A stretch of 64,000 nt of DNA from Dicyema japonicum. Lineage: Eukaryota; Dicyemida; Rhombozoa; Dicyemidae. Position 1 is the stretch's first letter. Every line of letters starts with the position of its first letter. Below the pieces are notes generated by a model. The model was not told the DNA's origin. It saw only the letters and a list, made by a program, of their open reading frames with translations, and did not search any database. The DNA lies in assembly GCA_011109175.1 (NCBI GenBank), contig RDEW01000043.1, forward strand, positions 186,001 through 250,000, in the 5' to 3' direction. Shown in pieces: positions 1 to 64,000 of this stretch. The position numbers and the translations under genes are program-made.

Positions 1-1650
1 GACAAAGGAACGCAAATTGTGGACCAAATGGAAGTGGCTGAAATTATCGCTGCCCACTTTGGAAAACTTTTTGACCCAAGGAACGACACTATCAACCTAG
101 AACGAGGAAAATTGGACGAGGAAATCACACCATATGAAGTTGAACTTGCGAGTTCCAAGTTGAAAAACAACAGGACTCCTGGCCCCGACGGACTCGCTGG
201 TGAATTCTTCAAATATGGAACCCAAAAGCTGTATGAATGCATCGCTAGGATCCTGAATGAAATGTACTATTATGGTCACACGCTGACCCTGGGAGAGGGT
301 ATCTTGATACCTGTACATAAGGCGAATAAACCAAGATCTAAGGTGGAGAACCTCCGTCCGGTCATATTAATGAATTCACTTCGGAAAATTCTGGCGAACA
401 TAACATTACAAAGGATGGAAGGACGCCTAGATACTTTTCTGTCGCCATACCACAGCGGATTCCGAAAAGGAAGATCTACTTCCGATGTTTTGTGGTCCCA
501 CAAGTGGAGATCTGCGGCCGTTCAAAAGTTCAAAATGTCTACAACCATCCTCGGAATCGACATTTCGAGGGCCTTCGACTCTGTCGACAGACGGAGGCTA
601 ATACTGGTTTTGGAAAGTTTCCTAGACGCTTCACTGTCAGAATGGCCACCACCCTCCTAGCTGATACTTGGCTCACTGTAAGAGTCGGGGGAGCCTTGTC
701 TCGCCGATTTGAGACGACTGTTGGCACTCCACAGGGAGACCCATTATCACCTATACTTTTTGTCATATACCTTGAAGCTGCTTTACGGGAGTCAAAACCG
801 ATAATGGGTGAAAAGACAAACATTATTGCGTATGCTGACGACGTAGACTTTATTTCAAATGACAAAATACCGCTCACCCGCTTGATGGAAGAAGTGTCTG
901 GAAGACTAGCCGAATGGTTCCTAACAGTAAATCCGGACAAGACTGACGTAACTGAACTCAAGAGGGAAGAAACAAGGACGGAGGAGTACTGGCGCAAATG
1001 CAAAAAGCTTGGCTCCCTCCTAGGAGACCATGAAGAAATTACGAGAAGGAAAACCCTAGCACAAACTGCCCTCTCCAGATTAAAGAACATCTGGCTTCAC
1101 AAAAAGGGCCTTGACATTATAACAAAAACTCGATTATACAACTCGCTAGTGAAACCCATACTACTATATAACGCTGGTACCTGGGCCTGCTCAAGAAATG
1201 AACTGAAGAGGCTTAATGCGTTTCATAGAGACCAACTACGGCATATGATGTTCGAAAGAAGTGATACGAGGATGTCATCTAATCTTCTCTATAAGAGGAC
1301 GAAGACCTCAGAAATTTCTAATGAGATTCTGGATACACGATGGAGGCTTTTCGGCCATATTCTGCGACTGGACCTAGATGCCCCCGCGAACGTAGCCATG
1401 GAGGATTACTTCATGTTGGAGGCCCCCCGTTTCCGTGGTCGCCCAAGGACGACACTGGCAGTCGTTCTCGACGAGGACCTCAAAGAAATGGGACGGCATC
1501 TTGCAAGTGGAGAGGATCTGGACTGGTTGCGCGCTGCGGCTTTGAATAGGAGGAAGTGGATGAAACTAACCAGTGATTTGCTAACTCGTGTTGCACATGC
1601 TTTGTCAAGTCCTATGACATAGCGATAAGTGCTTAAATAATAATAATTTC
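1..1650 (+). mobile_element. Family A non-LTR retrotransposon (LINE), 5' end outside window
   Basis: This is the reverse transcriptase and C-terminal part of an APE-type LINE. Two overlapping frames (19-660 and 492-1622) give one RT domain broken by a one-base shift near 640. Palm motif A (GIDISRAFDS), motif B (GTPQGDPLSP) and the catalytic YADD (YADDVDF, about 830) are visible. A C-terminal conserved block follows (WRLFGHILRLD, then RGRPRTTL near 1435). The 3' end is a short (TAA)n run at 1636-1650 after the sequence GCGATAAGTGCT, which is shared with the copy ending at 61148. One frameshift makes it non-coding as read, though the shift could be a consensus error. I assign it to an RTE-like group from the C-terminal block and microsatellite tail; the exact clade is inference. 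Confidence 0.9.
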
Positions 1651-1699
1651 CATTCAGCTTAATCTCCTCCTCTTTGCCTCTAGGCACGACGATAATGTT

Positions 1700-3020
1700 A
1701 CATTCGTTTTTATCAGGCTGTGAGTTTTCTAGGAATCGTCAAGGAAGTCATTCCATATTTGTTCTCTATACGCATTCTCTCCAAGGTTTTCTTGATGACG
1801 GTTGATTGAATATATGCTCGAGTTGGCGCCTCAACCTTCAGACAATTGTTATGATGTTTGTAGAATTTGCTCACAATACCATCCCATGCTAGTACGATTG
1901 GTACAATATTAACTTTAGCATTGTGGATAGATGCCAATTAATTTGCAAATCATATTTTTGTAATTTTTCGACCTCGACTTGTTTCAACGCCTGTTGAGAG
2001 GTGTTTCCCACTTCGATGAGCATAATTAAGTTTGCCGTTTTTTCTAGTAAAAAAATATCTTATTTTTTGTTCTGCACTTTCGTATCTGTACAGATTGCTG
2101 TATCCACTCGAATCTCGACTGATTAATTCACAACTACTGATTGCACAGAATGTGTTTTCAGTTTCTTGGATTTTTTATTCCGTATTGTCGGCATAGATGC
2201 AAATGTAGCATCTGACAATTTCGTTATGACGTCGGAGATAGTCGCTATTCAGCAATCTACCACATCTTTTTGCCAAGTGGTCAACAGTTATCTTGGCTGA
2301 GTTGCAGTAGCTGCAGCTGACCCCAGGGTTATCGAAGAATAGGTTTCAGTCTTGTGATAGACACAGCATCCCTTCACATCTGGAGGAGTTGTTCCCATGC
2401 GATAGCCAAAGGGAAGATTCCGTGATGTCGATATTTAAATTACTCAGACAGTGGAATAGGACTCCATGTAGCTTCTTTTTCTAAATTTCTTTGATTTTCT
2501 TTTAATAGGAGGAGACTGAGAATATCAGGCCTTTGAGTTTCAAATTTTCGGCATAGAAATTCTGCGATTGTGACATGTGTGTTATTTTTTTGATTTGATA
2601 ACCCGAGAATCCCCGACTTCCTCAATAGATTCCAATCCCCTTCCAAGTTGGTTTCTTGGTATATAAAGTCTTTCTTTATTCGCTGGTTTCAGGTGAATCC
2701 GATGATGCACAAGGATTTTGCGTATGCTTTTGTCAGTCAGTTCATATTCAGTTGGTTCGATGTCAATTAGTCTGATGTAATAATAATACAATGATAAGCC
2801 ATGTTCGTTTATATCTTTAAACGAGATCCATTTGAGCAATGAGACACACAGGTTTGGATTTCACCAAGTTCTTCAAGTTTGCTACAGACTTCAACTTATG
2901 AAATTTATAATTAAAGGTTTTCGTTATTAAAGGCCATCCTTCTCGAGGTAATCTTCCAAAACTTGTCTTGGATACTCGGAAAACTTCAAACACACACTCA
3001 ACTATGTCCTCCTTATTCAC
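1700..3020 (-). mobile_element. Decayed R4/Dong-like retrotransposon (RT end and endonuclease)
   Basis: Minus-strand reading frames, interrupted by several stops and shifts, match the C-terminal half of R4/Dong-type LINEs. A block near 2600-2830 carries the pattern KERLYIPRNQLGRGLESIEE that follows the RT domain in this group. Around 1950-2100 there is a restriction-like endonuclease remnant (LIEVGNTSQ, then EVEKLQKYD). From 1937 to 1713 the terminal block IVPIVLAWDGIVSKFYKHH is readable. The same terminal block occurs on the plus strand at 8150-8530. No intact ORF survives. Confidence 0.7.
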
Positions 3021-3265
3021 GATAATCGCCTGGAGAGATATGATATTAGTTCGGATCTCCGGTAGGGAATTTTAATCAATTTCTTGTACTCCGAACAGCC
3101 CCGAACCACTTCGCCTGCGTTCTCATTGTTTTGTCCACCGGTTCATTCACAGGAAGGTCCGTAGGAAATATCAACTCTTATTAGTAGAAACAAACGTGTT
3201 CAACAGCACAAGAATTATTAATAAATTAAACGATATTTAGATTAATTAGAGAATAATTAACAAAA

Positions 3266-3337
3266 CCCGAGGTAGCTCAGGGGTAGAGTGGGAGACTGTA
3301 GTTCTCTAGGTCCCCGGTTCGAATCCGGGTCTTGGGA
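3266..3337 (+). tRNA. tRNA-Tyr (anticodon GTA), no intron
   Basis: The 72-nt sequence folds into a complete cloverleaf. The acceptor stem is CCCGAGG/TCTTGGG with two G-T pairs, the D stem is GCTC/GAGT, the anticodon stem is GGAGA/TCTCT with loop CTGTAGT (anticodon GTA at 3298-3300), the variable loop has 5 nt, and the T arm is CCCGG-TTCGAAT-CCGGG. The discriminator base is A. Box A (TAGCTCAGGGG) and box B (GGTTCGAATCC) are both good. The anticodon loop is uninterrupted, although eukaryotic tRNA-Tyr genes usually carry an intron after position 37. Confidence 0.93.
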
Positions 3338-3342
3338 TTTAA

Positions 3343-3347
3343 TTTTT
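3343..3347 (+). terminator. RNA polymerase III terminator of tRNA-Tyr
   Basis: A run of five T residues lies six bases past the tRNA discriminator base, as expected for Pol III termination. Confidence 0.7.
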
Positions 3348-3482
3348 AAAGACAATTATTTAACAAGGAAACAAATGTTAGTTGAGGAAGCCGGCTGTGT
3401 GGATCGCGAACGAGTTCCCTCTGAATGAGGTCATTCCAATCTTTTGTCTCAGCCATAACCCTTCTCGCTGATCCCTTTTAAA
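3345..3482 (-). mobile_element. Family B LINE, 3'-terminal fragment
   Basis: The minus strand encodes the last residues of the family B ORF (GLWLRQKIGM, then NSFAIHTAGFLN and a stop at 3378). The sequence past the stop, TTTGTTAAATAATTG-like, is shared with the fragment at 37843-38048, so this subfamily has at least about 30 nt of 3' untranslated region. The next sequence to the right is a family B piece in the opposite orientation. Confidence 0.75.
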
Positions 3483-3509
3483 ATGTAAATATTTTTCAAA
3501 TGTAAATGT

Positions 3510-3960
3510 ATATAAGGCACAAACTCTGAATGAGATTGTCAAGCGGGCTATGGATGCTGCTGAATACTCAGCCATTCTTGAACCGGTCGGGTTATGCAGA
3601 AGTGACGGGAAACGACCGGATGGGATGACCATATTTCCCTTTGAGGCTGGAAAACCACTTATTTGGGACGTGACATGTACAGACACGTTCGCCCGAACAA
3701 TCTTCACGAATGCGCTTCAAGGGTCTGCTCTGCAGCCGTCAAGGCGGAGAAGGCCAAACTCGAAAAATACGTCGACCTTCCCGATAATGTCAAATTTGTT
3801 CCCCTTGCTATGGAGACTTCCGGATCCTACTCCCCCTCTACACTCGAGTTTTTCAGACGTCTCGGAAACCGGATCACTTCGTGCACTGGAGATCTCCGAG
3901 CGATCGCAATTCTGAGAGGGAACAGCCTTATGTTTTTTAATAAAAAAAATATTAAAAAAA
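3510..3960 (+). mobile_element. Family B LINE endonuclease-domain fragment
   Basis: Plus-strand frames 3550-3915 and 3663-3977 together give the restriction-like endonuclease end of family B. Readable blocks are AILEPVGL, GKRPDGMTIFPFEAGKPLIWDVTC (the PD...D catalytic pattern), then FVPLAMETSGS and the terminal AIAILRGNS. A frameshift near 3700 separates them. It abuts the inverted 3' fragment at 3345-3482, so the pair could be one insertion with internal inversion or two separate insertions. Confidence 0.8.
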
Positions 3961-4019
3961 ACTATAATAGGCAATAAATAGGCGAGGTAAATCTCAAGAA
4001 GGGATCCTCCAAAACGATA

Positions 4020-4690
4020 GCATGTCCCCGCTGCTCTTCGTTCTCTGTTGGAACCATTGAGCCGCCGCTTCAATTAACGGGTTGAGCAAATACCGGTTCA
4101 TTGTGAGGGTATTTGTTTCAGTACAAATCATTTTTTTATTGATGACTTGAAGATTTATGCTCGAAAAACCAAGGAGCTCTACTCCACGGGGGTCTGTGCC
4201 AGGGAGTTTTTAAAGATTATAGGACTAGATTTGAACTTTAGTAAGAGTTATAAAGGAAAACAAAGAATATAAGTATCTTGGTGCTACCGAAACTCCAAAA
4301 TACCTTATCATGCTTGAGACAGTGACAAGTTACTGAAGGCATTCATAGAAGGGTATCTTTGTTATGTAAGAATGCAAGGAATTTGTTCCTACCATTAAAT
4401 GATTATGTTATCTAGCTGCTACTACATAGGTGTTGTGGAGTTTGAGACCAGAGGATGATGAGATTGGTGTTATGATCCGTGGAGTACTCAGAGAAAACCA
4501 TGTCCATTGGTGGCAGCCAATAAGAAGAGACTATATTAACCCCGTGAGAAATTCGACTGTGGACTAGTAGTCCAAATGAGTGAGCGTGTCCTAATACGAA
4601 TGCACAACATCTTGATAACTGGGTCAAGTGTATCTGCTAGGAAGCACGCCATAACAACGACCAAGTAAACAAGGGCAACTATCAAACCTT
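4020..4690 (+). mobile_element. R4/Dong-like reverse transcriptase fragment
   Basis: Shifted plus-strand frames show RT motif B (MSPLLFVL, about 4025), motif C in the R4-type form FLIDDLKIYARK (about 4130), the following helix with IGLDLNFSKS, EYKYLGATE (about 4265) and a later VLRENHVHWWQP block (4470-4520). Multiple stops mean it is dead. It may belong with the minus-strand R4-like piece at 1700-3020, but the orientation differs. Confidence 0.65.
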
Positions 4691-5490
4691 TTTTGTCTGC
4701 TAAGTTTGGTGTTGATTAGTAAATGTGAAGGCGTTGATCGAATTACAAAATAATAATTTAATTGAAAGGATCTTTTGGGTAACCCACATTAAGTCATCGA
4801 CAACATGGCTAAAATACGGTGACAACTCACCTTGATTTGATGTGTTGGGTAGAGGGATCAATTAGACAATACACTCTCGGAGTTGTTTCAGCAACAAGAA
4901 TCGAACCTTCTTGAGGAAAGGTGGGGAATAGACATGAGAGGAAAGTTACCAGTCTCATCCAAGGCCCCCTTTTATGCTAGTTCTCTTATTTCATCGATAT
5001 TGTCGGTCAGTTTTAGTTTTCTGTCTACACCTTTTCATTTAACATGGATGGTAGAGTTTTCCTGAGCCTTCCTCGAAATAATCGCATTCTTCCATTAAAT
5101 ATTTTTCCGATTTGCTGGTACAGTCCGTCCACAAAAAGTTACCCAACAGTTTCCATCTCGATATTGGTTTTGTGTACATAGTTTGTATAATGTTTACTTT
5201 ATTGATCTTCAAATCGTATATTGAGTCGCTTCCTAAGCATGATGAGGTGAAAGCTGTCAATCCACGACAAAACATTTGTATACTTTTAGATTTACTTTTT
5301 CACTAAGATTTCTACCCGAACGCCATATCTTTACTAGCGCCATATCGTTTCTTAAAAAAACTAGAGGAAAGGATCTTTCCGTCGGGCTACTTCTTCAACA
5401 TTCCCCAAAACGATCCGACCTTCTTATGTATTCTCCTTTTTGGACGGCTGAATGAAGTAAACTCTGCTTTTTCAATGTTTATCTTTAAGA
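4690..5490. other. No confident gene
   Basis: This stretch holds only short ORFs with no family I recognise. A GGTTCGATTC-like box on the minus strand near 4890-4910, next to text resembling the SINE1 head, may be a decayed SINE1 copy. I see no other feature. Confidence 0.4.
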
Positions 5491-5494
5491 ACCA

Positions 5495-5640
5495 AACTTA
5501 TTTTTATTTATTTAAAACCAAGAATCACCGACAAAATAAAAGAGAGTGGGGGACGTCAGGTGATCCCGGCCTTTCTCGGTGCTCTCCCGAGAGCCGACAC
5601 ACTTCCTGTATAGACGAATAATTTTTCGGAAGTTTTGAGG
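5495..5640 (-). repeat. Repeat 3'-end fragment with (AATA)-type tail
   Basis: Read on the minus strand it ends in GTCGGTGATTCTTGGTTTT followed by AAATAAATAA. That resembles the 3' ends of repeat 2 and of the repeat at 33905-34190 (CGGTGATCCTGGGGTTCT plus AAATAAATAA). The upstream limit is unclear. Confidence 0.4.
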
Positions 5641-5812
5641 TTTCAACTGGGCTCCGATTTTTGGTTGGTTATTTATTTATTTATTAAAAACAAAAAAACA
5701 AATTAAAAACTTTTATAATTAATTATTAATGTAATTAAAATAATAAAAATTGTTTTTTTGTGGTAAACCAAATTAAACAATAATTAACAAAGTTGATTAA
5801 ATCTAGGTTTTT

Positions 5813-6360
5813 ATGGTAATTAGTTAATTAAAATTTTAGAATAATCTAACTGACGATGAGCATGCAGGTAAATTTTAAGAAAAAAAATCTTCTAGAATTC
5901 AGAGAGGCCTTCGAACTCTTCGACAAGGACGGGGACGGGACAATAACAACGAGTGAACTGGGTACAGTGATGAGATCCCTCGGACAGAACCCAACTAATG
6001 CTGAACTCCAGGACATGATAAACGAAGTGGACACAGATTGTATGATAAATATTGGTAAAAACAAAAGGCAACGGGACAATTGACTTTAATGAGTTTTTGT
6101 CTATGATGAAGAAAACTACGGATGGCAACAACAACTCCTCTGAGCTTATGGAGGCATTCCAAGTCTTTGATACAAACAATGATGGATTAATAAGCTTTGA
6201 TGAACTGAAAAATGTAATGAACAATCTAGGGGAAAACTGCACTGACGACGAGTTGACCGAGATGCTGGCGGAGGCTGATTTGGACGGTGATGGACAAGTG
6301 AATTATGATGGTCTGAGTTTGGTTATTGTAGAATTTGTCAGGATGATGAATGACAAGTAA
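5813..6360 (+). CDS. CALM: Calmodulin
   Basis: Calmodulin is the four-EF-hand cytosolic Ca2+ sensor. The gene has four tiny introns: 5816-5839 (24 nt), 5868-5895 (28), 6040-6067 (28) and 6311-6331 (21), all GT..AG. The coding sequence is 447 nt, or 148 residues plus stop, the canonical length. The first coding exon holds only the ATG (5813-5815), an intron position also known in vertebrate calmodulin genes. EF-hand loops read [36 protein letters not shown] and [12 protein letters not shown]. Loop 2 has Cys in place of the usual Gly at loop position 4, a residue made by the codon spanning the third intron. The central linker ([12 protein letters not shown]) is divergent. Left unspliced, the locus looks like a broken pseudogene; removing the introns restores one frame. 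Confidence 0.96.
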
Positions 6361-6514
6361 ATGGCTAACAATGACTAACCTTTTAATTATTATTTATTTG
6401 TTATAGAATTTAGTTAATTAGTATGACGGCTTTTTTGGTTTTATTATTATCCTAATTGACATTTTTTAAAGTTTGGGTAAACGGCCATTAATATAGGTCA
6501 AACTTGCTAATAAT

Positions 6515-6830
6515 AATAATAAAGCCTTTTCACGAGAGCCATAGTATTTTATAGCTCCGCATAGGCAGGACACACACTTTATTTAATTTTAACTAATCGT
6601 AGAACCAAGGAATGATCTTCACTTCTTTTTTTCTTTTTTTTGTGTCAGTGTCCTTTCTAGACAATCCAGTTCCGCAGTGAGTATTTACTGATGACGGCGT
6701 CACTCGTCAAACCCTTTTGGCATCGTAGATGCGTGGAACCTTCCACCAGGTGAACAGCAGCAAGAATCGAACCCTTGACCTAAGCCACTTTAGTCCGACA
6801 CCTAACTACTAAGCCACCCGGCTAACACAT
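6515..6830 (-). mobile_element. SINE1 copy (tRNA-derived SINE)
   Basis: On the minus strand the head resembles a tRNA promoter (GGTGGCTTAGTAGTTAGG as box A, GGGTTCGATTCTTGC as box B near 6770). A unique body with the pattern GACGAGTGACGCCGTCATCAG follows. The tail contains GCGGAGCTATAAAATACTAT, GGCTCTCGTGAAAAGGC and (TTA)n. It matches the copies at 21123-21445 and 22656-22978 across the body. Confidence 0.85.
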
Positions 6831-6839
6831 TTTTAAAAC

Positions 6840-7850
6840 TTCCTTTTCTCAGTCTACACCTAAAGGTGCCTCTCCTTACTAAATACTATAATTGTGCATC
6901 ATACAACATCATGGTGTTGAATACTATGAGTCTCACCTGAAATTTGCAAAAAATATCAAAACCTTCTTTTATTGTGGAAAGTACACTTAAATGTGAACTC
7001 TAAGTGAACTCAATACTCTAGGCATTAGAATAATACTTAAGCTGACTAAAAACATAGAATTCACACTTTCAATATTTTGCATCCTCTGACACTCAACAAC
7101 TCCACAAATTATCCCAGAGTACAAGGGCGTCAGAATAACAAAATTGATTGGCTGATAAAAATATTAAACATGGTAGAACACATTGATTTTGTAATAAAAA
7201 ATGAACGTTAATGTTGTACCCTGGAAATCCAGTTACATAGTTCCAAGGATATTCCCACTTTGATGAGGATGCATCATAGGGCATCATGCCAGACATACTT
7301 GAACATTCTCTCATATCAAACAAGAGTGTCACTTTCATATTTGCATGAAGTAAAATATGAGAGCCCAAACTTTGTCACAAGATTGCTCTTCAAAATTTGT
7401 TTAACATTTTCTGAGGTTTTAGAACCACCCAAACGAAACAAAATAAGCGGGAACAAATCCTTTCCGACAACCTCCAAAAATCAGGTCTGACAAAGTTAAC
7501 CCTTTTGCAAACCCTTTTCACCTCTCCTGATTTAAAAGATAATCATTTTGAGTCCAATTTTTCAAACCTGAATATTGACCGCATTCTCATTAGTCCTTTT
7601 CTAATTAATATTTTACTTAAATCAGGCTGTTATGCACATGCTTTATTGGCATGGGGACGAGCTATGAAGTTTGTCTTGTAATCATTTTCAATGCCCACAA
7701 AGGAGGCCACTAATTCAATGAAAACTTTCCCTTGAAGAATTTTTGCCCTCTCTGATTTTCGGAGGTTATCGGAAAGGATTTGTTCATATATGCAGGATAT
7801 TTTTATCCACTTGCAGCTTAAGAATAATATAATATATAATAACAGTTTTT
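6840..7850. other. No confident gene
   Basis: Only short ORFs on both strands, none with a recognisable domain. AT-rich. Confidence 0.4.
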
Positions 7851-7852
7851 TC

Positions 7853-7905
7853 CGAGAGCATTTATAGCTCCGCATAGGCAGGACACACACTTTATTTAAG
7901 TAAAA
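7853..7905 (-). mobile_element. SINE1 3'-end fragment
   Basis: The minus strand carries CTTAAATAAAGTGTGTGTCC, then TGCCTATGCGGAGCTATAAA, the 3' part of SINE1. Head and body are missing and the terminal GGCTCT block is altered. Confidence 0.6.
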
Positions 7906-8149
7906 AACAGTTAATTAAGAAGCCTAAGAAGCCCTGTCGAATTTAGTAACAAACATGAATTTATATTTGATTATTTCATTAATCCTATTTTTAACCAATT
8001 TTGTGCATTTATTTTAATATTAGACAAATTTAATACCAATTAACTATTGGATTTGAATTTGTTGTTGTTGACATGGTGGTTTCTTTTTTTTGTAAGAAGA
8101 GAAAAAAAATATGTTTCATTCGACCTTTCTACGAAAATTATAAAAAATA

Positions 8150-8530
8150 CGATTACTCATGTTGAAAAAAGGGATCAAAACTGCCTCAAGCAGGTCGAGG
8201 TAAAAAAAGTTCCACAAGTATGACCTACTGGCGAACGAACTTGAGATTATCCACCGCGCAAAGGTGAAAATAATCCCTGTGGTCATCACTTGGGATGGAA
8301 TTGTCTCCAGATTCTTCAAAGGCCACCTGGATGCCCTCAAGGTTGAGGAGAGGGTCAAAGCTTATATACAAACAGTAGTGCTACGAAGACTTTGGAGAGT
8401 ATGCAAGCTGAGGAGAGGCATGGAGAATCGATGCCTGTTGATGAGGAAGACGGCAGGGAATGTCAACCTAGGGTACTCTCTGAATATGGGGTGTGCAGCG
8501 ACGTGAACACGCCTATAAAGTCAATAGGAG
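8150..8530 (+). mobile_element. R4/Dong-like endonuclease C-terminal fragment
   Basis: Plus-strand frames give QVEVKK..KYDLLANELEII and then the block KIIPVVITWDGIVSRFFKGH with AYIQTVVLRRL. These match the minus-strand remnant at 1713-1937 in order and spacing. Frameshifts separate the blocks. Sequence on both sides (7910-8140 and 8535-8825) is AT-rich with no recognisable feature. Confidence 0.7.
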
Positions 8531-8829
8531 TTGGCCCCGGGAAGATCGAGTTATACGGGCATATAAAAAAATTACTTTTACTTATTGTTTGATTAATAAA
8601 ACGAATTAACTATTTATTTCAACAATAGAATCAATTTTTTGGTTCAATAAAATAAAAAAAATCAGACTTGAGCTGACAAAAAACAGTGAGCATTTTGATT
8701 CAAAGGCTAACATTATCTCCGTTTATTCTAATTGTTTTAATATTTATCACAAAATGGGGTAAGTATAATTGAGCTTTTCTGCTTAATCCTGCTTATTGAA
8801 GATTTTCTGTCTATAGAAGTTCATTAGCC

Positions 8830-10755
8830 CGAGGGCGATGCCGTTTATGGATGACTTTATCAGTAGGGAAGATATTCAATGCAACGTTTGTTCCCGGAGT
8901 AACAAGAGAAAGCTTGAGATCCATTGTTTTGATTGTTCCTTGTTCTTCCACCTTGGATGTGTCGGGTTGTCGAGAAAGTCTTTGAAACCTTTGTCTTCTT
9001 GGATTTTCCCCGACTGTTTAAGACCCAAAAAATTTGATTTCCTTACTGGATTTACTAAATCCCTCAATATGTCTGACCTTGTTTCTGGATCGTCCATCGA
9101 TCACCTTACGTCTGAACAGATTCTAATCTTGCGTCGAGGTTACGAATACAGAGACATATTCCTTTGAAGATCCCAAGGTCCGTGAGGGTGGCGGCAGCCG
9201 AGGCTCTTGCCCGAGCAATTGACAGGGCTCCCTTGTCTTTGGAGACCATGGATTGGATTTCCTTATTTCCCTTTCCCTTAATTGCACTCGGATTGGATTT
9301 TAATCGTCGACGAATTTCTACCGCTGCAAAAAAATCTATTCAGTCATTTGAGGATGGGAATCTTTCTATTTCTTCCCTCTCGAGAGTACCTTATCATGGA
9401 AACAAAAAATTTTATTTTTTCAATCAAACCGTTCTTTCAGTAACCCCTGAAGTCATTTCTTTTCTACGTTCTCAGTAAACCCTGAAGTCATTTCTCCTTC
9501 TCCATTGGATCTGAAAGAATTTTTCAATCCCATTGGACTGCCCCATCCCAGTTTGATTTAACGATCTGATGTAATGGCTGGGATCAAATCCTTCCCCCCC
9601 AGACGATAGCGGGGTATTAATGGTTTACTTCCTGGGCATATCAGAGACCTTTCGTCATTCTTAACTTTTGAGACGGGAGATCATCTTGTATCATAGTTAA
9701 CCAAACTTGTAAACCTGTGTACATCCAGGAATATCTCTTTCGTCACCAGTGAACTCTTTTTTTTTCCTTATTGTTACCCTTCTCCAAGCCTGGTGGCGAA
9801 GTCAGGCTTATTGCTGTCGGCAGCCTATTCCAAATACTTGTTTCAAAACTTTCGTGCTGGCGTGTCATCAATGAGCTGTCTTTCGAATTGAAACATGCAC
9901 AATGTTTTTGGCACGTTCCTCTCCTTGCTGCCTCTTTCTCGGAAAGCCTAAAGAAATTCAATATTCTGATCTCCAAGACTATTGAAGAAATTGTGAATAT
10001 AAATTTCGATAAATTGGATTGAAGCAAGCTTTTTACCCTCATATTTGGATATAGGCCTAATTTGTTTTGTGGACGTTTCCTTACCGTCCTTCATGTCCTC
10101 TTTGTCGTGGAACGCGTTACTCATCCGGGACATTCTTCCAGATTTCTGAAAGTCGGCTTTGGGCGACAAAATTGCTAATGGGTTGAAGAGCTGGTCAGTT
10201 GCCTTAGGGGAAACCATCTTGATACACACCTACTGAGAATCTGGACCAACATTCTGTACAAAAATACTCATTCGAACATTATGGAAACAGAAGACATGCA
10301 CCGTAGAGCTTGCATTCTGGTAGTCTCTTCCCCTCACAACTGTGCTTGCCTGAACGCGTTCCTATCATCGTCAATTGTTCCATTCTGAAACAAGACGCCC
10401 TCCGGAATCAGATATTTATCCGTCTCGGGAAAACTTAATTCTATTTCCATTAAAGTTGTGATCCTAGTATTAACTTAAATTTGTATTAATGATTACTGGC
10501 TGTGACCAAGCCAACTGCTATTTTTCAGTTAAGTAACTTAGTTCCAAACAATTGAAATTACTTGTTACATGTCATTGGTATGATAAATGGAGTGTCTCAT
10601 AGTTGTCAAGATCTCTCAAATGTAAATTGAACAAAGCGGAGATTTTCGGTACTCCGTTTGGAAAAAAAGGAATGAGCAAGATATTTTTTACCAACCAAGT
10701 TTTCTAGGAAGTATATTTGTTAGCCATTTTTGGAAGTGAAGAGGAATTTTAAGAN
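8830..10755 (+). mobile_element. Decayed family B LINE copy, 5' part
   Basis: An N-terminal PHD-like finger is readable from 8838 (CNVCSRSNKRK, then FFHLGCVGLSRKSL), although the final Cys pair is altered. The next block from 9164 (IPRSVRVAAAEALARAIDRA) corresponds to residues about 90-110 of the intact copy. Later pieces near 9780-10020 (VRLIAVG..) and 10290-10350 (HRRACILVVSS) follow in element order. Many stops interrupt it. The last ~760 bp recur after the N at 10756. Confidence 0.75.
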
Positions 10756-11517
10756 GAATATAAATTTCGATAAATTGGATTGAAGCAAGCTTTTTACTCT
10801 CATATTTGGATATAGGCCTAATTTGTTTTGTGGACGTTTCCTTACCATCCTTCATGTTTTCTTTGTCGTGGAACGCGTTACTCACCTGGGACATTCTTCC
10901 AGATTTCTGAAAGTCGGCTTTGGGCGACAAAATTGCTAATGGGTTGAAGAGCTGGTCAGTTGCCTTAGGGGAAACCATCTTGATACACACCTACTGCGAA
11001 TCTGGACCAACATTCTGTACAAAAATACTATTCGAACATTATGGAAACAAAAGACATGTACCGTAGAGCTTGCATTCTGGTAGTCTCTTCCCCTCACAAC
11101 TGTACTTGCCTGAACGCGTTCCCATCATCGTCAATTGTTTCCTTCTGAAACAAGACGCCCTCCGGAATCAGATATCTATCCGTCTCGGGAAAACTTAATT
11201 CTATTTCCATTAAATTTGTGATCCTAGTACTAACTTAAATTTGTATTCATGATTACTGGCTGTGACCAAGCCAACTGCTATTTTTCAGTTAAGTAAATTG
11301 GTTCCAAACAATTGAAATTACTTGTTACATGTCATTGGTATGATAAATGGAGTGTCTCATAGTTGTCAAGATCTCTCAAATGTGAATTGAACAAAACAGA
11401 GATTTTCGGTACTCCGTTTGGAAAAAAAGGAATGAGCAAGATATTTTTTACCAACCAAGTTTGCTAGGAAGTATATTTGTTAGCCATTTTTGGAAGTGAA
11501 GAGGAATTTTAGACAAA
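9995..11517 (+). repeat. Near-identical ~760-bp direct duplication flanking a single N
   Basis: Positions 9995-10755 and 10757-11517 align end to end with scattered single-base differences, offset by 762. The only N in the window (10756) lies exactly between them. Copy 1 is continuous with the family B remnant to its left and copy 2 with unique DNA to its right. That is the pattern expected when two overlapping or allelic contig ends were placed side by side. A real tandem duplication cannot be excluded from sequence alone. Confidence 0.85.
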
Positions 11518-11519
11518 AG

Positions 11520-11900
11520 AATTACTAAGAACCCTACGTTAGATCAATTTTTAATCATGATTGTAATTATTGAAACCGCCAGCGATATACTGAGTGACGA
11601 TAGAAAAATTCGTGGATGTTGAGTGTCAGGGACGAAAACCATGTTGTCCCGACATAACATATAATTTAGATCGATTTTATTTCATCCAGCCTACATCAAA
11701 GTAACCACAAAATTATTAAGTTGATCTTCCTTTACCGGTGTGAATATATTTTTGTAATTGTACAGCAAAATTGATTGATTACTCCTGTTAACTAATAAAA
11801 GTTTAAGATAATGGTGATATAATCAACTAATGGACTATCGTTGAGTTACTAATTCCTACCAATTTGATTAAAATTAACAAAAACAATTCATGAACGAAAA
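11520..11900. other. AT-rich spacer downstream of PSMA5
   Basis: No ORF, repeat or RNA gene recognised. Confidence 0.4.
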
Positions 11901-11906
11901 ACCAAA

Positions 11907-12747
11907 TTAATCCAATTCCATCAAAATCTTTCCAATCTCATCAGAACTCAAACGATAAAACTGATCAGTAACATACGCAATCTATCAATCACACATCACC
12001 CCACCTCTATATTAGTCTCAGTGATTGTCTCTTGCATGACCTGTTTCAGTATCTTCGCAGCCATCCTTATGGTCTCATCCAGCCCCTTATTCTCGTTGTA
12101 GTTCTCCGCCAAGTAACTGTTGGCTCCGTCAGATCCCGCCCCAATGGAAATAGCGTTATACTCAAGGTAATTCCCCGAAGGGTCCAAGAGGTAACTGAGA
12201 TCAATAAGACTACTACAGTTGTAGACCGTCCTTTCCAGCGGATGCCATTAGAATCGCCACTCCGTAAGGTCGACTCTAAAATCATTGAAAAGACAACCAT
12301 TTTCCGTTTTTCCTCCTCTTCCATAGAAAATGCCATCATCTGTTTGCTTACAACCTCTGCCAACATTGCAGGAGAAATCTTCTCTCCGAAGCTCAAACAA
12401 TGGTTTACAGCCTCCGAGCGGGCACGGTCCACGATCAAACGAAAATCAGCCATGAGACCACTCACAGAAAAAACTGAAATCACAGATCATTAAATTACCG
12501 ATAACGTTGTCAATTTTAACAATTTTTTCTATACTAGAAGGGATTATCAACTTTGAGGGGATCTTCTTTTCCGCGATCAAGACGATTCCCTCGTGACACT
12601 TCACACCAATCACAGTGCTTCCAAGCTGATGGTGAGGCACTATGGTCATACCTTGACAGATTCAATAGCGTACTCTATTTGGTAGATTCTCCCTTCTGGA
12701 GAGAAGGTGTTAACACCGCGGTCGTATTCTCCTTGAAAACCACGCAT
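11907..12747 (-). CDS. PSMA5: Proteasome subunit alpha type-5
   Basis: This is a subunit of the outer alpha ring of the 20S proteasome. The minus strand starts at 12747 with [20 protein letters not shown], the alpha-subunit signature that forms the gate helix. Five GT..AG introns of 26 (12626-12651), 25, 22, 22 and 23 nt interrupt it. Removing them gives 723 nt, or 240 residues plus stop, against 241 in human PSMA5. Exon ends fit the family at each junction: [37 protein letters not shown] and [13 protein letters not shown]. The last exon, entered through a 23-nt intron, gives an [17 protein letters not shown] ending that aligns with the mammalian C-terminus. Without that intron the frame stops early after NIEVG (11996), so I prefer the spliced end at 11907. 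Confidence 0.95.
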
Positions 12748-12949
12748 TTCTAGCAATTATTAAAATATAAATTATTGAAATCGCTTTTTTATATAAAACA
12801 CACACAAGAAGAGAAGACAGCGTTTTTATTTTTAAATTTAAATAATTCAATAAATTTACTTATTTTTATTTTCAAAAAATGATAACAGTTCAAATTAGCG
12901 TTAAAATTAATGTATTATCATTTACTTTGGTTGAACTCGTATTATTTAT

Positions 12950-13275
12950 AAGCCACGTGGCGCCATGTGGTGCTGCGTGGTTAATTGGTTGAAGTTTTCT
13001 GCTTGCTTGTCTGTTCCTCCTCTCTCTTCCTATTAGAGTGGCGTCATGTGATCCACCTGTCTAGGTGGCGTCCAGTGCCAGGCCGGCACGAAAAAGAATC
13101 ATTAGCTCTCCCCCACTCCACAGGAGGGGTTTCCACAACTGCAAGTATGGACGTCTTTTACCCTTTATGTTGATTCCGGATGGACTCTGTTTCTGTAAAA
13201 GTGGAAACTGGATACACTTAATTAGTTGTTTACTTTAACTTCTTTCTCGGTGTATCCGGGGTTATTAAATTAAAC
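12950..13275 (+). repeat. Repeat 2 copy (SINE-like, ~310 bp)
   Basis: One of five copies in the window. The body runs from GTGGCGCCATGTGGTGCTGC to CTCGGTGTATCCGGGGTT and ends in an AT-rich tail. AACTCGTA occurs just before and just after the element, a possible 8-bp target-site duplication. A short frame inside it (12985-13173) recurs in other copies but has no recognisable product. I cannot find a convincing Pol III box, so SINE status is inference from size, tail and dispersion. Confidence 0.75.
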
Positions 13276-13279
13276 TCGT

Positions 13280-14090
13280 ACCGTATCGAGACTACTAGCA
13301 AATGGCGTTCCCCAGGGCTCCCCATTATCTCCCCTTTTTTAGCGTTATGATGGATGACTTGCCACTCCCTCAGGGGGACGATGACATATTATTAACGTAT
13401 GCTGATGATTTAGTCATTGCCTCGAGGGATGTGAATATTGTGGAAGCAACGAGAAGAATGCAGGACAATCTGAATAAATTAAGTTTATGGCTTTGGAAAA
13501 TCAATTGACTGCTAGCCCGGAGAAGTCGGTGTTGACCCTAGTCATGACAAACAGAAGACTAGGGGAAGTATCAATTGACGTCACACTAGATGAGAAGATT
13601 ATCCCGCAAAACAAATACCAGAAAATCCTGGGAGTTACCTTTTGACACCTTCTTAACCTTTACAAAACATGTCGAAAATATGTTATTGACTTGTACGAGG
13701 AAAATCAACTTCCTGAAGGCGTTCTTGGGAAACCTAAGAAACAAAAAAGATCTGAGTTGTCTGGAGGTCATATACAAACAGTCCATCGAGGCTACAATAG
13801 GATACGCATCTGGGGATCTAATCTTTCTGCAACCAATTCGGACAAGATATGCAACATTCAAGTGAAGGTAGAAAACTTACTAAAGAAATATTTCCGAGTG
13901 GAAATTCTGCCAAGAAACTTAGAAAATATGATAGAGGCGATTGGAACAGTGCCCCTGCGAAGGACTCGAGTATGCGGAACCCCGTCCATATCGGAAATGC
14001 GCAGGAACGCAGTCGGAACACCGAGAAAAAGAATGCGGAGACTGTTGAGGGAAGCTGAGATCACCTGAATTTTGTTATTTTGAATATGAC
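13280..14090 (+). mobile_element. Family C (Jockey/CR1/I-like) LINE, RT 3' half
   Basis: The copy starts inside RT motif B (GVPQGSP-like, about 13300), with the catalytic YADDLVIASRD at about 13400 and a downstream block ending near 14068 (PRKRMRRLLREAEIT). Three frames are needed, so it is dead. It directly abuts the 3' end of the repeat 2 copy to its left. Confidence 0.8.
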
Positions 14091-14159
14091 AGTGGCTTTT
14101 TTGGTTCAATAAAAAAACTGGTAAATGATAAAGCTCGACGTGGTTCTTGAATTATGTCT

Positions 14160-15110
14160 TTTTTCACACATGTCGAATAATCTGTTCACATTGACGTCAT
14201 TCAACGTTCGAGGCTTAAAAGAAAAACGGAAAAGGGAGGATTTGATGACTTAATATCATAAAGGTCACTATATGCAGTATACAGGAGACTAAAGTGAAGG
14301 ATGCAGTTGAGAGAGACTTATACTACTAGACTCCGAATGCAACTACTACGGACTTGCTTTGCTATACATCAATGTCTTTGAGAATCCACAGAGTGTAAGT
14401 GTCAATGACAGAATAGCAGTACTTCAGGAAGGAGCAATGAAAAAATCTAAGACCAGTGATATTACTGGGAACATTGAGGAAGATACTATCTCTGATAACC
14501 CTTATTCGGATATCTCCTGATGTTTATAAATTTTTGTCGTCGGGACAGAGTGAGTTCAGAAGTGAGACGCTCCACCGCAGATGTTGTTTGGTCCCACAAA
14601 TGGATATATGCCATGTGTCGAAGATACAGGAGTGATTTTAAGATTCTGGGAGTGGACATGTCCAGTGACACTGTCAACAGAAAAACATTGTGGACGTTGC
14701 TGAGAGTTTCCTTGATGAGGATAACATAAGACTTGTCCGTTTCCTACTATCAAACACTGAATTAACTGTACGAGTTGGGAACACGACATCGAAGCCTTTC
14801 GGAACAACAGTTGGAATACCTCAGGGTGACTTTCTTTCTCCGGTTTTATTTGTCGTACACCTGGAAGCGGATTGAGAGCTCTTAGAACAAAATGTGAAGG
14901 ATGCATGCCGATGGATTATATATGCAGATGACATAGATTTGTGTCAGAAAACGATCTGGAACTTAGATTTGCTATAGAGAAAATCCCTGGAGAATTTAAA
15001 AAATGGTCTCTGCGAGTTAATTAGGAAAAGACCGAACACATAAGAATTACAAGGGAATTAAAATACAGTACGACCCCAATAGAAAGTGCCCCAAATATAG
15101 AGAGTATATA
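14160..15110 (+). mobile_element. Decayed family A LINE
   Basis: The start resembles an APE endonuclease N-terminus (LTSFNVRGLKEK, about 14190), supporting APE type for family A. After a deletion the RT follows: STADVVWSHKW (14575), ILGVDMSS (14650), GIPQGDFLSPVLFV (14815), then a damaged YADD site near 14925 and a WSLRVN block. Stops and shifts occur throughout. Family B starts at its 3' side. Confidence 0.8.
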
Positions 15111-15119
15111 TATATTCTT

Positions 15120-18114
15120 ACATTGATGAAACACGTTGTGTCGTCTGTTCTCGTTGTGTTGCTAAAAGAAGAGGATAAGAAGAGAATAAGAAAGGAAAAT
15201 CAGAAAAGACATGCAGAAAACTGTAAAAGAATATGAGATCTGCACAAAGTGCAACATAATGAACAAAAGAAAGCGGATGATCCATTGCACAGCCTGTTCG
15301 TATGGCTTCCACATGTCCTGTGCCGGAATGACTAAAAGAGCCCTGGCTGCCATTTCCGATTGGCACTGTCGATCTTGTCTCCTACCAGATAATACGACAA
15401 ATCTTCCTACGCTACCTTCTGAACATGTTCCACTAGACCATCAGGAAATACTTGAATTGATCTCCAACCTGACGCACACACGAAGACTCCTGATTAGGAT
15501 CCCCAAAGCTGCCCGTATATCTGTCGCGGACTGCCTATGTGAGTGTATTGAAAGGGCAGTTTCTTCGGACGACTCTGATGATTGGGTACGATTATTTTGC
15601 TTTGCTCCATTCACACTATGCATACCCCATAGGAGGGGGAAAGAGGAGAAATCACTTACGTCATTAGTAAAGGAGAATGTCCACACATTCTTCTCAAAAA
15701 ACCTATTGGCAAACTCAGAAAAGCTCACCTACAAATTTCAAAACCATGAGAAGCCAACATCGACTATCTCGGACACTCAGAGATTAAGAAGCGCGATCCG
15801 TCGAAAACTTTCGGAAGGTGGTATCCGTGCTGCGGTGAGGATCCTTGCAGATCAACAATGTATAATTGAGCCGTCCGAACAGTCCTACGCATCACTTGTT
15901 GAGCGACACCCAAGTCTTCCCAACGACCACCGGGTTCCCCCTTGCCCAGGACAATTACCCAATCTGCTTGTCTCTGAAGAGGACGTAAAAGATGGTATCC
16001 TCTCTTTCGTCCCGAGTAGCAGTGGAGGACTAGATGGGCTCCGTCCGGGTCACATCAAAGATCTCATTGCTCATAACACGGGCAACTCTGGGGTCCGGCT
16101 CGTGTTGGCTATCACCAAACTAATGAACAGGATGCTATCAGGGACACTACCAGAAACAATTCGACACGTAATGTTTTCCGCAAAGTTAATCGCATTCGAC
16201 AAGAAGGGAGGTGGAATACGCCCTATTGCAGTCGGAATGGTCTTCCGTCGGTTGGCATCAAAGCTTGTATGCAGAGCAATCCTACCTACGCTGATAACAC
16301 AGCTGCAACCAACCCAAATAGGGGTCGGCACACCGGGGGGTTGTGAAGCGGCAGTTCATGCTGTCCGAACATTCACCGAAAAGAACGTGAACATTCCTCA
16401 CGTAATCGTCAAAATTGACATTAAAAATGCCTTCAACTCGATACGACGTGATACAATTCTGGAGGATTGCTTCACATACTACCCATCAGTGTACAGCTAT
16501 ATTCATAGTTCGTACGGAAAACCATCCAGTCTGGTACATGGCCAATATTACATTCCATCGTCTTCTGGAGTCCAACAAGGAGACCCACTGGGGCCCGCCT
16601 TGTTCAGCCTGGGAATTGCCCGTATCACAGGATACTGCTCCACTCCTCTGAGAGTATGGTATTTGGATGATTGCACCATGGGCGGCCATCCGAAGGATGT
16701 ACTAGATTGTTTGAAAAGTCTGATAGTACAATTGGAATCCCTATGCCTAACTCTAAACACCAATAAGTGTGAAGTAACCAATTTTGGATTTCCACAGTCT
16801 GAATGGGATCTGATCCTTGGTATGTTCAGAGAGATCATTCCGAAAGCCACAGAAACCAAATCAGAACAACTGGAAATACTTGGATGCCCTCTTACTGATG
16901 CTGGAATCAGTAACACTCTAAGAACAAAAGAACATCAACTAAAAACAACATTCAGACGTCTGGAGATGCTGGACGCACACACCTCCCTATTCCTCCTGAG
17001 AAACGCCTTATCAGCACAGAAACTGAACTACGTTCTTCGGGGGGCACCCTGCTACTTGAAAATGCAACAGCTCGATGCTATCGATTCCCTCTTCCGGAGT
17101 ACTATTGAACGTATCACAAATGTGAAATTTGACGACCAAGGGTGGGACCAAGCGACCCTACCCGTTAGCCTGGGCGGACTGGGAATCCCTTCAACGAAAG
17201 ATCTGGCTTGCCCTGCTTATCTATCCTCTTTGGGCTCCAGCCGACTGCTGGTCAGGATGATTCTCCAACTCCAAACAGAATCATCTGAAATCACAGAGAT
17301 GGAGCATTTGAAGGGGATGATGCCTGAGCAGAAAGATCGTTACAGGACCATCTGCGAGGATAAATATGAGAGGCTTCTGAACCAATCAAACCAACACAGA
17401 CGTGCATGTCTAGTCACTGGAAGATGCGAATCGAGTGGCGCATGGATCAATGCACTCCCAGTTGGCAGTGTCGGGACCCATCTTGACGACGATACTGTCC
17501 GCATCGGCATCTCCACCAGACTTGGACTGGAGATTTGCCGGACCCACAAATGCCGATGTGGCGCAACCGTCGATTGTTATGGACTCCATGCCCTCTCTTG
17601 TCGAAGGAGTGCAGGACGATTCCCAAGACACAAGGCGATCAACGGAATTGTCAAGCGAGCCCTGGAGTCTGCGGGATACCCAGCCATACTAGAACCTGTT
17701 GGTCTGGACAGAGGAGACGGAAAACGTCCCGACGGGATCACAATTTTCCCATTCGAAGAGGGGAAACCTTTGGTCTGGGACGCTACTTGTGTCGACACGC
17801 TTTGCCCGTCCAACATTGTCGGGAGCGCGGTAGACACACTGTATTCCGCGGAAAAAACGATGATGGCAAAGGAGAAGAAGTACGAAGCGCTACGCGACCG
17901 ATTCGCGTTTTATCCGATAGTGGTCGAGACAACTGGAGGAATAAGTGGAAAATCGCTTCGCTTCCTAAAGAAACTTGGACGCTTAGCTACACTAAAAAGC
18001 CACGACGCACGTGAGACCCGGTGGCTACTCCAGTTGATCTCTGTTGCAATCGTGAGAGGCAACGCAACGTCGATAATGTCGGCGGGGTCCACTTTGGATG
18101 GATGGCAGTTTTAA
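15120..18114 (+). mobile_element. Family B LINE, apparently full-length copy
   Basis: This is the whole element around the intact ORF at 15211. The 5' leader (CGTTGTGTTGCTAA, then a purine-rich run ending CAGAAAAGACATGCAGAAAA) is shared with the copy starting near 43740. Compared with the truncated copy at 56890-56992, similarity ends just after the TTTTAA that contains the stop codon. The exact 5' boundary and target-site duplications are not resolved. Confidence 0.8.
15211..18114 (+). CDS. Retrotransposon protein: PHD finger, reverse transcriptase, restriction-like endonuclease
   Basis: An uninterrupted 967-codon ORF with a true ATG. Residues 11-56 form a Cys4-His-Cys3 PHD-type finger (C11, C14, C26, C29, H34, C37, C53, C56). 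The RT domain spans roughly residues 310-520, with RPIAVG (motif 2), motif A IKIDIKNAFNSIRRD near 400, motif B GVQQGDPLGP near 452 and motif C WYLDDCTMGG near 484. The catalytic box is YLDD rather than YADD. Around residues 780-800 a zinc knuckle CRCG-(8)-HALSC precedes the endonuclease pattern KRPDGITIFPF..WDATCVDT (about 840-865), as in restriction-like-endonuclease LINEs. This single protein would do target cleavage and target-primed reverse transcription. It is the only undamaged family B ORF here, so the element may be young or active. Confidence 0.93.
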   Translation: MQKTVKEYEICTKCNIMNKRKRMIHCTACSYGFHMSCAGMTKRALAAISDWHCRSCLLPDNTTNLPTLPSEHVPLDHQEILELISNLTHTRRLLIRIPKAARISVADCLCECIERAVSSDDSDDWVRLFCFAPFTLCIPHRRGKEEKSLTSLVKENVHTFFSKNLLANSEKLTYKFQNHEKPTSTISDTQRLRSAIRRKLSEGGIRAAVRILADQQCIIEPSEQSYASLVERHPSLPNDHRVPPCPGQLPNLLVSEEDVKDGILSFVPSSSGGLDGLRPGHIKDLIAHNTGNSGVRLVLAITKLMNRMLSGTLPETIRHVMFSAKLIAFDKKGGGIRPIAVGMVFRRLASKLVCRAILPTLITQLQPTQIGVGTPGGCEAAVHAVRTFTEKNVNIPHVIVKIDIKNAFNSIRRDTILEDCFTYYPSVYSYIHSSYGKPSSLVHGQYYIPSSSGVQQGDPLGPALFSLGIARITGYCSTPLRVWYLDDCTMGGHPKDVLDCLKSLIVQLESLCLTLNTNKCEVTNFGFPQSEWDLILGMFREIIPKATETKSEQLEILGCPLTDAGISNTLRTKEHQLKTTFRRLEMLDAHTSLFLLRNALSAQKLNYVLRGAPCYLKMQQLDAIDSLFRSTIERITNVKFDDQGWDQATLPVSLGGLGIPSTKDLACPAYLSSLGSSRLLVRMILQLQTESSEITEMEHLKGMMPEQKDRYRTICEDKYERLLNQSNQHRRACLVTGRCESSGAWINALPVGSVGTHLDDDTVRIGISTRLGLEICRTHKCRCGATVDCYGLHALSCRRSAGRFPRHKAINGIVKRALESAGYPAILEPVGLDRGDGKRPDGITIFPFEEGKPLVWDATCVDTLCPSNIVGSAVDTLYSAEKTMMAKEKKYEALRDRFAFYPIVVETTGGISGKSLRFLKKLGRLATLKSHDARETRWLLQLISVAIVRGNATSIMSAGSTLDGWQF

Positions 18115-19560
18115 ATATGCTTTACTGGGGATAAATTAACTGATTATTTTATTTGTTTCTTACATTTTAAAACTATTATTTGTATTTTTTAATAACAAAA
18201 TATGTTGTTTTGATAAAAAGAGGATTTAATTTATTTTATGTGAAATAATCAGTTATTTTGAACCCAGTATTATACTTATTTCTTAGAATCTTTGAAATTT
18301 TTATTCTGAATTCATAGTATTTTTTGAGCTCTTCAGGGCAAGAAATTTCGAGAATATTCATTATTCTTATTGAATCTTTTAAACATAACCCTTCAAATCT
18401 CATCATTTCTTTATACAAAGTCCCATTATCTTCAATTCCGTTTATTTAAAGTTCCATTAACCCTGAAACATGTTTATCAATTAATTCAGATGCTTTTTTG
18501 AATTAATTTCACGAACACATGTTCTCTGTTCGTTTATTTTCATCCAACAATTGACAATCGTTGTTGTTGTTACTCGACTCCAAGATTATCCTACAAATGC
18601 AATTATTTGCCTCATTTTAATCTTCAATAGGGTCGAATAGTATTCCTTAACATCGTCAAGACATATCATTTCATAAAGAACGTTGTTATAATATCTTGAA
18701 AGAGTTTATGATCCCCATATCTAAAGGTTGAAGAAGTGCTGTTGTATTTTTAGGAAATTTATGAATTAATAAGTTTGAATATTCTTGAAATTTGTGGCAC
18801 GGTGCATTATCCATAAGAATCAAAAATTTTCTGTTTCTTGGACCATTTCAAAGTTTATTTTTTGTAACCATTAATCAAAAATATCAGTCGTCATCCAAGC
18901 ATTTTTTGACGCTGTGTACAAAACCTAAAAATAGCCTAATGAAATATAGCCCATAATCCTCAGTTTGTAAATTTTCTAAGCATCTTGGCGATTTAAATTT
19001 CCCGATAACAAGGAGGTTTAATTTCTCACTTTCAAGACTGCAGCATAAAAGAACTGAAACTCGTTCTTTGCTTTTCGTTTTACCAAAACAATCATCATTT
19101 AAAGAGACAAATGATTTACATGAAGTTTTTTTTTTTTTAACAAAAAGAGAGGTTTCGTCGCAGTTAAAAATATCTTTTTCTCGTATTTATCAAATAAACT
19201 GTCGTAATCGTTAAAAATCTTCGACTTTATTTATGTCACATGAGTTCTTTTCACCGAAATTACTTTGAACAATAATTCATGGCGTTTTTTAAATCGATCC
19301 AATCTGATGCTTTGAAATCATTGAAGTCAAGATTAGCTGCAATTTTTGCAATAGTTTTGAGGAGAAATCCTGAAACTAAAATCCGATTTTTTTAATTCGT
19401 GAGACAGTTCCTTTCCCAATATTGTATAATTGATAAATTTTTCTTTCTGACATATTTTCTTTCATTAAAGAATCAGAAATCTTCTGTTTCAGATGTAGGG
19501 GTAGGACTGTAGAGTAGTTGAATATCCTCATCAATGCAGCGATTCCATAATCCTCAAGAT
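18115..19560 (-). pseudogene. Decayed Tigger/pogo-type transposase
   Basis: Minus-strand frames, broken by many shifts, follow the intact transposase at 62125-63345 in order. Blocks are a helix-turn-helix near 19440-19470 (SERKIYQLYNIGKGTVSRIKK), FNCDETSLFVKKK (about 19165) with the first catalytic Asp, ERVSVLLCC (about 19065), a damaged VMDNAPCHK site (about 18800), and [15 protein letters not shown] (about 18730) with the third Asp. Near 18115-18150 and again near 18240 there is text matching the 3' untranslated region of the intact element (AATAATCAGTTA). The ORF is not recoverable. Confidence 0.8.
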
Positions 19561-19689
19561 TCTTTAGGAGGATCGTTAAGATTTTGTTTTAATGAGTTTC
19601 ATTACATTTCTCACGACATTTTCAGTGAAGTAAATCATATCAGGTTCCTTTTTCGGTAACTGAGATATAAAGGGGGAACATCCGACTTC

Positions 19690-20100
19690 TTATTGTCCTT
19701 TGGAATATTTTCACGAAATATTTCATCAGGTTATTCAAATCCTTTTGGATCCTTCTCAGATGATCTTTCATCTAATCTTAAGAACTCTTCGAATAGTCTC
19801 TGCAATAGATCTATTTTGTTCAAAGATGAGAGCACGTGCTTCCATCTCGATTTCTGTGATTTGAGCTCCCCGTTTTTTATTTCATTATTCAGATCTCTCA
19901 GCATGAACTCATTTTCAGTAGTTAATCGGACAGACTTTTTGAGTTGATTTCTTTCCTTGATTAATGTTATATTCCCTGGCATAGTTACGGTGGTGTTTAG
20001 GCACAGATAGTGATCTAGTACGGTTTGGTTTATAGTCATCTCGTAAACTAAATTGTCTAAACGGTGGAAAGAATAGTTGGATCCTTTCGAATGCATTGGG
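19690..20100 (-). CDS. Unidentified coiled-coil-like exon, possibly of a host gene
   Basis: A clean minus-strand frame encodes about 120 residues rich in Lys, Glu and Leu (for example ERNQLKKSVRLTTENEF and KIDLLQRLFEEFLRLDE). It looks like part of a helical or coiled-coil protein and does not match any transposon family seen here. Its 5' side is cut by a family A LINE whose (TAA)n tail begins at 20103, so the ORF appears to start inside the LINE only by read-through. It lies next to a pogo remnant. I do not recognise the family. Confidence 0.35.
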
Positions 20101-20102
20101 TG

Positions 20103-20560
20103 TTTATTATTATTAGCACTTTCACTAGAGCCATAATATTTATAGCCCCGCATGTGCAGCAAAAAATAAAAGAATTTGTTAGCTTGCTCCATGCTCTTCT
20201 GTTCTTAGCCAGGTCACTCAGTGTGGACAGATTCGTCACCAGATGCCAATGTTTTTCTTCACGGCTTTCAGATCGTTTTGTAAAACGACCGGGAGGGTTG
20301 TTCTTGGTCTTCCACGAAAGCGTTTTACATTGGAGGAAGTAGTAATTTTCCATTGCGATATTCGAGGGAGATATCGGGTCCAACTTCAGGACGTGTCCAA
20401 AAAGTCTCCAACGAGATGATCTCGAGACTTAATGGTGTACAGTCACACTTAATTTACAGTTCTTTCCGCGAGATCTTGGATGGCCAGGACATTCCAGTTA
20501 TGTTTCTTAGATGATTCCTGTGAAACGAGTATTTCTTGCCGTTCTAATATACAAATTATC
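20103..20560 (-). mobile_element. Family A LINE, 3' fragment
   Basis: The minus strand shows the C-terminal conserved region of family A (SWPSKISRKELYIKC, then LDPISPSNIAMENYYF) in shifted frames. The 3' end reads GGGGCTATAAATATTATGGC, TCTAGTGAAAGTGC and (TAA)n. This tail is nearly the same as the tail of SINE1, and is the evidence linking the two. Confidence 0.8.
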
Positions 20561-20564
20561 TTAG

Positions 20565-21105
20565 TTTCAAATTACAAATGAAAAAATTATTTTTGAGTAA
20601 AATTTAAGATTCTAGATTTATTGTTTTTCCTCGTTCAACATTTTCAGTTCGAAGCACATATTTCTTTCTATTGCCAGTATTTCTCATATTGTGGTTCATA
20701 ATGGATACCGGGGGAAATACCTATGAATATCACTTATTTTTGAGTATATTAAGTAAGTACCATAGCGATCCCTTGGCCTTCTAGCTAAGAACAGTGTTAT
20801 TGGCGGTTTCGTGTTCAGTAGCTTCTTTCCATGTGGGAATAAAAAACTAAAATAATAAATTGAAATAACTGTTCCAATTAAATTTCCATCAACTCATTTT
20901 TGAAAATAGTCGGACTCTACCGAAGTTATTATAATTATGTTCTGACTAATTATTAGTGACTTTTTAGCACTAATTCGTACTCTTCTTCACTTAAAAACCC
21001 AAATCTTTTTTTAAAAACAGATTTTTTAAAGAGTCCCTTGAGCCAAAACCTCTCTCCTCAAGGATTGTTATTCATTTCTTTTAGGCTTTTTAATTTTTCT
21101 TTATT
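20565..21105. other. No recognisable feature
   Basis: AT-rich sequence without a supported ORF or repeat. Confidence 0.4.
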
Positions 21106-21122
21106 TACTAGATGCATATGTT

Positions 21123-21445
21123 GGTGGCATAGTAAATTGGTGTAGGGCTAAAGTGGCTTAGGTTAGGGTTCGATCTCGCTGCTGTTCACCAGGTGAAAGG
21201 TTCCACGCATCTACGATGCCAAAAGGGTTTGACGAGTAACGCCGTCATCTGTGGATACTCACTGCGGAACTGGATTGTCTAGAAAGGACCCACATACAAG
21301 AAAAAGAAAAAAAAGAAGTGAAGATCATTCCTTGGTTCTACGATTAGTTAAAATTAACTGTTCTTTACTTAAATAAAGTGTGTGTCCTGTCTATGCGGAG
21401 CTATAGATTTTATGGCTCTCGTGAAAAGGCTATTATTATTATTAT
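21123..21445 (+). mobile_element. SINE1 copy with target-site duplication
   Basis: tRNA-like head with box B (GGGTTCGATCTCGC, near 21165), the common body and the LINE-like tail ending in (ATT)n. It is flanked by TAGATGCATATGTT (21109-21122) and TAGATGTATATGTT (21446-21459), a 14-bp duplication with one mismatch. The insertion is therefore fairly recent and made by a LINE-type endonuclease. Confidence 0.92.
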
Positions 21446-21569
21446 TAGATGTATATGTTAACGTCAAATTAGAATTCCTTTATGGGCGGATTTTTAATAG
21501 GAGTGTGAGATTATATATTCCAAAAAACATATATTAATAATATTTATTTTAATAAATTAGTATGTTAAT

Positions 21570-22551
21570 TTATTTGGTAACGAATCTCCAAACATTACAA
21601 GGCTTCTCAACTCTGTGTATGTCATAAACAGAATTACAAGACATTTCATTAGCGAACTCATAATAAGTTCTAAAACTTAAATAAGACTATTACATGCACT
21701 TTTCTGACTCTATGCAGAGGTTATTTCCACTTCTACAATGCCGGATGATGACAGGATCATTTTTCTGATTATTTAAATAATCTTACATTAATTGGGCATC
21801 CCTCAAGCTCAATCCTCAGTGAAGGATCTCGGTTCAGCACAACAAAACACGTAGAGAATCCGTTGTCCTCATAAAGAAATAGTTTTGGTTTTCTGCTTCT
21901 CTTTGTCACGTGTCTTGTCTCACAACATGAGGAACTTCCAATAAAATACTTTAATTTTTTTTATTTTTTACATATTGTCCGCAGTCCATTGTGGTCCTTA
22001 ATGTGAAAGGTTCCCCATATCTAAGAATATCGTCTGGATAGAGACTTTTCTTGTCAAATGAACTACTATAATCATTCAATTGATACCGATCCACTTCGAA
22101 AACGGTCCTGGGAGTTGGAGACTGGACCTCTTGACTAGCCACTACTGGACATCCAGAAAAATTGTTTTTGAACTGTCCTGACTCATTCAAATTGGGAGAA
22201 AACGAAAGACAATATTCCTTAGGGAGAAGGTCCTCGTATGTGAAACTCGATTGCTCAATGTGGGAGTTAGTGATTATCACTTTATCTCCAAAACGAAGGA
22301 AGTCGTCTATAGTAGGTCCTAATTTGACCTTAAAATTAATTTATAATTAACCTCAACTTGTAAAATTGACTTGACTTTGTTATTTATTTGACATAAAAGT
22401 TCCCCATTTTCGTACTTTTTGAGGTAATCTGAGGTATTGGACTAATTTATAATTTGAGGAATACTTTTATCAGACAATTCTCTTCGAACCAATTTCCACA
22501 TAAAACTTGAGATGAAAATTTACGAATATGAGGACGAATGGTTATATCCAT
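21570..22551 (-). CDS. CFAP161: Cilia- and flagella-associated protein 161
   Basis: CFAP161 is an axonemal microtubule inner protein of motile cilia. The minus-strand gene starts at 22551 and has five GT..AG introns of 23, 23, 23, 22 and 24 nt. Spliced length is 867 nt, or 288 residues plus stop (human 301). Diagnostic blocks in order are LCGNWFEENCLIK, SDYLKKYENGELL, LRFGDKVIITNS, GCPVVASQEVQSPTPRTVFE, RYGEPFTLRT, RDPSLRIELEGCPIN and a C-terminal YDIHRVEKPCNVWRFVTK. The last block, reached only by removing the 24-nt intron, matches the family C-terminus very closely, which confirms the model. It sits between two SINE1 copies. Dicyemids swim with ciliated cells, so retention makes sense. Confidence 0.93.
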
Positions 22552-22655
22552 AATATTGCTATGGAATTATTATAAAAAAATAAAATTAAATATTTATATA
22601 GGTTAATAAATAAATGAATAAAATAAATAAATTAAGTCCAACTTTAGGAATAACT

Positions 22656-22978
22656 GAGAAGGACAAAGTGGTTAGTGTCGGGCTAAAGTGACTTAGGTTA
22701 CGGGTTCGATCCTCGCTGCTGTTCACCTGGTGGAAGTTCCACGCATCTACGATGTTAAAAGGGTTTGACGAGTGACGCCCTCATCAGTGGATACTCACTG
22801 GGGAACTGGATTGTCTAGAAAGGACCCACACACAAGAAAAAGAAAAAAAAAGAAGTGAAGATCATTCCTTGGTTCTACGATTAGTTAAAATTAACTGTTC
22901 TTTACTTAAATAAAGTGTGTGTCCTGCCTATGCGGAGCTATAAATATTATGGCTCTCGTGAAAAGGCTGTTGTTATTA
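22656..22978 (+). mobile_element. SINE1 copy with perfect target-site duplication
   Basis: Head with box B (GGGTTCGATCCTCGC, near 22700), the shared body and the tail ATGCGGAGCTATAAATATTA, TGGCTCTCGTGAAAAGGC, then TGTTGTTATTATT. Both flanks carry TTTAGGAATAACT (22643-22655 and 22979-22991), a perfect 13-bp duplication. Confidence 0.94.
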
Positions 22979-23259
22979 TTTAGGAATAACTCCTTTTCAA
23001 GTATGACCTACTTAGGACAAGTGTGAACAGACAGTGTTTCACACATGTCGGAGTGGTAATAAATGGCATTGATCATTTTGATAGCATTGTGTTTCATTAG
23101 GCTGATTCAGATATTAATAGAAAAATAACCACTTGAATGAAGGTAGAGAACATAAATCGCATTTATTAGATATCTTATTTTAGAAATTTCCGAACGTTAT
23201 TGATTAGCCGTTTATCCCTCTGGACCGTTATTGAGACTAAAAGGATGAGCCTTTTCGCG

Positions 23260-24300
23260 GTCACCATTGCATTCGAGCCATTGTTGTCTCTGGTTGTTGA
23301 GCCACAAGAAAGCAAACCTTCTAGTGGAAAAGTAAAACAAAGAATATGCTAAAACATACAAAAAATGAATTGACCTGCTAATATGCGAAAAGCTCAAAAA
23401 AAGAAAGTGATCGATCAACGGCGATGCATGCTCCGAGGATACTACATATCATGCGTCGGAATTACCAAGAAAGTTGACATTACTTACTGAAATTGCCAAT
23501 GATGCCTCTTTCATGGAAGAACGACTCACCAAACTCAACGTTTGCCATCAGACAATATGCCTTTTGGTCATAAAGTTGGGTTTATTTTCACCGTTTCCGG
23601 AATGGAAATCGTTCATATCATTGCTCCATCAATTAATTCTTATGGTCAGAGACTCCAGCCAACCACGAATCGACAATGCTCTTATAACAATAAGACAATA
23701 CTTAAAATAAACGTTCACGCGGTTGGAAATCCTGAGCCACATACTTTATGGTACCCCTTGTTTCTTGATGTTGCAAAAGCTCGAAACAATGAATTCAATT
23801 TTCCATTCTACTATCTAGTGTCTTACAAACGTCAAGTTTGATGATTAAGGTTGGACACTGGCAGCCCTATCCGTCCCTCCGGAGGTCTTGGCATTTGTTC
23901 CCTGACAGATATAGCCTGCCCCAACTTCCTCTCGTCTCTACAGCCGACCATTGGTAAAGATGATTCATCTCCCCGCCGAATTATCGATCAATGAAACGAA
24001 GTAATCTGATTCTTGGCCACCAGAAGAGCTGCAAGCATCCGAACCCATAAACAGAAAGACTACTATAAAATCATATGTGAAGATAAATTTGAGAGACTAA
24101 TTAGAAATATGAATCAACACTGACGAGACTGTCTGATCACTGAGATATCTGAAGGAGCCGGAGCATGGATTGACAAATTCCTGATTGGGAACATTGCACG
24201 CATCTGGATAATGAAATAGTCAGATCGGAATCTCTATTCTTATGGGGTTGAGAATATTGTAGGCTCACTGTTGCTTATACTTACGGATATCAGACCTTCT
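23260..24300 (+). mobile_element. Decayed family B LINE
   Basis: Shifted plus frames give a degraded PHD region (near 23380-23470, YYISCVGITKK), the post-RT block ILYGTPCFLMLQKL..NSIF (23740-23800), VKFDD (23835), GLGICSLTDIACPNFLSSL (23885-23940), YKIICEDKFERLIRNMNQH (24065-24120) and GAGAWIDKFLIGN (24155-24190). The order is that of the intact copy. The RT core is mostly deleted. Confidence 0.75.
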
Positions 24301-24342
24301 AGTCCCCGCAGCTAACATGGAGTCTGCCGATAATAATAATAA

Positions 24343-24650
24343 CCCCGGATACACCGAGAAAGAAGTTAAAGTAAACAACTAATTAAGTGTATCCAGTTTC
24401 CACTTCTACAGAAACAAAGTCCATCCGGAGTCAACATAAAGGGTAAAAGACGTCCATAGTTGCAGTTGCGGAAACCCCTCCTGTGGAGTGGGGGAGAGCA
24501 AATGATCCTTTTTCGTGCTGGACGCCACCTAGACAGGTGGATCACACGACGCCACTCTAATAGGAAAAGAGAGGAGGAACAGACGAACAAACAGAAACTT
24601 AAACCAATTAGCCACGAAGCACCACATGTCGCCACACGGCTAAAATTTTA
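24343..24650 (-). repeat. Repeat 2 copy
   Basis: Nearly the same sequence as 12950-13275 in reverse orientation, ending on the minus strand in CTCGGTGTATCCGGGGTT and a short AT tail at 24343. A second copy in the same orientation starts 500 bp to the right. Confidence 0.8.
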
Positions 24651-24689
24651 AGACTGTCGGGTTGGATGTAGACTTCTACAATATATCCT

Positions 24690-25000
24690 TTTGGGCTAAT
24701 TTATTTTTTGAACGTTAGGAGTTATTGTTGACAACTGTATCTTCGCAAGTTTTGGTAGATGTATATATTGAAAACCCGACTCGCATAAGTAAGTCGCTGG
24801 AAAAGGTAATAGTATAGCCATTGAGATATCAGGGTATTTTGAAATGTATGCTCTCCAAAAATTAAAAAGGAGTTCATTATATGTATTTGATTTGACGTTG
24901 ATTCTTACATCAAAGCAATAAGCATATTCAATTGATGTTAGATTTGCTGGTATTACTTCACTTTGAATGGATTTTGTACCCAATCGTCATCAAATTTATT
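24690..25000 (-). pseudogene. hAT transposase C-terminal fragment
   Basis: The minus strand encodes FWRAYISKYPDISMAILLPF followed by PATYLCESGFQYI. This is the hAT dimerisation region pattern (FWxxxxxxYP...LLPFPxTYLCExGFS). It has no N-terminal part and lies between two repeat 2 copies. Confidence 0.65.
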
Positions 25001-25154
25001 CCGAAAGTATTTTGCAATGTCATCCTAAATTACCAAATGATCTTTAAATTTCGCGGAACCCTAAAACTGGCTTCGCGGAACCCAGGTTGGGAATTCAACT
25101 TGGAATATTCCAATTAATTAAATCTTTTTTAGCGGGAACATCAATTTATTTATT

Positions 25155-25462
25155 AACCCCGGATATCCGAGAAAGAAGTTAAATTAAAAAAACTAATTAA
25201 GTGTATCCAGTTTCCACTTCTACAGAAACAGAGTCCATCCGGAATCAGCATAAAAGGTAAAAGACGTCAATTATTTGCAGCTGTGAAAACCCCTCCAGTA
25301 AAGTGGGGAGAGCAAATAATCCTTTTTCGTGCCGGCCTGGCAATGGGCGCCACCTAGACAGGTGTATCACATGACGTCACTCTATAGGACGAGAGAGGAG
25401 GAATAGACAAACAATTCAACCAATTAGCCACGAAGCACCACATGGCGCCACGCGATTTTTTT
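25155..25462 (-). repeat. Repeat 2 copy
   Basis: Reverse-orientation copy, slightly more diverged than 24343-24650. The minus-strand 3' end is TCTCGGATATCCGGGGTTAA followed by TAAATAAATT. Family B sequence follows on its right. Confidence 0.8.
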
Positions 25463-25489
25463 CCTGCCGATAGACGGAAGATAGACTAA

Positions 25490-26067
25490 AACCACTTTGA
25501 TAATCTAATTTATACAAGGCCTCGAATAAATGCCGTTGCGGCGGGGACGTTGATACAAAAGGCTTACATCCACTCTCTTGCCGACGAAGTGCCGGTCGAG
25601 CCCCGCGCCACGCAGCCCTCAGTGACATCATTTTTCAAGCCCTCAAGGTTATGGGATTTCCGGCCCAATTGGAACCATTGGGCTTAGACAGAGGCGACGG
25701 GAAGAGGCCGAATGGAATGACGTTATTCCCATACTCCCACGGAAAATCACTCGTCTAGGACGCAACTTGTGTAGACACATTCTCAAGAGCCAAATTGCTG
25801 ACGGCTACGCACTCTCCTGGAGACGCAGCCGACCAGGCGGAGGTCAAGAAGATCCATAAGTACGAATCCCTCGGAGACTATTACCATTACGCCCTCATTG
25901 CTGTGGATACAACTGGAACTGTAGGCGCGAAGACGGACGCCTTTCTCCACAGCATAGGAAGCAAACTCGCCTCAAACAGGTGCGAGCCATGAGAGGAACT
26001 CTGGTTGAGGCAGAGGCTCGAAATGGCGATTATCAGAAGTAACGTCTTCGCCATTCTGTCGTCCTAA
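25490..26067 (+). mobile_element. Family B LINE, endonuclease-end fragment
   Basis: Readable pieces are the zinc knuckle region (25530-25600, CRCGGDVDTKGLHPLSC in a shifted frame), LEPLGLDRGDGKRPNG (25665-25720), then 25795-25992 with YESLGDYYHYALIAVDTTGT and the end LRQRLEMAIIRSNVFAILSS with a stop at 26065. It is very similar to the end of the 43740-46779 copy, and similarity between the two stops at the stop codon. Confidence 0.85.
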
Positions 26068-26196
26068 TTTTTGACTAAATTAATTTATTTGTTTTATTAA
26101 ATAATTGCTTCATTTATACAAGTAAAAATAATATTCAAATATTTATAAACAAAAAGTGTTAATTAAAAATAAGTTACTTTGGAAACGAAAAATCTA

Positions 26197-26979
26197 ATGT
26201 TTGGAAAGTCACTCGCGGTGCTTTGCCGAAAAAACGGTGATTACATAATTCCAGACTTTGTCAGGGATCTCTGTTCGGCTATCAAATTTAAAGGTGCATA
26301 GATCCTTCAATTTAGGGTTTAACTTTCCGGCTTATTCCGTTTGGAAGGAAACAGGGAAGAGGTTATGGAGGAGATTAACAAAATTAACAGCGGAATGAGG
26401 TCTAATCTCCAAGATCATTCGATTTTGTTAACCACATCGCTTCTCAAGGCTTTTATACGACTTCTCCCCTACCCACTGGTGCCCTATGAATTGAACAATC
26501 TGTTAATTAAAGTTAACGAAGGCAGATTTAATAAAATATTATAGATTATAAGGGGGATGTTTTGAAATATAAAACGGGTGAAATATTTTATAACTTAATT
26601 CCAAAAGAAAATTATTATTTTCTCCATTATTTATGTTTATTCTTAAATGAGGCAATCAAATATGAACACAAAAACATGCTCTCCGCACAATCAGTGGGAA
26701 TTCTATTTGGTCCTCTGATCTTCAAGTACTACGTTTTACATGTTTAGATACGACCTAACAGACTTTAGGTTCATCAACAAAGTTACTAAGTTAAACTCCA
26801 TTTTTGAGTTTGTGGTTAAGTTCTCACATTTAATCTTTTCCCCTGAAACCCACGTGCCCTTGGACAAGCTAACAATGAAAATCTTTTCGGAATCCAACAA
26901 AAACATAAATTCTAGCAATAGTTCTCTGCCAATTCCAAAGTTTAGTTGTAATTTAATAACAGGGAAATACACGTGCTAG
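26197..26979 (+). CDS. RhoGAP-domain protein
   Basis: RhoGAP domains stimulate GTP hydrolysis by Rho-family GTPases. The frame starts at 26197 (MFGKSLAVLCRKNGDYIIPD, then FVRDLCSAIKFKG). GLFRLEGNREEV follows, containing the arginine finger (GLFR), then LPYPLVPYELNNLL, MLSAQSVGILFGPLIFK and DFRFINKVTKL. Two 22-nt GT..AG introns are clear (26294-26315 and 26726-26747); the second restores the frame exactly. Two one-base deletions are needed, near 26331 (a G run) and near 26543 (before DYKGDVLKYK). With both, the spliced length is 246 codons plus stop. It could be a damaged gene, but the intact domain elsewhere favours consensus errors. A longer N-terminus may exist; a family B fragment lies just upstream. 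Confidence 0.8.
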
Positions 26980-26984
26980 AGCAA

Positions 26985-27585
26985 AAAGTCAAAAAATCAA
27001 GTCAAAAACGACAGAATAAAGTAAAATTGTTTAACCACTTTAGGATTGGAAAAAACTGTCTAGGGAGAATAAATCGTCTATTTTGTGGTTTTTGGTTGTA
27101 TTTATTAGAGTAATGTAATGTAAATAATTATTCACAAATGCACTTATTTATTATTTTTGATAATCAATAGGAAAAGTCAAATAACTTTTCTCAATTATTA
27201 TCAACGATATCTGTTTTTCTCACAAAGCTATCCTTCATCAATGACTAGGATACCACCAACTCATATTTTGACTAACCTTTACTTCACACAAAGATAATAG
27301 AACAGATAAGAGATTAGTCATGTAAAATCAAAAGACCTCATAAAATCGATTTTGTTTAATCATGAATTTAGCCATTTCAAGGAATTTGATAGTGTGTGGT
27401 ACTAGGCCCTTTCAAAATGTTTATATGGATAGTTGAATTATCATAATTTATGAAGACAATTTTCTCTTAGGCATTCCTAGCGCAATCATTTTGATTTCAC
27501 ATATTATGGGTACAGAGAGTAATTTATTACTCAAGAAAAAAAGGATCAACCTGCTACTAGAAAAATCAAAGAGAATTAAGCGTGT
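26985..27585. other. No confident gene
   Basis: AT-rich. A short ORF starting at 27491 mostly precedes a family B fragment and has no recognisable start domain. Confidence 0.4.
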
Positions 27586-27589
27586 AATT

Positions 27590-27758
27590 CACTCACTTGG
27601 AGACGAGACAAAAAGGAGGAGTTCGAGAAAATTTGAATGTACGAATCACTCAGGAAAACTACAATTTCATTCCTATTGCTATGGAGACTTCGGAGATTGT
27701 CGGAAAGATGACGGATGCCTTTTTCTCGAATATCGAACGAAGGTCTGCTATTAAGATA
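27590..27758 (+). mobile_element. Family B LINE, short 3' fragment
   Basis: Frames near 27640-27755 give YESL..NYNFIPIAMETSEIV then GKMTDAFFSNIERRSAI, matching the block near residue 900 of the intact copy. No end or start is preserved. Confidence 0.65.
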
Positions 27759-27764
27759 AGACTT

Positions 27765-28120
27765 TAGTTGTATAAAAAATTGAAACCTTATAAAAAAACT
27801 GATTATGGATAAGGAGATGCTATTGAAAAAGGTTAGACTGTCTTTTGTAAAATATACATGTGGCCTACCTTCATATATTCAGCTTACTGAGGATTAAATC
27901 TGGCGGGGAGTGAAACAAGAGAAGAGTCCAGACACTTCAAAACAGAGCCCATGTTACCTGAGGACACTAAACATGACTTAATAATTAGATTCATTTTAGT
28001 GTTACAATGTTGAGTTTAGAGGTAACTTGAAATGGTATATTTGTGGTGGGGTTTCTATTAATATTTAATAACTAATAGTAAACTTTAAATAGACAATTGA
28101 ATTTGTAGGCAAAAAAATAA
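27765..28120. other. No recognisable feature
   Basis: AT-rich, downstream of NSUN2. No ORF supported. Confidence 0.4.
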
Positions 28121-28124
28121 AAAA

Positions 28125-30182
<2,058 letters not shown>

Positions 30183-30289
30183 TTTGACTGAAATAATTAT
30201 TTTTAGCACGTGATTTTAAATTAAAATTTATTTTAAATATAATTTATTTTTAGTGTATTATTTTATCTCTTATTATTATTCAAAATATT

Positions 30290-31000
30290 TACGGCTTACA
30301 TTCCGACGCCGAATAGAGAAAACGACCTGCTTCTGGCTTATGCAGACGATATCGTTTTAGTTTCACGGGATCAGAACACCCAAACAGCGACGGAAAGAAT
30401 ACAACACCACATGGATCGACTACTCGAGTGGTTTAATAAAAATCGGATGTCAATCAATACCGAAAAATCTGTTACAACTGTTAACCTCGGACAAAAGATT
30501 GTCGAACAGGACAATAGAAGTTACTGCGGAGGGAAGAGCATAGCCGTACAGCAAATGGCGAAAAAATATTGGGTCTGACTTTCGATACGCACATGAACTT
30601 TACAAGTCACGTCACTAACGTGCTGAACAAATGTGAAAAAAAATCAACCTTCTGAAATGCCTAACAGGTCTATGGAAGATTGACATCACTCTATACTTAA
30701 CAAGCTTTACTCACAATACATCTAACCATTCATTTCATATGCATGTACTTCATGGGGACCACTGTCCTCTTATACGAACATCCAGAAAATCTCCGCAACC
30801 CAAAAAAGGCCTTCAAACAAACTGAGAGATGGTATATAGGGAAAACATCAAATCACCGACGCCCATGGAGACACTAATTGAAAAAAATAAAAATGGACAC
30901 CAATACCAAAAAGGAAGTGCTCGCCCGCAACGAACTTGTGTAGGCTCAAGGAATCAACACCGAGCAAAGATGAGAGCCTTGATCTAATTCGTCGGGATCA
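30290..31000 (+). mobile_element. Family C LINE, RT fragment
   Basis: Starts at LLLAYADDIVLVSRDQN (30330), followed by MDRLLEWFNKNRMSINTEKS. After shifts come MNFTSHVTNVLNKCEKK and YSQYI..PFISYACTSWGP (30715-30760). It ends with the GTCGGGATCACTCAG-type 3' block. Dead. Confidence 0.8.
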
Positions 31001-31039
31001 CTCAGTTTAGTTTTTTCGGTTTAACAGTGGTCTTTGGAA

Positions 31040-32410
31040 TTAATTTTAATTTAATTAACTACCTCAAGATCACTGGGTCAAAAAGAAAGGCGCAAAAGTT
31101 CCCGAACATCACTTAAATTCTTCGAGTTGTCGAGAGACGGCCTTGATTAAAGAAAGAAATCAACTGATACGGTTATTATGTAAACAGGCAATAATACGAC
31201 CAATGCCGAAACCTGGAAGACCGAGAGATGACCCAGGGTCTTTTAGACCGGTGTCACTGTTCCATGTCAAAAATCCTGGAGAGGCTTGTGCTCGGAGAAT
31301 AAAAGAATTTTTACCAGAGAGGCCTTTTCAACATGGATTCAAAAATGAGAGATCCACGTCTACATACAAACATTGACCGATTTTATTCGAGTCGGATTTG
31401 CAAACAAGCCGAGACACTTAAAAACAGTGCTCTGGTCAATCGACATGCACAAGTCTCGAGGAAGATTCTAGCGAGAAAAATATTTCAATCGGAGATCCCA
31501 GGGAAGCTAAAGCTTTGGATCATCAACTTCCTAAGTGGACGAAGACGCGTGTTGCCTCGGAGGTCTGAAATCAATCTCACGTCTCTTCTCCAACAAAGTC
31601 CTTCAGAATCTCCTTTATCCTGCTTGTTTAACCTCTTTTGGCCGATCTCCCGACTCTTGAATCTTATAATGATGTTCTACTCCTATGCGGATGATCTTGT
31701 GTTGGCTTCGCGAGATCAGGACATCCAGAAGACCACAGAAAGAATACAAATTAACCTGGACAGGCTTAATGCCTGGATAATGGAAAACCGGCTCGTGGTG
31801 AATGCAGAGAAGTCGTTTACGTCACTATTTACCTCTGACAAAAGATTGGGAAGGAAGACAATCACCTTAAAATTAAACAAGGTCGGCATCCCTTTCAACA
31901 GATGTCAAAGGATCTTGGGTGTGACAATTGATATGCATCTCTGTTTGACACCACACGTAGAAAACATTCTATTGAAATGCGAGAAGAAACTGAACGTATT
32001 GAAAAGTTTATCGGGAATATGGAAGAGTGGTACTCACCCGGTCCTGATGAACGTGTACAAACAGTATATCGAGCCATATTTCTCATATGCAAGCGCCTCA
32101 TGGGGACCGTCCATCTATTGGACAAATATGAGGAAAATCGAGGAAATGCAAAAGAGGATTTTCAGAGTAACGGAGCGTTGGATTTGTGAAGATCATCGAA
32201 CCGGACCGACGCCTCTGGTAGCCCTCATGAGACTAGATTCCAGATCACGGGAATGTGGGCATGAAAAATCAGTCAGCCTGTACGTTCATGGACGGGCACG
32301 AGGGAAGAACACTGGACAAAAATGAGGTCGCTGTTAGAATGCATCGGGATCACGTGATAATTAGTTTGGTTTTACCGTGGTCTTGGGTTGTTAAATAAAT
32401 AACTGAGTGA
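31040..32410 (+). mobile_element. Family C LINE, RT region with a 330-codon frame
   Basis: Two frames cover the RT. 31143-31376 has fingers (PMPKPGRPRDDPGSFRPVSL) and FQHGFKNERSTSTY. 31333-32325 holds motif A (SIDMHKSRGRF in shifted text near 31440), damaged motif B near 31600, motif C YADDLVLASRDQD (31684-31722), NRLVVNAEKS, LTPHVENILLKCEKKLNVLK, YSQYIEPYFSYASASWGPS-type and FRVTERWI blocks. The tail is CGGGATCACGTGATAATTAG, then GTTAAATAAATAA near 32395. Best preserved family C copy here, but motif B and the N-terminal half are shifted. Confidence 0.85.
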
Positions 32411-32419
32411 TCCCAGACG

Positions 32420-33520
32420 TAATTCTATCAAGAAATTTTCAATGGGCTGGATTTTGTGTTCTGAGCATATTTACTTTATTGCAGTCTCCTGCATTGTTCA
32501 TAAACTGTGGCAAGGCTCATAGTTTGGTCTTTAAGTGTTTTGAGAGCACTTTTAGGATTCTTATTTTCTTCAGAGCAGAAGTTGCTTTGTTCTAACCATG
32601 TCGGACAAAAGAGAGTACATGATCAATGGTGCCCCCTCCAAATCCTCGGTATTTTGTTAATAGGAATAGCCTCGGTCTACATAAGGATTTTTGGTTCGAC
32701 ACATAGCTGTTCTTTGTAAGTAGTAAACAGCGTGACAGAGGACTTTGCTGTTAATGTGTCGAGCCTCAGCTTCGAGGGCTATTTTTCCAGCTTGTCAAGC
32801 ATTTGTTGGGCGGACTGAGTCGCTGATTGCATGCTTCTGAATGATATCGTCTGCATAGGACAGGATTAGGCAGTTTTCATTACAGGTTTGTGGCATGTCG
32901 TTTATGTAGAGATTGAAGAGTTGGGGTGACAGTGGGGGGCCTTGAGGGACTCTATTTGAATGTAACGAGATCTTGAATTGATGTTGTTGCAGAGTAGTTG
33001 TGCTCGTATTCTATTTAAGAAGTTTCCAAGCCAAAGTTTCAAGTTCGGGTGGATGTTGGTTTCAAATATTTTCTTTGTAAGGAGTTTCCTGGGAACTGTG
33101 TCGAACGCTTTTGTGATGTCCACGGATATAAGTACTGTTTTCTGATGGAGTTTGGGGGTTAAATCCTTCCGCAATGAATTGTGTGAGGGTTGTGAGGTGT
33201 GTTGTGGTCGAATGATTGCCCCGGAACCCGTGATGGGTCGAAGGTATTGAGATTGAATCCTGTACTTTCTCCAGAACAAGCCTTTCAAGGATCCTTGAGA
33301 CCGGACTCAGAATAGATAGTGGGCGATAGGATGATGGTTCATTTATTGGTTAGGTTTTCGAATAGGTTTGATTAGGGACTTGTAATTTTTCATAGATTAT
33401 GTTACCGTCACGGACATCACTTCATTCTTAGCGGAAGAGTTTCCGCAATAATAATTTTCACCAGTGGAGTTAGTCAGGAAGATCCCTTTCAACAACTGTG
33501 TCGTACCTGAAGGATCTGTT
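32420..33520 (-). mobile_element. Family C LINE, RT on the minus strand
   Basis: Minus-strand frames from right to left: SSYRPLSILSPVSRILERLV (about 33330), STHHGFRGNHSTTTHLTTLT (about 33210), VLISVDITKAFDTVPRKLL (33140-33080, motif A intact), RVPQGPPLSPQLFNLYINDM (32950-32900, motif B) and ILSYADDIIQKHA (about 32850, motif C). Shifts occur at about 33280, 33000 and 32900. The region 32420-32640 is probably its decayed C-terminal part. Confidence 0.85.
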
Positions 33521-33604
33521 TGACGAGAATTGACCTTGATTAAAAACTCCATCTTTCGGGTTATAACCCACGAATGCCGAATTCTATATCATCAGACGTT
33601 ACAT

Positions 33605-33900
33605 TCAGCCAAAAAGCAAAGTTACAGTAAAAAACTAATTGTATCCAGTCTCCACTGTTACAGAGTCCTTCTACTTCACACAAGTCCATCCGGAACCAGC
33701 AAAAAAGGTAAAAGACGTCCATTCCTTGCAATTGTGGAAACCCTTCCAGTTTAGTGGGGGAGACCAAATGATCCTTTGGGCGCCACCTGAGACAGGTGGG
33801 TCACATGAAGCCACTCTAGTAGGAAGGGGAAGAGGTGGAACAGACAAAACAAACAGAAAATTTAGCACCAGATAGCACCACGTTGCGAAAATTAAATTAT
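33605..33900 (-). repeat. Repeat 2 copy, diverged
   Basis: Same order of blocks as the other copies, with a ~16-bp insertion near 33667-33682 and small deletions. Reverse orientation. Confidence 0.7.
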
Positions 33901-33904
33901 GAAA

Positions 33905-34190
33905 TATTGTTATTTATTTAGAACCCCAGGATCACCGAGAAGGAAAGACAGAAAAAACCTAAGACAGTTAGGTAATCTCAGTTCCCCCAATCAATCGAGC
34001 CATTCAATGTCTGTGGTATCCCATTGTTCCCACTATCGTACGAAAGAGTCTTTTCTCATCCCTGCAGAGGAATCTGAGTGGGGAAGGGAGCTTCTTAACC
34101 AATCGACTTTCTTTTGCCTCTTAAAAGTACAGGCCAAGCGGGTTTCCATCCTTCCGGATCGGCAATTACGGGTCTTTTTTTATTAGTGCG
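33905..34190 (-). repeat. Unclassified repeat with LINE-like 3' end
   Basis: On the minus strand it ends CTTCTCGGTGATCCTGGGGT followed by TCTAAATAAATAAC. This is the same kind of 3' end as repeat 2 and family C. The rest is unlike other copies in the window. Confidence 0.45.
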
Positions 34191-34199
34191 TTTTCTTGC

Positions 34200-34830
34200 A
34201 AGAATAAAAAGGAAAGCTGAAAATATCAAAATGATGAAAACTCTGAAGATTGTTACCAGGGACCCTCAGTTTTCCATTGGTGTGGCAAAATCAAAGACTG
34301 GAAGTGGGGTGTTTGCTGTTCTACGTGCAATGAATTCTTCCATATTAGCTGCGCACGACTAACTAAAGTCGAGGAGAAATGTCTTCCTCACTGGAACTGC
34401 TGCAGTTATCTGACTGCACGGGAAATCGAGCCCTCTATCGTGCACGTACGGAGGCTTCTATGCCTTTTATCAACAACTCGCGAAAAATCCAAGAAGATAC
34501 TATTAGGGATACCTGAGCTTGAGAAAAAAATAAAAAGATAGTCCAAGACGCCATTTTCTGATGTGCATAATATACGGATACAAAAAATATTGTATAAAAT
34601 ACTCATGTTGCAACGATTACCACCACTCCAAATACTATCGAATTATCTACAATCATACAGAAATTGTGAGCCGATGCCATGTCCTATGAGAAGAGCTGTT
34701 CAGGATTCTCGACCCGCCGGACTCGTCCTCACCTTTGTCGGTCTGGGATCACTTAGTTAGATGAGAACTTTTATTTCTTTCTCTTTGACCAGTGATCCTG
34801 GGGGTAATAATAATAATAATTACCACCACT
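34200..34830 (+). mobile_element. LINE remnant with PHD-like finger
   Basis: A shifted frame near 34300-34420 reads WGVCCSTCNEFFHISCARL followed by PHWNCCSY, a Cys/His pattern of a PHD-like finger found at the start of some LINE ORFs. The remnant ends with GTGATCCTGGGGGTAATAAT near 34795-34820, a LINE-type 3' end with (TAA)n. No RT is visible, so it is internally deleted. Confidence 0.55.
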
Positions 34831-34834
34831 TGAG

Positions 34835-35640
34835 ATGTCTGAGAATGAGTAAATCTTGCGCGGAGTTCTTTGCTGTAATGGATTGCGCTACGTGCATAAA
34901 CAATGGACCCCGAAGAGAACTTACCAACAAATCGGACCCGTTCTCAAGCAGCCAATCTCTAAATACAACTCTGTCCTCGTAAACATATCCAGCCTCGAAA
35001 GTCCAGGAAAATACCACTGAGGATTTCGAAAGACGTTCGGATCCCTGCTACTGCTACTTCATGTCTATCCTCACTCATCAACGATGCACTCACATCGAAC
35101 AGTGAAAATTCTTGGTAAGACTAATGAGCTTTGCTCCTCTCGCTCTTTGCCTGTCCATCAATGAATCTACAAAAAATGACCACGACCAAAATGAAGCCAT
35201 ACGTTCTGGAGGTGCACATAAGTTCAACATTTGCTCGAAAATTAAGAAGAAAATTCAGACTATTTATAAACACAATTTCATCAACATTCAGATCTCGCAA
35301 ATATGTAAACCCTCAGCCAAACCACCTCCCAATCCTAACAAAATCAAAGAGGGTGAATCAAAAACTAATCAAAGATGATATCCTAGCAGTTCACGAGTGG
35401 TTGCTTTGGATGATACACTCCTTTCCCCGTCCCAACTGTTCTTGAGACACTAAGGAGGAAACATCCAGATCCTCCGGACGACCTTTGTATACCTACTACT
35501 CTTGAAACCATACCTCAGTTTCAAATAACTCCAAGACCCTCCAGACCCGAAAGTTGTGTCTCCATCAATGTTTTTGAAAAGTCAATTGTCAAAAATATTA
35601 ATTTAATATTTAATAAAATTTGTTTTTTTTAATTATTATA
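34835..35640 (+). mobile_element. Family B LINE, 5'-region remnant
   Basis: Shifted frames near 35030-35170 read KDVRIPATATSCLSSLINDA and LMSFAPLALCLSINES, corresponding to residues about 95-145 of the intact family B ORF (IPKAARISVADCL and LFCFAPFTLC). Nothing downstream in the element is recognisable. It ends just before the DERA gene. Confidence 0.6.
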
Positions 35641-35647
35641 GGAATCG

Positions 35648-36581
35648 ATGCAAGGCTGCGTTACAGAGGAAATTGATTCACTTTTAACGGTTTTTAACCA
35701 AGAAATTGCAGAAAAAGTTAAAGAAATTAAAGAAACTGATAATTATAAAATTCCTGAAGATGTTGTAGAAATCACAAAATACATAGACTTGACTTGTTTG
35801 ACAGCTCATGATAACTCTACAAAAATTGAAAATATATGCTCTAAGGGACTTGGCCCGTTTGGTCCCCAATCATATCACGTTGCCGGAATTTGTTGTTTTT
35901 CCTGTTTTTCTGAATGTTTGGTGGAGTTTGTCACACGTCATGGCTGTTCTGAGACGATGAAGACTGCTGTTGGTAGGTAAAGTACTCATTCCAAGTGTGT
36001 GGGGGATTTCCTCACGCCCAGGTCCCTTTGTGTGTCAAAGTGCTCGAAATTAAATATGCAGTGGAGCATGGAGTGTCAGAAATTGATTTAGTAATTCCAC
36101 GTGGGTTGGTTTTTGCAAACCTATGGGATGGTATGAAATGTATAATCATTAGAACTGTTCGATGAACTTACAATTCTTAGAAAAGCCTGTCCGCGTGCGA
36201 CTCTTAAAGTTATAATCTCCTCAGGAGAACTTATTGATGGGGATCTCATCCAGAAAGCAGCGGCTGTTAGCATTCTGGCCGGTTATAACCTGGTTTTAGT
36301 TTAGGATGTGACTTTGTTAAACTTTGTACTGGTTTTGGATCTGACTTGGCAACTTATGAGGCCGGAATTCACGTGGCTGCTGTTATCAAAAAATATTATG
36401 AAAAGACAGGCAAGAAAATTGGAATGAAAACCAGTGTGGAATCAGAACAGTTGAGCAAGCCTTTCAATGGATGACACTAGTGAAACATGAATTGGGAGAC
36501 TCGTGGCTCACCCCTAAACTATTTCGTATTGGGGCTAGTTCTTTATTAGACAATGTCATCAAAGTTATTAATAACCATTAA
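35648..36581 (+). CDS. DERA: Deoxyribose-phosphate aldolase
   Basis: DERA reversibly cleaves 2-deoxyribose-5-phosphate to glyceraldehyde-3-phosphate and acetaldehyde in deoxynucleoside breakdown. Introns of 23 (35973-35995), 22 (36131-36152) and 23 nt (36282-36304) split it. Conserved blocks: EITKYIDLTCLTAHDNSTKI, AVVCGGFPHAQVPL across intron 1, VSEIDLVIPRGLVFANLWDE, KVIISSGELIDGDLIQKAAA, CDFVKLCTGFGSD with the Schiff-base lysine, and GMKTS..IRTVEQAFQW with the second active-site lysine. One base is missing near 36435 (GG run in the GGIRT codons). With it, the product is 288 residues plus stop; human DERA is 318. The start has a plausible upstream acceptor, so a further 5' exon is possible. 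Confidence 0.92.
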
Positions 36582-36689
36582 TTATTTCTCTATTTATTTG
36601 CTTTTGTGGTTACATAGTTATCCATCTCATTGTGGCTATTAATTCCATTAGCACAATCTCTTTGGAGTTTTCACCTATGGGCTGCAAGA

Positions 36690-37220
36690 AACGCAATCAA
36701 ATATTTCACCCTCCAAATTGTAATAATGAAAAGAAAAAAAATATAAATTGTTGAATCCGCTAAATCGAGATTTTAGAGAATATAAAGATTTATTTTTGAT
36801 TACGTTTACTTCAATATCAAACCAATTAAAACCAAAAGCATTGGGATCGGTCGATGAAGCTCGAGAGGTAAGAGAATGGATTATGCTAATAGAAACTTGA
36901 TAAGAAAAAGAAGAAGGAACTTGACAAAGAAACATCTATACAGTGTTTTTGGAGACTTGGAAATAAGGCGAATTTTACCAATCTCTCTCTACACAAGGAA
37001 AAATTTACGAATCTTGTGAATAGTGCATACATGAATATTTCAATCTTCGGATTAACTTATGTATGTGAATCCATTTTTAGCAAATGGTTCAAATAAAGAA
37101 CAAATACCGCAATAAACTGACAGATATGCATCTAAGTCAGTTGTTACGAACCTCGACATCTTCTATTGTACCAGCTTTTAAAGAGCTAACTGACTACTGG
37201 TTTATAAATTTACTTTTTCT
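36690..37220 (+). pseudogene. hAT-type transposase C-terminal remnant
   Basis: Near 37040-37205 the plus strand reads FGLTYVCESIFSKMVQIKNK in shifted frames, then YRNKLTDMHLSQLLRTSTSS. This is the C-terminal dimerisation pattern of ZBED/GTF2I-repeat-like hAT transposases. Upstream text at 36960-37030 may belong to it. Not coding now. Confidence 0.65.
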
Positions 37221-37504
37221 TTCTTTTTTATATTAATTAAGTTTTGAAAAAATTGGCAGCCCTTACAAATAAAATAATTTATTGATTTGGCCCCTGGGTC
37301 AAAATTCTTGAGATCCACTTGTTTATATAAAAGCTATCTAGATTATCTCAAAGTGAGAAAAACTGATAATTAGGGCGGAAATTGTTATATTTAGGACAAA
37401 AAAATAGGACATAATTATTTTCAATGACTCTTCCTAACTACTTTTTATAATATATAATTTTTAACATTATTTTTATTAAAATTTCTCTTTTTTTGAGAGT
37501 TTAG

Positions 37505-37832
37505 TTTCAATAGCTGGTGACGGTTTCCGCTCAAAAGGCCTGGAAGTCGCTAGTTCGAATTTTGATACTGCATATTTCGGTTGAAGGTTCCACGCATCAA
37601 TATGCTTTGGCTTGACGAGTGACGCCGTCATCAGTGAACTTCACTGCGGAACCGGATTGTCTATAAAGAACATACACCCAAGAAAAGAAAACAAAAAAGT
37701 GTAGAGCATTCCTTGATCCTCCCTCGATTAGCTATTATAACTGTTCTTTACTTAAAATAAAGTGTGTTCTGCCTGAGGGGAGCTATAACTGATATGGCTT
37801 CTCGGAAAGTGCGAATATTATTATTATTTCAA
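37505..37832 (+). mobile_element. SINE1 copy, diverged
   Basis: A weak head (AGTTCGAATTT as box B), the body GGTTCCACGCATC..TTGACGAGTGACGCCGTCAT, and the tail GGGGAGCTATAACTGATATG, GCTTCTCGGAAAGTGC, then (ATT)n. This is the most diverged full-length copy in the window. Confidence 0.75.
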
Positions 37833-37842
37833 TTTTTTTATT

Positions 37843-38048
37843 AAAAACAATTATTTAACAAAGAATCAAATGTTAGTTGAGGAAGCCGGCTGCGTGGATC
37901 GCGAACGAGTCCCCCTCGGAGTATGGCCATTCCAATCTTTTGTCTCAGCCATAATCCTTCTCGTTGATCCCTTTTCTTTCTGGCAAGTTCGCGCAAGAAC
38001 TCAGCCGTCATTGGACCAACGGCTTCCGATGACTCGACCCATAGTTTA
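37843..38048 (-). mobile_element. Family B LINE, 3'-terminal fragment
   Basis: The minus strand reads SSEAVGPMTAEFLRELARK, KRDQREGLWLRQKIGMAILR and, after a one-base shift, DSFAIHAAGFLN with a stop near 37870. It matches 3345-3482, including about 30 nt after the stop. Confidence 0.8.
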
Positions 38049-38049
38049 C

Positions 38050-38400
38050 TCAAATCTGCGCAAAGTTCTACTCACAGTACATCGAACCACGCATTTCATA
38101 TGCGTGTGCTTCATGGGGACCATTGACCTCTTATACGAACACTCTGAAAATCTCCGCAACCCAGAAAAGGATTTTCAAATGATGGTATACGGGGAAAAAT
38201 ATCAAATCACCGACGCCTTGGAGACACTAACAGTTAAGAACCAGTATAAGCTCATTTCAGCCATGCTGGCCGCTCTCAGAATTGAAAACCTATCACCAAT
38301 GACGATTTTTAAGTAAATGCGGTCAATAAGCCAGATCCTTTCTCCGATATCTAGCTTCCTCCTTACAAGAGACGATCCGATACAGTTCAGCAGGGTCACT
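38050..38400 (+). mobile_element. Family C LINE, RT C-terminal fragment
   Basis: Shifted frames give YSQYIEPRISYACASWGPLT (38075-38135), NPEKDFQMMVYGEKYQITD (38155-38215) and a decayed end. The pattern matches 30700-30860. Confidence 0.7.
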
Positions 38401-38659
38401 GATCTGCTATTTAATTAAATTTTATATCATATAACATATTAATAAAAAGACCCTTCCTTTAAAAATGGCATTTATAGCAAAAAAAGTTGCCCTACTAAAA
38501 TCAATCTTTCTCAGATACTAATTAAGTCCAATTTTACAAAAAAAACTTTAGCACTAATATTATTTACCCTCATTACAATCCTTAACTTACCATTTCTCAT
38601 AGATACTAATATCAGAATTTTCAAAAAATTGCCGAAAAGCCTTCGTTTCTTCGAGTTTT

Positions 38660-38960
38660 TTGGATATGGTTAATTAGTTTAAATTTTCTGCTTGCTTGTC
38701 TGTTCCTCCTCTCTCTTCCTAATAGAGTGGCGTCATGTGATCCACCTGTCTAGGTGACGCCCAGTGCCAGGCCGGCATGAAAAAGGATCATTTGCTCTTC
38801 CCCACTCCACTGGAGGGGTTTCCACAACTGCATGTATGGACGTCTTACCCTTTATGCTGATTCCGGATGGACTCTGTTTCTGTAGAAGTGGAAACTGGAT
38901 ACACTTAATTAGTTGTTTACTTTAACTTCTTTCTCGGTGTATCCAGGGTTAATAAATAAA
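38660..38960 (+). repeat. Repeat 2 copy
   Basis: Slightly 5'-truncated copy (starts at GGTTAATTAG), ending CTCGGTGTATCCAGGGTTAA followed by TAAATAAATAAAC. This copy shows the AAATAAATAA tail best. Confidence 0.85.
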
Positions 38961-39189
38961 TAAACATCAATGAAAGCGAGCTTTCCTTCTCCGTAAGTAT
39001 GAGTCTACTTAACGCCTCCCTACTGTTATCACCATACGAACTGCGTCAAAATCGGCTAAGTTCATGTCCACGTATTGAGTAAATTTTTTTCCAATTAACG
39101 TTTCTGTAATCCAGGAAAGTGTTTTGTCTTTTTTTCGAGATGAGAGTGCCCTTCATCCGAAAGAAAATAGGATTATGGTCGCTCCGGAA

Positions 39190-39916
39190 GTCATAAATCA
39201 TAGACCAGTTATCAAGAGAAGCAATGTTAGGGTGGCAAGGGTCAAATCAGCTGAAGTCGTGTTGTCATAAGCTCTATAGGGTGTTCTTCTGTTCATCCGA
39301 TAGTCGTTAAAGATTATGAAGTTATCCAGTAGAGAAAAACGGAGATTTCCTCTGGCAGTTTGGTTTTTGTACCAGGTAGGGTGTTTTGCGTTGAGGTTGC
39401 CGCATATCAATAAATGTTGGTATTGGCGTAACATATTCAGGGGGAAGGTAAATTCCTTTTGGCAGGAGCTGGCAGAAAAGAATGACATGTTAGCAATTGT
39501 GATATTTCCCATTCTTGTGAGAATGGAGATCCCAATGTATTCCACGGGGGATGGAGGATGTAATATGATGGCGTTATTGTGTGTCTCACTTTTCACGAGA
39601 GTACTACCTCCTCCACGGCCAAACTGGCGGGTATTGGAGTGGGGGAAAAGTGTGTCAGTTTCGTATCCTGTAGGAGACACACGTCGACGTCGTATTTCTT
39701 TAAGAAATTCCTGAGTTTGATTATGTTTCCTTTTAATCCATTTATGTTGAGTTGGATGATGTAAAGAGATTTCACTGGTCCCGGTCTAAGTTTGATGTCT
39801 CCAGAGATGATTAAGAGCGTTTTTAACAGGTCGGATGAGTAGACTGAGAGAGCCGTCCAAGAGAGACATTCTTCTTGAATTGGGGTAAGCAAATGATTCT
39901 TTTTTACTGTGTGCAT
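39190..39916 (-). mobile_element. Family C LINE, endonuclease region with 2A-like motif
   Basis: From 39916 the minus strand encodes a hydrophobic stretch LLKTLLIISGDIKLRPGP, then LYIIQLNINGLKGNIIKLRN and VDVCLLQDTKL, the start of an APE endonuclease domain. A second frame (39680-39198) continues with LIRMGNITIANM-type, LLICGNLNAKHPTWYKNQ (the GDxNAxHxxW motif) and a later SADLTLA block. RT is absent. GDIKLRPGP resembles the 2A peptide pattern GDVExNPGP. Confidence 0.8.
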
Positions 39917-39919
39917 AAT

Positions 39920-40350
39920 TCCACACTACCAAAAACGGCAAACCACATGACGTGCGCTAAAAACTGCTGTTTTTTCTTGGTTAGCTATACTCAGTTCTAT
40001 GATAGTTATGTCCGCCGAATATTATTATTAATAGGAATTTCGAAAAAACAATAATTAATTAGAGTTTTTCTTGTACCACATATTTGTATAGCAGTATGAG
40101 TAGGACGGAATCATTTTATAGTCTTTTACTGAGACTTGGACGTATCTCAGACATTTTAGTCTCTTCAGTACTCGAATTTAATTTTCTGGGGGTAAATTCA
40201 CTCTATTATAGAATAATGAAGGTTGGAGATTCAATTTATTAATTGATATTGACTAGTTTCACAGTGGTTTGGTTTTGGTTCACGAAATATTAAGGAATTT
40301 ACATTATGAACTAACCTAGATTGAAATATCTAAGGAAATAGACGAGTAAG
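39920..40350. other. Intergenic spacer between LINE and tropomyosin
   Basis: No ORF or repeat recognised; it would contain the 3' untranslated region of the tropomyosin gene. Confidence 0.4.
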
Positions 40351-40356
40351 GTTATT

Positions 40357-42600
40357 TTAGAAATAGTTTAATGTTAGTTTATTAAAATCCCCAAGCTCAG
40401 CGTAGGCCAGATCCAGATTGGAGGCAATCTCCTTGTAAATTTTCTTCTCAGACATCAATTCCTCTAAAAATAAGATTAAGTGTGTTAGTGGTTAACAGGA
40501 ATGATAAATTAGAATAATCCGGGAAACGAATAGTTAATTATTATAATGAATTAATGTCCGCCATTGTAGAATCAAACAATTCTTGCAGTTCTGACAACTT
40601 AGACTTTTCAGTTTTGAGAATTTCTGTTAATAAAAAGTACTGTACTCTCTAGACAGATCACTTCGCTCTCGAGTTTCTTTTTATGGTTAGAAAGAATCCC
40701 ATTTTCATTATTAGACTAAATTAGTGGTTAGAATGGTAAAGTTAGTGAGGATTTATGCAACCTTCCAATCTATCAATATCCTGCTGTCGCTTATTGGACA
40801 CTCTATCGCATTCCGCAGCTTTGTTTTCGCTCTTAATTATTAATTTTAACCAAATAAGCGCTATTGTTCGCATATACCTCATACAACTCTTCCCTCAACT
40901 TCTTTATCGTCGCCTCATATTCCCTCCTCTTTGTTGTAGGCCTAAAATATAGTCAATTGATTTGTTATAGAAACAGGACTAGTAAGGAGCCGTGTTAACA
41001 AGGAAAGGACTCGTTAGAACAGTACCTCATTACTACTAATTTCAAGGGACTTAAGATTATTCCCTACTACTTTTAGCTCTTCTTCTAACTGGATCACCTT
41101 ACTATAATACAAATAAATTTTGATCTCTCTATTAAAGGGAACCGCCGCGGCAAATTACACCACTAACCAGGTTTGACTGTGACTGCAATGCCTTGAGTTT
41201 TACTTCTGAGTCATGTAACTGTTCATTTGTGGTAAGGATTAGTCTGGATCTGCAAAAATACTACCTTTCTTTATTTTCTAGCATAGTTTCTAGTTTATCT
41301 AGAGAATTTTCCATTGTTTTGTTGCGGTTGTTTAACTAAAAGTAAGCGAGCAAATATAAAACACCACTGCTACACCCTGACCATGCGGCGGTTCCCGCAT
41401 TAAATTTACCTTTCAGCTAATTCAAGGCGAGATGTCGCTCTTTCCAAGTCCACTTCGGTCACCATGAGTTTCCGACAAGTCTTGGACTTAATAGAAAAAT
41501 AACCTCGTCGTATTTGTGGTCACTATCGTCGGCAGTCCATTTGACATCCCCCAACTGTTTTTCCAGAGTGAATATTCTCTCTTCATCGTTTGTGGTCCTC
41601 GTTTCAAGTACTTTACGGATTCTGCAAAAGAATTAAGGGTCAGAGTGTTAGCAGTGGTTTTACAAAGGAAATATTAATATACGATAATTATTTCGGTTTG
41701 AATCTCCTGGTATGATTGCTGCAAAGATTTGAAACCACTCTCCAGTTTTTCGTTTAAAATCTCCAGTTTTTCGTTTTTATCGTAGATTACCTTTCTATGA
41801 CTATGATTAGTAGGATTTAGGAGTTGGGAATTACCGCTCAGAATCCTCATATTTTTCAATGTACTCATTGAGTAGATCTGTCTTTTCTTTCAGAGTCGTA
41901 TCGATCGATTCATTGCTTTCATCTAGCATTTGAAGTCTTCTATTCAATGACTGAAGTTCTAATTCTTTCTAAAATAAATAAATCATGTTGTAATAATTAT
42001 TGACAGCAAAAATATATCACGCCAATACATCATAAAGATCTTTTTTTATAAGTTCATTTTCCTTATAAATATTATTAAATTTATCCTCAAATTCATTTCT
42101 CTCATTCTTTAGAGATTCTATCTTATTTTTTATATTTTCCATTGAACTAATTTGCAATTCAATTGATCTACATTTATTCGCAATCTATTGCATTTTAAAG
42201 ATTGGGTTAACCATGCAAAAAAACTAATTATTTTTTAATTTTAATAATAAAAAACAATTTAATAAAATTAACCTCGCTTTGTTCTTTTAAAACATCATTC
42301 AGTTTACTTGAGACCTCGTTATACTTTTGGTCAAGATTTTCGAATTCAATATTCAAACATTTTTCCCGCTTAATTATAGCAGCAATTTCATCATCTTTCT
42401 AAAAAACCCAGATTAAATTAAAATTAAATAAAAATCAAATAATAATAAATCATATATTACTTATAAATTACCTCTTTCAACTGTTGTTCCAAAACCTCAA
42501 CTTTCGATTCAAGTTGATCTGCATTTTCTAGACATTCTTCCTTTTGCTGCTTAATTTCCAGAATTTTCTTTTTAAGAGAATTTAAAGTTGCCTCAGCCAT
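40357..42600 (-). CDS. TPM: Tropomyosin with duplicated alternative exons
   Basis: Tropomyosin is the coiled-coil dimer that runs along actin filaments. Minus-strand exons, matched to vertebrate exons: 42472-42600 (1; MAEATLNSLKKKILEIKQQK), 42273-42398 (2), 42029-42184 (possible alternative first exon), 41835-41968 (3; LQSLNRRLQML..YEDSER), 41683-41800 and 41504-41621 (two copies of 4, each 118 nt), 41410-41480 and 41265-41335 (two of 5, 71 nt), 41168-41243 and 41026-41101 (two of 6, 76 nt), 40878-40941 (7), 40762-40831 and 40646-40715 (two of 8, 70 nt), 40541-40623 and 40357-40463 (alternative ends). Canonical blocks include DLERATSRLELAE, LEEELKVVGNNLKSLE and SEKKIYKEIASNLDLAYAEL. Canonical choices give 297 residues once one surplus G in exon 7 (near 40923) is discounted. 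The alternative splicing is inferred from exon equality, not observed. Confidence 0.93.
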
Positions 42601-42604
42601 AGTT

Positions 42605-42848
42605 AAATCGTACTAATCGTTCAATCCTTTATACAATTTATAACGTTTTAGTTTGATAGGTAATTATGATTATTGACATTCATTGCGTTCTCTATAATGG
42701 AAATCTGTCATCATTTCTTCTGTCAATTGAGGCCATATTATTATTTTCTGTTTTAATATTTTCAACCCGATTGGATTCAAACATGATTTATCCTATCTCT
42801 ACTGAGTCTATTATCGATGTTTTGTGAGTCATTTATTTGCCTCATTAT
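42605..42848. other. Tropomyosin upstream region
   Basis: AT-rich sequence 5' of the tropomyosin start codon and before a LINE fragment. It should hold the promoter, but no specific element is recognisable. Confidence 0.4.
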
Positions 42849-42849
42849 A

Positions 42850-43080
42850 GGGTGGCAACATGAACCGATCAACATATTTTTCCATTTTATTACGTCATCA
42901 CTTTTCGAATAACTTAGAAAAACTTTCTATTTTACATCTCAAAATTAAAGTCATCAATTCGAATATCATGGAGCAACATACAATCATTTATAATACTGAA
43001 GTAGTCGTTATTCAAGAAAGCAAACTCAATTCGTTATCCTCAACCCCAATCTTCTCCAATTATATCGAGAAATAAACGTC
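42850..43080 (+). mobile_element. LINE endonuclease N-terminal fragment
   Basis: The frame 42860-43075 has LSILHLKIKVINSNI then NTEVVVIQESKLNSLSSTPI, the ILxxNI...VVxIQETKL pattern that opens APE endonuclease domains. No RT follows. Confidence 0.65.
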
Positions 43081-43084
43081 TTTG

Positions 43085-43735
43085 ATGTTGTGGCGAAATA
43101 CTGATTATTATCAAAAACCAAATATCATCCACAGACATTACTACACGTGTAAATATTCTATTTTGAGAAAATAGAACAACAGATCACCCAATTTTTTACT
43201 TCCAAGGCTCTGTCTGGAAATCTTATTATCTTTCTAAAAAACTGGTGATTTTCAATCATCACACCTGGAGACCAAACAGGGTGTAACGATAACCCTACTT
43301 TCGTGTATCTGCTCACATAAGATTTTACTAAAATTATCTGGAGTGTTTATTACTAGTTTCCTGTTGTGGTTAAACTCAATAAGTAAACGCCCATATGAAT
43401 AACCTAACCATCAAGAACTAAATGACTGTGCTATTGCTTTTCGACTGGAAGCTATGGATTTAAATCACGCTTATTAACTTCATAGTGTTTTGTTATTTGG
43501 TGAGAGTCGGTTTGCACCTCGAGCAACCTATAAGTTAATAAATCCGGCCATTGGTTCAAAAACTCATCCAAAAGAGACGACCTTGCTCTAGTTCAATAAT
43601 TTGATTAGTGGACACCTTATTACTTTCACATACAAGGTAGCGACAGAACTCCACTTTTCTTGGAAAACTTGAAACCTGGTTGGAGTCGAATCGATTGTCT
43701 TTTTAGAAATTTTCCTATACGATTTTCCACCAATA
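43085..43735. other. No confident gene
   Basis: Possible decayed LINE sequence, but no block is strong enough to name. Confidence 0.35.
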
Positions 43736-43739
43736 TCGA

Positions 43740-46700
43740 ATCGACACGCTACTCGTTGTGGTGCTAAGACGAAAGAAAAGAAAAGAAAGGAAATACAGAA
43801 AAGAACATGCAGAAAACTAATTAGGCCAAGTCTGACTCTGTTCATTGTCCATCTATGGATCACGTTACATTCGAAGAAATACTACTTTTACATGCGAGAT
43901 CGAAAGAGCAGTGCGTGTCTTGTGGATATTGCAACGCGAAGAAGTACGAGTTGAATTGCACATCGTGCGGAAGATTTTTCCATCTCGGGTGTATCCGAAT
44001 GTCGAAATTGGCTGCATCTTTACAAATGGGACTGCGCATACTGTATGGATGCCGATACCGCTCGGTGCCGTCATCCGGCTGAATTAAGTCATCCCTCTTA
44101 TTCTTATTCTGGACAAATCGAACCCTTTTTGTTATGCCTATCGGAGAGTCGGAAAGGTAGACGGATTCCACTGACAATACCAAAAGCCGCTCGAATTTTC
44201 GCTGCTGAATGCCTCACGTCATTAATTTATAAAGCCATCAGTACCAGCGACCAGGCCTCTTGGATACGTCTACTGAGCTTTGCACCTATGACCCTAGGAA
44301 TTTCTGCCTCAGAGCAAGCTCGCAACGGATCACTGGCCTCAAAAATCAAGAACTTCTGCCTTTTTGGCCACTTCAACGCAGCAAGACTCAGGAATCGAGC
44401 CTGAGCAAGTTCTTCGGCGTAAACAGTTGTCTACAGAAGCTGGGAGTAAACAGGAAGATTCTAAAACATTTCAAAGAGAGTGAACCGAAAACTGATGGAA
44501 GGGGACGTTCGCGCAGCTGTAAGAGTAGTGTCTTTTGACGAATCACTGTTGAAGCCGTGCCGAGAAGTCTTGGAGTTACTGAGAAGAAAGCACCCTGCTT
44601 CACCATCGAACTAGCGGAACTTGAAAATGCCAGAAGACCTCCCGGCATTTACTCCCACGGAATTTGAAGTAGTGCGGAATAAAGTCTTTTGTTCCCAGTA
44701 GCTTCTGAGGTCTGGACGGACTGCGCCCAAGCCATGTAAAGGACTTAACCTCCGAAGCTACTGCTGAAGCAGGCCGTGCATTGCTAACGTCTATCATCTT
44801 GCTGCTCACTCGAATAGTTAATGGTGATAATCCAAAATTTGCTAGAGATCTTCTTTTTGTGGACATCTATTGGCATTCCGAAAAGGAGATGGAGGTGTCC
44901 GTCCAATTGCGATCGGTACAGACTGTCGAAGGCTTGCTGCTAAAATCGCTGCCCGGAGAGTCTCCACAATTGCTGAAGAGCTGTCCGACTCAACTTGGTG
45001 GGAGTGACGGTGGTTGCGAGGCAGCAGTCCACACCGAGGATTTACTTCAACAACAATAATTCCAGACCCAAAGGCTAGGCCTGAAGCTTGATATATCAAA
45101 TGCTTTCAACTCGCTGGGGAGAAACTGAATTTTGGAAACCTGTTGGCAAAGAGCTCCAAAAGTTGGCTGACTAGTAAACCTATCGTATGGGACGGACTCA
45201 GCCTTAGTATACGGAAGCGATATCGTTTATTCACGCACAGGCATTTAGCAGGAGACCCTCTAGGCCTTTGCCATTTGCAATGACAATTGACACAGTGGCA
45301 CAAAACATAAACAACGAACTCAACCTGTGGTACTTGGACGACGCCACAATAGACGGCCCATGAGAGAATGTATATCAGGATATTTCTTCAACCATTCTAG
45401 CTCTAAATCAATTGGGTTTAAGTGTCAATGTTATGAAATCGGAACTGATCAATTTTTCCTGCTCATCTCCTATCTTTTCTACTGCCAAGAATTCAGATTC
45501 CTACTTCCAGGTTTCAGCATATCTTCCTTGGACAAGGCACTATTCCTTCGAATGCTCTCTCGGAAACGACGAGCTGAAAAAAGCCTTACCAGTAAGGATA
45601 AGGAAGTTGAAGCCTCTACAAATAGGGTATCATTTTGGATCCACATGTGTCTTACTTTTGCTCAAGAAATGTATTTCAATGTCGAAGATGATGTACATTT
45701 TGAGATGTTCACCCTGTTTTGAACACCGTAGAGCACTATTGTCGGCTGATGGGACTCTGAGACGATCGGCGGAGTCAATACTGAATCTCAAATTCGATGA
45801 TCTGGACTGGACAATGTGCAAACTACCTGCGAGAAATGGGGCATTAGGTTAAGATTCCCCCCCCCCTGAGCCGCCCAGCATGACTACTTATCATCCTTTG
45901 CGAGTTGCAGTCGATTGGTTTAAGCAGTCATACGTAACGCTATCGGACATACTTGGACTCGGAGCTTGATAGAGTTAGCTCGTTGTGGGGAAAGTTGGCT
46001 TTGAATTCTTGTCGAACTTTGTTTGCCAGAAGAGTTGGGACTCAATTGCATTTATGAGCATTCTGGAGGCTGCGAAGACATGCGCCAACCAACACCGACT
46101 AGCAAACATTAAGTCGGCCGCACATCGTGGAAATGTAGTCTGGCTCGCGCCCCTACCGTGCCCACATCTGGGAACTTTTCTTGACGAAAACACATGAGGA
46201 TCGTGGTGGCACTGCACCTAGGAGTGTACATATGTCGGAGACACAAATGACGTTGCGGCTGGGACGTTGATACGAAGGACTTACATCCACTCTCTTGCCG
46301 ACGAAGTGCTGGTCGAGCCCCGCGTCACGCAGCACTCAATGATATCATTTTTCGAGTTCAAGGCGCGGGATTTCGGCCCAATTGGAACTTTGGGCTTAGA
46401 CAGAGGCGACGGGAAGAGGCCGGATGGCATGACGTAATTCTCATACTCCCACAGGAAAATCACTCGTCTGGGACGCAACGTGTGTGGACACCTTCTCAGA
46501 AGCCAGATTGCTGACGGCGACGCACTCTCTTGGAGACGCAGCCGACCGGGCGGAGGCAAGAAGATCCGTTAATACGAATCCCTCGGAGGCCATAACATTT
46601 CACCCTCATTGCTGTGGAGACAACTGGAACCGTGGGAACGAAAACGAATGCCTTTCTCTCCAGCATTAAAAACAAACTCGTCTCAAAAAGGTGTGAGCTA

Positions 46701-46779
46701 CGGGAGAGGCTCTGGTTGAAGCAGAGGCTCAAAATGGCGATTTTCATAGGTAGTGTCTTCGCCATTTTGTCGTCCTAGT
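43740..46779 (+). mobile_element. Family B LINE, full length but decayed
   Basis: The leader matches that of the intact copy (CGTTGTGGTGCTAAGACG, then CAGAAAAGAACATGCAGAAA). PHD finger from 43915 (CVSCGYCNAKKYELNCTSCG, then FFHLGCIRM), IPKAARIFAAECL (44175), motif 2 and GVTVVARQQ remnants near 44890-45030, motif A KLDISNAFNSL (45085), WYLDDATIDGP (45328-45360, motif C), VKFDD-like LKFDDLDWTMCKLPARNG (45790-45840), zinc knuckle near 46250-46300, GDGKRPDGMT (46405), WDATCVDT (46470) and the end LWLKQRLKMAIFIGSVFAIL with a stop near 46777. Many shifts. Motif C again reads YLDD. Confidence 0.88.
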
Positions 46780-47099
46780 TATTTATAATTTTAAAAATAA
46801 ATTCTCTTCAATTTAAAAAAATCGAAGGGAGATTCGAAAGTTATGTTAAGCTTTTCCATAAAACTGGAACCCTAAATATTGAGAGTAACGTTTGATGGAT
46901 TTTTATCATTCTTCCGCCATGTTGAATTTTTTATTAGCGGACTTTAATTCGTCGCAGAAATGTTCGACTCTTTTATACAATCACACTTTTTAAGCTTTTT
47001 AAGCTTCTACCGGGTATGTTGATTCCATTTGGAAACAGTAGGATCTCGTAGTTCCCCGTAGATACTCTCCCATGCACTAGAAATCATCGGCGTGTGCAT

Positions 47100-47480
47100 G
47101 TGTGGTATTAGACAATCAAAGTCGTATATATTGAATCGACTTGTTACATCCCCGAAGATTTCATCGAACAGTTTATTATTAAGATATGCCTTCCCTCCAT
47201 CCGAATGACTATAGCCAATGTTTACATTCCTACTTCATCTTCTTGTCCTCGTGGTTATCAACCTGATCATTTCACACGACTAGAAGTCTCTATCTGTGGA
47301 AACAAAGAGCCCCTTCTATAAACCAACAACTGGTCCAAAGAGGTTCACTTATATCAGATAACATAGAAGACTTATTAATCCTTAATTATCCAAAAAACAT
47401 ACGAGGACGCAATCCTGTAGCTTTGAACTTCTTCACAGTTGATTGGCTATTAGATTTATCAACAAAGTAATTTTGAAACC
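47100..47480 (+). mobile_element. LINE endonuclease-domain remnant
   Basis: A frame near 47205-47310 reads RMTIANVYIPTSSSCPRGYQ followed by PDHFTRLEVSICGNKEPLL, a decayed IxNVYxPP..GDxN region of APE endonucleases. Downstream blocks are too decayed to read. Confidence 0.55.
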
Positions 47481-47484
47481 CTCA

Positions 47485-48485
47485 AAAGTTCATACGAGCT
47501 TTCATTGAGTTAGTTTTTTGAATCCTAAATTAATCTTCACAAAGAGGAAGGTTTTTATCTTATCGTGGGTATCTAACCCGATGAAATTTTAGGAAACTTT
47601 GCCAATTTGAGCAAAGCTCGCTGGGTTCCATGAGGTATTCCATTATTGGTGAGACGTTTCGTCTTATCCGTATAATGTAGGAGTCTATTTCGATGATAAT
47701 ACTATTCTAAGGCATCAGTTTTGTACAGTTTCTCTCCGCCAATGGGGACAATCTATGCTGTAAGAGCGTACTCAATGATCGATAAACAAATTATTTTTAA
47801 AGAAGTTCCAATGAAGGATAGTAAATACCGGAAGCTATGTTGGAAGAATGGCGGCAGGAATAATCGTCATAAGAAATATCCTTTAAGTGCACCTTTGAGA
47901 GAATTCACTTCAGAAAGATCAGACGATATGAGGATGTTATTCTTGGATGTGCCTGTCACAACTGTATCTTATCTTGTGTCCCAAGTGCTTCATGTAACTT
48001 GATTTAGCCTCACATAATTTAATGAGCTTGTTAGTGAGTTTTTTGTGTATTATTTGATGGAGAACCATCCCCATCTTCGAGATGTGTTTTAAAATCTTTT
48101 AGAAAAAGTTGAATGAACTCTTGTGATCAAGGAATCTATTTTCGTTTATTTTTAGTATCTGTGGAGGTGTTTAGTTGATTTATAGTCAAATGAATTTGCA
48201 CCATACGTTTTTGATCATCATATTCCTTTTCTTTATGAAAGTGACCGAGTGAACTTAGTCTCTGATTGAAGTCCTTGTACGGAGATAGAGCATGAATAGT
48301 TTTTTTCCGTTCTGAAGATGACCCTGCTAAGCATATTTCTTGCTTTTATTCGTGATATCCGTCACCCACATCCCAGAAAGAGGAGTCCACGTACTTAGTG
48401 AGATCGATAGTAATTAAAGTAGAGAATAACTTAATATGAGCGGACTAACGGATAGCCTTTAAAATATTATGTGAGGATTTTTATA
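47485..48485. other. No confident gene
   Basis: Contains a 93-codon ORF (47721-48002, MYSFSPPMGTIYAVRAYSMI...) with no family I recognise; it may be by chance. The remainder is probably decayed LINE sequence on the minus strand. Confidence 0.35.
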
Positions 48486-48489
48486 GTTT

Positions 48490-48660
48490 GTGTCTTGGAT
48501 TACCGCAATGTCGACTTTGTGATAAGACATAAAACTCCAAACTTGACCAGGGAGGAAAAAAACCGGGTTATGTTCTAGGTAACCACAAGTACAGTCTGGA
48601 GAAACGGGAAGGAAGGGAGCCATTTCATACATTGAAAAGGAGAGAATGATAATTTTTCAT
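48490..48660 (-). mobile_element. LINE endonuclease fragment
   Basis: The minus strand reads FMSYHKVDIAVIQDTNYKN, the VDIAVIQET pattern of APE endonuclease domains. It lies directly downstream of the SPF45-like gene. Confidence 0.5.
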
Positions 48661-48747
48661 GCCTAATGAGCGCCAGTACGTTAGGAAAACTCAATTTCAA
48701 CATAAATATGTAAATTAATAAATAACACATACAAAAACAACATAAAG

Positions 48748-49236
48748 TCATGTCTTTTTTGAATTATTAATAATCTTTCCAAGCCCAGCATAGGTTCTTT
48801 CAAACTCCAATGCAGAACTGATCCCCTGTTCTTGTTTTCCCAGTCCCTGACCTTTCTTATATCCCATTTTCTCCATTATTCTGCTGGCGACACTGCAACT
48901 CCCCTTGGTTGCCTTTGGGGTAAAAACATGGCTAAAAGTCAATTAACCCTACAAAACTTATTATCGTTGACGAAAGGAAGAGAATATTCTTTCGCCTTGA
49001 AATGAGGAGAATTTGTAATCGGTTTTCCATCTTCGGATGTTAAATTTAAATACTTTTTATGCCAGTTTTCTGTTTGATAATGTCATGCGTAAGCTTCAAA
49101 TAATCATTTGGGTAGAGTGGGTCATATTCGTCATCAAGAGTATCTGAAGCACTCAATACAGTCTAAAATGGCGTAAAATACATACTTTTGAAAAATCATT
49201 AGGTATTAAGTCCTCACTCCAACGAGTAGTCGACAT
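48748..49236 (-). CDS. RBM17: SPF45/RBM17-like G-patch splicing factor, short form
   Basis: SPF45 (RBM17) is a U2-snRNP-associated splicing factor acting at 3' splice sites. The minus-strand gene starts at 49236 (MSTTRWSEDLIPNDFSK) and has introns of 23 and 26 nt. DDEYDPLYPNDYLKL matches the family's DEYDPMFPNDY block, and RIMEKMGYKKGQGLGKQEQG is the G-patch with its glycines intact. One A is missing in an A run near 49071. The model gives 146 residues (human 401) and stops 25 residues after the G-patch. The C-terminal UHM/RRM domain, which binds SF3B1 in the human protein, is not visible in the 1.5 kb downstream, which is LINE sequence. Either the gene is truncated or the UHM lies in an exon I could not find. 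Confidence 0.78.
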
Positions 49237-49239
49237 CAC

Positions 49240-50465
49240 AAAAAGTAATCACAAAAAGTAATCACAAAAAATTCAAAAATTTAAACTTTGTAAATTAATT
49301 TATTTTTAAGTTTAAAATAATTAATAAAAAGAATGTTAATCACTGAAATTCAGTTATTATATTAAAAAAAATTTAGTTAACTTCAGTCGGATCGGGTGAA
49401 TGATCGAGTGTGTCACGTGAGACTGGATGGCTTCGAAAGCGTATTTAAATAGCCATCGTCAGAGGAAACAGCATGGCCATTCAAGTATCCTAACTTTTAA
49501 TTTTTTAACATATAAACTATCAAAATATATCCAAGGCAATTTTAATTTGGCGTTATGTAGTTCATTAACTCTGCAAGTTTTGGTAACGCCCTGAGGGCAT
49601 TTAATGCGCTCGGAGGAAAACAAATTGCTTCTTCCCTCGGGGAAGTTACTCGCTACCAGACGACACGCTCATAGCAAGGCTTCAACCTCAGGAAAAACTC
49701 AATAGCCAGGCAAAAGAGCAGATCGGCTACTGTGCTACAATTTAACGTTATTGGAATATAGGATCCTGGAACTATGCTTGATATATGTAAGCATAACATT
49801 AATATTTAACTTTTCCGAGAGATAAAACTCACTACAAATAGTTCTACATTCAAGGAATTGCAGACTGAGTATCATGAAATGGTCCCTAATTGGGAGAATT
49901 TTTGATTCCAGTGAAAATGGTCAGTTGGTGTATTTTTAGCCATTTGGTAATTATTATTAGAGCAGAGATGTGAATTTATTTTTTAGATGTTTGTTATTTA
50001 TAAATATGGAGCCCTTACAGTAACAGATAAGTTCATCGTTGTTCTGATAAATTGTTTGTAGATAATCGTCAATCACCCTGCTCTATCGCAATGACGTACC
50101 CGCCACGGCTCGGAGTAAGATGAGCTTCTGTGATTTTTTCGCATACATATGAAACATGTTTTGAAAATGATAAGGAAATATCAAATATCACATAAAGTAT
50201 TTACGGTTTTTAATCACATGAAAGATAGCTTTTTTATTTTCTATTTTTTTATAAATAATATTTGTTCCAAGTTGAATTGAAGGTCTGAAGTGAAAAGCTT
50301 TACTAATGACTAAGGCGATTTTTTGCCATAAATGCCATTTTTAGAGGAAGAGTAATTTTTATTAATGAGTTAAATTATATAAAAATTTATTTAAAATGTT
50401 TTATCTTTACGAAGTTATAGATGCCATTTTTGCTATTTTTGATTTTAAATGGCATAATTCATTTC
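49240..50465. other. No confident gene
   Basis: Mixed AT-rich and moderately GC sequence without supported ORFs. A patch at 49560-49760 is less AT-rich and may be an old repeat. Confidence 0.35.
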
Positions 50466-50469
50466 ACTT

Positions 50470-50762
50470 TCTATCCTGCCTGAGGAGTGCTAGAGGGAGT
50501 CCTAGACACGCCGCAATCAATGGAGTTATTGCTTGGGGACTTGAGGCTGCCGGATTTCCTGTCCAATTGGAACCCCTTGGACTTGCTCAAGCCAACTGAA
50601 GACCGGACAGAACCACTCTCTTCCCATCGGAAAGTGGTAAATACCTTGCCTGGGACGCCACCTGTGTCGATAATTCTCTCCCTCCAACCTTTCAACGACA
50701 GCAACTGACCCAGGCTCTGCTTCGGAGAAGGATTTTAACACAAGCACGCAGTGGAAGAGGTT
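50470..50762 (+). mobile_element. Family B LINE, endonuclease fragment
   Basis: Shifted frames read SCLRSARGSPRHAAINGVIA, LEAAGFPVQLEPLGLAQAN and then a damaged RPD..LFPSESGKYLAWDATCVD (50600-50665). The catalytic PDG is RPDRT here. It is truncated where a minus-strand family C copy begins. Confidence 0.75.
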
Positions 50763-50784
50763 GATTTTCTTTTCACATTTGTTT

Positions 50785-51640
50785 AAAAACATTTCCCACG
50801 TGGCGTGAGAAAGTCATAATGGGTGTCAAATACTACTTTCAGGATATTCTGCCATTTTTGGAATGGCAACTTGCTTCCATCTGCTTCTATATCCACTGTC
50901 CTGTTGGATATTCTCTTATCAGAGGTAAAGAGAGACGTAACCGATTTTTCCGGGCTGATCGACTAACTATTTTCATTTAACCAGTAGATTAAGCAGTTTA
51001 CAAGTAATAGTAATCACGCCGAGGCGACCTGAACGTCTTGGTCTCTAGATGCAATAACAATATCATCTGCATAAGCCAATAAAAGGTCATCCTCAAGCTC
51101 AGGAGGAGAATCATTCAGAAAAGTTGAAGAGTATAGGGACAGAGGAGATCCTTGGTGTAATTTATTTAGAATTAAACGGGAGCTCGACCGTAGGTTCCCA
51201 AACAGACTCGTCCTTTTTGTCCACTGAGGAAATTCACCAGCCAGAGTTTGAAATTCCCAGGTATATCCATCTGATAGATTTTCCTGGTGAGTCTTTATCT
51301 TGAGATGTAGTCGAATGCCTTGTGAATATCTACAGAACATAGAATTATCTTTTTATGCCTGGGTTTGTTGGTGAACCCTGAGCAAATAAAATCACTCAGG
51401 GATAGTAGGTGGGTCTCTGTCGAGTGAAAAAAATTTAAATCTGTATTGGAATGGTTTCTCTAGGATTGTTTCTCTGATCTTCTTAAGAACTAGTTTTTCC
51501 AGAATTTTCGATATTGAAGATAGTAACGATACCGGTCTGAATGATGCCGGATCGTTTTCTGGTTTTCCCATCTTCAGTATAGGGCGGATGTAGGTGAGTT
51601 TCCATAGTGAAGAGGGATTACCAGCAATCTGGAGTAAAAT
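50785..51640 (-). mobile_element. Family C LINE, RT on the minus strand
   Basis: Minus frames show motif A remnants near 51330, GEFPQWTKRTSLFGNLRSSS-type text (51230-51180), motif B remnant near 51150, and LLLAYADDIVIASRDQDVQV (51080-51025). VTSLFTSDKRISNRTVDIE and TPRGKCF-like blocks follow to 50785. Shifted and dead. Confidence 0.8.
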
Positions 51641-51789
51641 CCGCTTAATTAGTTAATTTACTCGTTAATTTATTTAACATCAAAGTTTAGATAAATTTAG
51701 GTCAGTTTGAATAAGAATTTTGTGTTCTAATTGCGATCAGGTTTTCAAAGTTTTGCAAAAACTATATTTTTGAAATTTTATTGTTAATA

Positions 51790-53058
51790 GGGGCTACATT
51801 GGGGTCAAGCTGGACATCTGCAATGCCTTCAATTCACTGAGGAGGGATCAAATTTTCGAAACTACAAGCAAACGAGCCCCAGAACTTATTCCACTTGTCT
51901 ACTTCGCTTACGGAACTAATTCTTCACTGGTTTTCGGGGACAAGATTATCTGTTCAGAGACTGGAGTCCAACAAGAGGACCCACTTGGTCCACTTCTCTT
52001 TGCTCTAGTCATTGAGAAAATCAGCTAAATTTCTTCTAAACATCCATTTTGACGTGCCGAATTGGAATCAATGCAAGCTTCCTACACGCCTCGAAGGTTC
52101 TGATCTCAGGTCGGCACTGGAGATCGCCTTTCCAGCATATGTGTCATCGCTCTCAAGTGGAAGCCTTTTGGTCAAAAATATCCTACGTTTTCCAACCGGA
52201 CTTTCTTGGGAAAAAGTCTTCGACGAAGCTCGACGCGAATGGTGTGAAACTGGTTTGGATACCCCGAACGATCCTTCGAGGCAACGTAACTGGGATGAGA
52301 TCTAGTCCAAGAATATCTTCGATGTGCTAAAGTCTGAAGCCAACCAGCATCGTCTTGCATGTCTTTTGTCCGCCGCCAACCATGGGAGCGGAGCGTGGCT
52401 AGATGCACTCCAGTGTTCTTCCTTAGGGACCCTTTTGGACGATGACAGAATTCGGATTGGGACCGCACAACGCCTGGGAGTTGATGTTTGCGTCGAACAC
52501 AAATGTCGTTGTGGAGGGATCGTCGATGCCAAAGGGCTGCATCCGCTCTCGTGCAAAAGGAGTGCAGGCAAAGCACCCCGCTACGCTGCTATGAACAACA
52601 TTATCATACGTGCTTTTTAAGCTGCAGGCTTACCGGCACTAGTGGATCCAATGGAATTGAACCGCGAAGACGGGAAAAGACCGAATGGGTTGACTATATT
52701 TCCGTTCACTGAGGGAAAATCGCTCGTATGGGACTGCACTGTTGTGGATTTTTTCTCGAACTCGATGATACTCAGCTCGGCGCAGTCTGCTGGATCGGCA
52801 GCCGATCTGGCCGAAAAAATCAAGATTAAAAAATATGGCGAAATTGGAGACCGCTACCGTTTTGTACCGGTGGCAATCGAGACGTCTGGTGCGGTCGGAA
52901 GTATCACAGCCTCTTTCCTGAAGGAAATCGGGGGGAAATTGGCCCACCGTAAGAACGACGTGCGGGAATCAATCTGGCTGAGGCAACGAATTGGGATCGC
53001 AGTTGTCCGCCAAAACGCTTACTCCGTAATGTCAGCAGCCGATCTCCCTCATAGTTAA
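51790..53058 (+). mobile_element. Family B LINE, RT to 3' end
   Basis: Motif A VKLDICNAFNSLRRD (51810-51850), motif B GVQQEDPLGPLLFAL (51965-52010; G to E in QGDP), then a deletion removing motif C. LNIHFDVPNWNQCKLPTRL (52030) resumes. RLACLLSAANHGSGAWLDAL (52350), zinc knuckle CRCGG..GLHPLSC (52510-52555), GKRPNGLTIFPFTEGKSLVW (52672-52730), FVPVAIETSGAVG (52860) and SIWLRQRIGIAVVRQNAYSV lead to a stop at 53056. The stretch 52642-53058 is one open frame. PDG is PNG here, so the endonuclease is probably inactive. Confidence 0.87.
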
Positions 53059-53429
53059 TAAATAATATTTTATTGTTAAATAAAACATAATTGTATTTAG
53101 CACGCTATATAGTATTTTTAGTGATGCCAAAACCCAAGTGTTCTTGCTTAAGAAAGGTAAGCGTATAGTCTTGGAATTCAAAGATGAGTTCTGTATTGCT
53201 GATGATGGCCTTCTATTTTGTTCTCTGTTTATCCAAAGTCAACTGTTCAAAAAAATTTTCAGTTGATGTTTTATAAATGAGTTGACAAAATTATTAACGT
53301 ACAGTAAACTCTCTTAAATTTGCAATTCTCAGATTTGCCATTTTTTAAAGAAATATTCTAATTTTAGTGGAAATTTGCCAGAATTTTTGAAAGTTTTTAA
53401 AAAAATTACTGAAAATTAAAACAATAAAA

Positions 53430-54370
53430 CATTATTCAATAGCATGCCTCCGTTGTGATTCTAGTGGTAGATATACAAGACTCACTATCGAACAAAAAGA
53501 TCAAATATTGCGTTGTAAGGATGACAACAACTTATTATCATGCCAATAAATGGTTGATAAATTTTCCTCTCTGTTTAAAGTGAACATTTCCCGATGGTCA
53601 GTTAACGCTATCTTAAAGAGTCGTGAGTCAATTTTGGAATAATTCAAAACAAAAATTTATCAACAAAAACAGTCAAAAAGTTAAAGTACCTGCAACTTGA
53701 TGAAAAGCTTGTTGAGTGGATGAATTTGATGGAGACAAAAAGTATTCTTAATGTTTTTAAAATTTAAGGTGCATTGTTGAACGTTGCACTAACATCCAGT
53801 AAAGCAGAATTCTTCGCTAAGCATTTGTTCAAGGATGTCGGATACCCACCTGATGTGGTAATTACTAGGTATTCTTTTGCTTAATTTATGCAGGTAGGAA
53901 AGTTGGTTTGAAGCAGTGAAATATTATTTCATGAATTTTGAAATAATATTTGAAATTGTTAACGCATTTCAGTCAGATAGAGTTTTAGTATCAAATGCTA
54001 AACATTATGTTAACAATCCGGATATTAAGGTTAAATTAACGGAAATCATATTCAATTATTCGCAAATAGTAAGTTTCGGAGTGTTGCGACTACTCAATCA
54101 GTCGGGCATATTAATGATATACACGGACTACAATTTGATAATGACAAGGCAAACATCAAAAGTTGTATAATTAAAGGACTGGAGGAAAATGGATTTAAAC
54201 TTATTATTGAAATAATTGAACCAAAAATTAGCCAACAAGATTATTTTTGTCTTTCACGCTGTCAGGCATCCTCTGAATCTGTTGAAAGAGCTATTAAAAT
54301 GCTAAAAAATAATTTAACAAAAGGATAGGATCTTCCATCCGAACAATATCAAACATTATCTTTTATTAAA
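53430..54370 (+). pseudogene. Decayed hAT-like transposase
   Basis: Shifted plus frames give a possible helix-turn-helix near 53480-53640 (RYTRLTIEQKDQILR), then AEFFAKHLFKDVGYPPDVVI (53810-53870), W..WFEAVKYYFMNFEIIFEI (53905-53960) and a later helical tail to about 54330. The TRWxxWxxAxxYYxxNF pattern suggests a hAT-like transposase. Assignment is tentative. Confidence 0.4.
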
Positions 54371-54489
54371 TTATAATAAATAAAATTTAAATGTTATATT
54401 TTATTATTTTAAGTTATAAATTTTAAAATTTTAAATGTTAGATTTTATTATTTTAAGTGCTATTTTTTAATTATAATTGCTAGATTTTG

Positions 54490-56150
54490 TGATTTTTTAG
54501 CGCTAAAATTTTTTTTCCCAGCCACTTGGAGAATAGTGATTCGGGGTCAAGGACATCACAACGGAAAACCCAGAAGACACAGACATATCCTTCAAAACAA
54601 GGCCTTCTCTGTTCGTCCCCAAACAACCAAACGAGGTATCTTTCGAGTTTAAGTCTTCCAAAAGGATCGAGAACGGTGCATTTTCATCATGAAACAAATT
54701 CTCGATAAGATAAGGATACAAAGATAATTTTTTAGAATACATTCCTCCAATTTTCATTTTCCACTCGTACTTCCAGGGAAACAAACTCACACAATTCTTG
54801 GGATATGATTTTCAAGTTACGAACCTTTAGATTTAGTCTGTAGAACAAAGATGCACCCGTTCCCTCAACCAGAATTCCATTTAATATCAAGAGAACCCTC
54901 ACTCTATCCCTCATGTTGATAATTACCCTCACTCTTTAACTTGGTTTTATTAACAATTAATATATAATCGAGATTGGTGGATAGCATATGCACATCTCAG
55001 AACGCCTTCTCTATAAGGATCGGCCGTTTTGAACAGACTTCATGCTTGTAGAACCTCTGCCTCTCCAAAAAAGTGCACCAAAGGCTCCTGACGTCAAAAC
55101 CAATTTGGCACAAATATAAACCAGTTTGTCAACAGCTTTTATCAATTCCAAGTCTGCAACTGGGGCTTCCACCAGATTAGGAGTCCGACAGTATTCCCTT
55201 TGTTCATGTAATTGGTAACATTGTTTGTATTGTCAGAGGTTCGGTTAGTATCCACGGTCGACATTTTCGTGTCTATTTGGGTTAAAATCACATTTTATGA
55301 GGTGTGTAGATATTCCTCAAACACTTTCAACAGCCTCAGCTTTAGCCCACTTAACGGGTCGAGACACCGTCTTAGTCGTGTCTATTGTTCTTTCTTCTAA
55401 GACAGCCTTTGCTGAAGAAAAAGCACCATAACAAGCCAAATGAATAACTGTCCGCAGCTAGTGCATTTTTTTCAATTTCCTTAGCCAAACAAGAGTTCAC
55501 ATTGTGATCTCCACCACAAATTAAGCACCTTTCCTTATCCTTGCAGAAATTCGCAATGTGCCCAAATTTTTGGCATCGGTAGCACTTAGTTACCGGTTTC
55601 ATGTACCATTCAAAACGAACTTTCTGGAATTTAAACACCATCCCCAGTCTCACAAGTGTGGTGGCTTCCGCCCTAGATTTCAAAGTTAATTTTCCAACAG
55701 GAAAACTGCGCCCGTCCTTCGTGAAACTTTAAAGAGAAACCAGGTGAGTTTCTGTAAAATAGATTCAAGTCATCATCTGAAATCCAAGAAGGGATTCCCT
55801 TCACAACAAAAGTAGAAGGATATAGAAAGGAAGTGGCAAAAACATGTCCAACAATACCAAATGGCGCTTTCAAGCCAAAATCATCGACACAAGCGTCCAC
55901 ATCTTCTTTTGAGGCAAATTCAAGCGTAAATATGCCTGATTTCCTAATTGTAATTCTTGCCTTACTGGCAGTCGCTGAGTTTGATAGTATGTTAAAACGT
56001 TTAATCCGTCCCAAAGACATGTTTTTAATTTCCAGATTCACTACAAAAAAATCATATGTCAAGTTAGAAGTGACAGCTTGTCCTGACACGACAATTTCAT
56101 GTAGTTCATTGGTGGGTATTTCAATCCTCTTCCTTGATTTAGACTCCAAT
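54490..56150 (-). mobile_element. LINE 5' half: ORF1 with zinc knuckles, then endonuclease remnant
   Basis: The minus strand from 56149 encodes an ORF1-like protein (158 codons, then a shifted 103-codon frame to 55372). Two CCHC knuckles are clear: CYRCQKFGHIANFC and CLICGGDHNVNSC. The upstream part has an RRM-like pattern (FVVKGIPSWISDDDLNLFY). From 54960 down to 54503 a decayed endonuclease follows, including LLEDLNSKDTSFGCLGTNRE (a GDxNAKxxxWG-like site). Family C is the likely owner. RT is missing. Confidence 0.75.
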
Positions 56151-56219
56151 GTCGGTTTACCATCATTAGCCAGTTTTTTTTGGTGTTGTTTGATGATTTC
56201 TCAACTTTTTTTTGTCGAA

Positions 56220-56590
56220 ATTTTGACACACATAACGCAAGTGATAATGGTATGGAGTTTACAGCTGAAATAATAACTACACTTTCTGGATTGTGGAATG
56301 GAATTACCATTGTTCATGAAATTTTTATATTACTTTTATTTTAATTATCAGAAGACCTCGTCACCCTCAAAGTCAGGGATCAATAGAAAGCAAATTGCGA
56401 TATCAAAGATATACTTTGTGCATGGATGTCCCAAAATAAGACTTTGGATTGGACTATTGGAATCAATTTTGTACAGTTCTCAAAAATTCATCCTATCGTA
56501 CAACTATAAAACAATTCCCATATTCTGCTCTGTTCGGTGAAGATATGAGAATTGGATTACGATCAACAAATTTACACCAAGATTTTTTCA
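56220..56590 (+). pseudogene. Ginger/KRBA2-like DDE integrase fragment
   Basis: Shifted frames read SDNGMEFTAEIITTLSGLWN (56240-56300), then RRPRHPQSQGSIESKLRYQ (56350-56400) and KQFPYSALFGEDMRIGLR (56505-56565). The order SDNGxEF..WP..IVHGRPRHPQSQGSVE..SPYELLFG is that of Ginger-type transposases and KRBA2-like integrases, containing the second catalytic Asp and the Glu. About 20 bases are inserted between the first two blocks. Too short to tell whether it came from a DNA transposon or an LTR element. Confidence 0.6.
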
Positions 56591-56889
56591 AAAAATAATG
56601 AAGATGATTTAAGTGAAATATGGATTTATATTGACAAAAATAGATGCAAATGATTAAAAAATAATTATAAATGCTATATCAGATGTCACAAAAATAACAA
56701 CTGCTTAAATCAACTTCAATAATTATTTTAAAAAATTTTTGTGACATTTTTAACCATTTTAACCCGAAACAATAATAGTCTTATCTTTCTACGTCAGGCT
56801 GACCATAATCAGATTAGATCAAAATAAGTGAGAAAACTTATTACAATTTTAATTTAGTCAATTCATGAAATGACTGAATCATTTTCTAG

Positions 56890-56992
56890 TCTACTCCAGT
56901 GGCTACTACAGTTGATCTCTGTTGCAATCGTGAGAGGTAGCGCAACGTCGATAGTTTGGCTGGGTCCACTTTGGATGGATGGCAGTTTTAAT
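56890..56992 (+). mobile_element. Family B LINE, 5'-truncated 3' end
   Basis: About 100 bp nearly the same as the end of the intact copy (18015-18114), for example TTGATCTCTGTTGCAATCGT and GGATGGATGGCAGTTTTAA. Similarity ends after TTTTAA, the element's stop codon region. It is a very recent or very conserved 5'-truncated insertion. Confidence 0.85.
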
Positions 56993-57089
56993 AAAAGAAT
57001 AAATTTGTGTTTAAATTTCATGAATTGACTGCAACATCAATTTTGTGAGTGGCAAGAAAAGCAAAAATTCAGTAAATATGTAAAGCAGT

Positions 57090-57317
57090 ATGTTGAGTAG
57101 AATAACATTTAGAAAAATCGTTTTTCAGGGACTAGTGTTCTGTCTACTAAGCCCGACGAGAATTTGGAATATCCAAATAGATCTTCGGGAGCGAATTAAT
57201 TGCGCTCGCTCAACAGCCGTCATCAAAAGGCTCGACTTGCATAAGGTTGAAGAACAGTTGATGGGGGAATATTTGTGTTCTTTGAGTTTATGGATTAAAT
57301 TTGTCATCCAAATTTAA
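57090..57317 (+). CDS. Unidentified short ORF
   Basis: A 75-codon frame with a coherent second half (PTRIWNIQIDLRERINCARS, then KRLDLHKVEEQLMGEYLCSL). The composition looks protein-coding and does not match the transposons here. A possible 25-nt GT..AG intron lies just upstream (ending near 57111), as in other host genes. I do not recognise it; it may be the last exon of a longer gene. Confidence 0.3.
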   Translation: MLSRITFRKIVFQGLVFCLLSPTRIWNIQIDLRERINCARSTAVIKRLDLHKVEEQLMGEYLCSLSLWIKFVIQI

Positions 57318-57319
57318 TT

Positions 57320-58040
57320 GATTTTTATAGTTTCAATAATTAATGATTTATTTGCTTTGGTCTTATTGTCATAGAGTTTTCATCAATACAATTGAAGTTA
57401 TCTTTGATTTCTTTATGCACATAGCGACAACTGACTGACTAATTTTGTAAGTCTAAAAGAAGAGTTTTTGAAAGAGAATATAATTCATAATAGTATAAAA
57501 ACTTTTCTGAATGGAAAGAACTGGTGGAGACTTTGATCCTTATTTTGTACATTTAATTATGACATAATTTGTCTCATCTATGTTTTTCATGTTTATAAAC
57601 ATTTGATCAATAAATTCCCGCTGTTTTCTTGATTAAGTGGAGTTTAGTATTAAAAATTATTTTTTACGAAATTAAATTTTTTTGAATAAACATTTTATAA
57701 TTGAAAAAAGAATTTTATTATTTTTAGTCAATTCAAGTAAAGGAAATTGGTAATGATCCACTAAAAGTAACGACCAAAAGCGGACGCTACAGAAATCAGT
57801 CAAATGATCTGTTGTGAAGAAATACAAGAAAAAAGATGGTCTGCTTTGTGGCCATCTAGTGAGTATTACGAAACTGATTGCCCGATTCTGTTGATATATT
57901 TTTGTAAAGCTCACCACGTTTACATGATTAGTAAGCCCAAAAAAGCTTAGATGCAAAATTAATAATTACTAAATATATAAATAATCAATAAACAACGTCA
58001 TAATTTATTTTAGTTTGTTAATTAGTAAGGATTTAGTAAA
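57320..58040. other. No confident gene
   Basis: AT-rich spacer downstream of 14-3-3. One 94-codon minus-strand frame (57672-57956) has no recognisable domain. Confidence 0.4.
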
Positions 58041-58042
58041 TA

Positions 58043-58881
58043 TTAGTTGGGTGAATCATTACTTGAATTATCAAACTCTTCTGATCCCAAGTCTAAATAG
58101 TAAGAGTTATCAAACTCCAAAGATTTATGTTGTCTTTGATAATCTGAACAATTCCAGCAGAATCATTGGTGGGAGATAGTGCATCACATGTGGAATCACA
58201 GAATATGTTTGAAATTGCAGAATTGGCAATGTTAAGGGCTCTTTTCTTGTCATTTAAAACTTCATAGTAAAAGACGGAAAAATTAAGAGCTATTCCAAGT
58301 CTAATAACGTTGGTTGGGTGAAGGTTCAGAGCCACAGATTCAGCGTTCACGTAAGATTGGAGACTCGCCGACACGTAATCTTCATTCGGAGACATAACCT
58401 CTGCTAAATATCGGTTGTAATCTCCAATCCTGCAAAAAATTTAAAATAAAAAACATCTTTTCAAAAAAAGCACGTGTCTCGATCGAAGAGTATTGACTTT
58501 CAATGAACTTTTTTCCATATTTGAGGACAAAATCTTTAATTTTAATGATTTCGCTGACGCACTGAGAGTAAAAGCTCACGAACCTTTTGCCGAATATCTG
58601 CTATGACTTTGGTAGAATATGAGCCAGAGTACTTTTCCCGACAAACGAGGACGTCCAAAACACGGATGGCATTTCGATGTTCCGTTATTTTTCTTTTGCA
58701 GCAGGAAAAAAAACAGTTTCTAATGAAATCAGGAATGTCGTCGATTGAATCACCGTCTAAAAAGTTTTTAAGAAGAATCATCGTGTCTGGTCAATTGAGT
58801 TAAAATACCTTTGGATCTCATTATTTGATCGCTTATATAAATTCCTAGTTGAGTATTCGGCCAAATTAAAGATTCAATCAT
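58043..58881 (-). CDS. 14-3-3 protein
   Basis: 14-3-3 proteins are dimeric phosphoserine/threonine adaptors. The minus-strand gene starts at 58881 and has four GT..AG introns of 22 (58787-58808), 22, 25 and 23 nt. Spliced length is 747 nt, or 248 residues plus stop (human isoforms 245-255). The clearest match is HPTNVIRLGIALNFSVFYYE followed by a diverged VQIIKDNINLW helix. After the last intron it ends in an acidic tail (SEEFDNSSNDSPN), typical of the family. Upstream, GDYNRYLAEV matches the family GDYYRYLAEV. The N-terminal half is divergent: the usual NLLSVAYKNVxGxRRxSWR region reads DFIRNCFFSCCKRKITEHRN, though the Arg/Lys positions are roughly kept. This may be a fast-evolving paralogue. 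Confidence 0.92.
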
Positions 58882-59034
58882 CGAGTTTATTTATACCTTT
58901 TATATTTAATTTTATAAATTTTTTACTAACTTTAAATTAAATAAAAATTAATATATATTTTCAATTCTTCATTTTTTCGTGATTAATATTTTAATTTTAA
59001 GTTTTTAACTATTATTGTAAGACAACATAGAATC

Positions 59035-61107
59035 ATGACTGAGAAGAAGCTCTGGTCTCAGCCGCTGCTGGTGACAAACTACCAAAAACATATAAAGAAC
59101 CACCTATATACATTGCCAGCTAATATGACTATACAAGACCTATGGGATCAGACCAAAAGCATTATTTGCCTTGCCGCAAACACCCACCTTGGAGTGAGAC
59201 GGCAGACAACCGGAAATATGTCACTTGGCCATCCAGACTCCTTATTACTGGCAAAACAACAACGAGAAATATGGATACAGAGTCTAAACACGACGGATAT
59301 ACATATCAAAAACAAACTACGAACTGAACGAAATATTATCAAGAGAAGAATCATGAAGCTTAATAATGAACACTCGAAGGATGTCTTCCTATCACATCTT
59401 AGAGAGCTGGAGCAACTAAAGGACAATGCACAAATGTTCGCTGCAGTCCGACTAATGCGAGGAAAGAAAAAAGCGACAGTACATGTTATGGATGGGAAGG
59501 GGAAACTTATCTTAAAACCAGACGAACAGATCGAATTGATTGCTGCCCATTTTGAAAAACTGTTCAATGCGAACGGCCAAGAACTGGCCCCTTTCATCGG
59601 AGAACCGCGGATGCTGGAAACAATTATCACATCTAAGGAAGTTCAGAGTGCGTGCAGTAAGCTAAAGAATCACAGGAGCGCTGGACCAGACAACATCCCT
59701 CCCGAACTGCTGAAATATGGACCTATGCGTCTATTCGAAACCATTGCGACATTGTTAAATGGAATGTTTACATCCAACTCTGTCCTACCACTGGGGAAAG
59801 GGACATTGATACCTATACAAAAGCCTAACAAACCAAAGGGACCACTAGAAAGCCTACGCCCAGTCATATTGTTAAACACATTACGAAAAGTTCTTGCATC
59901 TGTTGCTTTGGACCGCTTAAAACATCCTGCAGGAAATTACCTATCAGCATGCCATAGTGGATTTCGTGAAGGAAGGTCGACAGCGGACATTCTGTGGAGC
60001 CACAGGTGGCGGTGTGCAACGGCTCAAAGATACAAAAATGCCACGACCATCCTGGGGATCGATATGTCAAGAGCTTTCGACACCATTAGCCGACACAAGC
60101 TAATGGTTGTCCTTCATCAATTTGTGGACCAATCATTGCTACGGATAATCAGAGTACTTCTCTCAAGTACTGAACTGTCAGTCCGAATTGGGAGAACTCT
60201 ATCCCGACCATTCAAAACTACAATCGGCACTCCTCAGGGAGACTCCCTCTCCCCCTTACTATTTGTGATATATCTCGAAGCTGCACTAAAGGATCTAAGA
60301 ACTTGCTATGAAGGAAAAATAAACGAAGTCGTATACGCGGATGATGTGGATTTTATATCCGAGGATACAGAAGCTCTCACACATCTGCTGGAAAATGCAC
60401 CGGACAAACTGGGGGAATGGTTCCTCATCGTTAACCGGGCCAAAACGGAAATCACGGAAATCAAAAGAATGGACAACATCCTTAATGAACGTTGGCGACA
60501 TGTTAATAAGCTTGGATCCCTACTGGGGGACACAGAAGACATCATCAAAAGGAAAACACTTGCAGGAGTAGCAATGCGAAAACTCAAAAAGGGATGGCTG
60601 AAAGGACTAGATGTCAATCTGCGGATACGCATGTACAATGCATTTGTGAAACCGATACTGACATACAATGCTGGTACTTGGGCCTGTACAGGTGCGGAAT
60701 CAATGGCTCTCGATGGGTTCCACAGAAAACAGCTTAGAGTATTATTTGGCATGCAGTGGCCAGCCAGAATCTCGAATACCGGTATTTACAAAAAATGCAA
60801 GAGTAGGCCTCTAAGCCTGGAAATCACTGACGCCCGGTGGAGACTGTTTGGTCACGTACTACGCATGGATCTTGCTGCCCCGGCTAATGTGGCGATGGAG
60901 GACCATTTCATGTTCGAGGGCAAATGCTTCCGTGGCAGACCAAGGATGACCCTACCTATCATGCTGCACAAAGACCTCCAAAGGATGAAGAAATGCCTAA
61001 AGACGGGAGACGATCTGGACATGCTGAGATCGACTGCGTGTAACCGTGGAGGATGGAAGAGGCTAACTAATAACATTGTTTCTTGTATTGCACATGCTTT
61101 GCTATAA
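59035..61107 (+). CDS. Reverse transcriptase of the truncated family A LINE
   Basis: An open frame of 690 codons. Residues 1-170 are the linker between endonuclease and RT. RT motifs: LIPIQKPNKPKGPLESLRPV near 260, motif A ILGIDMSRAFDTISR near 341, motif B GTPQGDSLSPLLFVIYLEAA near 400, motif C VYADDVDFIS near 432. A C-terminal block follows (WRLFGHVLRMD near 602, FRGRPRMTLP near 633) ending MSCIAHALL-like at 61107. The start codon is chimeric: A and T come from the target-site duplication and G from the element, so translation start is accidental. All catalytic residues are intact. Confidence 0.9.
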   Translation: MTEKKLWSQPLLVTNYQKHIKNHLYTLPANMTIQDLWDQTKSIICLAANTHLGVRRQTTGNMSLGHPDSLLLAKQQREIWIQSLNTTDIHIKNKLRTERNIIKRRIMKLNNEHSKDVFLSHLRELEQLKDNAQMFAAVRLMRGKKKATVHVMDGKGKLILKPDEQIELIAAHFEKLFNANGQELAPFIGEPRMLETIITSKEVQSACSKLKNHRSAGPDNIPPELLKYGPMRLFETIATLLNGMFTSNSVLPLGKGTLIPIQKPNKPKGPLESLRPVILLNTLRKVLASVALDRLKHPAGNYLSACHSGFREGRSTADILWSHRWRCATAQRYKNATTILGIDMSRAFDTISRHKLMVVLHQFVDQSLLRIIRVLLSSTELSVRIGRTLSRPFKTTIGTPQGDSLSPLLFVIYLEAALKDLRTCYEGKINEVVYADDVDFISEDTEALTHLLENAPDKLGEWFLIVNRAKTEITEIKRMDNILNERWRHVNKLGSLLGDTEDIIKRKTLAGVAMRKLKKGWLKGLDVNLRIRMYNAFVKPILTYNAGTWACTGAESMALDGFHRKQLRVLFGMQWPARISNTGIYKKCKSRPLSLEITDARWRLFGHVLRMDLAAPANVAMEDHFMFEGKCFRGRPRMTLPIMLHKDLQRMKKCLKTGDDLDMLRSTACNRGGWKRLTNNIVSCIAHALL

Positions 61108-61148
61108 CTATTATGGCAAGGCGATAAGTGCTGTAATAATAATAATAT
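59037..61148 (+). mobile_element. Family A LINE, recent 5'-truncated insertion with 13-bp target-site duplication
   Basis: The insertion is bounded by AACATAGAATCAT at 59024-59036 and at 61149-61161, a perfect 13-bp duplication. It ends in GGCGATAAGTGCTGTAATAA and (AAT)n. The endonuclease domain is absent, so it was truncated at integration and cannot move on its own. Undamaged coding sequence and a perfect duplication indicate a young insertion. Confidence 0.94.
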
Positions 61149-61189
61149 AACATAGAATCATATTACAAAACTCCATTCGTGCCACGTTT

Positions 61190-61893
61190 GTATGATCCTC
61201 GATACCACTCTCTCCTTCCTCTTATATTCAATGCTAAACTCCTCTGACTGCTGAGGTCTTCACCTGCCCTTAGTGTTCTTTTGCAGTCTCAAATCTCCAT
61301 GAAAGCTTTATTAAGCGAACCGCCTCTGAACTTCTCTTCAAAGAATTCTTCCAAGATAATGTTTGTTTGCATATCTCGCTCTATAGTTTTTTTAGCGCAT
61401 CTTCATGATCAGAATTCCAGAAGACCATCTTTTGTAAATGTTTCACTCCTTACATGATTTGACCACTTTAGTTTTAAGAGAGACCTAAGTTGGTTCCTAT
61501 GAAAATAGTCGACTATCGAAATTACCCATGTTCCCGAGTTATACGTAAGATCGTCTCACGAAAGGTTTCATACAATCTGAGTCGGAGTGATGGGCATACT
61601 AGACGCTTTTGGATCCATCCTTTCAAAAGCTTTTGCATGGTCACAGTAGATAACAATTTCCTTCTGGCAATGTCTTCGGAGTACACAAGAAGCAAGTCAA
61701 GTTTTGTGGTCTTCCTTCAGTTTTCGGTACTGCGTGGTTCCATCCGCTTGATCTCGACGATATTTGTCTTGGAAGGGTTCATTAATACAGATTATTTATC
61801 CAGGGGTCTGGTGCTACCTCCATGAGACGAATAAGTGCATCTTTGCTACTTGGAACATGTCATCATAATCGGCGTAAACAATTTTCATAAATA
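61190..61893 (-). mobile_element. Family A LINE (3' side), split by Tigger insertion
   Basis: The minus strand reads KIVYADYDDMFQVAKM near 61880 (RT motif C with one residue inserted), IKRME-type and TITMQKLLKGWIQK-like blocks in shifted frames, then decayed C-terminal text to about 61190. It continues on the other side of the transposon at 63560. Confidence 0.75.
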
Positions 61894-63559
61894 CAGTCGA
61901 CCCCGTATTGGGGCACCAAGTGCCCCAAAAAGCGGGGGTGCCCCAAAAACAGGGGTTTAATAAAACAGAGATTTTAAACATCAAAAATCAATTATAGAAA
62001 AATAATCAGTTAATTTATCCCAGTTATCCTTTTACTTCTTACATTTTTCATAAAATTAAGTCGAAAATCGTAAAATTCTTTGAGCATTTCAGGAGATATG
62101 TAAAAAATTTTCTTCTCTAGCTGATCAAGAGAATCTTGCGTTTCTCTTTAGAATTGTTTCCATGTTATTGTTTTCTAAACCTTCGTTGTAAATATTATCA
62201 ACGAATTCGTCACTTTCCCCATTCAATGTTTCGTTTACGGCATTGTTGATCATTTCTTCTGTAATGGTATCTTCAATTTTTACGGAATCACGAATCTTTT
62301 CAATTTGATTCCAACAATTAAATATTAAACTTGGATCAAGTTTTTCCCAGCTTTTAGAAATTAGCAGAATTACATGACGAAGGTTTATTTTGTTTATCAA
62401 CCGTTTGAATTCATCATCATCCTCCTCAAAACACAAATACTGAATCAGATAATTTGAGTAATAATCTTTAAAGGTCTTGATAATTCCCATATCCAATGGT
62501 TGCAAATACGGTGTTGTATTTTTTGGCAAAAATAAAAACTCAATATTTGAGCATTCAATAGTTTTATGACATCCCGCATTATCAAGCAATATTAATACTT
62601 TTCTGTTGATTGTATAAAATCTTTCATTTATCCGAGTCAACCAGCTCATAAAAATATTTCCAGTCATCCATGCATTTTTAGAGGATGAATATGAAATTCC
62701 AAAATCTTTCACATTGAAATTTTTGAGACATCGAGGGTTTTTAAATTTTCCAACAATCAATGGCTCAAGTTTTTCCCCCATGGAATTGCAACAAAGAAGT
62801 ACAGTGACTCTTTCTTTTCCCTGTTTAAAGCCAAAAGTATCGTCATTTATTCCGACAAACGACTTTCGTGGAGTCCTTTTTATATAAAGAGCAGTTTCAT
62901 CACAATTAAAAACATTTTGTCTTCCATATTGAATAATTTTCTCATCAAGAATTTTAAAAAACTCATTGATGTAAGTCAAGTCACATGAATTTTTTTCTCC
63001 ACAAATTGATTTAAATTTCAGTTCATGTCGCTTTTTAAATCTGTCAAGCCAGCCGTTTGAAGCTTTGAAAGTATCAAATCCAATTTTTGAAGCCGTATAT
63101 AAGGCAATTTTCTTTATGAAAGGACCTGATATTGGAACCTTATCTTCGCGTAGTTTCTGAAATATTTCAAAAACTTGATCATCGAATTTAGATTTCTCAC
63201 AATAAGGCATAGGATCCTCATCCGTGTTTACAGTTCCTTGTTCAAGAAAAGGTACAATTGTTTTTTTTATTCGCGAAATCATGCCTTTACTAGTTTTGTA
63301 TTTTTTAATTATCTGTCTTTCAGATAATTTGTTCTTCAATATCAATTTAATATATAATTAATTTTTTTATTAATAAAATATAATTTATTTTATTATAATT
63401 ATTCCCACAATTTTATAGTGCCCCAAAATTTCCATATTTTTTATCGATTTTCCATTTTACTCTGCCAAAATGTTGGCCAAAAAAATGCCCAAAATGCGGG
63501 GGTGCCCCAAAATCCGAGGGTGCCCCCCTTGGGGTCTGCCTCAATTCGGGGTCGGACTG
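61894..63559 (-). mobile_element. Tigger/pogo DNA transposon, both ends present
   Basis: 1666 bp. The ends are inverted repeats: left CAGTCGACCCCGTATTGGGG, right (reverse complement) CAGTCCGACCCCGAATTGAG. TA dinucleotides at 61892-61893 and 63560-63561 are the target duplication. Subterminal regions on both sides repeat GGGGTGCCCCAAAA. One transposase ORF lies inside on the minus strand. It sits within the RT of a family A LINE. Confidence 0.93.
62125..63345 (-). CDS. Tigger/pogo transposase
   Basis: A 406-codon open frame. A helix-turn-helix at the start (LSERQIIKKYKTSKGMISRI) is followed by a CENP-B-like DNA-binding region (WLDRFKKRH) and the DDE_1 core: VFNCDETALYIKR (first Asp), KVLILLDNAGCHKTIE (second Asp) and [19 protein letters not shown] (third Asp, 29 residues after the second), a DDD triad typical of pogo/Tigger. 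The C-terminus is acidic. The frame opens at a TTG; no ATG precedes codon 22 before an upstream in-frame stop near 63360, so the natural start may lie across an intron or be lost. The triad is intact. Confidence 0.92.
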   Translation of the reverse strand: MILKNKLSERQIIKKYKTSKGMISRIKKTIVPFLEQGTVNTDEDPMPYCEKSKFDDQVFEIFQKLREDKVPISGPFIKKIALYTASKIGFDTFKASNGWLDRFKKRHELKFKSICGEKNSCDLTYINEFFKILDEKIIQYGRQNVFNCDETALYIKRTPRKSFVGINDDTFGFKQGKERVTVLLCCNSMGEKLEPLIVGKFKNPRCLKNFNVKDFGISYSSSKNAWMTGNIFMSWLTRINERFYTINRKVLILLDNAGCHKTIECSNIEFLFLPKNTTPYLQPLDMGIIKTFKDYYSNYLIQYLCFEEDDDEFKRLINKINLRHVILLISKSWEKLDPSLIFNCWNQIEKIRDSVKIEDTITEEMINNAVNETLNGESDEFVDNIYNEGLENNNMETILKRNARFS

Positions 63560-64000
63560 TATCGTCGCTGTAATAATCCCGGAGATCTAGTAGATAAGAT
63601 TCAAGGTACACAGCGAACAATAGCGGAGAGAGGGACTCTCCTTGAGGTGTGTCTACAGTTATCTCAATTTCTTTCTAAATACATTTTTAATACGCATTCG
63701 AACACTTTGTTTGACAGGAGTATCCGTATTGGAGTGACCTAGTCCAGGAAACTTTTCAGCACTTAAATGAGTTTTCTTACACGAACAGTTCGAAAGCACT
63801 GGTGAGATCATTTAAAGGAATAGTCCTTGAACCTTGGAATCTTTGCTGAATAGCAAAATGTCACCTATGGCAACATACTACATCAGCTGTTGATCTCCCA
63901 GTCCTGAACTGACTATGGCTTTGAGCTAAGTACCCACCACTAGCCCGTGGCCGATTAAGTACGGTCAGGACAAAGAACTTCCTCAGGGTATTTAGAAGGA
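63560..64000 (-). mobile_element. Family A LINE (5' side), split by Tigger insertion
   Basis: The minus strand reads SPLLFAVYLESYLLDLRDYY near 63640-63570 (RT motif B end), then upstream decayed text to the window edge. Joined across the transposon it continues into the YADYDD block at 61880. The element extends beyond the window. Confidence 0.75.

Follow-up and report, generated by a model that had tools for sequence, protein, structure and literature searches.

Organization of the tropomyosin gene

The window analyzed here, a stretch of 64,000 nucleotides of the Dicyema japonicum genome, carries a tropomyosin gene on its minus strand between positions 40357 and 42600. The exons and intronic elements discussed below are all located on that strand and given as window positions. 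No second tropomyosin locus was found in the assembly, which was searched over 64,672,829 bases in 191 contigs. The Tropomyosin profile PF00261 gave three matches in the assembly at E 0.001, all of them at this locus, and a 218-residue query made of exons 1 to 6C gave six matches here and, in other parts of the assembly, three weak matches (E 0.0016, 0.096, and 0.32). The latter were taken for general coiled coil rather than for tropomyosin.

Exons were placed by scoring each copy against reference tropomyosins at its own position and at all other offsets. A search with the canonical form of the protein returned five relatives among 2425 candidates, none of them close, of which four are unnamed and one is from Octopus vulgaris. 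Three of the five, P0002, P0003, and P0005, served as references, P0004 was left unscored, and P0001, which has a longer start but otherwise equals P0003, was omitted. The gene opens with exon 1a (42472-42600; 129 nt, 43 amino acids; offset rank 1/247), followed by exon 2 (42273-42398; 126 nt; rank 4/243). A probable alternative first exon, exon 1b (42029-42142; rank 8/247, shuffle p 0.001), starts with an ATG at 42142, runs over 38 codons, and ends at the donor GTATTG. Its placement between exons 2 and 3 corresponds to the usual second-start site of tropomyosin genes, and exon 1b is likely a second first exon. Exon 3 (41835-41968; 134 nt; rank 1/241) and exon 7 (40878-40941; 64 nt) are both present as single copies.

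Five exons are doubled, one copy of each being canonical (C) and the other divergent (D); the copies are written 4C and 4D or, in combinations, C4 and D4. Exon 4 is found at 41683-41800 (4D) and 41504-41621 (4C), each of 118 nt, exon 5 at 41410-41480 (5C) and 41265-41335 (5D), each of 71 nt, and exon 6 at 41168-41243 (6D) and 41026-41101 (6C), each of 76 nt. Beyond exon 7, exon 8 is represented by 8C (40762-40831) and 8D (40646-40715), both of 70 nt and running from phase 0 to phase 1. The exon 9 pair consists of alternative last exons with differing 3' ends, 9D (40541-40623), which has its own stop, and 9C (40357-40463). A sequence-only reading of this DNA had described exons 4, 5, and 6 as pairs of equal length and equal phase. 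Its coordinates, lengths (118/118, 71/71, and 76/76), and phases are all borne out, and each of the six copies has AG before it and GT after it. Its list of doubled exons was real as far as it went and incomplete, as exons 8 and 9 are also doubled and exon 1b likely adds a further alternative. Throughout, the gene is ungapped, heptad-continuous, and of canonical exon sizes, the exceptions being exon 7, exon 1a, whose start adds five residues to the 38 that exon 1 has in long tropomyosins, and exon 9C, which extends eight residues beyond the canonical end.

The order of the copies along the transcript is D4, then C4-C5, D5-D6, C6, exon 7, C8, D8-D9, and C9. Copies of the same kind thus adjoin and form alternating C and D blocks. 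The introns inside the blocks are very short, with 23 nt between 4C and 5C, 21 nt between 5D and 6D, and 22 nt between 8D and 9D. The gaps between the two copies of pairs 4, 5, 6, 8, and 9 are of 61, 74, 66, 46, and 77 nt, respectively, the last one being counted from the 9D stop to 9C. A mean intron length of 38.2 bp is reported for the 67.5-Mb D. japonicum assembly (PMC6736024), and a median of 27 bp for Dicyema sp., in which about two thirds of introns are given as shorter than 30 bp (PMC6543705). By these values, the block-internal introns are ordinary for dicyemids, whereas the introns between copies are long.

Canonical and divergent copies

The two copies of each pair differ strongly at the protein level. 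C-D identity amounts to 7/40 residues for exon 4, 5/24 for exon 5, 7/26 for exon 6, 5/23 for exon 8, and 7/27 for exon 9 (6/27 when the residue of the 8D junction is used), giving a range of 18-27% with shuffle p values of 0.001-0.022. Against the three reference proteins, 4C, 5C, 6C, 8C, and 9C each score best at their own position (ranks 1/245, 1/261, 1/259, 1/262, and 1/258). The placing of the D copies is good for D8 (1/262) and for D9, which ranks 1/258 with the residue of the 8C junction and 2/258 with that of the 8D junction; it is fair for D6 (3/259), weak for D5 (13/261), and absent for D4 (37/245). The identification of D4 and D5 as tropomyosin exons is accordingly a putative one made from length, phase, and location, their sequences being inseparable from other coiled coil.

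The D copies are coding-like, as they combine open frames with a hydrophobic core in the register of the C copies. All five D exons are open, which none of 20,000 base shuffles of their sequences reproduced. Over exons 4-6, 8, and 9, hydrophobic residues occupy 29/40 of the a/d positions in the C copies, the other six registers reaching at most 19/39, and 27/40 in the D copies, for which the other six registers reach at most 19/40. The heptad, shuffle, and first placing tests were run with exon 9D begun with the residue of the 8C junction. The earlier statement that the tropomyosin heptad pattern is kept in the copies agrees with these counts. Scored against PF00261, for which the curated cut-off is 38.6 bits, the C form reaches 174.1 bits and the D form 65.3 bits, the latter value including the shared exons 1-3 and 7. 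When the D form was used as a protein query, with the shared exons 1-3 as part of it, none of 3089 candidates proved to be a relative.

Reading frame and exon choice

Pairs 4, 5, and 6 can be combined in 64 ways if each pair contributes either copy, both copies, or none, and all 64 were translated. Every choice of one copy from each pair stays open through exon 6 (8/8), whereas every choice including both copies of at least one pair stops before exon 7 (37/37). Among the choices that skip at least one pair with no double inclusion, 9/19 are open. As a consequence, double inclusion is forbidden and mixtures of C and D copies are allowed. Mixed choices such as C4-D5 stay in frame, and the frame alone is therefore without power to enforce co-ordination. 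By length, phase, and splice sites, the copies of the four internal pairs (4, 5, 6, and 8) probably represent mutually exclusive exons, a reading that is well supported. The mutually exclusive use put forward from the letters of the sequence is in this way strengthened by the frame logic.

The canonical tropomyosin exon 7 has 63 nt. The exon 7 found here is one base longer, and the entering frame meets a TGA, so that the assembled frame stops within the exon. An inner AG would give an in-frame exon of 51 nt. Downstream, 8C, 8D, 9C, and 9D keep canonical lengths and phases. Three readings are conceivable, namely a surplus base in the assembly, a genuine change of very recent date, or use of the inner AG. 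Because all downstream exons are canonical in length and phase, an assembly slip or the use of the inner AG is favored.

Complementary sequences in the introns

Two stems can be drawn between introns of the exon 4-6 region. Stem I joins a 5' arm in the 4D-4C intron (41637-41664) to a 3' arm in the 5C-5D intron (41354-41383). Stem II, which has 12 bp and is G+C-rich, joins a 5' arm in the same 5C-5D intron (41385-41396) to a 3' arm in the 6D-6C intron (41137-41148). The 5' arm of stem I contains the motif TGCTAAC, the likely branch point of exon 4C. In the computed fold, the likely branch A of this motif is bulged, a neighboring A sharing the pair about equally.

Among all duplexes in a scan of the 2.44-kb region with 32-nt windows, stem I comes first (-37.7 kcal/mol) and a duplex with stem II as its core second (-31.0 kcal/mol), the next distinct duplex outside the stem arms being at -25.4 kcal/mol. 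In windowed dinucleotide shuffles of the introns, neither stem I (0/2000) nor stem II (0/2000) is reached (the best values to be matched in this windowed test being -37.9 and -33.6). When whole introns are shuffled, 0/2000 reach the value of stem I and 25/2000 that of stem II. The same spacing was also placed elsewhere in the window on both strands, including over transposable elements. Of 2972 windowed placements, 2 match stem I, 2 match stem II, and none matches both, a single one having both duplexes at -28 or better; with whole introns, 6/1995 placements are as strong as stem I and 38/1995 as strong as stem II. Among 120 intron or flank pairs of the gene, the 4D-4C intron with the 5C-5D intron is foremost (z -6.5, 0/300 shuffles) and the 5C-5D intron with the 6D-6C intron, which holds stem II, is third (z -2.9, 4/300 shuffles). 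Second place goes to two 5' introns that form an A+T-rich pair (z -3.0, 3/300 shuffles). An ungapped inverted-repeat search placed neither stem among the longest 25 of 103 pairs.

A mobile-element origin of the arms is not supported, the searched arm of each stem not being repeated in the genome. The 3' arm of stem I has one occurrence at up to three mismatches in 64.67 Mb, and the 5' arm of stem II has one exact occurrence and eight more places at two mismatches; one arm was searched per stem, with a search in which absence of a match need not mean rarity.

Along the transcript, the arms follow each other in the order I-5', II-5', I-3', and II-3', two bases separating II-5' from I-3'. The arms are interleaved, and a nested fold can therefore hold one stem only. 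When 41834-41026 is folded by computation, stem I is the dominant structure, present from the moment its 3' arm has been synthesized. When this 3' arm is masked, the pairs of stem II take probabilities of 0.98 to 1.0, and forcing stem II costs about 10 kcal/mol relative to stem I. The distance from the D4 donor to the D5 acceptor falls from 347 nt to about 38 nt with stem I, and that from the C5 donor to the C6 acceptor falls from 308 nt to about 49 nt with stem II. These shortened distances, of about 40-50 nt, are near the dicyemid mean intron. The 5' arm of stem II can also close on itself by a 6-bp hairpin, ATGCGG/CCGCAT, at 41400-41383 on the minus strand, a possible third state.

Corresponding stems for skipping D4 or C6 were searched for and none was found, all four tests being weaker than the shuffle mean. 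In the exon 8-9 region, two candidate duplexes were considered. The first pairs exon 8C with the 9D-9C intron and would loop out D8D9 (-24.0; 0/500 shuffles), and the second pairs the end of exon 7 with the 8C-8D intron and would loop out C8 (-22.7; 2/500 shuffles). At other places in the window, 95/1484 and 65/1484 placements, respectively, equal them in strength, and 12 of 1484 match both candidates jointly. With introns alone, exon 8-9 stems show nothing unusual (187/500 and 254/500 shuffles). These duplexes are not claimed because they require coding sequence and because their strength is ordinary in the window.

A proposed splicing switch

It is probable, in our judgment, that the gene encodes two tropomyosins, with C4-C5-C6-7-C8-C9 as the canonical and D4-D5-D6-7-D8-D9 as the divergent body, and that exons 4-6 each enter a transcript in one copy only, the copies being chosen together by the two competing stems. 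The starting points, namely the exons, their phases, the frame logic, the copy order, and the complementarity, are directly observed. As the C and D labels come from protein comparison, they are independent of the stems. Stem I would pair the 4D-4C intron with the 5C-5D intron and loop out C4C5. It would at the same time cover the likely branch point of 4C, hindering this exon, and draw the D4 donor near the D5 acceptor, favoring the D4-D5 junction. Stem II would pair the 5C-5D intron with the 6D-6C intron, loop out D5D6, and draw the C5 donor near the C6 acceptor, favoring C5-C6. We infer from this arrangement that splicing uses the stems and that the choice at exon 4 is tied to the choices at exons 5 and 6.

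As the stem of greater stability, with arms that are transcribed earlier, stem I may make the D form the default; a factor holding stem I open would then yield the C form. The stems account neither for a preference of C4 to D4 when stem II is formed nor for the skipping of C6 in the D form. Co-ordination of exons 8 and 9 with the 5' half of the gene is a guess made from the block order. The sequence-only reading had credited the gene with a large isoform capacity. This was probably an overstatement, since two co-ordinated forms, and not all mixtures, are what the block order and the paired introns indicate.

More tentatively, and with a confidence that falls just short of even, the gene may be seen as two interleaved tropomyosins in which crossed competing stems, laid across blocks of neighboring pairs, switch exons 4, 5, and 6 as a unit. 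The same stems would also let a genome of miniaturized introns skip more than 300 nt by folding the intron to about 40-50 nt. To the general question of how a gene links its choices at several alternative exon sites, the anatomy of this gene suggests an answer, with alternating blocks of copies and crossed stems looping out whole blocks. Exon skipping could also remain available to an animal with miniaturized introns if folding brings a long intron down to a short one.

Alternative explanations

The pairs 4-6 could be chosen independently, in up to eight mixtures, by splice-site strength and protein factors, double inclusions being frame-shifted and removed and the complementarities being incidental or modulating one junction. 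The frame results are those expected from such a scheme, with all one-of-each choices open and all double inclusions closed, and muscle myosin heavy chain genes with several clusters are thought to use many, not all, combinations (PMC3912159). Independent choice nevertheless leaves unexplained the alternating blocks with their 21-23 nt internal introns, as well as the presence of two exceptional stems exactly across C4C5 and D5D6, and we consider it unlikely, though far from negligible. The same two stems could serve the formation of circular RNAs by back-splicing of C4C5 or D5D6 instead of exon choice. Complementary introns do flank both two-exon blocks, and pairing of flanking introns has been linked with circular RNAs (PMC11802352). 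This function, which would be compatible with a stem-driven choice of exons, explains neither the interleaving of the arms nor the C/D block order and appears very improbable as their sole role.

Two further explanations concern the coding capacity of the gene. The D exons might be degenerate relics or rarely spliced decoys, the canonical form alone being at work. Their low identity to the C copies, the placing of D4 and D5, which sequence does not achieve, and the empty protein search with the D form would all fit. Decay is difficult to reconcile with four internal pairs that match exactly in length and phase and have splice sites throughout, and the frames left open by none of the shuffles together with the in-register core argue for selection, which makes relics improbable. 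Finally, with a recent pseudogene or an assembly error at exon 7, every transcript passing through the 64-nt exon would stop early and splicing would hardly matter. The length of exon 7 and the TGA in its entering frame speak for this, whereas 8C, 8D, 9C, and 9D are exact in length, phase, and core residues, as would be the case after an assembly slip or a very young change, and the inner AG offers an in-frame alternative. Little credence is given to this explanation. The co-ordinated choice of exons 4-6 by competing stems remains the reading that we prefer.

Genomic and biological context

The remainder of the window contains retroelement sequences. Reverse-transcriptase open reading frames (PF00078) are found on the plus strand at 15190-18114, 58987-61107, 342-1622, and 31303-32325; the first also encodes an N-terminal PHD finger, and the last scores under the curated cut-off. 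The retroelement load of D. japonicum has been described (PMC6736024), and the load of this genome, together with the size of the assembly and the very short introns, fits a dicyemid. On the minus strand, 62125-63357 is an uninterrupted open frame of 410 amino acids with DDE_1 endonuclease and Tc5 DNA-binding domains. A tRNA-Tyr (gta) was detected by ARAGORN at 3266-3337 on the plus strand, with an Rfam tRNA at the same place, and the lone N of the window stands at position 10755.

Innexins gave 28 exon-wise matches in the genome. For the one that was searched, 1041 candidates yielded three relatives with E values of 0.001 or better, each labeled Octopus sinensis and with 50-54% identity, in a search that sees only proteins sharing exact words. 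This suggests that the innexins labeled Octopus sinensis may be dicyemid contigs in that octopus assembly. A literature search for dicyemid contamination of an octopus assembly found nothing. If such contigs are indeed present, the Octopus sinensis assembly would be a possible source of a second dicyemid tropomyosin.

The presence of so elaborate a tropomyosin gene had been presented as unexpected in an animal without a conventional muscle layer. The surprise is tempered by the troponins reported in dicyemids (PMC6543705). The troponin profile PF00992 found no match in this genome, and the control was likewise without a match, so that this result counts neither for nor against troponins. The gene bears on the contractile or cytoskeletal diversity kept by a tiny parasite of octopuses that has roughly 30 cells and no muscle.

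Comparison with known systems

Several elements of the proposed switch are already known, namely competing stems in a single cluster, multiple doubled exons in tropomyosin genes, the exon 6B hairpin, and opposite exon sets in Mhc. In a literature search, no account was found of stems looping out blocks of exons from two neighboring pairs, Irimia 2010, the main paper on tropomyosin duplication, lying outside its scope. The search did not find any dicyemid tropomyosin gene structure either, the word "tropomyosin" occurring once in the sole paper that also contains "Dicyema".

As in human TPM1, Drosophila Tm1/Tm2, and C. elegans lev-11, isoforms would be produced through alternative exons, starts, and last exons (PMC9741552, PMC10512467). 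The sequence-only reading had noted that vertebrate and arthropod tropomyosins are not known to have all of exons 4, 5, and 6 duplicated together. Several doubled exons in one tropomyosin gene have precedent, as C. elegans lev-11 is credited with six events of exon duplication in addition to the shared N-terminal event and the human tropomyosin genes with another four (PMC9741552). Compared with other metazoan tropomyosins, the peculiarity here is that exons 4, 5, 6, 8, and 9 are all doubled, by copies of low identity arranged in alternating blocks. A highly divergent alternative exon is also reported in C. elegans, in which exon 7c of LEV-11U is 17.0 and 19.2% identical to E7a and E7b, and the LEV-11U isoform is described as binding actin poorly (PMC10512467). 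LEV-11U has one such divergent exon, whereas the dicyemid gene has five. In chicken beta-tropomyosin, the alternative exon 6B is reported to be modulated by a hairpin (PMC9198270), whereas the dicyemid gene would rely on competing long-range stems across blocks.

Co-ordination between clusters has its own parallels. Scallop catch and striated muscles are reported to use opposite sets over three clusters of Mhc, 2a, 3b, 11b versus 2b, 3a, 11a (PMC3912159), and in human CUX1, the clusters are interleaved and comprise two-exon sets (PMC5740500). In the accessible parts of these papers, no paired-intron mechanism is described for scallop Mhc or CUX1, and the term "RNA structure" is absent from the main text on CUX1 (PMC3912159, PMC5740500).

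A mechanistic likeness is found in insects, in which bidirectional competing RNA pairing is described for srp, RIC-3, MRP1, and the exon 4 and 9 clusters of Dscam (PMC6071210, PMC8042237). There, as here, complementary intron pairs lie around alternative exons, and in srp, a pseudoknot is reported to impede joint formation (PMC6071210). The insect systems are documented by conservation and minigene evidence, whereas the dicyemid stems are known here from the sequence of one genome. The insect stems are described as acting within one exon cluster, whereas each dicyemid stem spans two exons from two adjacent pairs.
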